Source of the DNA: Cutaneotrichosporon cavernicola
Taxonomy: Eukaryota; Basidiomycota; Tremellomycetes; Trichosporonales; Trichosporonaceae
Reading direction: 5' to 3'
Assembly: GCF_030864355.1 (NCBI RefSeq)
Contig: NC_083395.1
Coordinates: 2,728,001 to 2,792,000 of the forward strand
DNA length: 64,000 nucleotides
Positions 1 through 64,000 of the stretch are shown piece by piece. The translations under genes and the position numbers were made by a program. Each line of letters starts with the position of its first letter. The first letter of the stretch is position 1. The notes under the pieces were generated by a model. It was not told the origin of the DNA. It ran no database searches and worked only from the letters and a program-made list of their open reading frames with translations.

Positions 1-168
1 ATGCACCATGCACCAGTTGCCCTACAACCCTACTCGCCACGTTCCATTGCAGTGTATCCATCGTGACAGTGACCCACGTCCCAGTGACAAAAGTTTGATA
101 AAGTCAGCAACCTCAACGTCGCAACACACCATCGCCCTCTTCCTTCATCACCTTCGGCCATATACACC

Positions 169-879
169 ATGTCCGGTTCCCTCAGCCCCCCCAACCCATC
201 CCCCGGTCGACCCTCACGGTTCACCCCTCTTCCAAAAATCTACCGTAGCCCGACTCCTCCCCACCCCCCGCCCCCCTCGGGTGGCAACATAACCCTCACC
301 TTCATCCGCCACGAGGAGCCCTTCACAGCCAAGGGATGGTCTATCACCCCCTTCAAGGGATGGATCAACAAGTGGCCTGGTAACCGTCCCATTGCGTTGT
401 GGCACGACGACGCCCAGATCGACCCCAACGACTGTCCTGCCCAACTGGGGCTCAAGAACGGCGACGAGATCATCGTGATTGACGGTGAGCCTTTCCGAGT
501 TCAGCTGACGTCAGCTGGTAGTACCTATCCGCGTTCGCGTGTGATTTCGGACACGGTTACGCTTACGGACCCGCCTTCCCTCGTCCTCGAGGGCTCCGCG
601 TCCAACGGGGCTCCTGAACCCTCCGTGTCCAACGGTACGACCGAACCCGTCGTTTCCATGCCCATTTTGCCGGTTCCTCAGTTCTGGCCCGGTTCCCAGA
701 CCCCTCCCGAGCCCCGGAGTAACCATAGCCATGACAGCATCAGCGGCGACGAGAGCCCTAGTCACCGCAGCAACACGGTTAATAACGGAAGCGACACGGA
801 CGTGGACGAGGGTCTCGCCACCCCCAGCGAGTCGCCCGGTCTCGGATCCCCTTTCCGCCACAGTATGACGCTCAACTAG
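169..879 (+). CDS. Rad60/SUMO-like ubiquitin-fold protein
   Basis: Single-exon gene for 236 residues. After a Pro/Ser-rich start (residues 1-38), residues 39-110 read as a SUMO-like or Rad60-SLD beta-grasp fold: an ITLTF first strand, a TPFKGWINKW helix, and the late PAQLGLKNGDEIIVI stretch that matches the 'leDgDxIdv' end of SUMO. No diglycine follows. The protein instead runs into a Ser/Pro-rich, probably disordered tail, so it is unlikely to be conjugated to targets. The start was chosen because the ATG sits in a good context right before the fold. It is the first of three SUMO-fold genes on the same strand within 2.2 kb. The role is unknown; a non-conjugated SUMO-like adaptor is an inference. 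Confidence 0.6.
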   Translation: MSGSLSPPNPSPGRPSRFTPLPKIYRSPTPPHPPPPSGGNITLTFIRHEEPFTAKGWSITPFKGWINKWPGNRPIALWHDDAQIDPNDCPAQLGLKNGDEIIVIDGEPFRVQLTSAGSTYPRSRVISDTVTLTDPPSLVLEGSASNGAPEPSVSNGTTEPVVSMPILPVPQFWPGSQTPPEPRSNHSHDSISGDESPSHRSNTVNNGSDTDVDEGLATPSESPGLGSPFRHSMTLN

Positions 880-1330
880 AGCCAATGTATCGCAGAGCTG
901 TAGTTTTCTGAGACAAGAAAGCCTGTAGAGAGAGGAAGTATACATGTAGTCGAGCGCGTAAAGCCTGATTAACGTGGCAAGTGGCATTCCCTAAAACCGT
1001 TCAAAATGGTCTCTACTCGGTGGATGCGCAGAGGATGCTCCGGCAATCCGGCGACGACGCGACACCGACATATTAATGCTCCTGCGCAACAGAGGATGCT
1101 TTGCCCGCAAGGTGCAAGATGTCGGAGGTTGAGGTGAATGGCATGAATGGCGGGACGGTTGAATGTCTCAGCTGTGGAACGACTCGCAAACACCTCTGCA
1201 TCCAAATTTCTCTCCACCTATGAGAACATCGTTTTATCACTGTCATAATCATTCTTCCTCCCGCTCATTCTATTTACTTGTCACCTCTGTACCTGTACTC
1301 GTCCCATCAATCTCTTCATCACCAGCACAA
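880..1330. other. Intergenic spacer between SUMO-like genes 1 and 2
   Basis: No coding feature is supported here. The right part (about 1205-1330) becomes CT-rich in the way fungal promoters and leaders do just before the next ATG. Confidence 0.5.
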
Positions 1331-1668
1331 ATGTCAGACAACAACGCCCACATCAACGTCATGATCCGGGGCCAGGACGGCTCATTGAATCACTTCAAGG
1401 TCAAGCGGACCACAAAGTTCCACAAGCTGAAGCGCGGCTACGCCCAGTACCGGAGGATCGACGTCGCTTCGGTCCGTCTGTACTTTGACGGCCAACCTCT
1501 TCTCGACATGTTCACACCCAACGATGTGCCTGATCTGGACGACAATGCTGTCATCGACCACTTTGTCGAGCGTGAGTGTTTGCCTTCCCCCGGCTGATGG
1601 CAGAAGTTGGTGGCAGGAGTGTCCTTGCCGACGCGACCAAGACGTGGGTCGGCACACCGCTTCTCTAA
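1331..1668 (+). CDS. SUMO-like modifier with C-terminal diglycine (two exons)
   Basis: Exons 1331-1571 and 1604-1668, with a 32-base GT-AG intron that has a CTGAT branch site; 101 residues. The body is a compact SUMO: INVMIRGQDG strand, TTKFHKLKRGYAQ helix, VRLYFDGQ strand and the DNAVIDHFVEQ end. Splicing restores EQVGG, the diglycine at residues 83-84, followed by a 17-residue tail that a Ulp-type protease would have to remove. Without the splice the ORF runs on and loses the GG, which is strong support for the intron. It lacks an obvious N-terminal extension with an acceptor lysine. It may be the main SUMO (SMT3) or a divergent paralogue; its divergence from canonical SUMO favours a paralogue. 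No search was available to decide. Confidence 0.7.
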
Positions 1669-1746
1669 GATGCGTGTATGGTGTCAATCGGAGGTTGCAT
1701 CGACCTGGTGCCGATGACATGTTTGACGACAAGTTGGGATGGTCCG

Positions 1747-1788
1747 AGTGGTGAGTGGCGAGTGGCGAGTGGCGAGTGACGAGTGGTG
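1747..1788. repeat. Short GAGTGGC-type tandem repeat
   Basis: About five imperfect copies of a 7-base unit (gagtggc and close variants) lie between SUMO-like genes 2 and 3. It is a simple microsatellite; no function is seen. Confidence 0.7.
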
Positions 1789-1896
1789 GGACAGTAGCCT
1801 GAGTACGCGATACCTGTATACATGTACAATTCAATAGAGCACTTGCGAGCGTATATGCTAGAAAGTCGATTGTAGACTACTAGACAGGCCGATAAC

Positions 1897-2330
1897 ATGA
1901 GTATGGTTCAAGTTCTCCGCGCGTCCTCTCATCACATTCCAGCTCACCTTCCTCACACCCATTCTTCCTTCCTTCTTCCTTCGTTCTTCCTTCGTTCTTC
2001 CTTTCTCCCACTCATCCACAACTCTCACAACAACCGACCCCGATGTCCCCCCTCATGCGCAACTAAACGGTACCAAGACAAACCCACAACCAAGTTCGGG
2101 GAGCTCAAGCAAGCATATGCCGCCCGCAAGGGACTTGAAGCCGAGGAGATGGGGATTCGGTTGCTCTTCAAGCGACATACATCGGGTGAACGCGATTCAG
2201 CCGGGGACATGGAAATGAAAGTTGGGGATGCGGTGGACGTCTTGCTTGAGCGCGAGTCGGGGCAGCGCTGTGAGTCGTGAGTGCTGACAGAAGAGGTTGG
2301 CGGCCAGCTCTACTCCCCGGGTAGTACCGC
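1897..2330 (+). pseudogene. Third SUMO-like gene, probably decaying
   Basis: A SUMO core is clear: KPTTKFGELKQAYAARKG, then GIRLLFKR, then VGDAVDVLLE. The counterpart of the gene-2 intron lies at the same codon (2252-2290), but its donor is GC instead of GT; splicing it gives LLEQEVGG, again a diglycine. The first beta strand is not readable. The expected ATG at 2043 gives only MSPLMRN before a stop and is one base out of frame with the core, while the open frame upstream to 1897 just translates a CT-rich leader. After the GG the frame stays open to 2613 in low-complexity sequence. Either the gene uses another start and a GC-AG intron, or it is a decaying copy. I favour decay. Confidence 0.4.
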
Positions 2331-2349
2331 GCCCCCGAGCAAGACGCAC

Positions 2350-2523
2350 GGATCGACTCGATCGAGGAGCAGGTCATCCACATGCCCATCTCCGCTGAGT
2401 CCAATATGTTGCCACACTCGGCGACGACGACGTTCATGGCCACTGTCGTCCTGGACTCCCTGCCGGCTTCACGGCCTCGTTGACCACGATGGAGAGCATC
2501 AAGGCTTTCCGCGTGTTGGAGTA
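2350..2523 (+). pseudogene. Possible relic of a sugar isomerase (SIS) domain
   Basis: One frame from 2350 reads through EEQVIHMPISAESNMLPHSATTTFMATVVLDSL and stops at 2482. This resembles the end of a KpsF/GutQ-type SIS fold, where a 'lP' strand is followed by a Ser/Thr-rich phosphate loop and a 'gDaL' helix. After a shift of one base near 2462, AGFTASLTTMESIKAF continues as the next segment would, up to a TAG at 2521. There is no start and no upstream half. It is best read as a broken gene fragment; a chance resemblance is possible. Confidence 0.25.
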
Positions 2524-2769
2524 GCATGCAGAGTGAGAGTGACTAGCCGTGCGCCAACGTCAAGCGAGAGAGTAGGTATTCATCAGCATTCAAGTGACAG
2601 GGATGACCCATAGCGTTGGGTAGAACCCAAACTGAACAGCGCTGTGGGCGGTCGAGGGAAACCTTGCCCGGACAGCTGGATCCTAGGCACACAATCACGT
2701 GACTACTCAAGGTGGAGGAACCTCCACCTTGAAAGTTCGCACTCGCCACCCTCCAACGCTCCATCCACC

Positions 2770-4028
2770 ATGCCTCTCCCACCGCCAACGTCCCTCAGTC
2801 TCCCCCCCAAGCCCAGCACGGCTCGGTCCGCCGCTTCCAACTCTTCTGTGGAGAAGCAGGCATTTACCGCCGCGACCTCAGCCCCATCCCCGAAGTGCTC
2901 GATCTGCAAGTCTCCAGCAAAGTACACATGCCCGCGCTGTGCCGCGCGCTCCTGCTCCCTCCCTTGCTCCAAAGCACACAAGGAGAAGAAGGGATGTAGC
3001 GGTGTTCGCGATCCAGCCGCCTTTGTCCCACTGGCAAAGTTCACACAGGGCACGTGGGACGGCGACTATGCGTGGCTCGAGTCCACCCGACGCCAGGTCG
3101 CGGTGTTCGGGGAGGGCGTGAGCACCGACGAAGTGCGAGGCGCTGAAAGAGGGACAGGGAGGGGGAGAGGAAGAGGAAGGGGTGCCGCTCAAGTGGGCAG
3201 GCAGCGTAAACCCAAGACAGATGGGTTGAGGTGGGCCCTCGCACAGGTTGGGGCTGAGGTTGACGTACTGCCTGATGGGATGCAGAAACGGCGACAGAAC
3301 CAGAGTAGCTGGAACCACAAGTGAATCTGGGCCGGGAAGGCGGGACTGAGCTCTGGAGCTTGAGTGAGAGGAGAGCTGACACCAGAACCAAAACCTTGGC
3401 GATCACGATCCAACTCGTCCCCTCTGGCCGCCTGGCAGCCGACAAGATCGTACACGCGCGCGTGCGCGTTTTGCCGACGGCCGTGACGCTCAACTCACTC
3501 CTTCCCGAGTCGTTCTCCGACGTCGTCTTCGTTATGCCCTACCACATTCCCCGGCGGCGGGCCGCCGAGATCCGTCCGCCTGGACGCGGAGCATACTTCC
3601 CCCCTCTACCCGGTGGAAAGGGACTAGACGTCGCACTGCACGGTACGGCGTTCGTCGAGTTTCCCGTTATCCAGGTGTGGGCGCGCGATGAGTGGGAGCG
3701 TGCGGTGCGGAGCCGCGCAGTTGGGGTTATGCCGAGCTTGCAGCCGCCCCGAGTCGAGGAAGAGGAGGAGGAAGAGGAGCGGCCGACAAAGATGGCAAAG
3801 GTCGAGACTAGTGCTCTTGCTGGACTTGGTGATTATGGGGATTCAGAGGATGAGGATGAGGATGAGGATGAGGATGAGGAAGAGGGAGAGGTGGAGGGAG
3901 TTGCGGAGGAGGAGAGCGGAGAACAGGGGGAGACGGGGGAGACGGAGGAGGGCGGGGATATTACCCTCGACCCTGCCATGGCTGAGGCGCTGGGGAAGGC
4001 GCTGGAGGCCGACTTTGGTCCTGCTTAG
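2770..4028 (+). CDS. BCD1: BCD1, HIT-type zinc-finger box C/D snoRNP assembly factor
   Basis: Exons 2770-3320 and 3386-4028 (65-base intron); 397 residues. The HIT zinc finger has Cys43, Cys46, Cys54, Cys57, Cys62, Cys66, His70 and Cys76, followed by GVRDPAAFVPL. The family block PDGMQKRRQNQSSWN is joined by the splice to KTKTLAITIQL, which fixes the intron. A core domain follows to about residue 300, then a Glu/Asp-rich tail with a (GAGGAT)n-type run. In yeast BCD1 (ZNHIT6 in animals) is a nuclear assembly factor needed for stable box C/D snoRNAs, working with R2TP and Rsa1-type chaperones. The start is the first ATG after the promoter and lies 42 residues before the finger. The identification is firm. 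Confidence 0.88.
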
Positions 4029-4770
4029 TGCTGTATGCATATACCTTGCGTCTTGATTGGGGGGCCAGTCGGGCGGTATAGACTAGAGCTCTCTCGATGT
4101 CGAACGCGCAAAAGATGAACACGAGCGCGACGCACGCCACAGCCAAGAGGTTTGGGCGGAACGGGTTGAGAGAGGAGACGGCGACGTGGAGAAGATCGAC
4201 ATGACGGGGGCAACCACGATTCGGATGAGTCAGAAGCTAAACATGTCAGTCATCTGCCACCCATACGACACTGGACGGTCTGATCCTGCTCCAAACAGCC
4301 GGTGTAAGCTGAGATTTGGTTGAGGAAGCTGCACTTGCCCGCCGCGAGAGGCGCTGTGGACATTGCGGACAAGGTGCCACATTTGGTGTCGCCGAACACA
4401 AGCGACGGCGCAAAGACTGGCGAGTCGTTCAGAGACATTATAGTCTCGTATCTCGGGATAGGAATCCGGTGCAGGTACTGTATTCCAAATCGAGGGAGAA
4501 CTAAGATATGTTGCTTATTTTGTGGAAATCCCGTCAGAAGACGCAAGTAATTCAGCAACTAGCGCATGTCGGCTGATGGTCTCAGCTGATAAAAATTACC
4601 TTGAGCCAAGCCAACTTGTCAATACAGTACGTTCGCGTCTCTGAGACATTCAAACCGACTCGGTATATGTCATGTCCACATGATCTCGTTGCTCTACCAA
4701 ACAAACGCATACTTAATGGGTCTCTTTCCCCTCACCTCCCCACTCTCTTACATCAACCAACTCCCAAGCC
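4029..4770. other. Intergenic region with weak minus-strand coding hints
   Basis: No confident gene. On the minus strand, a stretch near 4070-4200 reads SLNPFRPNLLAVACVALVF and continues like a membrane anchor, and 4253-4438 has a short ATG frame (MSLNDSPVFAPSLVFGDTKC). The two could be exons of a small gene, but I found no splice that keeps phase between them, so no CDS is called. Confidence 0.3.
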
Positions 4771-5543
4771 ATGTCGTTTTACATAGGATACGAAGCTCAC
4801 GCCGCCCTCTGCTGGGCTCTATCCATCTCCCTCTGTATTCTGGCGAAACATCATGACGGGATCGCACGCACCATTCGGCCGATGGATCTCTACCGCCCAC
4901 TGTAAGTCTCCCTCTAAGTATATCTAACACCAGCCCAAACCTCCTCCTCCTCGGAACTCTGGATACCTTGAACCTGGGGTATTTCCTCGCATCGGTCCTG
5001 GTCCTCGTCTTCGCCTCCCTGTGCACATTCCCACCGGTTTTATGGTACCTCATCCCCACGGGCATCATCACTGCCCTGGGGCTCTCTCGCCTCACCTCAA
5101 GCCAACTGTCCCCCCTCTTCCCGGCACCAATCAACGTCGACGTCCTCCTGTGGGACGAGTACGGCCACCTCCCTCCGGCCCACAGCATGAACTACCGCGG
5201 CGACATCAGTTCTGGTAAGATCCTCCTACTCCGCAGCAAGGGGATCGAACCCGAACTCTGGAGCCGCGAAAACAGCCCCGACCCACCCCGGGTCATACGC
5301 GCCCGCGAACAGAAGGCTTTCGACGAAAAAAGACTGGCTGCGAGCCTCAAATGGGAGGCACTCAAGGCAGCGCTGAGGGCCCGACGGGAGAGGGAGGAGC
5401 TGGAGTACGCCCGTAAGAAGTTGCACGCTGCCGTGAAGAGGGCTGCTGAGAACTCTGAGCGCCAGCGTGTGAGGAGAGAGCTTGAGGAGCAGTGGGATAT
5501 GAGTTGGGAGCCGAAGCGGGTGCCTCGCAGAGTTAGGGGTTAA
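4771..5543 (+). CDS. Small multi-pass membrane protein, unknown family
   Basis: Exons 4771-4901 and 4934-5543 around a 32-base intron with a CTAAC branch site; 246 residues. The N-terminal half holds about three hydrophobic segments (HAALCWALSISLCILA near residues 10-25, a long stretch near 55-85 that includes FLASVLVLVFASLCTF, and WYLIPTGIITALGLS near 85-100). Residues 150-240 form a highly charged Arg/Glu/Lys helix, probably coiled coil, ending in a basic tail. I do not recognise the family. A membrane-anchored coiled-coil protein of an internal membrane is the most that can be said. The splice removes an in-frame stop and joins two hydrophobic segments, which supports the model. Confidence 0.6.
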
Positions 5544-5987
5544 TTTGTTAGGATCATGCATTATAATTGTTCGTTTTCTATCGTTGACGTGGGAGTCTGA
5601 AAACACCACAGACGAGTTGGGTTGCGCAGAACCTGGAAGTGAAGAATTCCAGAAATGAGGGCACGATTAGAGCAGTGAGGGTGCATGACCAGTCTTTGCG
5701 ACTGCGCGTAGGCGGACTCACCCTCTTTAACAGTGTTCCGTGGCTCCACGCGAGTCACACCAGCCAGGACAACATCTGGTCCATCTCGGCCTCTGTCTAT
5801 CTCTGGCTCATCTCGCTCGTCGCTCAGGATGGCGGCACGCCACCCCACCCACGTTCTTGCACCACACAGTTATAACAAACGCATCCATACAATCCATCGT
5901 ACAAGCAGTCCCTGGTACTTGTCAACCCCAGCCGCTGCGTCTCCCTAGTTGTCGAGTCGCGCGGCGCATTAGAACTCCCATTGTGCT
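5544..5987. other. Convergent intergenic spacer
   Basis: Sequence between the 3' ends of the membrane-protein gene and SGF29. I see no gene or RNA in it. Confidence 0.5.
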
Positions 5988-6869
5988 CTACCGGTCACCG
6001 GGGTGCTGAGGTTAGCGCCCATCTGAAGCGCCACTTACCATGATGACGTAACCCTTGTCCACGTCGAGCACGCTATCGCCGTCATCAACAAACGCGAGGC
6101 GGTACTGGCCAGACTTTGCGCTTGAATCGGGCCTGGCTCCGCGCGCGGTCCGCCCCATCCCCGTACCGGGAATTGGGGGGGACACGACAGTTGCGCGGTA
6201 GAAACTCGTCGTCTCAGGATACAGTGCGAGGACCTGGGTACCGCGCGGAAAGTCCTCGAGGTTGGACGGGTGCGAGGGACTAGATACTGGCGCATCGGGA
6301 TCGGGAAGGAGGAGAATGTCGCGCAGGCGTGCAGACCAGCGGAGAGAGGTATCGTCGGCGTCCTGGACTTCGTAGCGCTTATCGCCGACCATCTTGCGCA
6401 CAATACCCAGGATCCACTCGTCCTCCTCGTCTTTGACCTTGCCGCCGTGCGCGCCAGACTTCTGCTTGACGACAATCTTGCGTCCGGGGCGCAACGGCAT
6501 CTGTTCACTCTCGGCGCGCGCGCGTTTCTGCTCACGCGCAGGCGTGCCTGCACGTACCTGTGGCGAGGGGAGCGAGGATAGCTCGGATTGCGTCGGCGGC
6601 GCTGGTGACGCCGACATGACGCTCGGCCGTCGCTTACGCTTCACGCCTGAGGGAGGAGTGAGGAGGCCCTCAACTGGGGGCGAAGCGCGCGGCGTCTCGC
6701 CCCCATTAGCGGCGTTGCGACGCAGGTCGATCAGCGCAGTGATCTGATCAATCGCCACGTCAAGTCTCTCCTTCTGGGCGAGCGCGCCGCGACGGTCCGA
6801 GTCGGCACCGCCATCTTGGCGCTCCATGCCGCGCAGGGTGTCGATGAACCTATGCCATGCCTCGGTCAT
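5988..6869 (-). CDS. SGF29: SGF29, SAGA complex tandem-Tudor subunit
   Basis: Exons 6869-6039 and 6005-5988 (33-base intron); 282 residues. The N-terminal helix (AWHRFIDTLRGM and LAQKERLDVAIDQITALI) is followed by a Ser/Pro-rich linker with basic patches. The SGF29 tandem Tudor comes next, with EWILGIVRKMVGDKRYEVQD for the first lobe and RGTQVLALYPETTSFYRATV for the second, ending in YRLAFVDDGD and GYVIM. The small last exon adds HPGDR and a stop. SGF29 reads H3K4 methylation for SAGA and brings its Gcn5 acetylase module to promoters. The LYPxTTxFYxA motif is diagnostic. It is divergent from the CREG-like gene across about 1 kb. Confidence 0.85.
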
Positions 6870-7898
6870 GGCTGTTGTTCATGTTGTTCAACAAAAGAGG
6901 TCAAAGCGTGAGCGGGGTGAGCGGGGTGGCAGGTCCGTGCCACAAGTAACCAATGAATGAACCAATGGAATGGAATAACAGTAGGTTGGAGATGTGGAGA
7001 GAGAGAGAGAGAGAAGAGAAGCGAGTGCGTCAGTGCCACATCCATGCACATTGTTGAGAATTCTCACCCTGCTCAGTCTCGACAGATGCCCTTCCACTGA
7101 GGACGCGAGCGCGCGACATGGCCAGAGGAAGTGGAGGGTGAGGGTGGATGGAAGTAATGTTGTGATTTGGTGGTGGATTGGTAGAGTGGAGGTGGTTGAT
7201 TGATAGAGATAGGAATCCAAGGTTCAGCCGATCAGAGCGTGGCGGTGATGTGGCTGCCTACTGGCTGACCGAGGTCGGCCCGACTAGAGCGAATATGACC
7301 GGTTATACCGACTGAGTGTAAGCAGTGTACAAGAACAAAAGTCTACGTGGCTCAACAACGAGTATGTGAGAGAGACAAGGTCCAGAGAGATCAGAAGAGT
7401 GGATGGGTAAAAGGAAGATAGAGTATGGGGATGGGAATGTTTATATTAGATGTTTTGATGTTGAGAGGGAAGGGAAGAATGCGTGAGAGTGTGAGGGTGA
7501 GAGTGAGACAGGCAGCAACGATGTCTCGCCCAACACGTGGCATTTGATCCCGTTGAATTCTAGTCGGTGGTTCGATTCCCACCACCTGCAAAGCAGCCAG
7601 CCAGCCTTTTCGTGCTTGCCCCGTTAGTGACAATCGGCCGTCACCGAGCCCTGGTAAGTGAGGGGTTCGGGTCCGGATCAAGGTGACGTCGGGCTTGGCA
7701 CTCGCCACCCACTCATTATCAGATAATCTACCTCATCGGCCGACACTGTCCCACTCTGTCCCACGCAGCGCGCTCTGCATCTCATCTTGATCCGAACTAT
7801 CAAGGCCCGCTGACCGACCACGTAGATACTGAGCTTGTATATTTATCAGTAACCATCCCCACTCGTCTTTCCTAGAAGCCTCTCCCTCCCAACACACC
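6870..7898. promoter_or_regulatory. Divergent upstream region of SGF29 and the CREG-like gene
   Basis: About 1 kb without a supported gene. It holds a short (GA)n run near 6996-7012 and an isolated tRNA B-box-like stretch near 7568-7582. It should contain the promoters of both neighbours; no specific sites are assigned. Confidence 0.5.
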
Positions 7899-8822
7899 AT
7901 GTACATCTCTGCGCTCGTCCTCGCCGCCGTCGTCGCGGCCAAGCCTTTCCAGATGTCGATGCAGCCTCCTCATCGCGAGACCGAGGCTGAGGCTAGTAAG
8001 TCCTTATCCCATATCTGACCCATCTAACATCAGCCGCCAACGCAGCCCGCCTAGCCACCCACGTAACCATCGGAACCATGGCGTCCATCTTCCCCTCTGG
8101 CTCCAACGCCGGCCACCCCTTTGCACTTATGGACACCCGTAAGATCCCCCTTCCTTCCACTCGCTAAAGCCAGACGCTCCATGCCACCCCGACGGGGCGC
8201 TGACATTCATCTCGATGCCGATCTCACTCATGCAGCGTAACCTCAAGGCTACTGGCGGGAAAGCATCTTACGCCCTCGCTACGCCACTCCAGCCGGCAAG
8301 GCATAACGAGTACGCCCTCCCCCGGGTCTCGTTCATTGGTGTAGGTCTAATTTTCTAATTTAGGGGTTGGCTGATGACAGAACCTCACTGTGCTCGATGA
8401 CGTAGATGAGAACGAGCATGAGCGGTTGCGCGAGTGTTTCGTTTCGTACCACCCCGACGCTGCGTGGTGGATTCCGAAGGATTCGCGTGGCGCGCACACG
8501 TCACGATGGTCTCGATTGTGGGTTACCATAACTTGAGATGCTCATGTCTAGGGACGTTGATACGATCTACTACGTTGGCGGGTTTGGAAAGTGAGTGTTT
8601 CTCCAATGATGAGGTGATGAGGAGGTGTGAAGTGATCAGCGGGTGTTTCGCTGGCTCTAAGAGCTTGGTACAACGTGCTGGTCGAGCTGAGAGGAAATGG
8701 AGCGCGTCGAGGTGATGAGAATGGACAGAGTTGACCACAGCGTCGGATGGATTGGTCACATCCCCGTCGAGAACTTTGCCAAGGAGCTTGACAAGGAGAA
8801 GAAGAACAAGCGCAAGCACTAA
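7899..8822 (+). CDS. Secreted CREG-like FMN-binding split-barrel protein
   Basis: Six exons: 7899-7995, 8034-8138, 8174-8340, 8381-8517, 8552-8590 and 8741-8822; 208 residues. A signal peptide (MYISALVLAAVVAAKP) leads into a CREG/PPOX-like fold: AARLATHVTIGTMAS, HPDGALTFISMPISLMQRNL, RVSFIGNLTVL, then a Cys-containing helix and the strongly conserved end IYYVGGFGNVGWIGHIPVE. The tail is Lys-rich. All exon phases close, and the last, longer intron (150 bases) is fixed by joining GGFGN to VGWIG. The family has the pyridoxamine-phosphate-oxidase barrel, but CREG members are usually secreted or vacuolar glycoproteins without proven catalysis. The biochemical role here is unknown. Confidence 0.75.
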
Positions 8823-8956
8823 GTCGCCAAGCGAGAGGGGCGGTGATACTGCCGCAGATCTTGTCACAGATCTTGTCACAGCGAACGCCAAGTTGGAACG
8901 ATGGCCCAGCATAAGGGTAGCTTAGCCGTGTCGTAAACTATGCACAAAACTATCTA

Positions 8957-10875
8957 TTACAAAACCCAGCCCTGTTCCCTACCCCACGCCATGACCTTCT
9001 GCGCCGACGAGAAGTCGGTCGCCTTTCTCCCACGCGAAGGCTTGCTCAGCGCCTCGTCGACGTCCTGCAGCATGGCCCAAGCGTCCTCCGCCCGACTCCG
9101 CACTAATTCGGTCCTAACTTGTGCGGGTGTCTTGGGTGCTGTACGTCGTCCTCGTCGGGCATACGGTTTGCGTAGCGTGGGTGTGGAATGGAGGAGGTGG
9201 CCGACGATGTAGTGCAGCCATAGCACGTTCGTTGAGGGAAGGAAGGTTTCCCATGCACCGGCGCCCTCGACAACATCGCGCTGTTCACGATACACGTCCC
9301 ACTGGTCCCCCACACCCTCGTAAACCTCTTCTGGAAGGGCAGAATAAACCGCGCCTTGATCTGGCATATCGAGACGAGACAGGCCAAAGTCGATGACTGT
9401 GACACGAACGCCTGTGGATCGCGTGTCCAGATAATCCTCGATGGGCGCTGGTGGGTCCGCGTCGACATCGTTTATCAGAATCTGCCCCTCGTGGAGGTCA
9501 CGGTGCTGATGTCAGCCACCCCAGAATACAAGTCAGCTCACCTCAAAGTCCGTCCACGTCTCCGCTCGCGCGAGGGCGTCTGCCACCTGCCAGAAGACCG
9601 CCGCTGCTTGCACCCAGCCGCGCGTGTTCTCGAATCTGTAACTCTCGAGGTCATCTCCACCGTCGGCGAGAACGATGAGTGCGTATCGCTGTAAGGATGA
9701 GAATGAGTCTCGAGTCAGTTAAGGTGAACACTGCTAGCTCACCAGGTCGGACACTCTCAGTCCCTTGCTCCTCTCTGTAGCTATCCCACGCGTCCAAAAA
9801 TTGAACGGGATACGCACCCTCCACGACGAACGCCCTGATTGTCAGCTGGGAAAGACAACGGCAGTAGAGATTACAGGTAGTACCCACCCCAGGAACTCGA
9901 CAAACCCGCCTCCCGGCGTCTGTGACATCCGCCGCGTGATCTCGATCTCGCGCACGACGTCGGAAATCGCAGAGCAATCTGGAAGGTCGCTTGTTGCCTT
10001 TCCCTTCGATCCAGAGTCCGTTTTGCCTAACAGCGGCACCACCTTGACAACCACCGCGCTGTCGCCCTCCCCGACAGAGAAGACTTCAGAGTACGAAGCT
10101 TCCCCGACCTTGGTCACCACCGGCGACATGCCGCTCGGCAGCAGCTTGGCGAAATCCGGATTAGTACAGGCTTCGGAGAAGGGTATGATCTTCTTGGTGG
10201 TGGCGCACTTGAGGAGACTGCGCAGCGCGGTCTCGCGGCTGGACAGCTCGTCAAGGGAGACGTTGCGTAGCCTACTCGCGACGATCTCAATCTCGAAGTT
10301 GGCTACGCCACGCACTGGCCGTGGTGGAGTGAGTGGTCCCCGCGCCTTGCGCACTGAACGATGGGGTGTAGGTGGGCTAGCATGTCGGGGTGATCCGGCA
10401 GAGCGTCGGCGGACTGCGCTCTTAGCGACGTGTTGGCGCAGGGTTGGATCGTCGGCCAGCCGGCGGGGCGTCTTGAGCGACACAACCTCAGAGGCCTTGA
10501 GAACAGTACATGGTGTCTTGAGGACGTTCACTCTCGTTGGCTTGAAAGGAGTCAGAGGCTCCCTGGCTGGCTGGTCCGGCGACAACTTCTTCATCCTAGG
10601 CGGCCGAAGCGGCGTCGCCATGTTGGAAGCTGAGGCAGGCGGAGATAAGCGTGAGGGTGACAGGTCGGCATGGACGCTGATGATTCTCTGTGGGTCAGTT
10701 CTGCCTCCAAAGACATGTTTGGACGCACCGTCTGCTTCTTGCCATAGGTGGTGACCTGGAATGTTAGTGTCGTCGGGTACGGCCGACTATACCTTTCGGG
10801 TCTGGAAAGAAATCAGCCACGCCCCCACGAATTGCCCCCGCGCCCCCAACTCACTCGTTCACCGAGAAACGACAT
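8957..10875 (-). CDS. Haspin-type histone H3 Thr3 kinase
   Basis: Seven exons on the minus strand: 10875-10855, 10801-10793, 10755-10729, 10687-9888, 9834-9743, 9708-9542 and 9505-8957; 554 residues. Residues 1-205 are basic and disordered (MSFLGERTRKVTTYGKKQTR at the start). The haspin fold follows: a glycine loop VGEASYSEVF near residue 213, VVVKVVP with the ATP-contacting Lys, LGAFVVEGAYPVQFLDAWD, HRDLHEGQILI with Asp375, VIDFGLSR with Asp411, and DQWDVYREQ near the end. Haspin phosphorylates H3 Thr3 in mitosis so that the chromosomal passenger complex docks at inner centromeres. The conserved haspin blocks fix all internal splices; the first three tiny exons are in phase but less certain. 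It is head to head with INCENP. Confidence 0.85.
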
Positions 10876-11236
10876 TTAAAGGATGTGTGTGTTGCTCTGT
10901 TTACGTGGAGGAGAGTGATAATATGATGATATGAGTGAGATCGAGTGTGAGAGTGCGTGAGTCATTGGAGCTCGCACCAAAACATCGAACGTCACTTGTT
11001 GTTTACAAGGCACGTGGTAAATTTGGTTCCGCTCATATGGCTTCTGAAGCGCGGCTGCTTTTTCCCTGTCAGTCAAGACTGACTGACCCAAACATGACCG
11101 CATCCTCCCAATCGCTGATATTGTCCCACTCACACAACACATTCTCATTGTCCATCAACATCATCTTGAGAAACATAGCATTGTGCATACCTATCGGTAT
11201 CACCCTCGGCCGCATACCGCATCATAGCTTTCCATC
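10876..11236. promoter_or_regulatory. Shared divergent promoter of haspin and INCENP
   Basis: This 361-base region is all that separates the start codons of the haspin-type kinase (minus) and INCENP (plus). Both promoters must lie here. I recognise no cell-cycle element with confidence. Confidence 0.55.
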
Positions 11237-14200
11237 ATGGCGTCCTCGTCCTCGTCATCGCCATCGTCATGGCCGACCTTGGACGCATTCATGCTTGATC
11301 TCACTGGGCGCCTGCGCGAGGGAGGAAGCACCAGCCTCACCCAGTTCGAGACCAGCATCAACGGCGACTGTTATGACTGGCTCGATGATTACCTCGATAA
11401 CATCGAGGCCCAGGGCAGACGGTGAGTCCCTTCTCTTTCCATCGCATCGCAACTGACAACAGTGCGCCTATCGCCGAGCTCATGAAGACACCCTCACGCA
11501 CCGCCACTGCCAAGAAGACACGCGCGACGGCAACAGCCAACAAGGCCCGCGCCGAGCAGATTCGGCAGTTCAACCTCGCCCACAGCCCGCTCACCAAGAC
11601 GCCTGCCGTGAGTCGTGGTGCTGTGCGATGCTAACAGCAGGGACGTATCCCCTTCTCCCCTCTGAGGCTGCAAGATGCCAACTCCGTAGCCCAGTCACCT
11701 TCCCGCCCTTCCCGCCCCCCACTCAAAGGCATATCGCTTGTCCTTACGCCCATGAAGGAAGAAGCTCCCAAGCCGGCACCCAAGAAGCGCGGACGGCCCA
11801 AGAAGAATGCCGACGTCGATAAGGAGAACGCTCAACCTGAAGACGCCCCTTCGAAGAGCACACGGAGTGCTTCCGCCAAGGCAACGCCGGCATCCACCGC
11901 GACCAAGTCCACCAAGACGAGAAAGGGCAAGGCGAAGAAGGAGGCCAAGGTTGCCGAGCCTGAGCCTGAACCTGAGCCAGTCGCAGAGCCCGAGGCCGCT
12001 GCCCAGCCAGAACCTGCACCTGAAGTCGAGGCTGAGTCAGAGCCAATCCCCGTCGTCGAGGAGCCTCCAACTCTTGCTGCTGCCATGGCTGCGGCCGAGG
12101 AGGAAGCGTTGGCCGAGTCTATTGTGGTGGAAGACTCGTTCGAGACCATCAACCTGGAGCCATCCACCGAGGCTGTCGCGGACGAAGGAGCCGAAGCCAT
12201 GGAGGTGGACGAACCTACCCCTGTTACCCAGCATGTTGTTCACGTCTCCCCTGCCAAGGAAGCCACTCCACCCAAGTCGCCCTCTCCCGAGCTCACCAAG
12301 TCACCTTCACCCGTCAAGGTGGTCTCTCCCGTCAAGAGGGATTCCCCCGCAAAGGAAACCAGCCCACCCCGGCCTTCCGTTCCGACGCGCCAGGTCCGCT
12401 CGTCATGGCTTAGCCAGGCGCTCGGCACCAGCACTGTTCCCGTCGGCCACCGGTTAAGCACCCAGCTTGACCCTCTGCGCAAGAGCCAGATGGCCTCGAG
12501 CCAGAGCAAGCGCAAGTCCGACGCGGACGAGGACGAGATTGCGACCTCTGACAAGAGACCCGACAAGGTTGCGCGATTCGACTCGACCACTGCCACCGAC
12601 GCTGCCTCTGGGCTTCCCATGTCGCCGAAGCAATTCACCTATTCGCGCCCTCCAGCCTCGGCAAAGTCGCTGCCTCAGGCCGAGGTCAGCACCCCCGCCA
12701 ATGCTGCCACTCGTCTCGCTGCGACGTCTGTTCCCCAGGCCCGCATGTCGAAGCTTCAGGAGATGAAGGAGCGCACCGCCGCCGCCGCGGCTGCCCGGCA
12801 GCTGGAGAAGGCCGCCGCCTCCTCTTCTGTTGAACAGGCATCTACAAACGGCGGATTTCTCCGTAACCTGGGCGGCTTCCTCGGCCGCTCCGCTGACACT
12901 GGTAACGCCCGTGACCGCGAGGCACAGGAGGTGGCCGAGCGCGAACTGTCGCGCGTCTTGCAGGAGTTACATGAGCAGGACCAGAAGGCCGAGGAGGCTC
13001 GGGTTGCCCAGGAGATCGAGGCTGCCATGGCTGTCGGGATGGAAGACGCGTTCGAGGTGGAAGACTTTGGTGACCGCGCAATCGTCATCGACGACGAGTC
13101 GGCAGATGAGTACGAGGTCAACGACTCAGTCACTCTCCCTTCGCTCCCTGGCGACAACTCGTACTTGGACGATGACGACGACGACGAGCCTATGCAGGAG
13201 ACCGCACTGTCTGCCCTCGCTGCTGCTGGCATCCAGATCCCCACGACCACGCCTGCCCGGACACCACCTCGGCCTCAACAGTCGCGGATCGCGCGGGCCA
13301 TCAACTCGCCTACTCCCGCCGCCCGGCCGCGCGGGATGACTCCCACTATTGTCGTCTCACCTCCTCCCAAGCCCAACGCCTCCAAGCCCACGCGGACCAA
13401 CAGCCGTGCGCCGAGTCGTGCCACGACCCTCGCTCAGACGCGCGGCGTCACTCCGTCCCGCGAACTGGATGACGAGGCGGATGACGAGGACGACGAGGCA
13501 TACGCCAAGGCCCGTAAGGGAGCGTCGTCTCGCAACGCTCTCAACTCGTCCGTGTCGTCAAGTGTCAGCACCCTCACGCAGGCTGAGCGCATCGCCGGCA
13601 AGGTTCTCGGTGTCAAGGCTACCCCCAACCGCGTCAAGAGTGTGCAGGCTGCTGAGGTCGCCGCGAAGAAGGATCGCGAGGAGAGGGAGCGCCGCGCAAA
13701 GATGCGCGAGCAGCTTGAGCGTAAGAAAGCCGAGGACAAGAAGCGCCGTGAAGAGGAGGACCGGGTTAAGGAGGAGGAGGAGCGGGCCAAGCGGCGCGCC
13801 GACGAGGAGGAACGTCGTCGCAAGCTCGCACACAGCGACAAGATACGTCGCCTGAAGATGGAGAAGGCCGAGCAACAGAAGAAGCAGCGCGAGGCCGAGG
13901 AGCAGAAAGCGGCCGAGAAGGCAGCCGAGGAGGAGGCCGCTGCTCTTGTCAAGCGTAGGGCTGCTGCTGCGGCCAATAGGCTCAGCCGCAGCCAGAGCAC
14001 GAGCAATCTCACAAAGGCGACAGCCAGCTCACTCAGCAAGGCTGCCGGTACCAAGACACCAGCCACCATGAAGCGCCTTGTGCCAACCCCGAGCAAAGTG
14101 ACGCAGCCTCTGAACCCTTCCAAAACGACCAACGCCAAGGCTGGCCCAAGTGTCTTCCGCGTTGAGCAAGAGGAAAGTTGCTCGACCTCGTCGATCAAGG

Positions 14201-14703
14201 CCGTGAATCGCCCGACTCTGGGCCCACCTTCGCGCACCTCTGGCATGGGCCACTCCGCTGCCGGACCGTCCAACCCAGCGCCAGTGCGTACGCACGCTGC
14301 TACGGCACTCCAGCAGCAGCGCGCGACACTCCAGGCGCAGCTCGACCAGAAGGCTCTGGACGCAGAATCGGAGAACATTGTGCTGCCTGACATCAACTCG
14401 GAATACTCGGACTCGGACGACAGCGACCGCGAGACCGACTTTAAGCGGCCCAAGTGGGCCGACAGCCCCGAGCTCAAGGAGGCGCTCGAGATGCAGGCGA
14501 GCGTCAACCCGGACGAGCTGTTCGGGCCCATCCGCCCATTGAACATGGAGGAGCTGTTTAACGCGCGCGTCGGCAAGTTCCGTGCGCGCACATCGTCCGC
14601 CAACTGGAGCGGCGCGGACCGCCTCACCGAAGCCGAGGAGCGCGAGTACGCGCGCCGCATGGGCTTCAAGGCGATCAATGCGCCGCGCGACGGTGGCCAG
14701 TAG
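11237..14703 (+). CDS. INCENP/Sli15, scaffold of the chromosomal passenger complex
   Basis: Exons 11237-11421, 11463-11607 and 11641-14703; 1130 residues. The N-terminal 60 residues (WPTLDAFMLDLTGRL ... YDWLDDYL) are the likely survivin/borealin-binding part. A long disordered region follows with AT-hook-like KKRGRPKKN near residue 155 and many Ser/Thr-Pro sites. Residues about 784-884 are a Glu/Lys/Arg run typical of the INCENP single alpha helix. The C-terminal IN-box (about 1045-1120) has PKWADSPELKEAL, NPDELFGPI, and RTSSANWSGADRLT, the Aurora-activating motif with the tandem serines. The protein scaffolds and activates Aurora kinase at centromeres and the spindle. Intron 2 ends in a CAGCAG pair, so one Gln may be optional. 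Confidence 0.92.
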
Positions 14704-14775
14704 ACGTAGAATGTTTTAACTTGTACTGCTTTCAATCAAATGTACCATGCGTGATCAGTGTTGCATTACCCCGGT

Positions 14776-16084
14776 CTATTGTACAGCAGTGGTCGTGATG
14801 GTCTTGTCGCGCGCGCGGAACATGAGCAGCAAGCCTTCGTAGACGGTCCAAGCGATGGCCGAGCTCGCCGCCTTGCGCGAGATGCGCAGTGACGAACCCG
14901 CGAAGAAGCCCACCAACCCGAGGTCCTGTTGTCAGATTGGCGGGATGAGAACTCACGGTATAGATGTGCCGTATGGCGCGCATGATCGTGGGGTTCTCGG
15001 CCGGCGCAACCTGCATGCGCGTCTTGACGCAGTCCGCAGGCGACGTGAGTATTGTCGCGAGCACCGAGGCCGAGACGGCTGGTGTTAGATCTCTTCACTA
15101 TCTCCAAGTCCACTCCCAGTCGTCTCCGCTTGACCCCCCACTCACCTGATCCAGAGTGCAGTGCCGCATTCGGTACACTCATCTCCGGACGCATGCTCAG
15201 CGCTTTGCTCGCAAGTTCCTTGCCCTTCTCGTAGAACACCACATAGAGGCCAGCATAGGGGGCATCGCGCACCGCCGTAGCCGTGAAGCCCTGGAAGAGG
15301 CCGCGGACCCCGTCGGCGGCTAGGAGGTGCCGGAACCCGCCGATAAGCGAGCGGTATTGCGAGTATGCGTTGGACTGGGGTCAGCGGCAGCTATAGTAAG
15401 AATGGAATGGCGTGTCCACAACGCCTTCCTGACCAGACGGCGACACCTACCTCGAAGCGCGCCTTGATGACCGTGATTGGGTTTAACACAAAGCCGACGC
15501 TTGTCCGCGCCACGGCGCCCGCAACCAGGTTGCCAGAGGACGAGAGCTGGGCCAGCGCCGAGCGCTTGCCTTCGTTACTGGCGGTTGTGCGGGCAAAAAA
15601 GGGGACGAGGGTGAGCTCGTGCCGGATCGCACTGAGCATGTAGAAGTAGAGCGCGACGCCGGGTACGTTACTGCTGTCAGCGGGTTGACGCCAGATCAGT
15701 TGCCAACCCTTCTCCTCCGGCAGCCCATCTCGGCGCGCACCCCAACGGATCCCTCTCTCCTCCGCCCACCCCGGCCAGGCCTCGACGACCCATGGAACCC
15801 CGCCCACTCACCGCGCAACCGTCGGCACCGTTCCCCTCCAAAGACCAGTCACACCATCATCCCGAATGACCTGCCTCACAACAGGACCAAGTCGGTGTCT
15901 ATGGTCAGCCACACAATAACACAGCTCACCGTTTCCGGCCGACATTGTATCCCTGCTGCAAACGGGTCTTGAGCAGATCCAGTGGTTGGAGACAAACAGC
16001 AGACGTAAGCCCACTAAGTGCCCCAGAAGCGAGGTGGTGTGTGGCCTTGATGCTGCTCTTCGGGGCCGCCGGGGCCTCCGCCAT
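14776..16084 (-). CDS. HEM25: Hem25/SLC25A38 mitochondrial glycine carrier
   Basis: Six exons: 16084-15930, 15898-15812, 15670-15451, 15374-15146, 15078-14957 and 14925-14776; 320 residues. Three mitochondrial-carrier repeats show the Px(D/E)xx(K/R) signatures QPLDLLKTRLQ (near 33), NPITVIKARFE (near 144) and SPADCVKTRMQ (near 243). VPGVALYFYMLS after the first repeat and the end RKAASSAIAWTVYEGLL are typical of SLC25A38. In yeast Hem25 carries glycine into the matrix for the first step of heme synthesis. The gene converges on INCENP with 72 bases between stop codons and diverges from the 286-residue unknown gene across 124 bases. Confidence 0.85.
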
Positions 16085-16208
16085 TATGATGAGATGGGTG
16101 GTTTGATGAGTTTGGTAGCTGACAGCTCGGTGGCTTGGGTAACCGAAATTACTTTGGTAGTGGGCAGGTGACGTCCAATTTACCTCCTTTCATTTCGTCA
16201 TACCTATC

Positions 16209-17243
16209 ATGACCTTCCAGGTGAGTCGCCTACTTATTCCGAACTCGGTTGATGATAGGACCGCGGCCAGAGCGTCAGCTCACTGCTTGCACTCTTGCGG
16301 TCTGCGCAGGATGGAGGTGGAGACGAAGACGAGGACGCAAAGGCGGGCCCGTCGTCGGCTGCGGCTTCCTCCGTTCCGAGCCGAAGCCAGCCTGCACAGG
16401 CTCCGCAACCCATGCGTAACTCGCAGTTGAGCGCGCTACTTGCCCAGCTCGGCCCATCCCTCCCGCAGTCGGCAGGCGCCGCGTCATCCGCGCCCACGTC
16501 GGCGTCCACATCTGGCTCATCCACCGCCCAGAGCGTGCGGCGCTCGGGGTTCGCCGGCCCATCGCATAACATCCTCGACCCATTTGGTCCCGTCGTCCAG
16601 TCCCGCCCGTCTGAGCGCGTGTCCGAGGAGGCGGTCAAGAGCAAGGACAAGGGCAAGCGAAAGGCGGATGAGATGGATGAGGGTGATCGCGACGAATGGA
16701 GCTTCACGCGCTGTCTCCCGGCCCTGACGGAGCTGCTGAGAGACGACGAGTTTGTCAAGGAGCTGCGTAAGGTGAGTCGAGGGTGGACTGGGTGGGTGGC
16801 GAGTATGTGATGAGGGCTGCCAGGGGAGAATATGGGATCGAAAAAATAACACCAGATGAAGAAGGACCAGGACACTGTCGAACGCCGCCTCTGGGCGCGC
16901 ATGGAGAAGATCAAGGCCGACCAGACGGCCAAGCAGGCGCCAGACCGCCAAATTGCCAAGATTACGCGCAAGCCCGTCCCACCCGAGAAGGTTGCTGTGA
17001 GTGAGATGGCCGGTTCAACTGAGGAGGCTTCGGATGAGCTGACTGCAGCAATGGGAACGCGAACTCAAGGCACTACTGCACGACCTCTTCGTGCGTCACG
17101 TGCTGCCCTCCCTCGACGGGTTGGAGGCGCGACAGACCGCCCGACTCGTCGAACTCGGTGTACCCGGACTCGGGGGGAAGGCAGACGCACGTAGAGTGCG
17201 CGTGCGCCGGATTATGGGCGTCCTGGAGGGCGCGCTGGACTAG
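16209..17243 (+). CDS. Conserved fungal protein of unknown function
   Basis: Exons 16209-16220 (only 12 bases, MTFQ), 16259-16771, 16856-16996 and 17049-17243; 286 residues, all phases closing. The first 150 residues are Ser/Ala/Pro-rich and disordered. Residues 160-286 are helical: DEWSFTRCLPALTELLRDD, ELRKMKKDQDTVERRLWARM, and a C-terminal block WERELKALLHDLFVRHVLPS followed by LDGLEARQTARLVELGVPGL. That end resembles, in my memory, an uncharacterised fungal family ending 'RVLPAWDGLVxxQQxxLExLGVP', with no assigned role. A coiled-coil subunit of a larger complex is a guess. It shares a 124-base divergent promoter with Hem25. Confidence 0.6.
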
Positions 17244-17383
17244 TACGCCAAGGAAGGGGGAGACGAACTGTACAGCCTGTATCATGTACCTTCATACAAC
17301 ATGTGTCTATATCTATGCCGCAATGGCCAAGTCGTCTGTGGGGTCGCATCGCCAACCTCGACCTCGCGCCGCCAGGTTGCGCT

Positions 17384-17919
17384 CTAGTTCTCGCGCCACT
17401 GGTGTCCGCAGTCGATGCACTTGCTGCCTGTTAGCTCTACGTCACGAAGGGGAGCTCACTAAAAGGTGGTCATCGGCTCGTCGGCGGAGCGGATCTGCAA
17501 CTGGCGGAAGTAGGCGCGGTGGCACTCCTGGCACTTTGGGCAGTCGGCTAGGTGTGAGCGTGAATCGGGCGAGGAGGGGGATGGGGGAGGGGGAATGGGG
17601 GAGGGACCATCTCCGGTTGGACCACCATCGTGAACCCAAGCAACTCGATGCTGGCGTCGCTCCTGCCCATGACAAGCACTCACCATCAGCCTGGTCGACC
17701 CTAGCCCATGCTTCGGCACCGCCCATAACGTCGTCGACCTCCTTGCGCTGCAGATGGGTGCGCATGCTAATCTGCTGCGTAATCACCCACTTGTAGGGAC
17801 ACGTCGGGCAGATCCTGGTGTCAGCTCCGGACCAAGGAGGGGGCTTACCAGCACTTGTCCGGTCCATCATCGCCGTCACCGATCGTCAAGTTGTTGCTGC
17901 AGTAAGGGCAGAAGAGCAT
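17384..17919 (-). CDS. RPC11: RNA polymerase III subunit C11
   Basis: Exons 17919-17849, 17814-17684, 17547-17460 and 17423-17384; 109 residues, the normal family length. The N-terminal zinc ribbon has Cys4, Cys7, Cys26 and Cys29 (CPYC ... CPTC). The C-terminal TFIIS-like ribbon has CPKC, then the catalytic acidic hairpin QIRSADEPMTTFY, then KCIDCGHQWREN. C11 gives Pol III its RNA cleavage activity and is needed for termination and reinitiation. Intron 2 is 136 bases, long for this region. The last splice uses the second of two nearby AGs; the first would give a stop. Identification is firm. Confidence 0.92.
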
Positions 17920-18119
17920 GGTGGACGAGTGAGTGGGTGTTGACAAATTCTTTGGCGGCGGTTTGAGGTGAATGCGGGGCCCGTGCCTGAGGGAAGGAGG
18001 AACAACATTCACCGAGTTGAACTGCAACCCCCCAACTCCAACTCTGCTTGTGGCTTCAGCTTCACGAATTCACCAAAAGCTCTCAAAGCTATAAACGAGA
18101 TACAACTGGCGCGAACACC
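17920..18119. promoter_or_regulatory. Divergent promoter of RPC11 and the hydrolase-fold gene
   Basis: Two hundred bases between the two start codons must serve both genes. No named site is recognised. Confidence 0.4.
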
Positions 18120-19135
18120 ATGTCCGAAACGACTCTCAACCTCAAGCCCGCGACGGTGACGACGGCAGGTCCCCGGCCAGCTCCCAAAGCGTCCGACCTC
18201 GCCCCATTGCAGTTCGAGTACACCCCGAGCCGGGATGGAAGCGACGCCAACCTCCTCATCATGTTTCACGGGATGGGAGATACCAAGGCCGCGTTTGCTG
18301 GTCTCGGGCGCCAGCTCAACCTCCCCGCCACAGCCGTGTTGAGTCTCCAGGCTCCACTTGCGTGAGTGATGTGTATCGAGACCATGTGTGTGGGTGTGGC
18401 GTCGCCACAGTTGAGCTTGGCGAGGGCTTGACAACAGCGCGGTGGCAGCAGCAACATGGACAAGATTGTTCTCATCGTCATCGCTCAGCGCAAGTGTGGT
18501 CGCATGAGGAGGAGCGACGCCAAGCTCATCACCTTTCTGTCTCACTCACCATGTCCACTGACCCCAGTATCCCGCTCATGGACCCGCCAGCGTGGACGTG
18601 GTTCAACGCCTTTGATCCACTCTTCAACCCGCTCCCGAACCCCGACCCATCGCCGACGCTGCCACCACTCCGCGCGCTCCTCTCCAAGCTCGTGACGCTA
18701 GGTTGGGCCCTCGAGGACATTCACCTCTTCGGGTGGCAGCAGGGCGGCACGATGGCCCTCGAGCTCGCGCTCTCCGTCGGGCGTGAGAGTTTGACCGTCT
18801 CAAACGAGGTCAATGGGAAGCGCCTCGGCTCGGTCGTGAGCGTGTGTGGCAAGCTCGAGTCGTTCCCTTCCGCCCCAGTGCATGCCGCAACACCTGTGCT
18901 GTGGTTCACCCGCTCGACTGGTGCCGCGGCACAGAAGATGGAAACGACGCTGCGTCGAGCCTTCACCACGCTCGAGGTTGTCAAGGGTTCGGGTGTTGGT
19001 GCTGATATGCCAAGGAGTAGGGGGGAGTGGGAGGGTATCATGAGGTTCTGGGGACAAGTGCTGAGGCGTGCGAGGGAGGGATGGAGTGGGGAAGGCAAGG
19101 TGTATGAGGTGCAGGGAGGGAGTGGATCGGTGTGA
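18120..19135 (+). CDS. Carboxylesterase-like alpha/beta-hydrolase-fold protein lacking the Ser nucleophile
   Basis: Exons 18120-18361 and 18568-19135, with a long 206-base intron; 269 residues. The fold of the phospholipase/carboxylesterase family is visible: LLIMFHGMGDTKAAFAGLGRQ (oxyanion HGxGD motif), SLQAPLAIPL, and WTWFNAFDPLF. At the nucleophile elbow the family has GFSQGG, but here it is HLFGWQQGGTMALELAL, with Gln in place of Ser. The region that should carry the acid and His ends in MPRSRGEWEGIMRFWGQVL, and a clear His is missing there. So it is probably not a serine hydrolase. A related set of fungal proteins with the same fold and an altered elbow may exist; I cannot check. It is divergent from RPC11. 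Confidence 0.7.
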
Positions 19136-19483
19136 TGAGCGTGTTAATTCGATTGAGAGTGAGAGTGAGAGTGAGAGTGAGTGTGTGGCATGTAAACAGA
19201 ATACAGTACAAAGACTGCCACGCCCCGCAGCAACAGTTGACTCACCCCACTTTCTATCAACCTTCCTTCCCTCCCATCATGATCTGACTTTTAAACTCGT
19301 CACTCTCACAACTCTTACTCTCTCACTCTTTCACTCTCTCACTCTCTCACTCTCCTCTTCGGGTACACCTTCCTTCTACTCCTTCTCCTCCTCTTTTCTT
19401 CCCTTCTTCTTTATAACCCACCTCTCGCCTTCTCCAACACCTTCTCTCCCACTCTGTCTCTTCTATAACCACCTTCAATTCCT
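19136..19483. promoter_or_regulatory. CT-rich leader with GAGAGT microsatellite
   Basis: A (GAGAGT)n run lies near 19153-19182. A strongly CT-rich strand with CACTCT repeats follows from 19300 to 19480, just before the zinc-knuckle gene. The CT tract is typical of promoters and leaders of highly expressed basidiomycete genes. Confidence 0.5.
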
Positions 19484-21573
19484 ATGTCGTCCTTCTCGTC
19501 GGGCTACGGTCTTCGTCCTGGCCATGTGAGTATTTGACCTTCTTTGACCACCTTCCTCAGGTGCCTCGTATTAATACCAGCGCGATCCCGGCAAGCTCCC
19601 TCCCGAGGAGGAGCGGGTTGGCCCAGACGGCTCGCGTCACCGCATGTACCCCGCTCCTAGCCCCACTGCAGTGCCCAGCAACGTGGATGAAGGCTGGCCC
19701 ACCGATCCCCCGGCCGATCATACCCCCGTCAACCCACGCCCCACGCCCCAGACCACTGCCGATCCTTACACGCTGTCTGCTCCTATCGCCGTTGAAGATG
19801 GGTACTCTGCCCCGGACTATCGCGACGCCCCTCCTCACCAGCTTCCTGCTGGTGCCGTGGGTGCGCCGTATGTCGAGTGGCAGTCTGCGAACAACGAGTG
19901 AGTCATCCGGCCCTTTCCCCGGCCCTTCCTCCGCCCCTGCCTTACCTCTCCCGTCCTGTGCCTTCCCTCTCCATTTCCCCGTTCTTCCTCCCTAGCGCAA
20001 TCCACATCCCCTTCCTCCTCCACATGCCTAACATTAAGCGCCGACACCGTTACCAAGAACCTGAAAGAGCTGGGGGAGCGCTTTGCGGCGTACGCCGGTC
20101 GGCGCGGCGGCGGTAACGACTCGCTTCCGCCGCCTCCGCCGAACGTGATTGACCCCGACCGCCGTGGTGGTAACCGGGGCTTCGGCAACCAGGACTCGGG
20201 CTGGCGTTCTCGTGGCGGAGGCGGTGGTGGTGAGGACGGCTGGGGTGGTGGCGGGGGAAGCGGTGTCAACGACGGCTCGGGCGGCGGCCGGGGTGGTGGG
20301 GGTTTAGGCGGTGGCCGTGGCGGCGGAGGCCGCACTTGCTTCAAGTGTGGTGAGGAGGGACACACGGTGCGTTTCTGTTTGACGATCCTACTCTCCTGTT
20401 CACTCCTAACGTTAGTCCCGCGATTGCCCTTTGGGCGGCCGCGGAGGGGGCGGCGGCGGAGGGAGCCAAGGTTACTTCGAGCGCGGCGAGGAAGGACACA
20501 TTGTGAGCTTCAGTCTGGGACCTCTGCGAACTTGTTCACTGCTGACGACTGTCTCGCGAGCGCCCGAAGGGTAGTGGTGGTGGGGGCGGAGGCGCCTGCT
20601 ACAACTGCGGGGAATCGGGCCATATGGTGAGTTTGTCCACCTCGCCTCCATGTTCCTAGCTTTCCTCAGTCCCGAGACTGTCCACAGGGGGGACGGCGGG
20701 GGAGGTGGGGGTGGCGCCTGCTACAGCTGAAGAGAGGCTGGCCACATGGCGGGTTATCAAAGTAGAGTGGCTGACGTTCCCAGTCGCGCGACTGCCCGTC
20801 CAAGCAGGGTGGTGGTGGCGGTGGCGGAAATTGCTACAGCTGCAACGAGCCAGGCCATATCGTGAGCTCGTCTCTCTCCCCTTCGGCATTCCTCACTGAC
20901 TTCAGTCTCGGGATTGCCCCCAGGCTCGCGGTGGTGGCGGACCCCGCAGCGGTGGTTGCTTCTCATGTGGCGAACACGGTCATATGGTATGTGCCATCCC
21001 AACAAGGGCTTTAGCTGACCTCAGTCGCGCGACTGCCCCCAGAAGTCGGGTGGCGGCCGCAGCGGTGGGGCCAATAGGTGGGGCGCCTCGAACAACGGCG
21101 GCGACGGCGGTTGGGGAAACAACAACACCAGCGCTGGTGGCGCTGACGGATGGGGAGGTGATGCCCTCATGGCCTCCGCCGACGACGATGGCTGGGGTGC
21201 TCCCGCTCCAACTTCGACCGTTCCCACTCTTACCGCGTCTTTCAACAACAGTGGATGGGGCGGCCAGGCTCCGCAGGCTCCCGTCCGCAGCGACAACGGC
21301 TGGGGCGCACCTGCCACTCCGCAGGCCACGCAGGCGGGCAACTCGAATGGCTGGGGTACCCCTGGCCAGGCTGTCGACAACGGCAGCCACCCGTCCCGCC
21401 TAAGTCCGGCGACTCCTCCCCGCGGTGCGTTCGTCCATCCCGACCGCCTCGCCCTGCAGAGGGCTTCCCCTCTCCGCGAGCCCATTGGTCCCCCTCCTGG
21501 CGGTCATGGATGGAACTCTCGCCCTCCTGCGCCGGATGCTCTTGCCAAGGACGACCACTGTAGCGGCTGGTAA
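19484..21573 (+). CDS. CCHC zinc-knuckle/RGG nucleic-acid-binding protein
   Basis: Eight exons: 19484-19525, 19581-19897, 20039-20366, 20416-20502, 20561-20626, 20784-20861, 20906-20986 and 21025-21573; 515 residues. A Pro-rich N-terminus, an amphipathic helix (ADTVTKNLKELGERFAAYAG) and a Gly/Arg-rich region lead to CCHC knuckles CFKCGEEGHT-SRDCP, CYNCGESGHM-SRDCP, CYSCNEPGHI-SRDCP and CFSCGEHGHM-SRDCP. In each, a phase-0 intron cuts between the His and the last Cys. A fifth unit, YFERGEEGHI-RPK, has lost its cysteines. The C-terminus is Gly/Asn/Trp-rich (repeated GWG). The knuckles resemble Gis2/CNBP, which bind single-stranded nucleic acid, so an RNA-binding role is likely. A sixth, dead unit sits in the intron 20627-20783. 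Confidence 0.8.
20670..20748 (+). pseudogene. Fossil zinc-knuckle exon inside an intron
   Basis: This 79-base stretch follows a good acceptor (ctttcctcag) and begins SRDCPQG like the other knuckle exons. It then carries an extra G in a six-G run (20687-20692). In the restored frame the second Cys codon of CYSC is TGA (20728-20730). Its donor reads GCGGGT instead of GTGAGT. Skipping it joins the knuckle exons on either side in phase, so it now lies within a 157-base intron. I infer a dead duplicate exon. Confidence 0.7.
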
Positions 21574-21871
21574 GGGCAGAGCAGCGGCTGCAGCGTTCGC
21601 GCCTTCACCGTACATGGTCAGCGGCCGGGCCTTCATCATCTCTGAGAGCAACCTCCACACCCACATTAATACAGCACAGATGGGATAGATAGCGTGGTAC
21701 TGCGGTCGCCTGTAGACGGCAGTAGATATGTAGATAGTTTGACTGATGAAAATGTGACTCAACAGTGGGACTTGGTGCGTGTGAGCCTTTGCAAGAGCAT
21801 CCCTTGTTAGTTTAGTGGCCACCGAACACTTGTCAACGTATACATGCACTGGACGATGAGGATGATGATGG

Positions 21872-21905
<34 letters not shown>

Positions 21906-21949
21906 GTGTACAGAGAGGCTGTGTTGGTTTTGCAGAGTAAAGAAGTCGT
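21574..21949. other. Convergent spacer with GAT/GGT microsatellite
   Basis: Between the zinc-knuckle gene and the Lys/Glu-rich gene. It holds a (GAT)n then (GGT)n tract at about 21855-21905. No gene is seen. Confidence 0.5.
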
Positions 21950-23086
21950 CTACTTCTTGGGGCCGCAGTTCTTGACGTCTCCATTGAGCACAGCCTTGAC
22001 CATGCGCGACGCCAGGCCGAGTGTCTGGATACCCATGGCGCCCTGGACGTTGATGACGCGACGCTGGCCGTTGATGGCGTGGTCGGCGCGGTACGCGTCC
22101 TTGGCGGCCTGCATCTTGAGGGGGTACTCGGCTGCACGGGCACGATCTGTCGCGGCCTTGGTGCGCGCGACCAGTGATGCGGCGTGCTGCTGCTCCTGTT
22201 CGGCACTGGGGTCAGCTTGTACGAGAAAGTGGGCAAAGCTAACGACGGGGCAAGACGCCAAGGATACTTACGTCAAAGTAAATTCGTCCGTCCACCCCCC
22301 AACGCGCGGCCGCTCAGCAGGCTTGGCAACGGGCTTGTCTGGCTGACTACTGAGCTTGCTAAGCGTGGAAGCGAGCAAACTCGTGAATGGCGCAGGTGTA
22401 GCCATAGGTTGGGGTTTGGGCTTGCGCAGCAGTCCAGCGGTAGCGGACGAGGTTGGCGTGCCAGTCCCAGCTGGAGCCGGACGCTTCTTGGGCATGACCT
22501 TGGGCTTCTTCTTCTGCGACTCTTCCGGAGCCTTGTCCATCTTGGGCTCGTCGACCTTGGGCTCGTCCTGCGAGGGCTCCTGCGAGGGCTCCTGCTCGGG
22601 GGAGGCGGTATCGTCGGGCTTGGCGTCAGGCTTGCTCGCCTCCTCGTCTTCGGCCGGCTCGACAACACCACGTTTACGTTTGTCGCTCCTCGTGTTCTTC
22701 TTAGGCCCATCCACTGGCGCCTTCTCCAGCGCGTTCTTCTTGCCCTTGCCCTTCGACGTCTCCATCATCTCTCCCGCCTCTTCAGCATCCTCTGAAGCCT
22801 TTCCCTTCCCCTTCTTCACTGCCCGTCCGCGTGGCTTCTCCTCCTCATCGGTAAGGTGCGTCTGGGTTATGGTCTCGTCGTCCATGGGTTTGGCGACCTT
22901 GAACCGTAGCTTGGGCGCAGGCGGGCTTGGCGCTGGAGGAGTCGGCGCGCGTCCTGGTGATGGCGCGGCCAGAGGGGGAGAAGGAGCGGTATGGTGAGAT
23001 GCAGAGAGAGCAGCGCCTGGAGATGGGATGCGTGAGGAGGGTGGGGAGGAGAGGCCAGAGGACTGGGAGGATTGTGGAGAGGGCAT
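21950..23086 (-). CDS. Lys/Glu/Pro-rich nuclear-type protein, unknown family
   Basis: Exons 23086-22272 and 22205-21950 (66-base intron); 356 residues. Residues 1-60 are Ser/Pro-rich, then KLRFKVAKPMDDETITQTHL is the first ordered-looking stretch. Residues 90-240 are low-complexity Lys, Glu and Pro with several basic clusters that could be nuclear signals (KKPKVMPKKRP). The C-terminal 85 residues are helical: AEQEQQHAASLVARTKAATD and so on, ending INVQGAMGIQTLGLASRMVK and KNCGPKK. I do not recognise the family. The first ATG that fits is at 23086. It shares a 296-base divergent promoter with RRP7. Confidence 0.6.
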
Positions 23087-23382
23087 TGTACGTGGTGGGA
23101 CAAGTTGGGGACGGAGCAATCGGCTTGATCGATGGCCTTTTCTGTTGGGTTGGGATAGAAGCGTTGCGAGTTGTCAACAATCTGACCACAAGACTCGGTA
23201 ACAGCTTGATGGTGACCGACTGTCACTGCCCCACTCCCCCTGTCCACTTCCTAATCCATCTTTCAATATTTATGCAAGTCATTAGGATTCCATTTGCCAC
23301 CTCCACACCGTGCCTGGCAAAAGTTGAACATGGGTCAGGATGAGAATGTTGGTGTTGATGTTGCTCCAAACACACCATCGCA

Positions 23383-24532
23383 ATGCCGCGCCCATCTCTC
23401 GGCACACCCAAGTCCAAAGCCAAGGGAACACCAAAAGCTACTCCCAAAGCCACTCCCAAGGCCACTCCCAAGACATCAAAGTTGGCGGCCAAGCCCAAGT
23501 CCAAGACCAAGACCAAACTGTACTCCAACTTCCTCCCTATCCCCCTCTCCCTTCCCTCGACGCACTGGATCTACGTGCGCCCTCACACCACCAAGTCGAC
23601 CGATGACGCCCAAGTCGAACGCACGGCGCGAACTCTATTCGCCGCCAACATGCCGGTAGACGCCTCGGAACGCGACCTCCGCGCCCTCTTCTCGCGGTGG
23701 GGCGTCGTCGAGGCGGTAGAGGAGAGGGAATCCTCGATCGACGTGTTGGGAGATGCGGTAGCGGGATTACCGGAGTCTGATGATGAAGACGAGGATGAAG
23801 ATGAGGACAAGCCAGAGGCAGAGGCAGAGGCAGATGCAGACGCATGGACGTTTGTCGGTACAGCCCAGGCGGCGCGTAAGCGGCGGCGTAAGGCTGTTCT
23901 TCCGGCCAGCGTGCCCGATGTGGTTGCCCTCGAATCCGTCCCTTCGTTGGGACTGAGCGGGTCGCGCTCCATCCGCGTCGTCTTTACCGATCAAGTCTCG
24001 GTTTCGCGGGCTATGGCTCATTCCGGTCCTATTGCTCTTACTCTCCAGGGCAAGGGATTGAGCTGGTACGAGGCGCGGTACGCCACTCTCCGCCCCTCGC
24101 TCGCCAGTGTACGCGCACACGCCGACTCGGCAATGGCGCGATACGACCATCTCCATTCCCTCCTCCTCGCATCGAGGGCCAAGGCCCACGGCGCCGGTGC
24201 GCTGGTCGACGAAGATGGGTTTACGGTTGTCGTCCGTGGTGGGCGGTATGGCCGTACTGCTGGACGAGATGCTGCTGGTGTCGCTGTTGCTTCTCGCGCT
24301 GGAGCTGCGGCGGCCGCGCAGAAGAAGCGCGGAAGGGGGGCGGGAGAGCTCAAGGATTTCTACAAGTTCCAGAGCATGGATCGGAAGCGCAAAGGTGAGT
24401 CCTTACTGAGCGATGGGACGAATACTGTGGGCCGGCCTGATGGCAGAACTCGCCGATATGCGGGCGCGCTTCGACGACGACCGTCGCAAGGTCGACGAAC
24501 TGAAGCGGCAGCGGCGCTTCAAGCCGTACTAG
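23383..24532 (+). CDS. RRP7: RRP7, 40S ribosome-assembly factor
   Basis: Exons 23383-24394 and 24447-24532; 365 residues. A Lys/Thr/Pro repeat (four copies of KATP-type units) opens the protein. The conserved part starts with LPIPLSLPSTHWIYVRPH. An RRM-like fold follows, split by an acidic insert: LFAANMPVDASERDLRALFSRWG ... SRSIRVVFTD. The C-terminal family block FYKFQSMDRKRK-ELADMRARFDDDRRKV and the closing KRQRRFKPY are joined by the splice. In yeast Rrp7 acts with the UTP-C module in early 18S rRNA processing in the nucleolus. The match to the Rrp7 C-terminus makes this secure. Confidence 0.88.
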
Positions 24533-24759
24533 TAGATTTGGAAGCTTGGCAGAGATGTACCATTTCAATCCACCCACACGACACCGATAGCGGCGTGCCG
24601 CATGCATATGCAATTACAGGATTTTGATGAGATGTTTCTAGCTCCTAAACAGCCCCCAAGCCCCCAAACCCTCATCCCATCGTTCTACGTCGCGACCGTG
24701 GATTCGCGAGTCTAGCGGAGGTCCCTTATTCTTCCTCTCGCTTTCCCTCCCTCTATTAC

Positions 24760-25911
24760 CTACGCCCGCTCCTTCTTCCCCTCCTCCTGCAGTCCAAGGA
24801 CCTTTTGAGCCTCGAGCGCGCGATGCGACGCCTGGCCGATAGCCCGCTCAATGTCGATACACTCCTGCTCGCGCATGGCGAACGCCTTCTCGAGTGCCGG
24901 CAACTGCTCGGTGCGAATCATCATGTCGGGATACGGTGCGGGTTCGGTTTCGGTTTCCTCCTTGTTCTCTGTAGTCTCGGCCACTTGAGCCTCGCCCTTC
25001 CCGCTTGCCACCTCGCCCTCGATAAGGGGCTGCTTGGCGGAGTAAATGTCGTTCAATATGTCGCTAGGCTTCTCGGTGATCATGCCCAGCTTGAGAAGGG
25101 ATTCGAGGTACGTCGCGCCCCGCCATGCCTTGTAATGACTCCACGCGCGCCACAGGACGTAGAACATGGGAAAGTTGGGGATGATGGGGATGATGGCAAA
25201 CGGCCATGTGAGGGGCGAGCTTGTGTTAGCGATACACACTCTAACAAGCTTACAGAAGCACACAACGGATCATGCTCTTGCGGTGGTACGGGATCGCGTG
25301 CAGCAGGTTTCGATGCAACTTTGGCAGCAAGGGAGGTACGCCAAGTCCAGGGAGTGTCGGCCGCAGGAGGGGGATCTGGCGTCAATATTTTGTTGTTCTG
25401 TCTTTGCATCACGCTGCGCGCTTGCTCGCCAACCCACCTCGATCATCTGCTGTGCATCGCCCTTCTTGGGATTGGCAACCTTGACCCCCCGGCCCTCATG
25501 AACAGCCTTGAGCGCCCATTCCTCGTAATTGATGCGGTCCATGAGCTTCTCGCCTCGCTCGTGGAACCAATACATCCACGACTTGTGCGGCTTGTGTCCG
25601 AGCTTGTTCCACTCGTCTGCCGCCCTGTCCAATACGCGCTGGTAAATTGGCGGCTTGCCTTCTGTCTCGGGAACTTCTGGCTGCTGTACGTGGTAGAGCA
25701 TGAGCGGCGCCTCGCCAACCATGGGCTCGACGGCTCCGGGGGACAGCTTCTTGCCGATACCAGCCTGATCGGGCTCTGGTTTGGCATACACTGGTGCTGG
25801 TTTGGAGAGCGCATTGGCTGCGGCGGCGCGCCCAGTCGTGCGCAGCGGACCATGAGGTATGCGCACGAGTGGCAGTGCGAGGATGCGGAACGGCCGCGAC
25901 GCTTTCGACAT
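24760..25911 (-). CDS. Mitochondrial K+/H+ exchange-related protein
   Basis: Exons 25911-25438, 25375-25254 and 25219-24760; 351 residues. An N-terminal basic stretch (MSKASRPFRILALPLVRIPH) fits a mitochondrial presequence. The family core follows: WMYWFHERGEKLMDRINYEEWALK, IPLLRPTLPGLG, LHRNLLHAIPYHRKSMIRCV, and the hydrophobic SPLTWPFAIIPIIPNFPMFYVLWRAWSHYKAWRGA. A Glu-rich tail ends in a coiled coil. This matches the Mit_KHE1 family (yeast YDL183C), implicated in mitochondrial K+/H+ exchange at the inner membrane; the family's mechanism is not settled. The joined phases and family order make the model solid. Confidence 0.82.
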
Positions 25912-26160
25912 TGAGTTAAGGATGGATGGGGATGAAACGCAAATCGCGAAGAAATGAATGGACACGCGGTCGGCTTGCAAGTTATCCTCAAGCCACGTGG
26001 GATCACAAATGAGAGATCGACAAAACTACAAAACTACGTCATGCTCACTAACCCCCTTGTTGATTACAGCACAAGCAAAGGTAGCCAAGCTCTCTTGTTG
26101 GTTGGTAGATTGAGCAGTTAATACCTCATCCTCACTCACTCTCACTCGCCAACTACCCAT
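25912..26160. promoter_or_regulatory. Divergent promoter region
   Basis: These 249 bases separate the start codons of the K+/H+ exchange-related gene and the small membrane-protein gene. CT-rich sequence precedes the plus-strand start. Confidence 0.4.
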
Positions 26161-27180
26161 ATGACCGAGTCAACTGCACCGCCTCCTGCTCATGGCCATG
26201 ATCCGCATACCGGCGGCAGCGGCGCACAGTCCTCTGCCTCAGCGGTGAAGGAAACCCGCTTGACCAATCTCAAGACTAACACTGCCTACTTGGCATTGGG
26301 GAACAAGGCCGCCACAAAGCCCAGCAGCGTAGCGACGCGCTCGGTCCTCACTACGTTTCGGTAGGTCGAGTGATACTGGAGCCAAGATCAATTGATCGGC
26401 GGCGTGCCGAACATTCGATCGTTGCATCGGCATCTAGACGCGCGTCGTTTTCTTTCTAGGCAATTGGCGGACATGTTTGGCGTGGTGGCATTGCTCGGCC
26501 GTCGCTATTTTCCTCCAGTTGTCTCCCTCGTCCAGGCCTCACTCACGCTCCGCTTACACCAGCTATGTCTTTCGATACATGATCCGCCGCATGTTCCGGG
26601 TGGCGAAATACGCTGCTATCGGAGGAGCTATTGCTTTTGTTGGTACGGGTGTGCTTGGTGCTCTGGGGACCGGGATTGCATGGTTCGCAGCCCCGAGTAT
26701 GGGTATGGGTATAGGCATGGGGATCTCATGGGCCATTGTCAAGGTGAGTTTGAGTCGCATGGGAGATTGAGCAGCTGCAACATTCTGGTGACCTGAATCG
26801 CAGTTACTTTGCTGCTAACTGCAATGTGCGAAGCACTTTAAGCCTGCAACCTCACGTCTGCAGTCTCTCTAGTGATCTATTACATCACTCACTGTCTCGC
26901 TCGCTCCCATTGACCATTCCCTTCTTTAACAACCCCTCTCTCGCTCTCTCGCTCCTCGCCGACCGCCCAGCGGCCCGGCTGACCCCAGTTCACGTGGCGG
27001 CACCGCCCCGAACGCTTCCGCGGAGGGTGGTGGAGTGAGATGGCCGAGCGCGCATTCGAGGGCCGCGATCCCAACAAGGACGAGGAGGCGGATAGTGAGG
27101 CTGCCGACGCAGCTGTACAGCAGAAGATGGAGAACAAGCGGTTACGGCAGGATGTGTGGGCGCGCGCGGAGACTGTGTAG
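26161..27180 (+). CDS. Small membrane protein, unknown family
   Basis: Exons 26161-26360, 26563-26743 and 26989-27180, with unusually long introns (202 and 245 bases); 190 residues. A polar N-terminal part with a His/Gly stretch and TRLTNLKTNTAYLALGNKAA leads to RYVFRYMIRRMFRVAKYAAI and two Gly-rich hydrophobic segments (IGGAIAFVGTGVLGALG, then MGMGIGMGISWAIVKF). The C-terminus is charged (FTWRHRPERFRGGWW, then an acidic helix). The Arg/Lys before a short Gly-rich anchor could fit a mitochondrial membrane protein; that is inference. I do not recognise the family. All phases close and the last splice creates a long open exon, which supports the model. Confidence 0.6.
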
Positions 27181-27551
27181 TCGCTGCTTCACTGGCAATT
27201 CAATTAATTCAATAGAGCTGCGAACGAGCCAGGTTGCTTGCTGAGTGCATTTAAAATGTTGAGGATCCGGGGACATGCGGCCTGAACTTTGAACTTTGAA
27301 CTTTGTAGCTTGAGGATGTGATGGCCCAAGCCTACACTAGAACACAAGTTTGCCACCGGCCACCTGCCACCTGCCTTCCTCACGGCCTACTCTGATCACC
27401 TCAGCCATCCCATCTCCCTCCACTGCCCCTGCTCCTCACTACGACCCACAACCCACCTCCATCAGCCCATCCCACCCTCATTTGCTGCTAGCACACCACT
27501 CTGCTGCATGCAGTAGAATACAGAACGGCCCAAACCCTCTAACCGAAGCGT
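27181..27551. other. Convergent spacer
   Basis: Between the small membrane-protein gene and eL36. No gene or RNA is recognised. A short three-copy aactttg repeat lies near 27285-27305. Confidence 0.4.
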
Positions 27552-28226
27552 TTAGTGGCCCGCAGCGCGGCGCTGCTCCTGGATGATCGAGGAGAGCTCC
27601 TCAACCTTGCGCTTGGAGCGGAGGAGGGTGCCGAGCTGGTGTGAGCTAGTATTCTCTTTCTGCATGTCGCTGTCTACTCACGCGCTTCTTGGTGAGCTTC
27701 TTGGCCTTCTTGTCCTTGGAGTTACGCAGCAGCTCCATGACGCGCTTCTCGTAGGGCGAGAAGCCGGCGACCTCGCGGATGATCGACTTGACGAAGAGCT
27801 TCTTCTCGCTGGGGTTAGTTGTGTTCCGTCATACAGCTCAAGAGCTAAGGGTGCAACTGCTGGAGATGGCGCGGCAACACATAAACGCAAGGCAAGGCCC
27901 AGAGAGGCCAGTAGCCAGAGGACGCAGATACCTGGACGGTTGCGAGTGCGCGCAAAGGCAGCTGTGTAGCTACCTGGCACAAGCCTCCTGATCGTCGAAA
28001 TCCTTCTCCAGTGTCCAACGCCCGTCCCAGCTCCGTCTCCCTCTCCTTTCCCAATTCCTCTCCGTCCCCATTTCCCTAGTTCTCCAATGCAAATCCTGCA
28101 CACTCTCGCACCGACTCACGTCTTGATCCCCTTCTTGTGCGAGGGCTTCACCGCCTTGGGGATGACGGTGGTGGGGTAGCCCTTGTTGAGGCCGATGCGG
28201 AGGTTCGAGCGGGTGGTGGGCGCCAT
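27552..28226 (-). CDS. RPL36: Ribosomal protein eL36
   Basis: Exons 28226-28120, 27808-27682 and 27635-27552; 105 residues. The sequence is the eL36 family throughout: [67 protein letters not shown], and the end [12 protein letters not shown]. It is a component of the large ribosomal subunit. Intron 1 is 311 bases, about eight times the local norm, as is common for ribosomal-protein genes whose introns carry regulation or snoRNAs; I could not recognise a snoRNA in it. No doubt about identity. Confidence 0.95.
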
Positions 28227-29326
28227 TTCGTCCTGTTTGTTCAAGTGAGTTCGAGAGGATATTGTATGCGCGTTGTGTGAGGACAAGGAGGAGGATGAAA
28301 GGAAAGGATGTCGGTGGGATTTCGTTGCAATGTTGACGCAGAATTTGGAACGCGATTGACGGGACGCGGAAACGACGCGAGAATGAGGACGCGGAGAACG
28401 AGAACGAGAACGAGGACGTAGGAAGAACGCGGATATCGAGTAGACGGCGAGGCTAGGTCAGCACAGAGGTCACGCTCGACGCCGTCGTACGCACGATTTT
28501 TGAGGGTTGAGGAGAGCGAGGTCGACGGTGAGCACAAGTCTACCATGGCTGCAAGTGTTGGGGGTGAAACGCCGAAAAATGCCGCCAAATTGGCATCGAT
28601 ACATTTACTTCCGCCATCTCGGAAAATGACACCTGGAATAAACCACGTGTCGTACCCTGATATCGTTCAAGCCGTGTATAAATTGCACTGTGAACCAAAG
28701 TTGATCTTCATTCGCAACTCTGACTATAAACCAAGATCCGCCCTTCTCAACCTTTACGGGCGCGTGTCTATATGGCGTTGGAGAAGATTGACTGCCATTA
28801 AAATGCGTCGTGGTCGGTCACACGCCTCGTTCTCAGCGGGGCTTGTGGGCCCGGCGTTTCGCTTTAGGCGTATATCCCTTCGAGTATGGAGTATGGACTT
28901 GTTTACGTGACGCGAGGAGGCAGGCGTGGGAGGGAGAGATGGTAGCCAAGAGACTGGTAGTATGAGATGGGCCGGATAGCGGAGGCGATGGTCGAGGTCC
29001 GAGTTGGCTTGCTGTGCGTGGCTGGGCACTAGCTGCGGGTTTGGCCAAGTTTGGCCCTCCAAGTCTTACGTTGGGCTCACCGCCATCGGACTGCGGATAT
29101 TGCTACCTTTAGCACCGAGGATATTTTGAGCGTCTTAGTGCATCATGTCTGTCTGAGACAGTGGGAACGCGACGCATCGCGACATGCCGGACGGCCAACC
29201 TTGAACTAACTGGCGCACTTGCAGCAACCCATCACGACCTACCCTGCCCGTTTGGCCAGAGTCAACAACATGCATTGTCCGGCCTGGCATTACGCAGTAG
29301 GGTATAAGATCTATCACTCTATCAAA
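28227..29326. other. Intergenic region, no gene recognised
   Basis: About 1.1 kb upstream of eL36 and downstream of the lyase-like gene. Open frames here overlap on both strands and show no family features. The part next to eL36 should hold its promoter. Confidence 0.4.
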
Positions 29327-30480
29327 TCAGAACATGGCGCCAGCGAGGGCGACAGCCACGCACGCCACAACGGCGGGGAGGATGTGCGATGGCTGTGCCG
29401 ACATGGCACCCGAGATGCGACCACCGGTGCCGTTCGCAGCGCCCAGCCCCGCGTACAACTGCATGTTGCGGAAGTACGAGAACTGTTGCTTGGGCGACGC
29501 CCACGACTGGTCGTACCCGCCAAAGAAGGTCGAGAAGTAGACGCCCCCGATGCTCTCAATGGTGGCCGAATTGCGAATCTCGAGGTTGCTGAAACTAATA
29601 ACCTTGTTGCCGTTGTAGTACATCTCCATTACGCCGTTGGCGATGCCCTCCGCGTTGAGTGCAACGTACAGCCACACGGTTTGCCACTTTCCTGTCGCAA
29701 GGCTGTACCTTCCACGACCGAGCGACGTGCCATAGTCACTGTTGCACGCGACGCCGAGCGTGCTGCAGAAATTCTTCTGGCTGGTCGGGATGTATGTGTA
29801 CAACTCGCCCAGGGCGCCGTCGCGCCACATGAGGCGGCTCGAGAAGCACTTGAATGCGGTCGCTTGATGCCCGCCCGAGCAGCCGATGGGGTCGGGCCCA
29901 CCGCGCAGACCCGGCAGCTTGCCACCCTTGTTGAACACGAAATAGTCGTCCAAGTAGAGGTCGTACGCGAAAAGCATGCGCTCAAACTGCCCGTTCGAGG
30001 TCGTGTTGGGTAAGATGTTCTTCGAGTTACTCGTCGCCTGCAGCGGCTCTGCGTAGAACTGTGTCCCGCCCGTTCCTGCTGAGTACGAGCCCTGCGGATA
30101 CTCGATACGGAGGACTGGTGTGTCATTCTTAGCTGCGCGAATGTCCGCCCTCTCCTCGAGGTCGGGCACGGTCGCATCGCGACGCGTCAAGGGCGCCGAA
30201 GGATCGGGCACGAACGATCTAATGTCAGCCACGTTCGTCAGCGCGGTTTCTCGCTGACGCACATGTCGTCTCTCCCGAAGCTGATGCCGTGTTGAGGATT
30301 GACCGACCACTTGTCGAGGACCCAGTTGTCGGCGTCCAAGCCGGCGATGGATTGTGTGGGAAAGGCGAAGGTGTAGGACTCGGTTAGCCCATACCCTGTG
30401 ACGACGTCTGCGATTTGCAACGCGACAGCGGTGTGCGAGACAACCGCAGCGAGGGCGGTGACGAGGGCCACGCGCACCAT
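29327..30480 (-). CDS. Secreted, probably GPI-anchored polysaccharide lyase family 14-like protein
   Basis: Exons 30480-30263 and 30218-29327; 369 residues. A signal peptide (MVRVALVTALAAVVSHTAVA) starts it. The lyase-like core has LRIEYPQGSYSAGTGGTQFY, FAYDLYLDDYFVFNKGGKLP followed by GLRGG, GCSGGHQATAFKCFSSRLMW, GRGRYSLATGKWQTVWLYVA, and late strands GGVYFSTFFGGYDQSWAS. These match the fold of PL14-type alginate or glucuronan lyases found in fungi. The C-terminus (SHILPAVVACVAVALAGAMF after a Ser/Ala spacer) looks like a GPI-anchor signal, so the enzyme probably stays at the cell surface. Substrate is unknown. It lies divergent from the secreted trehalase. Confidence 0.75.
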
Positions 30481-31780
30481 TGAGAAGGAAAGCAAGTGAG
30501 GATGGGTAAAGGCAAGTCGAATGCGAGCAGTGGGCGGCACAACTCAGTGGAGGTTGGGGACGGTGTGTGCACAGATCAGCTTGGCGAGGTTTGGGATGGC
30601 CAGTGTCCAGGTTCCCGAGGCAGGAGGCGGGAGGAGTAGTCAGTGAAAGGATTTGGTGGGGAGAAGTGGGGTTCGAGTCCCGAGCGCTGCTCGACGGGGA
30701 TGAGATGAAGTCTGCCGGGTTGAAGGAGTGGATAATAATTGGGTATAGGAGGGAGTGCTTGAGGATGAGGATGAGGATGAGGATGAGGATGAGGATGAGG
30801 ATGGGGATGGGGATGAGGATGAGAGGAGGAAGTAAGCAAGTTGGGTGGCGGTGATGGTAACAACTTGAGGCATAAAAGCCAAGCCAAGTAAAAGGGATCA
30901 ACAAGCGGCCAGCGCGTGCCAAAGTGCTTGGATCACCCAGAATAGGACGCGTACCAGGCTAAAATACTGTGCCCCTCTCTTAGCCCCCCTCCCCTCTCTC
31001 CTCTCTCACCCTGTTCCCTTTCATCCTTCCCTCCTACTCTCTTCAACCCATGCCTCCCAATAGCATCGAGACACTGAATAGCGCACGTTTGTGCGCTCGC
31101 TGCTGTCGATTGCAGTTTGACATCAACTATACCAGGCCAAGCATGTCAAAGCATGTCAAAGTGTGGTTGACTCAAGATGGTTTTGGAAGTGGGGCTGACT
31201 GACATCTGACGTATTTGTGCGTTAAAGAGGACACGAGGAACGTCAGGATCACCCCAGGTTCAAAAGAATAATACTGCCCCACTCTCATAACCTCAATTCC
31301 TCAAAACAGAGTGGGGCAGGGCAAGTCGTTAATGCCGCCCTCCTTTAACCTTCTTCTGGTAATCGCAATCGCCGTTGTTCGTTGTACCTCTTCGGTTGAG
31401 CCGAACTTGTCCGATACCACAAAGCCAAGTCATTAAACCGGCGGCGGTATGCACCATTCCTCAGCTCCACAATACGTCAGTGTTGTCTCACACCTTGAGC
31501 TCAGGTCGGAAGCAGACTTGTTGGTTCCGCCTCGACACAGTCTAAGACGGAAAACAAGGGTATCAATGACGACGAGTGACGCCGAACATTCTACACAGGA
31601 CCTGCTTACAGAGAGAGAACATGTCAATCTCAAGCTAACCCGGTGGCCACCTTGACGACACTATGGGAACGTCAGCCACACCACGGCATTCGAATACCAG
31701 AACCACACGCCCCACCTTTGATCTCTGGTCAGAGGCAGAAGCCGGACACGAGACTCGGCGATGATATAAGCCTAGCCCGG
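30481..31780. promoter_or_regulatory. Divergent upstream region of the lyase-like and trehalase genes
   Basis: About 1.3 kb with no supported gene. It contains a (GAGGAT)n hexamer array (see separate entry), a short CT-rich stretch near 30965-31050, and a 10-base direct repeat (gcatgtcaaa) near 31140-31160. It should hold the promoters of two secreted carbohydrate-active proteins. Confidence 0.5.
30761..30823. repeat. (GAGGAT)n hexamer microsatellite
   Basis: About ten near-perfect copies of a 6-base unit in an untranslated region. The same hexamer family also encodes the acidic tail of BCD1 elsewhere in the window. Confidence 0.85.
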
Positions 31781-31832
31781 GCTCCACTACTGATTGACAA
31801 CACCATGCTCCACTACTGATAGACAACACCAT
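31781..31832 (+). repeat. 26-base tandem duplication at the trehalase start
   Basis: Two copies (31781-31806 and 31807-31832) that differ at one base. Each ends in the AT of an ATG. The second copy supplies the start codon of trehalase at 31831. The first supplies an upstream ATG at 31805 that reads MLHY and stops at 31819. Confidence 0.9.
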
Positions 31833-34532
31833 GCTCCTCATTTACTTACTGGTCGGCCATGCGGCCGCGCAGATGGCCGAAGGGCCACAGGCGCCGCCCC
31901 AAGTCCAGAGCCCGACATTCACTGCGCCCATCGCAAGCATGCCCCTAACCCTTTCCACACCCGTTGTTTCTGGACCGACATCCTCTCCTGCAGGAACTGG
32001 GGGCACACAGACCACCGTCAGCACCGCCGTCCCCTCGGTCTCTGGGTCACCTGATACCCCGGTTCCCGGTCAGGATACGGTCCCGCCCATTCAATGGTGG
32101 TGCGCTGACAACGCGACGTATTGCCCCGGTCGGCTCCTGCAGGATGTGCAGCTTGCCGGCGTTTTCCCAGACTCAAAGGTGGGTTCCTGGAAAAGAGAGT
32201 CGGCTGACATCAGACATTTGTTGACAAGGTACGGTCGGGATTTGTAGTATCTCTCTTTAGCTGACCCCAGCCGACGAATGGCTCGCTCAACGACACGCTC
32301 AACGCTTTCGCAGCTCTGGGAAACAATGTGACGGTCGGCCAAATCGCAACTTTTGCATCAGACTGGTTCAAGGGCGAGGGGCTGGAACTCGAGCCCGTCG
32401 AGATCCAGGGATTCAATCCCAAACCTGCGATCTTATCCAACGTAACCGACCCGCTATATCGCGCCTGGGTCTCGGTCGTTCATGGATATTGGACGCTTCT
32501 GATCCGCGCGACGAACGAGAGTGCGCTCTGCCAACCCGGCCCGACCGGCTGTTCGAGCTCCTTAATCCCGCTCAACTACACGATCGTGGTTCCAGGCGGT
32601 CGATACCGCGAAGTATATTACTGGGACAGCTACTGGATTCTGCAGGGCCTTCTCGCAAGCGAACTGGACAACTATGCCTGGAATCTTCTGCAGAACTTTA
32701 TGGACCTCGTCGATACTATCGGGTTCATTCCGAATGGCGGGCGAAAGTATTACCTCAACCGAAGCCAGATGCCCGTCTTCGCACAGATGGTACACACGTA
32801 CGTCACTAAAACGGGGAATACGACTGTACTCGACCGCGCTCTGCCACTCCTCGACGCGGAACTGCAGTGGTGGGACATGAACCGCACGACGAATGTTACG
32901 AGCCCGTTCTCCAATGTAACGCATAAAGTGGCCCACTTTGCCGTAAACAATAGTGCGCCTAGGCCCGAAGGATTCGTCGAGGATCACGAGGCGGCTTTCG
33001 GCACTTCCCAGAGTCCCCAGAACTTCACCGAGCAGCAGAGGAGCGACCTGTACGCCGAGCTCGCTAGCGGTGCCGAATCGGGATGGGACTATTCGTCGAG
33101 GTGGTGCCGCGAGCCAATGCTCAATGAGACGGATAACAACGTCGTCCTCCGCACCCTTAATGTTCGCGGGATCATCCCCGTCGACCTTACAGCTCTCCTC
33201 GCGAGTAACCACTACCTCGTTGCCGAGCTGTATGAGATGCGGGCTGGTAACGGGTCTGGTGGGCCTGTGACCGTCTCTGCCTCACCTCCTCCTCCCACGA
33301 CCGTTCCTAACACTGCGACGCCCAGCCACGGCACGCCACCTGCCCAGTCGCCCTCAGCTCAGTCCCCTCCCGCCAACTCTTCAGCAACCCTGTCCACGCC
33401 TGCGGAGTCACCCGCGAAGCGGACAGCGGTGCCCACACTCCCTGGTGGCAATAGCACCCTGGTGCCGAGCATGTCACCGTTGTCTTCTCCCCCGCCTCCA
33501 AATGCTACTACCAGCACTGGTGGAACCAGCGGCGGCACTGGCGGATCACCTGCCGACAAAGCCGCCGGCCACCGCGCAAAGGGGGACGCGTATAAGGCCG
33601 CCGTGCTCGACCTGCACTGGGACGCCGAGCGCGCCTACTTCTACGACTACAATATCAGTGCGAACGCTCACTCGTCGGTCTACTCGCCCGCCGGGCTGTG
33701 GCCGCTCTGGCTGAACATCACGCCCGAGGGATTGGAGGGGAACGAGACGATGGCCCTCAAGATTGCCAGTGGCCAACGCTTCATCCTTGGGAACTATGCT
33801 GGAGTACCCTCTGTCGCAAGTCTCCTCCAGACCGGCCTAAACTGGGACTTCCCGAATGTATGGCCTCCGCATGTCTACACCACAATCAAGGCCTTTGAGA
33901 CTCTCGACCGCCTCGTGCCCAACGCGTCGACCTTTGACGCAATCGGTATCCCTTTCGACCAAGTTGCGCCGAACCAGTTCAACCTCGACCAAACCGCTCT
34001 CCCCGAGCAGCCGGCAGCCACGATCGGCAACACCTCCCTCTTCACCAACGTCACCGAGCCCTGGCCGAAACAGATGGCCATCGAAATCGCGCACAGGTAC
34101 ATGACTGACGCGTTCTGTTCGTGGTACAGCACGGGCGGAGCGATCCCGGGCATTCTCCAACAACTCCCTCTTTCCGACCTGAACGCAACGGGCACCTGGA
34201 CGCCCGACCAGGCCGGGCACATGTTCGAAAAGTTCAACGTGACTGACCCGGACGCGGCGGGTGGGGGCGGTGAATACACGGTCCAGATTGGGTTTGGGTG
34301 GACGAACGGTGTAGTTCTCTGGACGGCTGGGAGGTATGGGGAGTTCCTCCCCGCCCCGACGTGTCCCCTTATCCCGATTGTGGAGAATGGTAATGGTACC
34401 GCTGGCGGCAACGGCACCGGTGTGGGAACGAACCACACCACCCCAGGCGCTGGCATGAACGGCACCACTCCAGGCGCCGGCATGAACGCCACACAAGCCA
34501 TGTTCCGCGGCTACCGTATCCCACGCAAGTAA
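31831..34532 (+). CDS. Secreted trehalase, glycoside hydrolase family 37
   Basis: Exons 31831-32178, 32214-32228 (15 bases, TFVDK) and 32271-34532; 874 residues. A signal peptide (MLLIYLLVGHAAA) and a Pro/Thr/Ser-rich segment precede the GH37 domain. Trehalase signature 1 is PGGRYREVYYWDSY, the catalytic Asp lies in ESGWDYSSRW, the second signature region is NWDFPNVWPP, and GGGGEYTVQIGFGWTNGVVL carries the likely catalytic Glu. More than a dozen NxS/T sites fit a secreted or wall glycoprotein. It splits trehalose into two glucoses outside the cell. About 105 Pro/Ser/Thr residues (nt 33243-33570) interrupt the catalytic domain. The end has two PGAGMN repeats. Confidence 0.88.
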
Positions 34533-36030
34533 GAGCAAACTCTAAAGTAATGCAGCGTTTCAGAAGTTTGGCGGAGTCGACGGAGAATTACAGCCCTGGA
34601 GACGCAATGAGGCGGCGCACTGATCCCTCCCTCCCATTCTTACTCTTACGATTCGTTTGACTGTGTTTCTACGACGAGAGTGATCGCGCCTGACTTTCAT
34701 TACGATGGACTTTTGCCGTAATCGCCGATGATCCCAGCCTTCTTTTGAGTCAATCGCTCGCCATCTTGGACCGAGCGGCGCGCAGACCTCTTGTAACCTC
34801 GTGTAAACTCTTTTGTCCCAAAGGAGGTCATAGTGTCAGAAGAGCCGCCGGGGCTCTGGACCCCACCTGCGCTTGGACCCACCCATCGTCACTCTGGCTG
34901 AATGGCCGATCTTTATCCCTCCAGCCATCCTCAACACTACCAATACTACCAATACTACCACTTACAAGTCCAAAGACATGTTCACGCACGTCCGAGCAAC
35001 ATACCTCACTCCCCACACGCCACCAGCCACCCCCTGCGCACGACTGTCGTCGTAACGGACCTGCGGGGGTCCAAGCGGGACTAACATGTCAAGTGAGAGG
35101 TCAACAACGTGTAGCAGTGGGTAGAGTGGGAGGAGGTGGAATGTGAGTACTTGCAAAGTAATGCAAAATAGGAAATCACTCGCGTCCAAGTTGCAACAGA
35201 CTGTTACTACTTATTCTTCACACCATCTCCATTTCCATCGCCATCTTACCACCTTCTTCCTCCCCTTTCCCCTCCTCTTCTCCCCTTTCCATTCTCCTTC
35301 CTCTTCCTCTTTCTCCACCTACCTCACCTTATACCCTCCCTTCCCCTCCCCTCACTTCACCGAAACCCCCTTCCCTTCGCAACGCCGCCACGCTCCCAGC
35401 CCACACCAAGTCCGTGGATCGCTACGACGCCAACGCCTCACGACTTTACGACCCTCGAACGCCGAGAAGCCCCAACCCCAACCACCATTCCATCACAGAG
35501 GTCCGCTGCTAGCCAGTACCTCAACATCCCATACCACCTTCTCAGCGGTGAGTATTTGTCATCTCCCCCCTTCCTCCCCAAATGTTTGGTGTTTGTGATG
35601 CTGATCGGATCCACAGATCAACCCTCGCCTGTAGCCGGCAGCGCCCCGACTTGACCGCCAGGCTTCATCTTGACGACGCCGCTAGCTCCCTCTTCGTTGC
35701 CTACCCCAATCGCTCATCGCCAAGCAGGCAACAGCCCACACTCTCACGCCTTCCCACCTTGTGATACGAGACCGAGCACAACATCAGCCTCAACATCCAG
35801 ATTGCTCCAGAGCCCATGACTAGCTACGAGTGAATACCACCTCACGACTTCACCAAGATCCCCCAGCCCAGTCCAGTCCAGTGTCTACCTCGCCCAACTA
35901 TACCCATAGCGGTCAACACCCAAGAGTATCTCCGCTCCCCTACTACCCCCTGTTACGACCAACGATCCCACGACTTACGACTCACGACCCACGTCTTCAT
36001 TCACGACCTCCCACGTCCTACGAACTCAAA
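34533..36030 (+). promoter_or_regulatory. Upstream region and likely spliced leader of the 1471-residue protein
   Basis: About 1.5 kb with no supported ORF. From about 35215 it is strongly CT-rich, as in long fungal leaders. A good intron (GTGAGT donor at 35548, a GCTGAT branch site, acceptor CACAG ending at 35616) sits in this non-coding part and may be a 5' UTR intron. Confidence 0.45.
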
Positions 36031-39000
36031 ATGTCCACCGGCCGCCACATCGCCCCGGACCGGCGCTCGGCGTTCCACTCCCTGCGCAAGATGCCCTCGA
36101 CGCTCTTCCGCAACAACAAGCCCGACGACTCCCTCTCCCAAAAGAACCCACGTCGCCGCGGCGCCCTCGCCAGCTTCCTTGGCCGCAAGTCGCCCGTTGA
36201 GAAGACCCCTCAGAACAAGCAACGGCCCAGCTGCGGACCTGATCCTTTCGTCCGTCCCGAGGGTGTGCCGAGCGTGCGGCATCACTCGCCGCAGCCTCCT
36301 TTTGGCTCCACCTCGTCCCCTGGCCCGTCCCGCTACCGTACTACCTCCATTCGCAGCCAAACCCCCGACTCGATGCGCGTCTTCCACACTGTCCACATCG
36401 ACGACGTGGACTCCCTCGACGACCCTCTCATTGACGAGTGAGTACCCGCTTGGCACCGCTGACTACAGCGATGGTACGAGGCTCAGTGTGCTTGAGAAGG
36501 CAGCCCGCGTCCCTCTTAACAGCGACAAGCTCCCTATGCGCCGCACCTCGCTTGCCTTTCGTCCCAAGACTCCACAGCTTACTGTCCTCGCTGAGACCTA
36601 TGGGCCTGAGCAGCCCACAGTCCTGCCCTCCTTCCCAACGCCGGAGCCAGAGGTTCCACCCAAAGTCCAGCCCCGTCTTAAAAAGGAAAAGGCCCGTTCG
36701 CGTGTCTGGGGGGTCTTCTCTTCCAAGCGTATTTCGAAGTCCAAGGCGGCCTCACAGTGTAAGTCCTCAGCATCGATCTTGCTGACATCCAGCACCACCA
36801 TCACAACGGTCGTGGTACGACTCGGTGTCCCAGCCCTCGAACCGAGTCACCGTGTCTCAGCCCTCCAACCCCACTGTGCAGTCCTCCATTCGCACGCCGG
36901 TCGCGCAAGCAGCCAGCCGCCCGTCGCTGGCCAACACGATGGGCCGCACTTCAATATCGAAGTCAAGTTGCCCGACCACTCAGTTCCGGCCACCCACGCT
37001 ACACATCACGCACCCTTCACAGGATGGAGATCTTTCCCCATCCATTCCACTTCGGCGCTTCGTTAACGACCCCGACTCGCCCTTCATCGCTAGGAACAAG
37101 CCGGCACCCTCCCAGCCCACCAGCATCCTCGTGAACCGGCAGGGGATCGAGACTGCCTCACGGCACTTGACATCGTCTGCCACCAACCGCAAGTCACTTC
37201 CGAAACGCAAGAGCCTCGCTGGACTCTTCGGTATCTCCTTGAAGAGGAGTATCGACCGGTTGCGTCCGGCCTCACCTGCTCCGGCGATGTGTGATCCTTC
37301 GACTCCTTCGCGCATGTCCATCGCGGCCAACATAAGGGACGACACCAGTCCCGACACCTTGGCGTTCTACAGCCGTCAGGGCACTCGCTCCGGCTTCAAC
37401 GGGCATGGTAACCTACTACACCCAGACGGTGAGCAGCTCACGGAGTCCAACAGGCTGATATCAGCACACATACACGATGTCACATCCGCAACAAACCATC
37501 TCCAGGACCTTGTCGACAGCATGGACGCAAGCTTCTCCCTCTGCAAGCACCGTGGCGAGCCGGGTACGCCCACTCCGCTCCGTCGTGCGCGCTCCGGGGC
37601 CTTCAAGCCGGCGGCAAGACCAACTCGTCCCGTCTCTCGCTCAGGTCGCGCCTCGGCACCCCCCGCCAGCCCCTCCAAAGCCTTTGCCCACTCCATCAGC
37701 CGGGTGCTTGACAGCCACTCCCGTCCGACAACGCCGGTTAAGTCCCCCGTCAAGTCGATCGTCCAGAGCTTCCGCGACAGCATCAGCAAATCCCCGGCCC
37801 GCCATTCCGTGATCTCGTCCCACCTCCCCCGCCCCGACAGCATGGCCAGCGACATGTCTGAGACGTCGGTGGCGGCGTCTAGTTACGCACCGCCCAGTCC
37901 TAGCCAAGGACTCGATACCTCATGCAACTTCAAGGACAGCCCATCACCCCAGTCGATGCGCTCAGTGGAGCCTGATGCTCTCACCCAGCCGCCCTCTGCG
38001 TTCTCGTTCAGCCATACCCGCATCGGCTCTCGACCCCCCATCTTAGACCTCGACTTTGGCAGCCAACCAAGCTCGATGTTCAGTGACATGCTCGGGCAGT
38101 TCAGATCGTCCAAGTCGAGCCGCGGGAGTGGCCGGTCGGTCAACCAAAGCACCCGCAGCTCGAACCGCACCACGTTCGACTTCGCTGCCGAGTTCGCGGC
38201 CCTAACCGCCTCTCGGGACAGCACCCAGTCCGTCGGCGACACTTTGGACATTGCCCGCTCAATCGAGTTCTCGACCGATTCGCCACACGCTGCGCTCGCC
38301 CAGCTCGAGGAGGTGCTCGAGTCGCGCAAGAACAGCGTCGAGACGCTCCGTGGGCGCGAACGGCTCTCCAACCCGCCTTTCCAGGGACGCATTGAGTTCC
38401 AGATGGGAGTGCGTGCTCGCAACATCTCGCGTCCGTCACCTGGCCCACCTCCGCCGTTCGCTCTCCCACCCACTCCCGAGGGTCCACTCGACATCGACCA
38501 CCGGAAACAGCCTTCTGCCATCAGCTTCGCGTCCATGTCAAGTCTTGGCGCGCCTCTCGCACACATTGACCGCGGTCACGTCAACTACTTCGAGCAAGTA
38601 TTTGCCACTGGCACCGTTCCACCACCACTTCCATCTCTCCCATCCATTGGCCGGCGCATGAACATGAGCCACCACCGCCGCATGTCGTCTGAGATCTCGG
38701 TCAGTTCTTTCATGTCCGCCGAGAGCTCCATATTCCACACCCACGGTCGCGAGTCGTCGTCTGGCAGCATTGTCGGTCGGTCGGATTGGGCGTCTCAGCG
38801 CCGCGCCTCGCGCGACAGCGAGGCGATGGCGCGTCTTGGATCTATCGCCCGCCTCGGACGTCCTGGTCTTGGCGAGCGCATGTTCGAGGGAGTCGACGAT
38901 TCCAGTATCGTTGACTCCGGCACGGTGGAGTCAGAGACGGGCTACTCCATCGTCGCGAGTCCCACCTTCGGCACGCGGCCGTACTCGTTCTCATCGTCGA

Positions 39001-40511
39001 CGGACGAAACCGTCGACCCCTGCACGGAGGAGGATGTGTCGTTCTTTGGCCAAAACCACGAGCGCAATCACTCATTCGTGATCATGAGCCGCCCCATGTC
39101 CCGGGCCACCCTCAACGAGTCGCGGGTGAACGACACGTTCGACTTCATCGACGGACCATCGAAGCGTGGTGCTGTCGAAGTTGGCATCGTCGACTCGTAC
39201 GCTGGGGACAATGAGTCTGCTTCTCCGGCTTTGCTGACTGGAGGCCCAGTCCATAGCACTCCACTGGAGCGTGATATCCCCCTACCCCGTGCCCGTCATC
39301 GTCCAGCTGCTCTCTACCTCTTAGACGACGGGGACGAAACGCCCGGCTTACTCTCCCCATCTGACCTGACCGAGGTCTCATCGCTGTTCTCGCTCGACAC
39401 AGCACGCGGCTCCAACCCACCTCCGGGCTACCCGTCACACAGGCGTGAGAAGGGTTCCATCACCAGCATAGTCCAGGTTCACCCGACCATCCGCGAGGAG
39501 ACATCGCAGAAGTCGCTCCGCGAGCCCGGGGGTTCCGATGACCCCCGCTCTGCTTGGGAACTGGTGCAGGAGCTCAACGCCAGGCACTGGAATGACCTCG
39601 GCGACGTGGCGTCGTCTCTACTCACTGAGTCACCTGTCTACAGCCTGTACACCAGCCCTGAGGCCCCACCCGTGCCACACACCCGTGCAGAAATTGAGGC
39701 CATCTTGGCCGACTCGCAGGCGACGTACAAGGTCCTCGACAACGTGTTCAAGTCTGACAAGCCGGTTGGCCTTCACCGTCGCAAGATATCGCTCAACGAT
39801 ACGCGTGCTGCTGTTGCGCCGTACGGAGTTCACCCCGCCCCTCTCGAGACTCGGTTTCGGAGTCAGCGCTCTACCGGTCAGCGCGTGTCCCCACTGCTCG
39901 CCGAGTTTGCCCGTGACGTTTCGCCACTGCCTCGCATCCTCGCCAGCGCGCAGCCTCCACCCCGACAGGAGTCCAAGGTTAGCCCACCTCCGCACGAGGC
40001 TCGACCCCGCGTGACCTCATCGGTTCGCCGCGACAACTTAGGCTGGGGTCGCCGCCGCAACTCAGACGAACCGGCAGGCAATGCACCCGCTGTGACCACC
40101 AAGGCTCCCGCCTCTGCGACGCTCGGCTCCTTTCCGTCTTTCTTAGCCTTCTCGCCGTCCGTCCCCCCTCAGCCAACCCACAAGAAGGCCGAGTCAGCGT
40201 TCTCGCGCCCGACCTACCCCCATCCGCTCATCACGGCCAAGGCGCCGCCCAGGCGCGTGCAAAAGCGCATCCACGTCAAGACGGACAGTAAAGGCTCACC
40301 CATGTCGGTGCACAGCAGCTCGTCCCGCACTTGCCTCGCTCCACGTTCCGAAAGCGCTCCACTCTCGGCCCGTCCCAGCAACATCCCCAAGCCGCGCCGC
40401 GTACACAAGATCAAATCGTCGCCCGAAATAGGGCGGAAGCGGAACAGGGAGAATGGACGAGCACCGGCGCCATCTTTCGTCTTAGCCCCTCCTCCTTCTC
40501 TACGTGTCTAA
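36031..40511 (+). CDS. Large Ser/Pro-rich disordered protein, unknown family
   Basis: Exons 36031-36437, 36469-36758 and 36793-40511; 1471 residues, all phases closing. The protein is Ser-, Pro- and Arg-rich almost throughout, with many S/T-P and basic RxxS sites that suit kinases. Basic clusters recur (NPRRRGALASFLGRKSP, ARSRVWGVFSSKRISKSK, SLPKRKSLAGLFGISLKRS), each with the shape K/R-x-x-L-x-G-L-F-G/S. There is no recognisable domain or membrane segment. Late helices such as SAWELVQELNARHWNDLGDV and TRAEIEAILADSQATYKVLD may be short binding modules. It could be a signalling or cytoskeletal scaffold; this is inference. The long upstream leader suggests strong regulation. Confidence 0.7.
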
Positions 40512-40799
40512 CTACTTGCGCTTAGTGTCCAGCTCCATTGTCAATTTACCTTGATGCCTGTCCATGCATTCCATGTGCTTGTGCTTGTGCTTGTGATGTG
40601 CGGAGCGGGAAGTCCAGCCCAGGAAGGACAAGATGGATTGGCTGGCGACTGATTGGTTCAGGCACGCCACTTTGCGCCACGCCACGTTTGGAGGTTTCCA
40701 CGTGGTCTTGTCCCTGTCCCCTTTGTCAACGACAGACATCCCCGTGGTCAAGTTCCAGTTCAAACGCGACCCCGGTGTCTCTCTTTGTGATCAACCATC

Positions 40800-42745
40800 A
40801 TGCCGCCTCCCACTGCATCCCAAAAGCCCGCAAAGCTCAACGGCAAGTCTGAGGCGCCTGCCAAGCCCGCCGCGGCGGAGCACGACGAGCACAGCGGCAA
40901 GCCCGACCAGGCAAAGTACAATGCTGAGCAGGACGCGCTCAACAAGGAAATTGCCGCGCTCAAGGTCAAGCAGGTGAGTAGGGAGTGTGTGGAGGGAGTG
41001 GGTGTGGTGTGAGTGATGCGTGTGATATGGAGAGGGGAGCGAGCCCGCGACGCTGGATCCCTGCCTCGGTGTTGGGCCTGGGGTTGGCATCAATCGCGGC
41101 GATGTACCCGTGGCCATCGCAAGACGGCACCTGTCTGCGGCGGTCCGTCGACCTCAACTCCTCACTTACGGCGTTGACGTCGGCTTCAAGTCGGTGCCAA
41201 ATCCACACCCGCTTCGCTTAGCTCCGCCGCTCGCTCGCGCTGACCCCAGGACGCGATCCGCAACCGGATCGCGCTCACCCAGGCGCCCAAGGGCGACGAT
41301 CGGCGCTCGCAGCTCAAGGCCGAGATGGACAAGCTTCGCGGCGAGCAGGGCAAGTTCAAGACGGAGCGCGGCAAGCTGTTTGACGAGATGCGCAAGCTGC
41401 AGGACAATGTCAACAAGAAGATCAAGGACGTGCAAGCACAGCGCCAGAAGACGGGATTCAAGAATGTTGCCGAGGTCGACGCCCGCGTGGCAGCCCTCAA
41501 CGCCCAAGTCGAGGCCGGGACCCTGAAGCTCGTCGACGAGAAGAAGGCTTTGCAGGAGATTACGATCCTCAAGCGCGCCCGCCGGACAATGGAGGCCAGC
41601 GGGACTTCAGACGAGGCGATCGCGGCCGACAAGGCGCGTATCGACGCCCTCAAGGCGCAGCTGGACGACCCCGAGGCCAAGAAGGTTTCGGAGCAGTTCG
41701 ACGTGCTCAAGAAGGAGATGGATCTTCTCCGGGCTGAGGGGGACAAGGCGTACGCCGAGCGCAACAAGCTTTTCGATGAGCGTAACGCCATCTCAAAGTC
41801 CATGGACGAGCTTTATGACCGGAAGCGCGAGGCTGCGCAGTCCTTCCACGACGCAAAGGACAAGTACTATGCCAAGCAGCAGGCGATCCGCCAAGCCCGG
41901 CAGGAACGGTTCAAGGCCGAGAAGGCCAAGGAGGACGCGGCCAGGCGCGACGAAGAAATCAACCAGATGCGCGAGGACGCGCGTGCCCCCGCCTACGCGG
42001 CTGAGATCGAGGACGCGACCATCCTCATCAGCTACTTTACCGGCAAGTATGGTGGCGAGGTTCCGGTCACATCGACCGAGAAGAAGGAGAAGACGATTGC
42101 AGGCGTCAAGGCCGTCGAGGTGCGCCAGGTGACGGCCGACTTTGCGGGCATGCAGCTCAAGAAGAAGGACGACGAGCTGGACGGTTGGTTTGCCGGCTCG
42201 GCCAAGAAGAAGAAGGGACGTAAGGGCGGTAACTCTAATGCCACTTCGGGGGCTGCTACGCCTGCTCCGGCGCAAGCTCACTCGGACTCGGTTAACGTGC
42301 CCATGAACCTCCTGAGTGCGCTGCTTGCTTTCGGCATCTCGCCGCCGGCGGGCAAGGACGACATTACGCGGGCGGTTGCCGACCTCGAGACTAAGAAGGC
42401 TTGGTTTGAGGCCAACTCGGAGCAGAAGACTAAGGTGAGTGAGCGGCGCAAGCAGCAACCGAGAGATGGCCCGTGGAGCAACTGCTACATTCAAGTTAGA
42501 TGAATGGCAGCCGCTTGACGGGGCGCGGTGCTGAGATGACTCCTGAACAGCCCTAACTCCAGGACGAGATTGCGCGCGTCGACAAGCTCGTGGCCAAGAT
42601 GCAGAAGAAGAACGCGCCGGCCGACGACGACGAGGGTAAGCTATCTGTTGCATAGCCTTTACTGACACCAGCCGAGCCCGCCGAGGAGAAGGACGAGTCG
42701 GCGGCTGAGCCCGAGCCCGTCGTCGAGGACAAGGCCGAGGCGTAG
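40800..42745 (+). CDS. BFR1: BFR1, coiled-coil mRNP-associated protein
   Basis: Exons 40800-40973, 41250-42434, 42563-42635 and 42672-42745; 501 residues. Nearly the whole protein is Lys/Glu/Ala-rich coiled coil, with the family blocks KYNAEQDALNKEIAALKVKQ, IRNRIALTQAPKGDDRRSQL, KRARRTMEASGTSDEAIAADK and NQMREDARAPAYAAEIEDAT. A C-terminal helix follows, FGISPPAGKDDITRAVADLETK. In yeast Bfr1 sits on polysomes at the ER and in mRNPs, and affects secretion, ploidy and P-bodies. Intron 1 is 276 bases, long for the window. The gene converges on NAF1 with 93 bases between stops. Confidence 0.88.
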
Positions 42746-42838
42746 TGGACAGATCTATATCCATGTCTGGGGATGCATGGCCTGCGGGCCGTCACTGATT
42801 TTGAATATGCTGCGCTAAATGTGCATCTATCTGTACAT

Positions 42839-42974
42839 CTATTGCTGGTTGTGCTGGTTGGGACCGCCCTGGTGGCCTTGCCCATCCGAACCACCCTGCC
42901 CGCCATGCGGCCAGTAGCCGCCCATGCCCATCATGGCCGCGAAACGAGGGTTGATGGCTGGCGCGTTGCCCTGC

Positions 42975-43031
<57 letters not shown>

Positions 43032-44617
43032 GCGAACTGGCCAAACTGGGGGTATCCCATCGGCATGCCCCCACCCATACCCATACCCATACCCATGCCC
43101 ATGCCCATGTCGCCGTACCCCGTCTGGCCCATCTGGGGCATCTGGGGCATCTGGGGCATACCAAGACTCGCCTGTGCCGGGTCATACCCAGCCGGCGCGT
43201 AAGGCATATATCCCTGTTGCTGTTGTTGGTATGGCGCAAAGTCGGGCCTTGGCGGCAGAGCATGCGGCGTCCGTCCTGCGATCGGACGTCCTTGTCCTCT
43301 TCCTCCCCTTGCACCGCGTCCTCTCCCCCTCCCCCTCCCCTCCTCGCCATACTGCACCAGCCGCCGCCCACCCACCGCCCCTTCCTCCTCGGCGAAATCC
43401 GCATGATGGGTCGGATTCACCTTCTTTCCCTTGCCCTTTTTCTTGCGCTTGGCTGCGGCCTCGGCCTCGTCGTCACTCCATTCGACCTCGTCGTCGCCCA
43501 CCTCCTCGTCAAAGACGTTTGATGCGTCGCTCCGGAAGCGGGGATCACGCACCGCCGCCATGTCCACAAAAGTCCTGTATCGCGGGTCGGCGGGGACGTA
43601 GACTTTGTCGCCTTGAGTAAGAGAGGGGTAGGGGAATGGAGGCGGGGGAAGGCGGAGGAGGTAGAATGGCGAGGTGAGGGGGCCAAAAGTGTCAGAGATG
43701 GCGCCGAGGACTTGGCCAGACGAGGTGGAGAGGACAGAGCCGGATTCGAGCCAGCCGTCGGCGTAGGTTGCACGGATGACTACTGTGCCCGAGGAGAGGA
43801 AGGTTGGTGTGGCGGCGGTTGGAGTGGGCTTGTCCGTCTCCATCGCGTCGGTGGCAGTCTTGTCTAGGGCGTCGGGCTTGGCGTTGGTCGCGAGCTTGGA
43901 CTGGTCCGTTTCGATTGCATCCGAGGCCGCGTGATCGGCCTCGTTCTCGGTCTTGGCAATCGCGTCCGTCCCGGCGTCCATTCTCTCTTTATCCGTCTCG
44001 CCTTCTCCCTTGGCCTCCTCCCCCTCCTCCCTTGCCCGCCAGGTCTCGACCTTGGCCTCCTTCATCCAACTAACCACCTCTCCGGCCAGGACGAGTTTGA
44101 CCTCGGTCCCAAACTTCTCGATTGGCGGCATAGGAACCGGCGGAAGAGGAGCTTCATGCGTGCTAGTAATGGCCGACGGCTCGTCTTCGTCGTCAAGTTC
44201 CATCCCGAACTCGCCGAGTTTACCACTAAGGTCGTACTCGTACTCGGATTCCGAGTCGGATTCAGAGTCAGATTCCGAGGCAACGAGCGCGTCGAGTTGG
44301 GAGCGAGTGACGGATGGTTTGGGCTCAGAGTCGGATTCAAACTCGGAGCTAGATTCCGTGTTGTAGTCTTCCTCAGTCTCCTTTTCCTTGTCCTCAAGTG
44401 TGGCGGTGTCGGGAGGGAGGGTAGCTGGGCCGGCAGAGTTGGTGCTCGCCGCGCTGGCCATCTTGGCCTCAACCTCTGCCCGCTTCTCGGCAGCAGTCAT
44501 GTCCACGGCCGGCATGGATCCAACCACATCCCCACGGTCTACGAGACCCTGGATGAACGCGACATCGTCGGTCAGCGGGGCGAGAGCCATCTCGATCTCG
44601 TGATCAGAGTCGGACAT
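42839..44617 (-). CDS. NAF1: NAF1, H/ACA snoRNP assembly factor
   Basis: Single exon, 592 residues, ATG at 44617. The acidic N-terminal half leads to the Gar1/Naf1 domain: EKFGTEVKLVLAGEVVSWM at its start, then after an insert SSGTVVIRATYADGWLESGS, GQVLGAISDTFGPLTSPFYL, and GDKVYVPADPRYRTFV. KKKGKGKKVN, an RGRGRG-type box, Met/Gly and Met/Pro/Gln repeats, and about 21 consecutive Gln near the C-terminus follow. Naf1 holds the dyskerin/Cbf5 core during H/ACA RNP assembly in the nucleoplasm and is replaced by Gar1 in mature particles. The Gar1/Naf1 fold carries about 80 extra acidic residues between early strands, which is unusual. Confidence 0.85.
42970..43035. repeat. CAG/CAA repeat coding polyglutamine in NAF1
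   Basis: Read on the minus strand, this is a mixed CAA/CAG array giving about 21 glutamines in the NAF1 tail. On the plus strand it appears as ctgttg repeats. A GMGMGM-coding array lies next to it (about 43065-43110). Confidence 0.85.
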
Positions 44618-45337
44618 GGTGTGTTGTTGAGGGTTGGTTGTGGGATCAGTGGGAGTCAAATAATCGCTTCCCCACGGGGTGCCTCCACCTGACAGCAGAT
44701 TTATTCGGCCAAGGTGGAGGGTTGGGTGCGTGCCTGGTCATGTGGCACTCGACACCTCAACCACTTGGTTCGGCTTTGGGGTTGCATGCCGTCCAACGTA
44801 AGTGTACGGTTCTGGATGAGCCGAGTCAAGCAGGTGCACACAGGTGTTGATCGCGTGGATTTAGACCTATGCTTGCGCTTGCCGCCACTCGCCACTTGTC
44901 CTTTGGTTGAGCGCTCCAGCTGACGTTACCAAGACGGAGTGGCACACGTCGTCCCCCTCGACTACTAACCTAGCTCTGTCGGCTGTCGGCTGTCAGCTGG
45001 CCTGCCCACCTCCGTTACCAAGACGGAGAGGCACACGTCGTCCCTCTCGACTACCAACCTATCTCTGTCGGCTGTCGGCTGTCAGCTGGCCGGCCCACCT
45101 CCGACCCCTACATCGGCGTCCAACACATGCATAGGGACAATGGACGCTTGTGGCGTCTGCTACAGATCCGAACAACGATGATGATAGGCTAATGTCAACA
45201 CCTCGGTGGGTAGTTGGGGTGGAGATAATACAAAGCGAGTGTAACTCTTGGTCTATGATAACAGGTGATGGTGACATGGGACGCGTCTCGTCGTGGTCTT
45301 CCGCCCTTGTCTTCTTATGTCAATCTTCTGATGTGGG
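44618..45337. other. NAF1 promoter and spacer with an 89-base tandem repeat
   Basis: About 720 bases between the NAF1 start and the stop of the CBM21 gene. The part near NAF1 must hold its promoter. The middle holds two tandem copies of an 89-base unit (see next entry). No gene is supported. Confidence 0.5.
44925..45102. repeat. Two tandem copies of an 89-base unit
   Basis: Copies 44925-45013 and 45014-45102 match base for base apart from about five substitutions. Both contain GACGGAG, CACACGTCGTCC, and a doubled CTGTCGG followed by CAGCTGG. Neither strand codes. It is a recent local duplication; CAGCTG and CACGTC-like motifs are doubled with it. Confidence 0.85.
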
Positions 45338-47868
45338 TTACGCCGCAGCCACGCTCGGCGCAGACTCCTCGCCAGGAGTCCATGGGAGGGGATAGGTTGC
45401 TGCCGTGGGCGAGCGCGAAGGAGACTCGCGGGGGGTTGAGCCTGAGGCAGAAGTGATGCTCGCGTTCGTCGGCGTCGTGGCCCGCGCCATGTTGAACGTG
45501 TCAAACGTCGGCGTCATCGCTCCTGGTGGAGTAGTGCTGCCCATAGAAAAGCTGTTGTAGTAGCTGCTCCCGGTGATGGGAGGGAAGTACGACCCGCCGT
45601 ACTCGTCCTCGAGCGTCCTCGACGCACTAGGAGGCGACTTGAAGAAGCAAAACTTGTCAATGAACTCCTGGTACGACGCAGCGTTGAGTGTGCGGCCGTC
45701 GTGGTCGCGTCCGTCGACCTCGTCGGGTGTCGTCGAGATGAGCGTGTTTACAGGCGACGAGTCGCCCGTCGACATTGAGGTAGTGGGGGATTCAGGAGGG
45801 AGGAGTGTCGTGTGGAGAGGCGGAGACGAGAGATTGCTGCTCGGAGGTGTCATGAGACCGACGCTCGAGTCTACACTTGCCATAGATTGGAGGTCGCCAG
45901 ACACAGACGTGTTGCGTTGTATCTTGGCGCCGCCCTTGTCCTGGGGTCTTGCAGCTCTTGCGGTTCTTGCGGTTACGGGACTCGTGACTGGGCTCGCGAC
46001 GAATGGCGAACCTTCGAGGATGGGCTGGGTCTCGGGCGAGCGTGCGCGCGCGACAGTGGGCGTAATGTCGCCGAGGTCGCCGGCTTCGGACGACGACTCC
46101 GACGTCGCAAACACATCCTCGTCGTTGGCAGCGAGGCCCGTGGGAATCCACGTTGTTGCGGGCCGACCGTGCACAAGCGTCATCGGTGGGGGAGGCGCCG
46201 CACGTGCGTGTTCAGGGGCCAGCGACAGAAGAATGGGCTCAAGCCCTGCTGCAGGTGGAAGCTTCGTGGGCGGCGACTGGGGTGGCGAGGGGGCACAGTA
46301 CTTCTTGAGGCGCAGGTAAGAGTGCACATCAGGCGCAGATGGTGGGCGGAATGCGCCCTGAGGAGGCGGCGAAAGCGCAGGCGAATCGGGGCGCGCGATA
46401 GGCATTTCCGACTGTGGGAACGTCCAATGGCGGTGTCCAGGCTGACGGCGGCGGGGTAGCGTGGTAGTGGCGACTGTCGTGGCCCCGTGGGTGAGGCTGC
46501 CACTCCAGAACTGCGATGTGGGACGTTGGCGCAGAGCGACCTGGTGCTTGAACGTGATGCGGTAATTCTGGCCACCGTTCGAGTCCCACCACTCGCCGCC
46601 GTTGGAGTTGTAACGCACACACAGATGAAACTCGCGGTCCTCGAGCTTGCGTCGATAGTCCTCTAGCTTGATGTTGAAGCAGAAGCGGTCCCAGCCCTCG
46701 TCGCCCGTGGTGCCAGGAGGGATGTTAGATGCGTGTGAGGCCGAAACCTCCGAGATCGTCCTGAGATGTCAGCATCAGAAGCCGAGAATGATCTATGGGG
46801 TACTCACTGCCACCCGTCCAGGGTGAAGCGCACGCCCACCCACTTCTCAAAGGCGATGTTGCGAACGAGCACCGACCCTCGCAGCCCTAATGGCTGACAC
46901 ATCTCGATGCGCTCAAGCACAACGTACTCGTCCTTGAGAATGCCTTGCGTGCCCGGGCCAAAATCGAGGCGCACGCGCGGCACAGCGCTGCAAGTGTCGA
47001 TCTGGAAATCGGTCTGGTCCCCGCCGTTGGACCCACGCGCGCCACCACTGCGGCGAGTGCGGAAGTGGACATAGTCGGACAGGTCCTTCTCGTGTTCGTC
47101 ATCCCCATCGACAGGGCTATACCCTCCGTCAACTGCCTTGGCGACGGCGTTGGGACGCTGGCTACGAAGGAAGAGGACAACCGACTCCAGTTCACCGTCG
47201 TCAAACCGCACACTCTTTGTCCGCTCCCACAAGTTGTGCGACGACTGGGATTTGCCCGATAAGTCTTGGGACTCACCCCGGCTGAAGTCCGGCGTAGACA
47301 TCGAACGGTTCTTGAGCGCCGGCTTGACCATCTCGCCCGACTTCTTGCGTACCATTCGGTCCGACATGCGCCTGTGCTCGGCAGGGCTTGGTGGTTCAAG
47401 TGGTTCGGTCGGCGAAGGAAGTGAGGTAATGGACAGGCGCTTCTGACGCTGCAGCAGCGACGTTGTCGAGTAGGTGACAGGTGATGTTGGTGGGGTTGGG
47501 CGAGTGTTCGAGACTTCAGATGCGTTGCGGCTGTGGAGCCTGAGTCCGAGACTGCCGTAGTCTGGGCCCTTAATTGGCGGCGACCGCAGTGACTCGACAG
47601 CGCTCATGGCCTCAAGAGTTTCAAGGCTAATCGAGTTGGTTGCTGTTCGAGGTGCGTTGGACAATGTGCCTTTGCGGGTAGCGTGCGTTGTCGTTGTCGT
47701 CGACGAGTTTGCCGACGAGTTTGAGCGGCGAGGGAGGCCAGTCATGGGAGTGGTGGTGGGCCGAAAGTCGAGCGAGTTGTTGCGGGAGTGCCGTCTTGCG
47801 TGGTTTGGGCGCGCTCCTACTAGTGGTGACAGTGGTGAGGTTGGGGAGGTTGGTTCGGCGTATGGCAT
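45338..47868 (-). CDS. CBM21 protein phosphatase 1 targeting subunit (Gac1-like)
   Basis: Exons 47868-46808 and 46760-45338; 827 residues. A Ser-rich disordered N-terminus carries the PP1-binding RVxF-type motif KSVRFDDGE near residue 218. The CBM21 domain spans about 310-430: PRVRLDFGPGT, ERIEMCQPLGLRGSVLVRNI, FEKWVGVRFTLDGWQ, then after the splice DEGWDRFCFNIKLED, REFHLCVRYNSNGGEWWDSN and NYRITF. The rest is Ser/Thr/Pro-rich. Such proteins bring PP1 to glycogen and activate glycogen synthase (Gac1 and Pig in yeast). The exon join falls inside CBM21 and restores it exactly. A very long upstream region suggests complex regulation. Confidence 0.88.
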
Positions 47869-48012
47869 GGTAGTGTGGACAATGCAAAGGCAGTCAAGCG
47901 CTGGAATGGTTAGCTATTGCATCGATAATTGTGTGCGATAAGGGTTGCGAGGTGCTGCGGTGGGAAACACTAGTTGGCGTACGTCGTCCTCTTTCGAGGG
48001 ACAAGTTGTTGT

Positions 48013-48026
48013 GGGGGGGGGGGGGG
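48013..48026. repeat. Run of 14 G
   Basis: A homopolymer of 14 G on the plus strand, about 150 bases upstream of the CBM21 gene start. Such a run is slippery in sequencing and could form quadruplex structure. Confidence 0.85.
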
Positions 48027-51000
48027 AAGAGGAACGGCGCAGCGAATTGTGGGAAGTGGCCAGGGGTTGTGTAGCGATAATAGTCTAGCCTCTAGCCATA
48101 CAACTCCGAGCCGCAGACAAAGCTGCGAGTATGACACGCCTCCCTCGCACGTGCGAAACAAAACTTACAATGCAATGAAGTTTGTGGTCGGTCAAGCCTG
48201 GTGCAGTATTGATATCAAGTGGACTGACAGGCGAAGTAGGAACGAGATGAGATAGGGGCTAATGGGTATGGTAGTTGATATCAATGAACAAGGCGTAGCT
48301 GGGTTGGGTGGATCGATTCAGCGGGCTGTCGGCGACAACATGTTATGGACGCGTGGTGGAGGGCGCAGAGATAGATGAGCGATGCGATGCAAAGTTTGTG
48401 GAGCAGGGCGTATTGATTGTAATGTGATAGTGTAGATGTTCGATTATCCAGGTGTCAAGCGAGAGAAGAGGATGTCAGCTCTATTGATTGCGGGCTGGGT
48501 GGGGGCTGGGGGGCGGGGTACATGTAATCGAGCTGAAGAGCTCAATAGGGCTGCAAGGGAGCAAGCTGAGGGGAAGCGTTGTGTGGGTGTGTGTGTGATA
48601 GCAGGCAAAGCAGCGGAATGTTACCATCTGCCACCCAAGGCTATTAGGGGTTCTAGGCCCAAACCGTGGCTTGCGTGGGAAGCGCACCTTAGATGCCGCG
48701 CGCCAAGCAGGCCAACCGAGTTCAAAACTTACAATCAACTTGTGGTTTACAGCGACCAGCCAGACAATAATCAACGAGAACAGACGGGTGGAGCGGTTAA
48801 TGGAATGATGATGGAGCTGGCAGGTTGAAATCGAGTGTTTTCTGAGATGTTGTAAGCACCCGTGTCGGAATTCATAATAATATTGTTAATGACACGCTGC
48901 AGGGCTTTGGAGGGATCATGGCGGCTCAACAGAGGAATAGGGACTAGGCCACAAGTGGCTCAATTTTCCCTGCACTGTGACATCACCATCGGAATCAACC
49001 ATGCCACAACCCAAGCCAACAAAGTCGAGGCCAGAGGGAGAGGGAGGGGAGCGGATCTTCCACCTCCGCTTTGCACTCTTCATAGTCTTCCCATTCTCAT
49101 CAAGCCCTTGGCACCCACCAGCGCTTGATGAATTTGGCGTGCCTCCTCCAGACTTGCACTCCGGCACCCCGAACCTCGGCACATCGGACAATAGTAAACT
49201 CACCAAAATGCCATTGTTCCCGGAACGGACAGAAATGGGAAACAGCTCCGGGTTTGCCAGGTACGAATTTCGAGGCACGTTTTCAGAAGGAGGACGGCCG
49301 AGGATCGGCGGCCGAGGGAACTAAAGCGGGGTCGATGTATCAAACGTGGACAACGTAGGGCGGAACGGTTTGTACGGACAAGGCTTGGTGCGATCTTGTC
49401 GATTCCTTTTGTACGGGCGCACGAGCGCTGGGAGCTGGACCAAGCTGGATCGAGACGAACAAGATCTCGATGTGGGGGCTACAAGGCACGTCGGCAACGT
49501 TGTAGCTGCGACAGCGGTTCCAACCCTACAACGTCTGGGGAAAGATACAGTTGGTCGAGATGGCGCAGTTGGATCGTCGGTCACCAACAATGTCCGTGCA
49601 CCAATGTCGATGAGAGATGGGATAATGGCCGATAAGGTTGGTGACGGACTAGATGATGATGATGATGATAATGACGATGGTGATATGTAGAGAATCAAGA
49701 ATCTGTTGCAACAGAAAAAGGAGGGAGTTTGTTTAGGGCGGTGAGAATGTGAATGTGAACGGGAATGGGAATGTGGAATGTTGGGGAAGACGGTCTAATG
49801 GGTGGCTGGCCGAGTGTGAGGCTGAATTGAGTATTGAAGGATTGACAAGGTGTGTCTTGTCTAGTAATCTGTGTGGGAATGTACTCAAACTGCCAAGATT
49901 TGTAGATTGCAAGTTTGGGAGACAAAAGGAAACGAGGATCCCACAGGGAAGGTGGTGGCGTTGGGCGGTGCGAAGATGGCTAATGCTAATGGGTAAGCCT
50001 CCAGGGATATGTTCCAGCGCGGGGTCGATTTGCGCAATCGTGCGAATGTGAGGCAAAGAGAAGAATCACCGAAGCGAGAGGATGAAGATGGGGAGATGGA
50101 TGGGATGCAGAGGATGAGTGTGGGTTGTGCGTGTGTTGTGTGGTTGGATCTCGTGGGGTTGTGGGCGCGTGTGGGGAGGGCGACGCGTCGCGACTGCCTT
50201 GCTGTTTTGGCGCGTTGGAGTTTGGTGTCCGGGGTGTGCGGGAACTAGGATTGGAGTGAACAAAGCGAGACAATGTTGAATGTAAGTGTAGATGACAAGA
50301 CAGTAGAGTATAGAGTAATGGGAAGAGTACGCAAAGTTTGTTTGAGGGATCAAGCATGCCATCTCCTATACATCTTTCTGTCAATAGTTTTGAGACATAT
50401 CGAAACATTGGACGCCTCATACCGCTTTATGAGATCATAAAAGGCATTATAAGAAGGGAAGATGAAAATCAAAGGCCTGAATATGCCTGAATACGACTGA
50501 ATACAAATAGTTACCAAAGTCATTCCCCGATCCCCGATCACCCTGACTTTGTCTCCACACAATCGTACAATCAGCAACCCAGGCCCTCAGGGTGGGTTAC
50601 GACGCGACTCTCAGGGAACAAAACTACAACCAAAAGGCACCAAATAGATTCCACGAGAACAATGTCTAATAACCATTACTACGAGGTATTAAACGTACTA
50701 TTATCTCTTTCGCTTCCCACGCTGCGCTCACTCTCATTCATATTCAGATAATGTAACGGGACCCCCGCACGCCATTATCCCAAGACATCGCGCTAGCCCT
50801 CGTCAGACTGTCAGACTGGCGATCCCTATCCTCCATCCGTATCGGTAATCTCAACGTGTGGTAATTGTGGGCCATTCAGTCTACCGGATTGGTAGCGCCA
50901 CAGAGTAGCGCCCAAGACAGCTGAGTGTAAATGTTTCATATGCTCGGTCTGCGTCACGCAGGAAATCACGACGCGACTCGATCTGCCAACCTTGCCGCGA

Positions 51001-51070
51001 TTGGGCTGCGAATCTTTGGGGCATAAAAAGTCACCTGGGCATGAGCCGGCGGCAGCGGGAAGATGGGCAA

Positions 51071-52990
51071 GTCTGGGGTCTGGGGTCTGGGGTCTGGGGA
51101 CTGGGAAGGTCCCGGGACCAGGGCCGCGGGGACAGTTTCACTTATCGCAACAGGCAGTCAGCTTCCAGGTACGATGAGCGCGGTACACCGCCCAACGTAC
51201 ATGTGCCCAACGTACAGTACCCATTCTGGTGTTTTCCCATGGGGCCGCAGTCAGAGGCTGGGGAACATGTTGGGGTCTGAGGAACGAGGACGAGGCATTT
51301 CCCAGCCTACCAGCCTTGAGAGGGTCTGCATTTCTACAGGTGCTATATTCAGATATCCTGAATCGCAACAGATAACAGTCCCATGAACGCGAACCATACA
51401 CTTAGCTCGACGTAGAACCGAGGATTGCTCAAGACGCACCCAAACTCCAATACTTCAAGCGCAGCGAGTAATGTCATGATTCCAGTCAGAGTCGATAGGC
51501 CCCACAACCCGTGTAATGTAATGTAATGTAAAGTAATGTGAACTTGAAGGAGCTCATGTGAATCCCATGGCACATTGCACGTTGGCACGTTGGCACATTG
51601 CAACATTTTATCCCTGATTCCATACACTCTCCCGGGTGCACCCTCCCGCCTCCGAGGCCTTCTGTACCTAACCTGGGACTAGGCATGGAACACGTACATG
51701 CGGTGCAGCTGCGGAATGGGCTGTACTGGAGTTACATCAGACAGACCGTTCCCACGGCCAACGGGCTACGATAAGGCTTCAGATTGTGATTGCCATTTCA
51801 TCATCGCCAAGCTACCCAAGCTCCGACTTTTGGCGCCCCAAGTTTACTTGCTTCAGTCCTCCCGGCCGCCAAGACGTCAGCCGCCCCTCTACCATCTGTC
51901 AGTGAAAGCTCAGACACCGACTTACGGTGTCAGACTCCAGGCTCCAGGCTCCAGGCTCCAGGCTTCAGCTTTCAACGTCAGAGTCCCACTCTCCATCGCC
52001 CTTGCCCTCGCCCTCGCCCTCGCCCTCGCTCTCCAATCTCATATCTTGATAACGTCAGCTGATCAGCTGACCTCACAGTGGCGTTGCGTGGGCGTAGGCG
52101 TGAGCGTGGGCGTTGGAATGGGCGTAGGCGTGTTCCTGGCGCGGCTCGGCGACGGGCGGGCGTTCGATCCGCCATGCGGCCCACCGCCGACGCCCCTCAT
52201 ACCCCACTAACCCCCGCCCGCCGCCCACCGCTGACCACGCGGCCGCCACCACATGGCGCCCACCCAGGACTTGACTTGACTTGACTTGCCCTAACCGCTT
52301 CCGCTCGCTTGCGTAGTCATGCGCCATTGACATGAGCCCTGACATCGTGTGGACGATGGGCGGGCGTGGAAAACTCTTCCGGAACTTGTGCGCTATAAAT
52401 GTCCCTTCCAGCGGGCGGGCGAGGGTCGAGGGGTGACTGATTTGATACTGATACTGACGCGTGGCGTGAGTGACGAGGGAACCTGATCAACCGGAGTACC
52501 GGACTTAAAAAGGTTCGGTAATAAGGTATGGAGATGGAGGACATGCCGGGCATTCCCGGCCCAGCAATTGGGTGCTGGTGATTGCTCCTGAATGGAGGCC
52601 CGTGGTTCAGGTATCCCAGGTAGTAATCAGGCGTACAAGCGTTCAAAAGTGGTCTGTGAGTGGGTGGCTTTGGGAATATCTAGATATTTGGCCTTGTCCC
52701 ATTATACCCATTAACAGACTCTCCATGGCTCCACGACTCTCCGTTCTACAACACTTGGTCGATTGGTCAAGAACCCAGCAAACCTCTGAGCCTTGGAGAC
52801 TGGCTGGTAGTGTGGTCCGTGCACTGGACTCAGTTTCAGTCGCTCACAGCTCCCCTTTGATTCCCTCTATTCCCCCTTGGTCCCCACGTTGTCCCTTTGA
52901 TCTCCCCTGGATGCAGCTGGACCGAGAAGTGGGCACGGATGTTGGTTTGGAGATCGCTGCAGGACTTGCAGGACTTGCAGGACTTGCAGA
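51071..52990. repeat. Cluster of short tandem arrays in the gene-poor region
   Basis: Distinct arrays include a 7-base TCTGGGG unit (51071-51100), a TGTAA pentamer (51512-51540), a 7-base CAGGCTC-type unit (51936-51966), a 6-base CTCGCC unit (about 52005-52030), GGGCGT-type units (about 52085-52130), a CTTGA pentamer (52270-52288), and a 9-base GGACTTGCA unit (52958-52988). They are unrelated in sequence, so this is a repeat-prone zone and not one satellite. Confidence 0.8.
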
Positions 52991-53744
52991 AAGTGCAGGG
53001 CTGTGGAAGCAAGTTGAGAGGAACAGAGGAACAGAGGGATAGGAGAGGAGGACGAGGGCGATGAGGGGATGAGGGGATGAGGGAAGGCAGACAAGCGGAG
53101 AAGAATCCGGAGGGAGGGAAAGGTCAACATGGAGAGATCGAGATAAAGAGAGAGAGAGGTTGGTTGATACAAAGCTGCCTGAGTACTTACATACCTTGAG
53201 TATACCTTTTAGCCCGTATGAACAGAGGGCACGTGAAGCTTCAAACGAACATTGTCTCCCTGCATCTACATCGTATCCTTTTCCCTCTTTACCCTCTACA
53301 CCCCTCTCAAGCCTCTACACCCTTGAATCTCCCCTATATCGCTCACCATGCGATAGCAGCCGACACGCAGTTCCAAGTTGAACATGACCTGATCCGTTTG
53401 AGAGCCCGTGCTCAATCACAACCCATCACTGTTCACTTGTTCACTGTTCATCATCCACACTCATCTCTCTGTTCACCTAGTCGACGCACACACATACAAA
53501 CATACTCACTTATTCACTTAACACACACATACCAAACTAGCCCACGGTCCCTCTCACACACTCTACCCCTTCTCCGCTTCAACCTTCCTCTCTCTCTCTC
53601 TCTCTCTCTAGATCTCTCTCCCAACAATTGTCCTCCAAGTTTGACATTCTTGCCACTCACCAACCAAAAAACTCCCTCCCTATCCCCTAGCCTCGACCTC
53701 GACCCCATTCCGCTCACGCCCACACGTTCAGTCACGCTGGTCCC

Positions 53745-56700
53745 ATGCCCTCGGCGTCGTGGGTCTACGAGACCCAGGTTGAGTACCATGTCGCCTCGAC
53801 CAGCCTCTTACCCCCACCATCGCCGGCTGCGTTCAAGAAGAAGCGTGCCTCGGAAATAGACATTGTGTGTGACATTGACACTTGGCCCGTGCGCAGCCTC
53901 TGACACCAGCCGCCTCCCCTCCCTCCTCCGCGCCCGCTATTCGGGGGCTCGCCCCTACCCTCGCCGAACTCTCCGACGGCGTTCTCCCCTCCACCGTTCA
54001 AGTCGCGGGCTGCGCGCGCGTCCACCGGCTCGGCATCCATCGACCGGTCATTGAAGCGTACGTAACCCCCTAGCGGCGCTCACGCAGTCCCAGATTCGCG
54101 GTCGTATGGAAAACTCCCGGGATGGCGCGGCCCGGCCTCCGTTGCAGGCCCGGAGCGAGGCCTGCCGGCACGCTGGTCCAAAGGCTCCTTGTCCGTCAAG
54201 TTGGCGGGCGAGGGCGGTTCCGGCGGGGGCGAGTTGCGGGTGTTGCGCTCGGCAACTGTAAGCCGGAAGCCGGAGAGAAGCAGCGCTGATCCAAGCGCAA
54301 AGCCGTGTTCAGCGTTGGGTTGCCAGGCCCCACCGACTCTGGAGTATGGAGCATCTGCGACATACAGCACATTCACCCCTCCATCTCGGCGCGGGCACAT
54401 GGAATCTCGCTCCGACTCACTGGGTGCCGCGTCCTCGACGAGCCGCCACCAGCAAGCTCGATGCCGGGCGAGCTCTGCCGCCCAATCGCACATCAAGAGT
54501 CGGCGAGCAGCGCGAGCAGCCAGAGCGCGATGAGCCCCCCCAAGAGCTTCATGTCGGTCCCCTTCGGGCGGAAACGACAGCCGAGCGAGAGCTCCCGGCT
54601 CTTTGGTATGATCCCGATGCCTACACGAGCGAGGAGCAAGACAATATCAGCGTCAGACGTCGGACCACCCATTTCCTCAGTCCAGACACCACCGCCCTTC
54701 AACTCGCCTCTCCCACTGGCGCCGCTGACACCATCAACGCAGCTCTTCAAGCCGCAGGAGGCGGGGGAGCAGGAGCTCCTACTCTTCCTTGCCTTCTCGA
54801 GCCAAAGAGCCAAGGACGAGTGGTATGCGATTCTGCGTTCACTCGCCCGCATTCCCCTCGATGACGGGCGTATGACGCGTACACATCGCCGCCTCCGTCT
54901 CGCCGTGTTGGATATCCAGGAGGCGCAGGCTCACCACATGCCCATGCCTGATCTGGATGGGAGTTCGTCGCAGCAGGATGGGAGCGTGACGAGCGAGAGC
55001 CGGCCGGCCAAGTCACCCGGAAAACGACGAGAGCTCGAGATCAAGCGGGCACACGCCAAACCTGGTTGGTCTTGGAAGGACCAAATCCGGGCGGAACTGT
55101 ACGTTGCGAGAAGGTAATACTGACCCTAGGCTTCTGGATGATCGCCTCGTAGCACGCACTGGCTGGACCAAGGCTGCTGAGGGTGGCGCCACACCCTTCT
55201 GGGGCGAGCAGTTCAACCTCTCAGAGGTACCACATTTCTCAACGTGCAGTGAGTAACAGACAGGGAGGCAGTCTTTTCGGGCCATCCCAAGGGACTTGGC
55301 TGTGTTGCTTCAGATCTCGGGCGGACAAAAGTTGCCGTGCGGGCATGGACTGTGAAGTATTCTGTTGTCCGGTTAATCAGGCTGGCTCTGATTTTCACGC
55401 TGGGAACGCACAGCTCACCCCAGCGTTGCTCCTGTTGCGGCAGAAGAAGGACAAGGTCTCGGTCCTCTTCGGCAAGGTTGATCTTCCGCTCGTCTCCTCG
55501 TTCACCAAGGCGGACGATGAGAGATACCCTGTACGCTCGGTCGCTGGGAACATTATCGGCGAGATCCGCCTAACAGTCTCGTATCAAGAGGTCAATGTGG
55601 TACCGTTGGCTGAGTACAACTCTCTTGTGGGCACGATGAACAGGTCTCTAACTGACAAGCAGCTTGCACATTCGGGCAACGCGTCCAAGTTTCTTTATGT
55701 CATGTCTGGCCGTGGTCAGATGGAGGGCACTATGGAGTACCTCTGCCGCATCGCCCTATGCGAGGGTACCCTCATGGAGAGGGTGCGAGATACCGCGACG
55801 ATCGAAGCGAGATCAGCAGGCACGACCCTGTTCCGCAGCACGACGCCGCTCTCCAAGACGCTCGAAGTCCTCATGCGTATGATGTGCTCTGAATTCCTCG
55901 AGGCATCACTTGGCCCCACAATCAAACGCGTCATTCGCGAGGGCATCGAGCCCCGCCTCTTCCAGCCAAACTACTCGGACGAGAGCGAGCCGGTCCTCAA
56001 CTTCCGCGTGCTGGGAGTCTTGACCGAGCTTATCCAAACCTGCTGGGCCAACATGTACGACAACCGCCATCTGTTCCCGAATTTCATCCGGAATATCCTC
56101 GCCCACCTCTTCCGGATGGTCAAGGAGTTCCACGACGACGGCGACGACCTCCTCCGTTACAAGGCGGTATCGTCGTTTGTGTTTTTGCGCCTGATTGGCC
56201 CGGCCCTGATGAGCCCACACCTATTCGGGCTCGCCAACTCTGTCCTCGGCCCTGCACAGCAGCGCACGTTGACCCTCATCGCGAAAGTTTTGCACACGCT
56301 CGCGTTCTTCTCGGACAAGGACCTTGTGCGGCATTCAGACCTCGCACTGTTCAAGGTCTTTATCCAGGCTAACAACGACGTCATGATCGACTACCTTGTG
56401 TCGCTTGCGGTGAACAGCCTCTACAGCCAAGCCGAGCTAACCCCAGACCCCGTCAGGCGACAATAACACGCGCTCAAACGTCTCGACCGACGTCGAGCGC
56501 ATGCTCGACGCTCGTCGCAAGTTGGTTCCAGCCTTCCATGCCGAGGCGATCCCGCACCTCACCGCAGCCGGCCCGATCGACCTGAGCGCCGACTGGGCCG
56601 TTTGCTGCGAGACGTGGTACGAGAAACGACAACATCCGGGCGTCAAGCTCACGACGCTCGCCGAGGTCGTCGCCGAGCTCGGAGACATTGCGGACCTGAT

Positions 56701-57292
56701 GGACAAGTACGACGAGTTCCTGGACCGGATCCACGGGCTCTCGTCGCCGCCAGAGCTTATCGCATTCGACCTGGGGATCGACGACGTGCACGTCCTGCCT
56801 AACGATCTCGTTCGTGAGCCGTCGGACGACCTCGACTGGGACTCGCGCCCGTCTCTCAACCTCTCCATCTCGACCACGCCCAGTTCAGAGGACAGCGCAC
56901 CTGAACGGGAACGCCCAAGGAGAGGGCACAAGCCCAATCTCTCCATCGACACGAAGGTGTGTGTCGTCCGCTGCCCCGCCCAACTGGCTTCATCCTCGGA
57001 TGACGAATCTCCCACCACCGCGCGGCAACCACGCATGCCACGTCCCCGTACGCCGGCATCTCCCGCCCTCCGCCGCTTCGACATGCCGTCCATACCTCTC
57101 CCCCATCCTCCACCACTTCCCAGTTCCTCCCTTAGTCCGCGGAAGGACAAGGGCGAGACGCAGCGTTCCGTACGCCGCCGCCGCCCAACCCTCCCAAGCT
57201 TCAAGCTCCTCGGTCGCTCCGAACCGCCGCCCCCTGTGCCTCCACTAATCTGGCAGGCGGGTCTCGGACCCGCCGATCTCAACCGCAGCTAG
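53745..57292 (+). CDS. PH/C2-containing Ras GTPase-activating protein
   Basis: Eight exons: 53745-53864, 53910-54057, 54088-54257, 54296-55098, 55130-55248, 55314-55351, 55444-56409 and 56447-57292; 1069 residues. A Pro-rich start is followed by a split PH-like region ending LLLFLAFSSQRAKDEWYAIL. A C2 domain comes next (ELLLDDRLVARTGW, TPFWGEQFNLSE, KKDKVSVLFGKVDLPL). The RasGAP domain, about 560-790, has the arginine finger in TTLFRSTTPLSK near residue 594, NFRVLGVLTELI and FLRLIGPALMSP. A Ser/Pro/Arg-rich tail ends it. The order PH-C2-RasGAP recalls yeast Bud2 and animal RASAL/SynGAP, which switch off Ras or Rap-type GTPases. The GAP part is certain; exons 2-3 and 5-6 are less so. Confidence 0.8.
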
Positions 57293-57320
57293 GTGATAGA
57301 AGTACATACATGACACATGA

Positions 57321-58711
57321 TTACGCCATAGCCTTGTTGACGTTGCTGTACCCCACGCCGACGCAGGAGACGAGTACTTCGCCTGTGCCGCGAGAGGCGG
57401 GGCGCTCTTCGCCTTCCTCGAGTTCAGGGGCGGGCGCTGGCGAGATCTTGAACTTGACGCCGAAGAAGAGGAGTACGTCGCGGAGGAACTGGATGCTGGG
57501 GTTAGCGGGGGCAAGGGGTTGGGCGATGGGTGGGTGTGGGTGGGGAGAGGTGGACGGCAGGGGGGAGAGGTGGACGGCAGGGGGGAGCTGCAGAGAGAAG
57601 GGGTGGGAGAAGAGAGGACTCACGTATGCGGGGTCAAGTCGCCCATGAGACACTTGCCAACATCCTCCTTCCCGAGAACCATGAGAAGGAGCACGAGCCA
57701 CTGGTGCTTTCCATCCACCGCACCACCGTGACTAATCTCTTCAAGGAGCAACCGTGTAGCGTGGAGCGCGACGTCTTCTGGCGTCTGCGCAATACTTTCT
57801 TTGCCCGGCGTGTGAGAGAGCGCCTCAGCAGAGTGTACAGCGTCGGTAGTACTCTGTGCGACGAGGGTAAGTCCGTACCCAGGGCTCTTTCCAGCCTCTT
57901 CACCCTTATACACGTCGGTATAAAGGTAAATATCGGGGATGTATCGATTAAGCACACTCCGTGCCGCTTCAACCATACGGTTGGCGAACTGGGGCGACAC
58001 GCGAGTAGAGTATGCGATCCCGCGAATCCTCTTAATCCTGCCAGCATCCAAAAAGCGGAGCGTGTTGAGCTGTCGCACATTCGGACAAGAGAAGACAACC
58101 TGTCCGCCACCGCCTGGAGCTGCCCCGCGTTTCTTGATCTGCAGCTCTGCGTCGCGGACCCCAAACAGTTGGAGATGGGGAAGAGTTACGGTCCGCACCA
58201 TGTCGGCCGAAAGGTCGCCGCCCTCTTCGCCTGTGATTCCGTTGAGCGTGATTGAGAAGGGTTTCTTGCAGAATGGCACCAAAGGGACGAGCAGCTCGAG
58301 GTAGTATCCGACGCTTCGGGGACAGGTGTGCGAGTAGGTTCCGCCGGGAAGGAGGCCGGGGTGGAAGAGGAAGGATGTACCTTGGGTTAGCTAGTTGTCC
58401 ATCTGGAGCCGGCCTCTTCTTGATCTTTGACGAGACGCCAGCCGCCACCCTTTAGACCGCAGCCTCCATTCAGTCAGCTACTCACCTGTCACATTAATCT
58501 CAATGGTACTCCCGTTCGTCACCTTCTCCACCAGACGGAGGAGGTTGACTTCATAGTCCCTCAGACCGACATGAACGTCGTCTGTCCTGATACCATCCAC
58601 GCGCAGAGATTTCCCCGAGAGGATGGAGAGGACCAGACGCTGGCGAAGATGCTTGTGTCCCGAGAAGCGAAGGAGGTCGGATTTCGTCTTGGGTTTTGGT
58701 GCGCCCGCCAT
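57321..58711 (-). CDS. RCL1: RCL1, 18S rRNA processing (cyclase-like) protein
   Basis: Exons 58711-58486, 58380-57624 and 57495-57321; 385 residues. RCL1 features run the whole length: FSGHKHLRQRLVLSILSGKS, GLRDYEVNLLRLVEKVTNGS, HPGLLPGGTYSHTCPRSVGY, FCKKPFSITLNGIT, VRQLNTLRFLDAGRIKRIRG, and SPGYGLTLVAQST. It has the RNA 3'-phosphate cyclase fold; the family is non-cyclising and acts with Bms1 in the SSU processome, where it is needed for cleavage at site A2 of pre-rRNA. Its stop lies only 28 bases from the stop of the convergent RasGAP gene, so the two 3' UTRs must overlap. Introns are 105 and 128 bases. Confidence 0.9.
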
Positions 58712-59598
58712 GGTGATTGTGATTTAGTTGCAGAATAGAGTTACGGGTGGACCAACAATATCTTCAAGGTGGAGGTCCAACATTTCCAGTCACGTGAGGA
58801 TTTGCACGTGGCGTATGTGATGCTTCCGTCGCGGAAGCAAGGAAGGCGGCGGAGATTCGATGACGCCCGAACCTTTTCCGCTTCCGCATGGCGAGGGGCA
58901 CTGGCATGCGGTATCACAAGATAGCGCCACCACGTACCACGTACGTACGTCATGAAGCCATACCTAAAAGTCTGGCCTGGGATCATGGCCGAGGGCCGAG
59001 GGGATGATCCAGTGATCTAGTGATGGCTCCTACGCGGATACTGTACACAAAGTACGAAACCAGCGACAGTACGGGAACCTCGGATATGGCGGGTATGGCG
59101 TATGATGACCCTGGGGTGGGTCTGGGCCAACACCCAACTACCCCGGCAGTCGGGTAAGTAGGGTACTAGTAATAAATAGGGCAGGATCAGATCTGATCAA
59201 GGCCGATGGGCATTGAATATAACGGATCATGACACATACATTTCACCACCAAAAGCAACCAGGCAGATCATGCAGGCCATGCTTCTTTTTTAGACAGGTC
59301 AACTCTAGCCGAACTAACTCAGTCGGCCTTGACACGCAAGCGCAAAGACATCTGCAAAAACAAGACGTCGTCCACGTCGACCCCCGCAATATTGTCTCTT
59401 GTCAGCCGCGAGTCCACAACTCCAGAACTGAGAAACGTTTCGGCCCCCGCAAAAGTGACGCACCAACTGGGATACCTCTGACATCAGTCAAATCCGCAGT
59501 TAGTCACAACTCACAGCCCTTCTTTCATCCTCCAACTCATCGTCCATATCTCTCCACACGTATACGTACGCTTGCCATCTCGCTAGCCCCCAAACACA
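58712..59598. promoter_or_regulatory. Divergent upstream region of RCL1 and ATG26
   Basis: About 890 bases between the two start codons. No gene is supported. A CT-rich, CAC-rich stretch sits just before the ATG26 start. Confidence 0.45.
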
Positions 59599-62500
59599 AT
59601 GTCGGCGCTCAAGAAGCTGTCCGCAAACCTGTGCCCCCGCGGCTCCGGCTCGCTCCCTGACTCCGGGTCCGATCCTGCGACCACGCCTTCGGCCACCGAG
59701 TCACCTACATCCCCGGCGGCCAGCATCGCCACCTCATCCACCAGTGGAAAGGCCTACAAGCGCCTGCAACGACTCACCCAATGCCCCACCAAGAAGTATT
59801 CACCCATCCGCAAACCCTCCGTCTCCGACGACTCTTTTGAAGCACTTGCTGGCACCGCGTCGGCCTGCCAGCTGTTTTGTATGTTTGAGGCTATTGCTAC
59901 GGGATGTGCGCGTGGCAAGGTCCATCTCCCAGATGACGAGGACGAGGACGACATCACCGTCGACATCCAAGTCGACAACGACGATGAAGGGTCTGAAGTG
60001 CAGCAAGGGATTGCGTTGGGCGAGGGTCCTCCTGACGAGTTCCACGACGCCATTTCGTGCGCTCCAGACGACAAGGAGAGAGTGGAGACACCGAACCACG
60101 TCGCCGACTGGCTTCGGGCTGAGAGAGAGGACGCCGGCGCAAAGTTGACCGCGCTGTCAATGAACACTCTCAATTTGCCTTATGCCGACTCGGGCTCGCG
60201 GCCCGGCGCCCTTAGACGCCCATCGTACCGTCCCAACCACCTGTACGAGACGGACGATGAGAGTATCAGCACAGCTCCCACAAGCGAGACGCCAACAAGC
60301 TCGACTGAGCCGTCCACACCCACAACCATGACCTCTGCGCCCGATAAGGAGGTCGAGATTAACCGGTTCAGCCGGAACGAGTACAACGAGGCCGAGAAGC
60401 TGCAGGCCATCGTCGACGAGTTCGGCGACATTGCCGATAAGATGGTCGACGCCGACGGCGTCAGTGAGCCCGAGCACATCCTGGCTGAAAGCCAGGGCAC
60501 CCTCTTCAAGGGCGTCATGATGATCGGCAACCTGCACCTCACCACCCACCGGCTTCTCTTCCACGCACTGCTTCCGCCAGACTCGGCATTCATGGCCTCG
60601 AACGTGTCAGACCCGATGGACGTCAGCGGCGCGCACTCCAACATCATCCGCGCAGGCCCTGTCACCGTCCACCACTCGAGCATCTACAAGCCCAAGCAGC
60701 GAGTGTGGATGGAGCTCTCACCGGAGATGATCACGACCTACCCGGCAGGCGATGAGAAGAGCCGTGTGCGCCCGATCTTTTCAATTCTCCGTAAGCATTA
60801 TTGGCTGACGAAGCTGACTCAGTCTCGACGGTGCTGCGCCTGGGTCCGCTCGACGACAATCACCCCACCGACTTTGTCTTCGTGTACGACTCGACCAACG
60901 GCGAGCGTACAACCCACTTCAGCGTTGACAACGAAGAGAGCGCCATCACATGGCGCCGCTACTTTGAGAGCGCGCTGTTCCGGTACTCGCGCCAGCGTTT
61001 CCGTGATTCACACCGCGACTCGCTGCAGGGCGTCATGGGTCCGCTGGATGTGCCAACTCCCGACGGCTGGAGCATGATCCGCTGCTGCGTGCCACTCGAC
61101 CTGGCGACCGTCCGCGGCGTGAGCAAATACCACTCGTTCGCGACCCTCGTCAGACTCAGCGTGCGCCTCGATGACAACACGCACGTTACGCTGCTTCCCA
61201 TCGAGGACCCGGTTGGCAACGGTGTCGGATTTGGCAAGTCCAACGACACGCCAGGCGATTTCGAGGTTCCTCGCCGCGCAGTGACGGAGGAGAGAATATC
61301 GCGCCGCTCCCGCTTTCTTCCCTCCCTGTCGCGGTCGAGAGACTCGTCGCGCGAGAGGGGCACCCCGGAGAAGCGCAACTCGGGCCAGTTCTCGTCTCCC
61401 CTCCGCGCCGAGACCGTCTCAACCTCCACCACTGCTTCAGACGAGCCGTTCGGCCCTGGCGTCACGCGTGCCAGTACGTACCTAAGCGCGACGCCGCCGT
61501 CGCGCCTCGACTCTGCACCCTTGCATGTCGAGGAAGAGACCAACATGTTTGACTTTGTCCTTGGCGTGCTCAACGAGCAAGCGTGGTTTGTGCAGGTCGT
61601 CGAGCCGGCCATCGAGGCTGCCCACCTGCGACGATACAAGCCTGGCGTGACGCCGGCCAAGTTCACCATCGACGTTGGCGGGTATGACTGCCTGGCCAAG
61701 GACGACGACATTGAGGCGCACCGTGACCGGCGCAACTCTGGAGGTTCGTCCGAGGGTAGCAGCATGCCAGACGAGGACGAGGAGGCTGGACGTCCTTTCG
61801 CCCTCATCGAAGCTCGCAAGCAAGAGAAGGCTCTCATGGCCGCAAGAGTCTTTGGCCTCAGGGAGGACGAGGGTATCTGGCTCAAACGCTGCTACATCGG
61901 CAAGATCAAGCCCGTTCGCGGTCACATCATCCTTTCCCCACGGTACGTTTGTTTCTGGCGGCGTGCCAACCTCGGCGCGGACATCAAGTACCGCTTCGCT
62001 GTGCGGGATGTCAAGGGTGCCGACGCCGTCCCGTCGGCTCGTATCCGCATGTACGCGCTCGAGCTACACATCCAAGGAGCAGGTGACTTGCATTTCGAGT
62101 TTTGGAAGAAGGAGTCTCGCGATCTTGTCGTCGAGCGCATCAACGAGCTCGTGCGTCAGCCGACCCCGCCTGGAAATGGTGCCGATACACCCAAGTCTGC
62201 CGACCTCCCCCCCGAAAACGCGTCTGCCTCGTCCGCATCTGAGCCATCATCGGGGTTCCCGGTCACTGAGGGGCTGCAGAACCCTATCCAGATGTGGCAG
62301 CAGGTACGGGGGATGCAGCTCGAGGACAAGGACTTTGACGTCAACCCAGAGCTCGTCGCCGATGGCAAGGTCGGTACACTCACGAACGCAGCGCGGGTAC
62401 TCGCCCCACCACCCGACATCCTGCTGTACCCAAAGGCGGTGAGCGACGAGGAGCTGAGCTACATGCCGTTCGTCGCCAACCGGCCCTGGCACGACCGCAC

Positions 62501-63914
62501 GGGATGGAACATTCGCCTGACGCCGCGGCGGTTCACGATGCTCACCATCGGAAGCCGTGGCGATGTACAGCCGTACATTGCCCTCGCTCTGCGTCTGATG
62601 GAGGACGGACACAAGTGTGTGATTGTCACGCACGACGAGTTCAAGACCTGGATCGAGAGCTACGGTATCGAACACAGGCAGGCTGGTGGCGACCCTACGG
62701 CGCTCATGAAGCTGAGCACGGACTACGCCATGTTCTCACCGGGCTTCTTCAAGGAGGCTCTAGGCGGCTTCCGAAGCTGGCTCGATGCGCTCCTCGTTGA
62801 CAGCTGGGAGGCGTGTCAGGACGCCGATGTACTCATCGAGAGTCCGTCCGCCATGGCCGGCGTGCACATTGCCGAGGGGCTGGCCAAGAAGCACGGCAAG
62901 CCCGTGCCCTACTTCCGTGCATTCACCATGCCGTGGACGCGCACGAGCGCGTACCCGCATGCGTTCATGGTGCCGCAGATTGAAATGGGCCCGAGCTTCA
63001 ACTACAGCACTTACGTGCTGTTCGACAATATCATGTGGCGCGCGAGTTCGGGTCAGATCAACCGCTGGCGCAAGAAGTACCTCAACCTCAAGAGTACCGA
63101 CCAGGAGCACATGAGTATCAACAAGGTGCCGTTCTTGTACAACTTTTCGCCGGCCGTCGTGCCCAAGCCTCTGGACTGGGACGACGCTATCTCGATCACG
63201 GGATACTGGAACCTCGAGAACAGCGACATGGACTGGTCGCCTCCGGCGTCACTCGACGCGTTCATGGCGCAGGCACGGGCTGACGGTAAACCGCTTGTCT
63301 ATATCGGGTTCGGGAGTATCATCGTTCCCGACCCGGCAGCGGTGACGAAGAGTATCGTCAAGGGCGTGGAGAAGGCTGGTGTCCGCGCGATCATCGCGAA
63401 AGGATGGAGTGCGCGCGACGCGAAAGCCGACGTCGACGACGAGCCCCTTCCCCCTTCATGCTACAGCGTCGACAAGGTCCCGCACGGCTGGCTCTTCCCG
63501 AAGATCGACGCGGCGATGCACCATGGCGGCGCGGGCACCACGGGTGCAAGTCTACGCGCAGGCATCCCCACCCTCATTAAGCCGTGGTTTGGCGACCAGC
63601 ACTTCTGGGCTCGACGGGTGACCAACCTCGGGGTTGGGGCCAAGGTATCGTCTCTGCGCAGCGACGATATCGCCGACGCCTTCACCAAGACGAGTAACCG
63701 GATCATGATTGAGAAGGCTGCGCGGATCGGAGAGCGGATCCGGGGGGAGAGCGGCGTGGATGCTGCCGTACAGGCTATCCACTATAATATTATTCGGGCG
63801 GCGCGGGATAGGCGGAGACTCCGAAAGCAGGATAACGCGCATGCTGGTACCCGGACGCCTGTCGTCCCTCCCAAGCGCGGGATGTCTATGCCGGTGGGAG
63901 GAGCGCCTGGGTAG
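59599..63914 (+). CDS. ATG26: Sterol 3-beta-glucosyltransferase Atg26/Ugt51
   Basis: Exons 59599-60790 and 60823-63914; 1427 residues. Domain order is that of Atg26: disordered N-terminus, first GRAM (SQGTLFKGVMMIGNLHLTTH near 297), PH (STVLRLGPLDD ... EESAITWRRYFESALF near 400-450), second GRAM (RVFGLREDEGIWLKRCYIGK near 736), and a GT1-type catalytic half from TMLTIGSRGDVQPYIALAL (near 969) to the UDP-sugar-binding PHGWLFPKIDAAMHHGGAGT followed by TGASLRAGIPTLIKPWFGDQ (near 1290-1320). It adds glucose from UDP-glucose to ergosterol at membranes; in some yeasts it also acts in pexophagy. The 32-base intron falls between the first GRAM and PH. Identity is certain. Confidence 0.94.
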
Positions 63915-64000
63915 GCGGGCTAGATTCTGTGTCGTATAGATTTCGTATTGTGTCGTGTTGTAGGATATTATGGATGGTGTGTTTGTGAAGATGGACGGCG

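Follow-up and report, generated by a model that had tools for sequence, protein, structure and literature searches.

A head-to-head haspin–INCENP gene pair in Cutaneotrichosporon cavernicola and the conserved linkage of the two genes in Tremellomycete relatives

In the basidiomycete Cutaneotrichosporon cavernicola, the genes for haspin kinase and INCENP are adjacent and lie head to head on opposite strands, with start codons within 1 kb of each other (361 bp). The same two genes are adjacent in ten further strains and linked in an eleventh. The pair is real and conserved, makes functional sense and belongs to the known class of head-to-head gene pairs; judged from gene models and locus tags, what is new here is the conservation of the haspin–INCENP neighbourhood. 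Haspin makes the phosphate mark on histone H3 Thr3 (H3T3ph), and through survivin this mark recruits the chromosomal passenger complex, of which INCENP is the scaffold. The pair was analysed in a window of 64,000 nucleotides from contig NC_083395.1 (positions 2,728,001 to 2,792,000, forward strand), and the coordinates in Table 1 are those of this window.

Table 1 Features of the haspin–INCENP locus of C. cavernicola
Feature	Position	Strand	Description
Haspin kinase gene	8957..10875	-	7 exons, 554 aa, PF12330
Haspin start codon	10875-10873	-	
Haspin stop codon	8959-8957	-	
Haspin exons	10875-10855, 10801-10793, 10755-10729, 10687-9888, 9834-9743, 9708-9542, 9505-8957	-	second exon (10793-10801), 9 nt, encodes TRK
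Haspin exons 2 and 3	10729..10801	-	9 and 27 nt; encode TRK-VTTYGKKQT
Gap between start codons	10876..11236	.	361 bp; both 5' UTRs and candidate shared regulatory region
TGTTTAC, forkhead-type candidate site	10898..10904	+	motif match
TGTTTAC, forkhead-type candidate site	11000..11006	+	motif match
INCENP gene	11237..14703	+	3 exons, 1130 aa, PF03941
INCENP start codon (ATG)	11237	+	
INCENP stop codon	14701-14703	+	
INCENP exons	11237-11421, 11463-11607, 11641-14703	+	

Gene models and passenger-complex components

A Pfam domain search with the haspin model returned PF12330 with an E value of 3.3e-47 (161.7 bits). In an alignment of 20 homologues the catalytic motifs HRDLHEGQ and DFGLSR occupy invariant or nearly invariant columns, and a profile of these homologues matched solved haspin chains at 1.5e-63. 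By its domain and its HRD and D-F/Y-G/T motifs, the gene product is a haspin-type kinase, predicted to phosphorylate H3 Thr3. The 20.2-Mb genome (eight contigs) contains one strong place for haspin, matched as two pieces; three weak kinase-like matches lie elsewhere, one of them, on contig C6, at 25.1 bits against a cut-off of 25. A 559-aa model of the gene was rejected, with one intron misplaced according to the proteins of relatives and a PF12330 match of only 4.8e-46 (157.9 bits). The haspin introns are very short, one of 34 nt (9709-9742, minus strand) and the remaining five of 36-53 nt.

For INCENP, the same search returned PF03941 (E 1.1e-19), with an Aurora-binding-type IN-box at residues 1027-1083, and an INCENP profile matched structurally solved INCENP chains at 2.8e-8 across the IN-box. 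The C-terminal IN-box is thus present, and Aurora binding is predicted from it. An N-terminal block is also conserved, with KTP at residues 70-72 invariant among 14 homologues, yet the solved INCENP chains were unmatched there. The gene is the single INCENP match in the whole genome, and its product, listed as 100% identical to CcaverHIS002_0310500 of C. cavernicola strain HIS002, departs from that protein at 2 of 1130 positions in a residue-by-residue comparison. The original prediction, made from the letters of the window, had placed haspin and INCENP head to head; the gene models and both Pfam domains show that it had the identities, the orientation and the functional pairing right.

Haspin exons 2 and 3 carry an N-terminal YG[K/R] motif, similar to the YSR-type motif that binds Pds5. 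This motif is found inside the first 45 residues in 76 of 97 haspin homologues, from Tremellomycetes to Trichoderma. The available text of PMC10656103 describes a motif of haspin that is YSR-like and binds Pds5, and reports that most fungal Wapls have a similar YG[K/R] motif. Because YG[K/R] is common among the homologues, and given the motif of that study, the N-terminal YG[K/R] may be a general fungal haspin–Pds5 anchor. Among the first 30 haspin matches, 26 have the motif; the N-terminus is of the longer form in 15 of these, and the other 11 (8 Kwoniella, 2 Cryptococcus and Cryptotrichosporon argae) lack the three residues of the micro-exon, an absence that reflects either annotation skipping that exon or a real difference.

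The genome also encodes a two-BIR protein, the expected reader of H3T3ph. Compared with solved structures, this protein matched BIRC1 best (2.4e-16), followed by survivin chains, with the second BIR at 2.7e-10. In a hand alignment the second BIR keeps Trp67 and Asp71 of human survivin; positions 62 and 80, which we take to be the phosphate contacts of human survivin, are Tyr and Lys. With a two-BIR protein encoded, a survivin link is plausible, although BIRC1 is the better structural match. The haspin–H3T3ph–survivin arm that recruits the chromosomal passenger complex is covered in the accessible part of a review (PMC5743930); C. cavernicola likewise encodes haspin, an INCENP with an IN-box and a two-BIR protein, which are predicted to act in such an arm.

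Linkage of haspin and INCENP in relatives

Haspin matches were paired with same-strain INCENP matches of the protein searches by locus tag. Wherever both tags of a same-strain Tremellomycete pair could be read, they were consecutive, in 10 of 10 cases (IL334_005020/005021, L199_003527/003528, IAU60_003622/003623, IAT38_006523/006524, B9479_002846/002847, Q5752_004500/004501, CI109_103198/103199, IAR55_003082/003083, IAT40_003544/003545 and L201_003313/003314), and in each pair the contigs of both members were equal in size. The strains are Kwoniella shivajii, K. botswanensis, Kwoniella sp. DSM 27419, K. shandongensis, K. newhampshirensis, Kwoniella sp. CBS 6097, K. dendrophila, Cryptococcus sp. 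DSM 104549, C. floricola and Cryptotrichosporon argae. In Tremellales sp. Uapishka_1, haspin and INCENP both come from one 12,970-bp contig. This outcome favours the original prediction, which absence of the adjacency in close relatives would have counted against: 11 of 11 testable pairs from Tremellomycetes are linked, ten by consecutive tags and one by a shared short contig.

Outside the Tremellomycetes, haspin and INCENP were on different contigs in 7/7 species-matched pairs, of which Collybiopsis confluens, Rhodosporidiobolus ruineniae, Cyathus striatus and Mycena rosella share a tag prefix, and M. pura, M. kentingensis and Favolaschia claudopus were matched by species name alone. Left out of the count were K. 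pini and K. dejecticola, with unreadable INCENP tags, and K. mangroviensis, K. heveanensis, C. gattii, C. depauperatus and, from outside the class, Lentinula raphanica, with tags or names of different strains. The species set is a sample: scoring in the haspin and INCENP searches was limited to the 7,998 and 7,988 candidates with the most words in common, and an INCENP search gave the best 120 of 339 matches. Naganishia and Phaffia had haspin matches and no INCENP match among the matches listed. On these data, haspin–INCENP linkage appears characteristic of Tremellales together with Trichosporonales, with the order placement of some genera assumed.

As background for this conservation, the available text of PMC10568926 reports that C. 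cavernicola and C. spelunceum share about 280 collinear blocks, each 10 kb or longer, and that of PMC6730849, on mating-type scaffolds, reports that distant Trichosporonales lose synteny outside the mating-type region. These rearrangement figures are only a rough background, and 280 breaks alone would separate no more than a few percent of adjacent genes.

The gap between the start codons

The original prediction had described the space between the genes as a 361-base divergent promoter. The length is exact; "promoter" overstates the case, the span being measured between start codons. Since the 5' UTRs of both genes fall within it, any shared regulatory region would be shorter than 361 bp. The gap has a G+C content of 47% (168/361), compared with 56-60% in 12 random 10-kb stretches.

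Two copies of TGTTTAC lie in the gap. We take this heptamer to be the forkhead-type consensus, which in other fungi presumably serves genes of the G2/M phase. Gaps simulated with matching dinucleotide composition had a mean of 0.03 copies, and two or more were present in 0 of 5,000, for a pattern picked out from 12 inspected ones, four of which were forkhead variants. Genome-wide, TGTTTAC occurs 1,122 times against 1,311 for the reversed pattern, with no over-representation. Seven other mitotic loci (Polo, Bub1/Mad3, three cyclins, Ase1 and the BIR gene, named from Pfam matches) showed no clear enrichment, with 4 copies in 30.6 kb against 2.3 expected from twelve random 10-kb loci (9 copies in 120 kb; P ~0.2), in a test that is blunt because the scanned stretches include coding DNA. 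The 4 copies are spread over 3 of the 7 loci, one of them inside a coding domain; strict TGTTTAC is absent from the Polo, Bub1/Mad3 and BIR loci and from one of the cyclin loci. Because the other mitotic loci show no clear enrichment, the forkhead-type sites in the gap are suggestive only, as candidate sites and a lead for co-regulation.

Scanning both strands of the gap for MCB, SCB, E2F, CHR, TATAA, Ace2 and Mcm1 patterns gave no match, and CCAAT was found twice. The available text of PMC5137879, on the cell cycle of C. neoformans, describes a conserved G1/S programme with ACGCGT sites, a sequence absent from the 361-bp gap. The same text places budding-yeast ALK2, the yeast haspin counterpart according to the accessible part of PMC3591445, among randomly chosen periodic genes, and does not mention IPL1 or BIR1. 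The periodicity of ALK2 is consistent with cell-cycle control of haspin genes. In the available portion of PMC7090016 a C. neoformans kinase is named Alk1, and the word haspin does not appear.

Short divergent spacing is itself ordinary in the C. cavernicola genome, since the BIR-domain gene and an L23-like gene are only 314 bp apart. With a crude coding model, 184 kb yielded 13 divergent strand switches, of which 3 had gaps shorter than 500 bp; this model overlooked the small haspin exons and put the present gap at 704 bp, so its gaps are overestimates. On contig C2, at about 1272430-1272747, the two-BIR, survivin-like gene is head to head with its L23-like neighbour, the 314 bp being counted between presumed starts, and the L23-type ribosomal domain of the neighbour scored 30.3 bits, slightly short of the Pfam cut-off of 30.8. 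Head-to-head pairs make up 25.3% of neighbour pairs in S. cerevisiae, close to the random 25% (PMC3303733, available text). With close gaps this common and head-to-head pairs at that frequency, spacing and orientation alone carry little weight, and it is the conserved functional pair that stands out. The chance of one named gene lying head to head at the 5' side of another is ~6e-5, taking the number of genes as about 7,750 (PMC10568926, available text). Evidence from the single genome is weak because the pair was chosen for its functional link after being seen; conservation carries the weight.

Origin and meaning of the pair

We give a roughly even chance to the reading that this is an old head-to-head pair, kept since before the split of Tremellales and Trichosporonales, most likely through a divergent region that co-drives both genes in G2/M. 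The pair would have been fixed before these orders diverged, and the short stretch separating the starts would act as a divergent regulatory region for both genes in the same G2/M phase, so that joint timing would lead to the mark writer and the recruited complex being produced together. Co-regulation by a single promoter is our inference, as are a head-to-head arrangement in relatives, a regulatory region common to both genes, expression timed to G2/M and selection for linkage. On present sequence comparisons, co-regulation may be the best single reason for the persistence of the pair, with passive persistence a strong rival. In that rival, which we consider a serious possibility while favouring it less, the genes have been neighbours since the ancestor of the two orders, a break in the short gap would harm a core cell-division gene, and co-regulation is unneeded. 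The commonness of close divergent pairs (13 switches in 184 kb, 3 below 500 bp) fits this, as do the 314 bp between the BIR-domain gene and an unrelated L23-like gene and the lack of clear forkhead enrichment at other mitotic loci; the two identical forkhead-type sites in the gap, the single pathway shared by the haspin and INCENP products, and the rearranging chromosomes of these genera (available texts of PMC10568926 and PMC6730849) speak against it.

A more specific version of co-regulation, in which a forkhead-driven divergent promoter would hard-wire the H3T3ph pathway in cis, setting the writer/scaffold ratio and timing, and selection would have kept the pair, from the common ancestor of Tremellales and Trichosporonales onward, amid reshuffled chromosomes, appears unlikely to us. 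Still less probable is coincidence, a functional link without meaning, spotted afterwards among many neighbour pairs. Some 7,750 genes would be expected to yield many same-process neighbours by chance, and the yeast head-to-head frequency is near random (PMC3303733, available text), but all 11 testable Tremellomycete pairs are linked, which weakens this reading and makes the arrangement at least old and stable.

The mammalian haspin gene sits in an intron of integrin alpha-E with a bidirectional promoter. Haspin there is also expressed from a shared divergent promoter, whereas the partner is an integrin-derived transcript and not a chromosomal passenger gene. Bidirectional gene pairs of S. cerevisiae (PMC3303733) and human (PMC3024869), in the available texts, are likewise divergent neighbours with short gaps and functionally related products; for the haspin–INCENP pair, correlated expression is a prediction. 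No description of haspin paired with INCENP was found in the openly licensed literature, among the matches listed (titles and abstract starts). The gene pair is not described in the available portions of PMC6392335, PMC11185503, PMC11774493, PMC3591445, PMC7090016 and PMC7653285, and that of PMC7614391 contains both gene names, with pairing and synteny terms used for other matters.

The available text of PMC10568926 reports no obvious centromeric repeats in C. cavernicola genomes and suggests holocentric or very short centromeres, either of which would make the localisation of haspin and the passenger complex in this organism interesting. If the two genes are co-regulated, haspin and INCENP doses would be coupled at the DNA level across two fungal orders, and editing one short region would change the Aurora B scaffold along with the writer of H3T3ph. 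The pair offers a convenient setting for asking whether loading of the passenger complex is sensitive to the ratio of writer to complex, and a clean case for separating selected from passive gene linkage.
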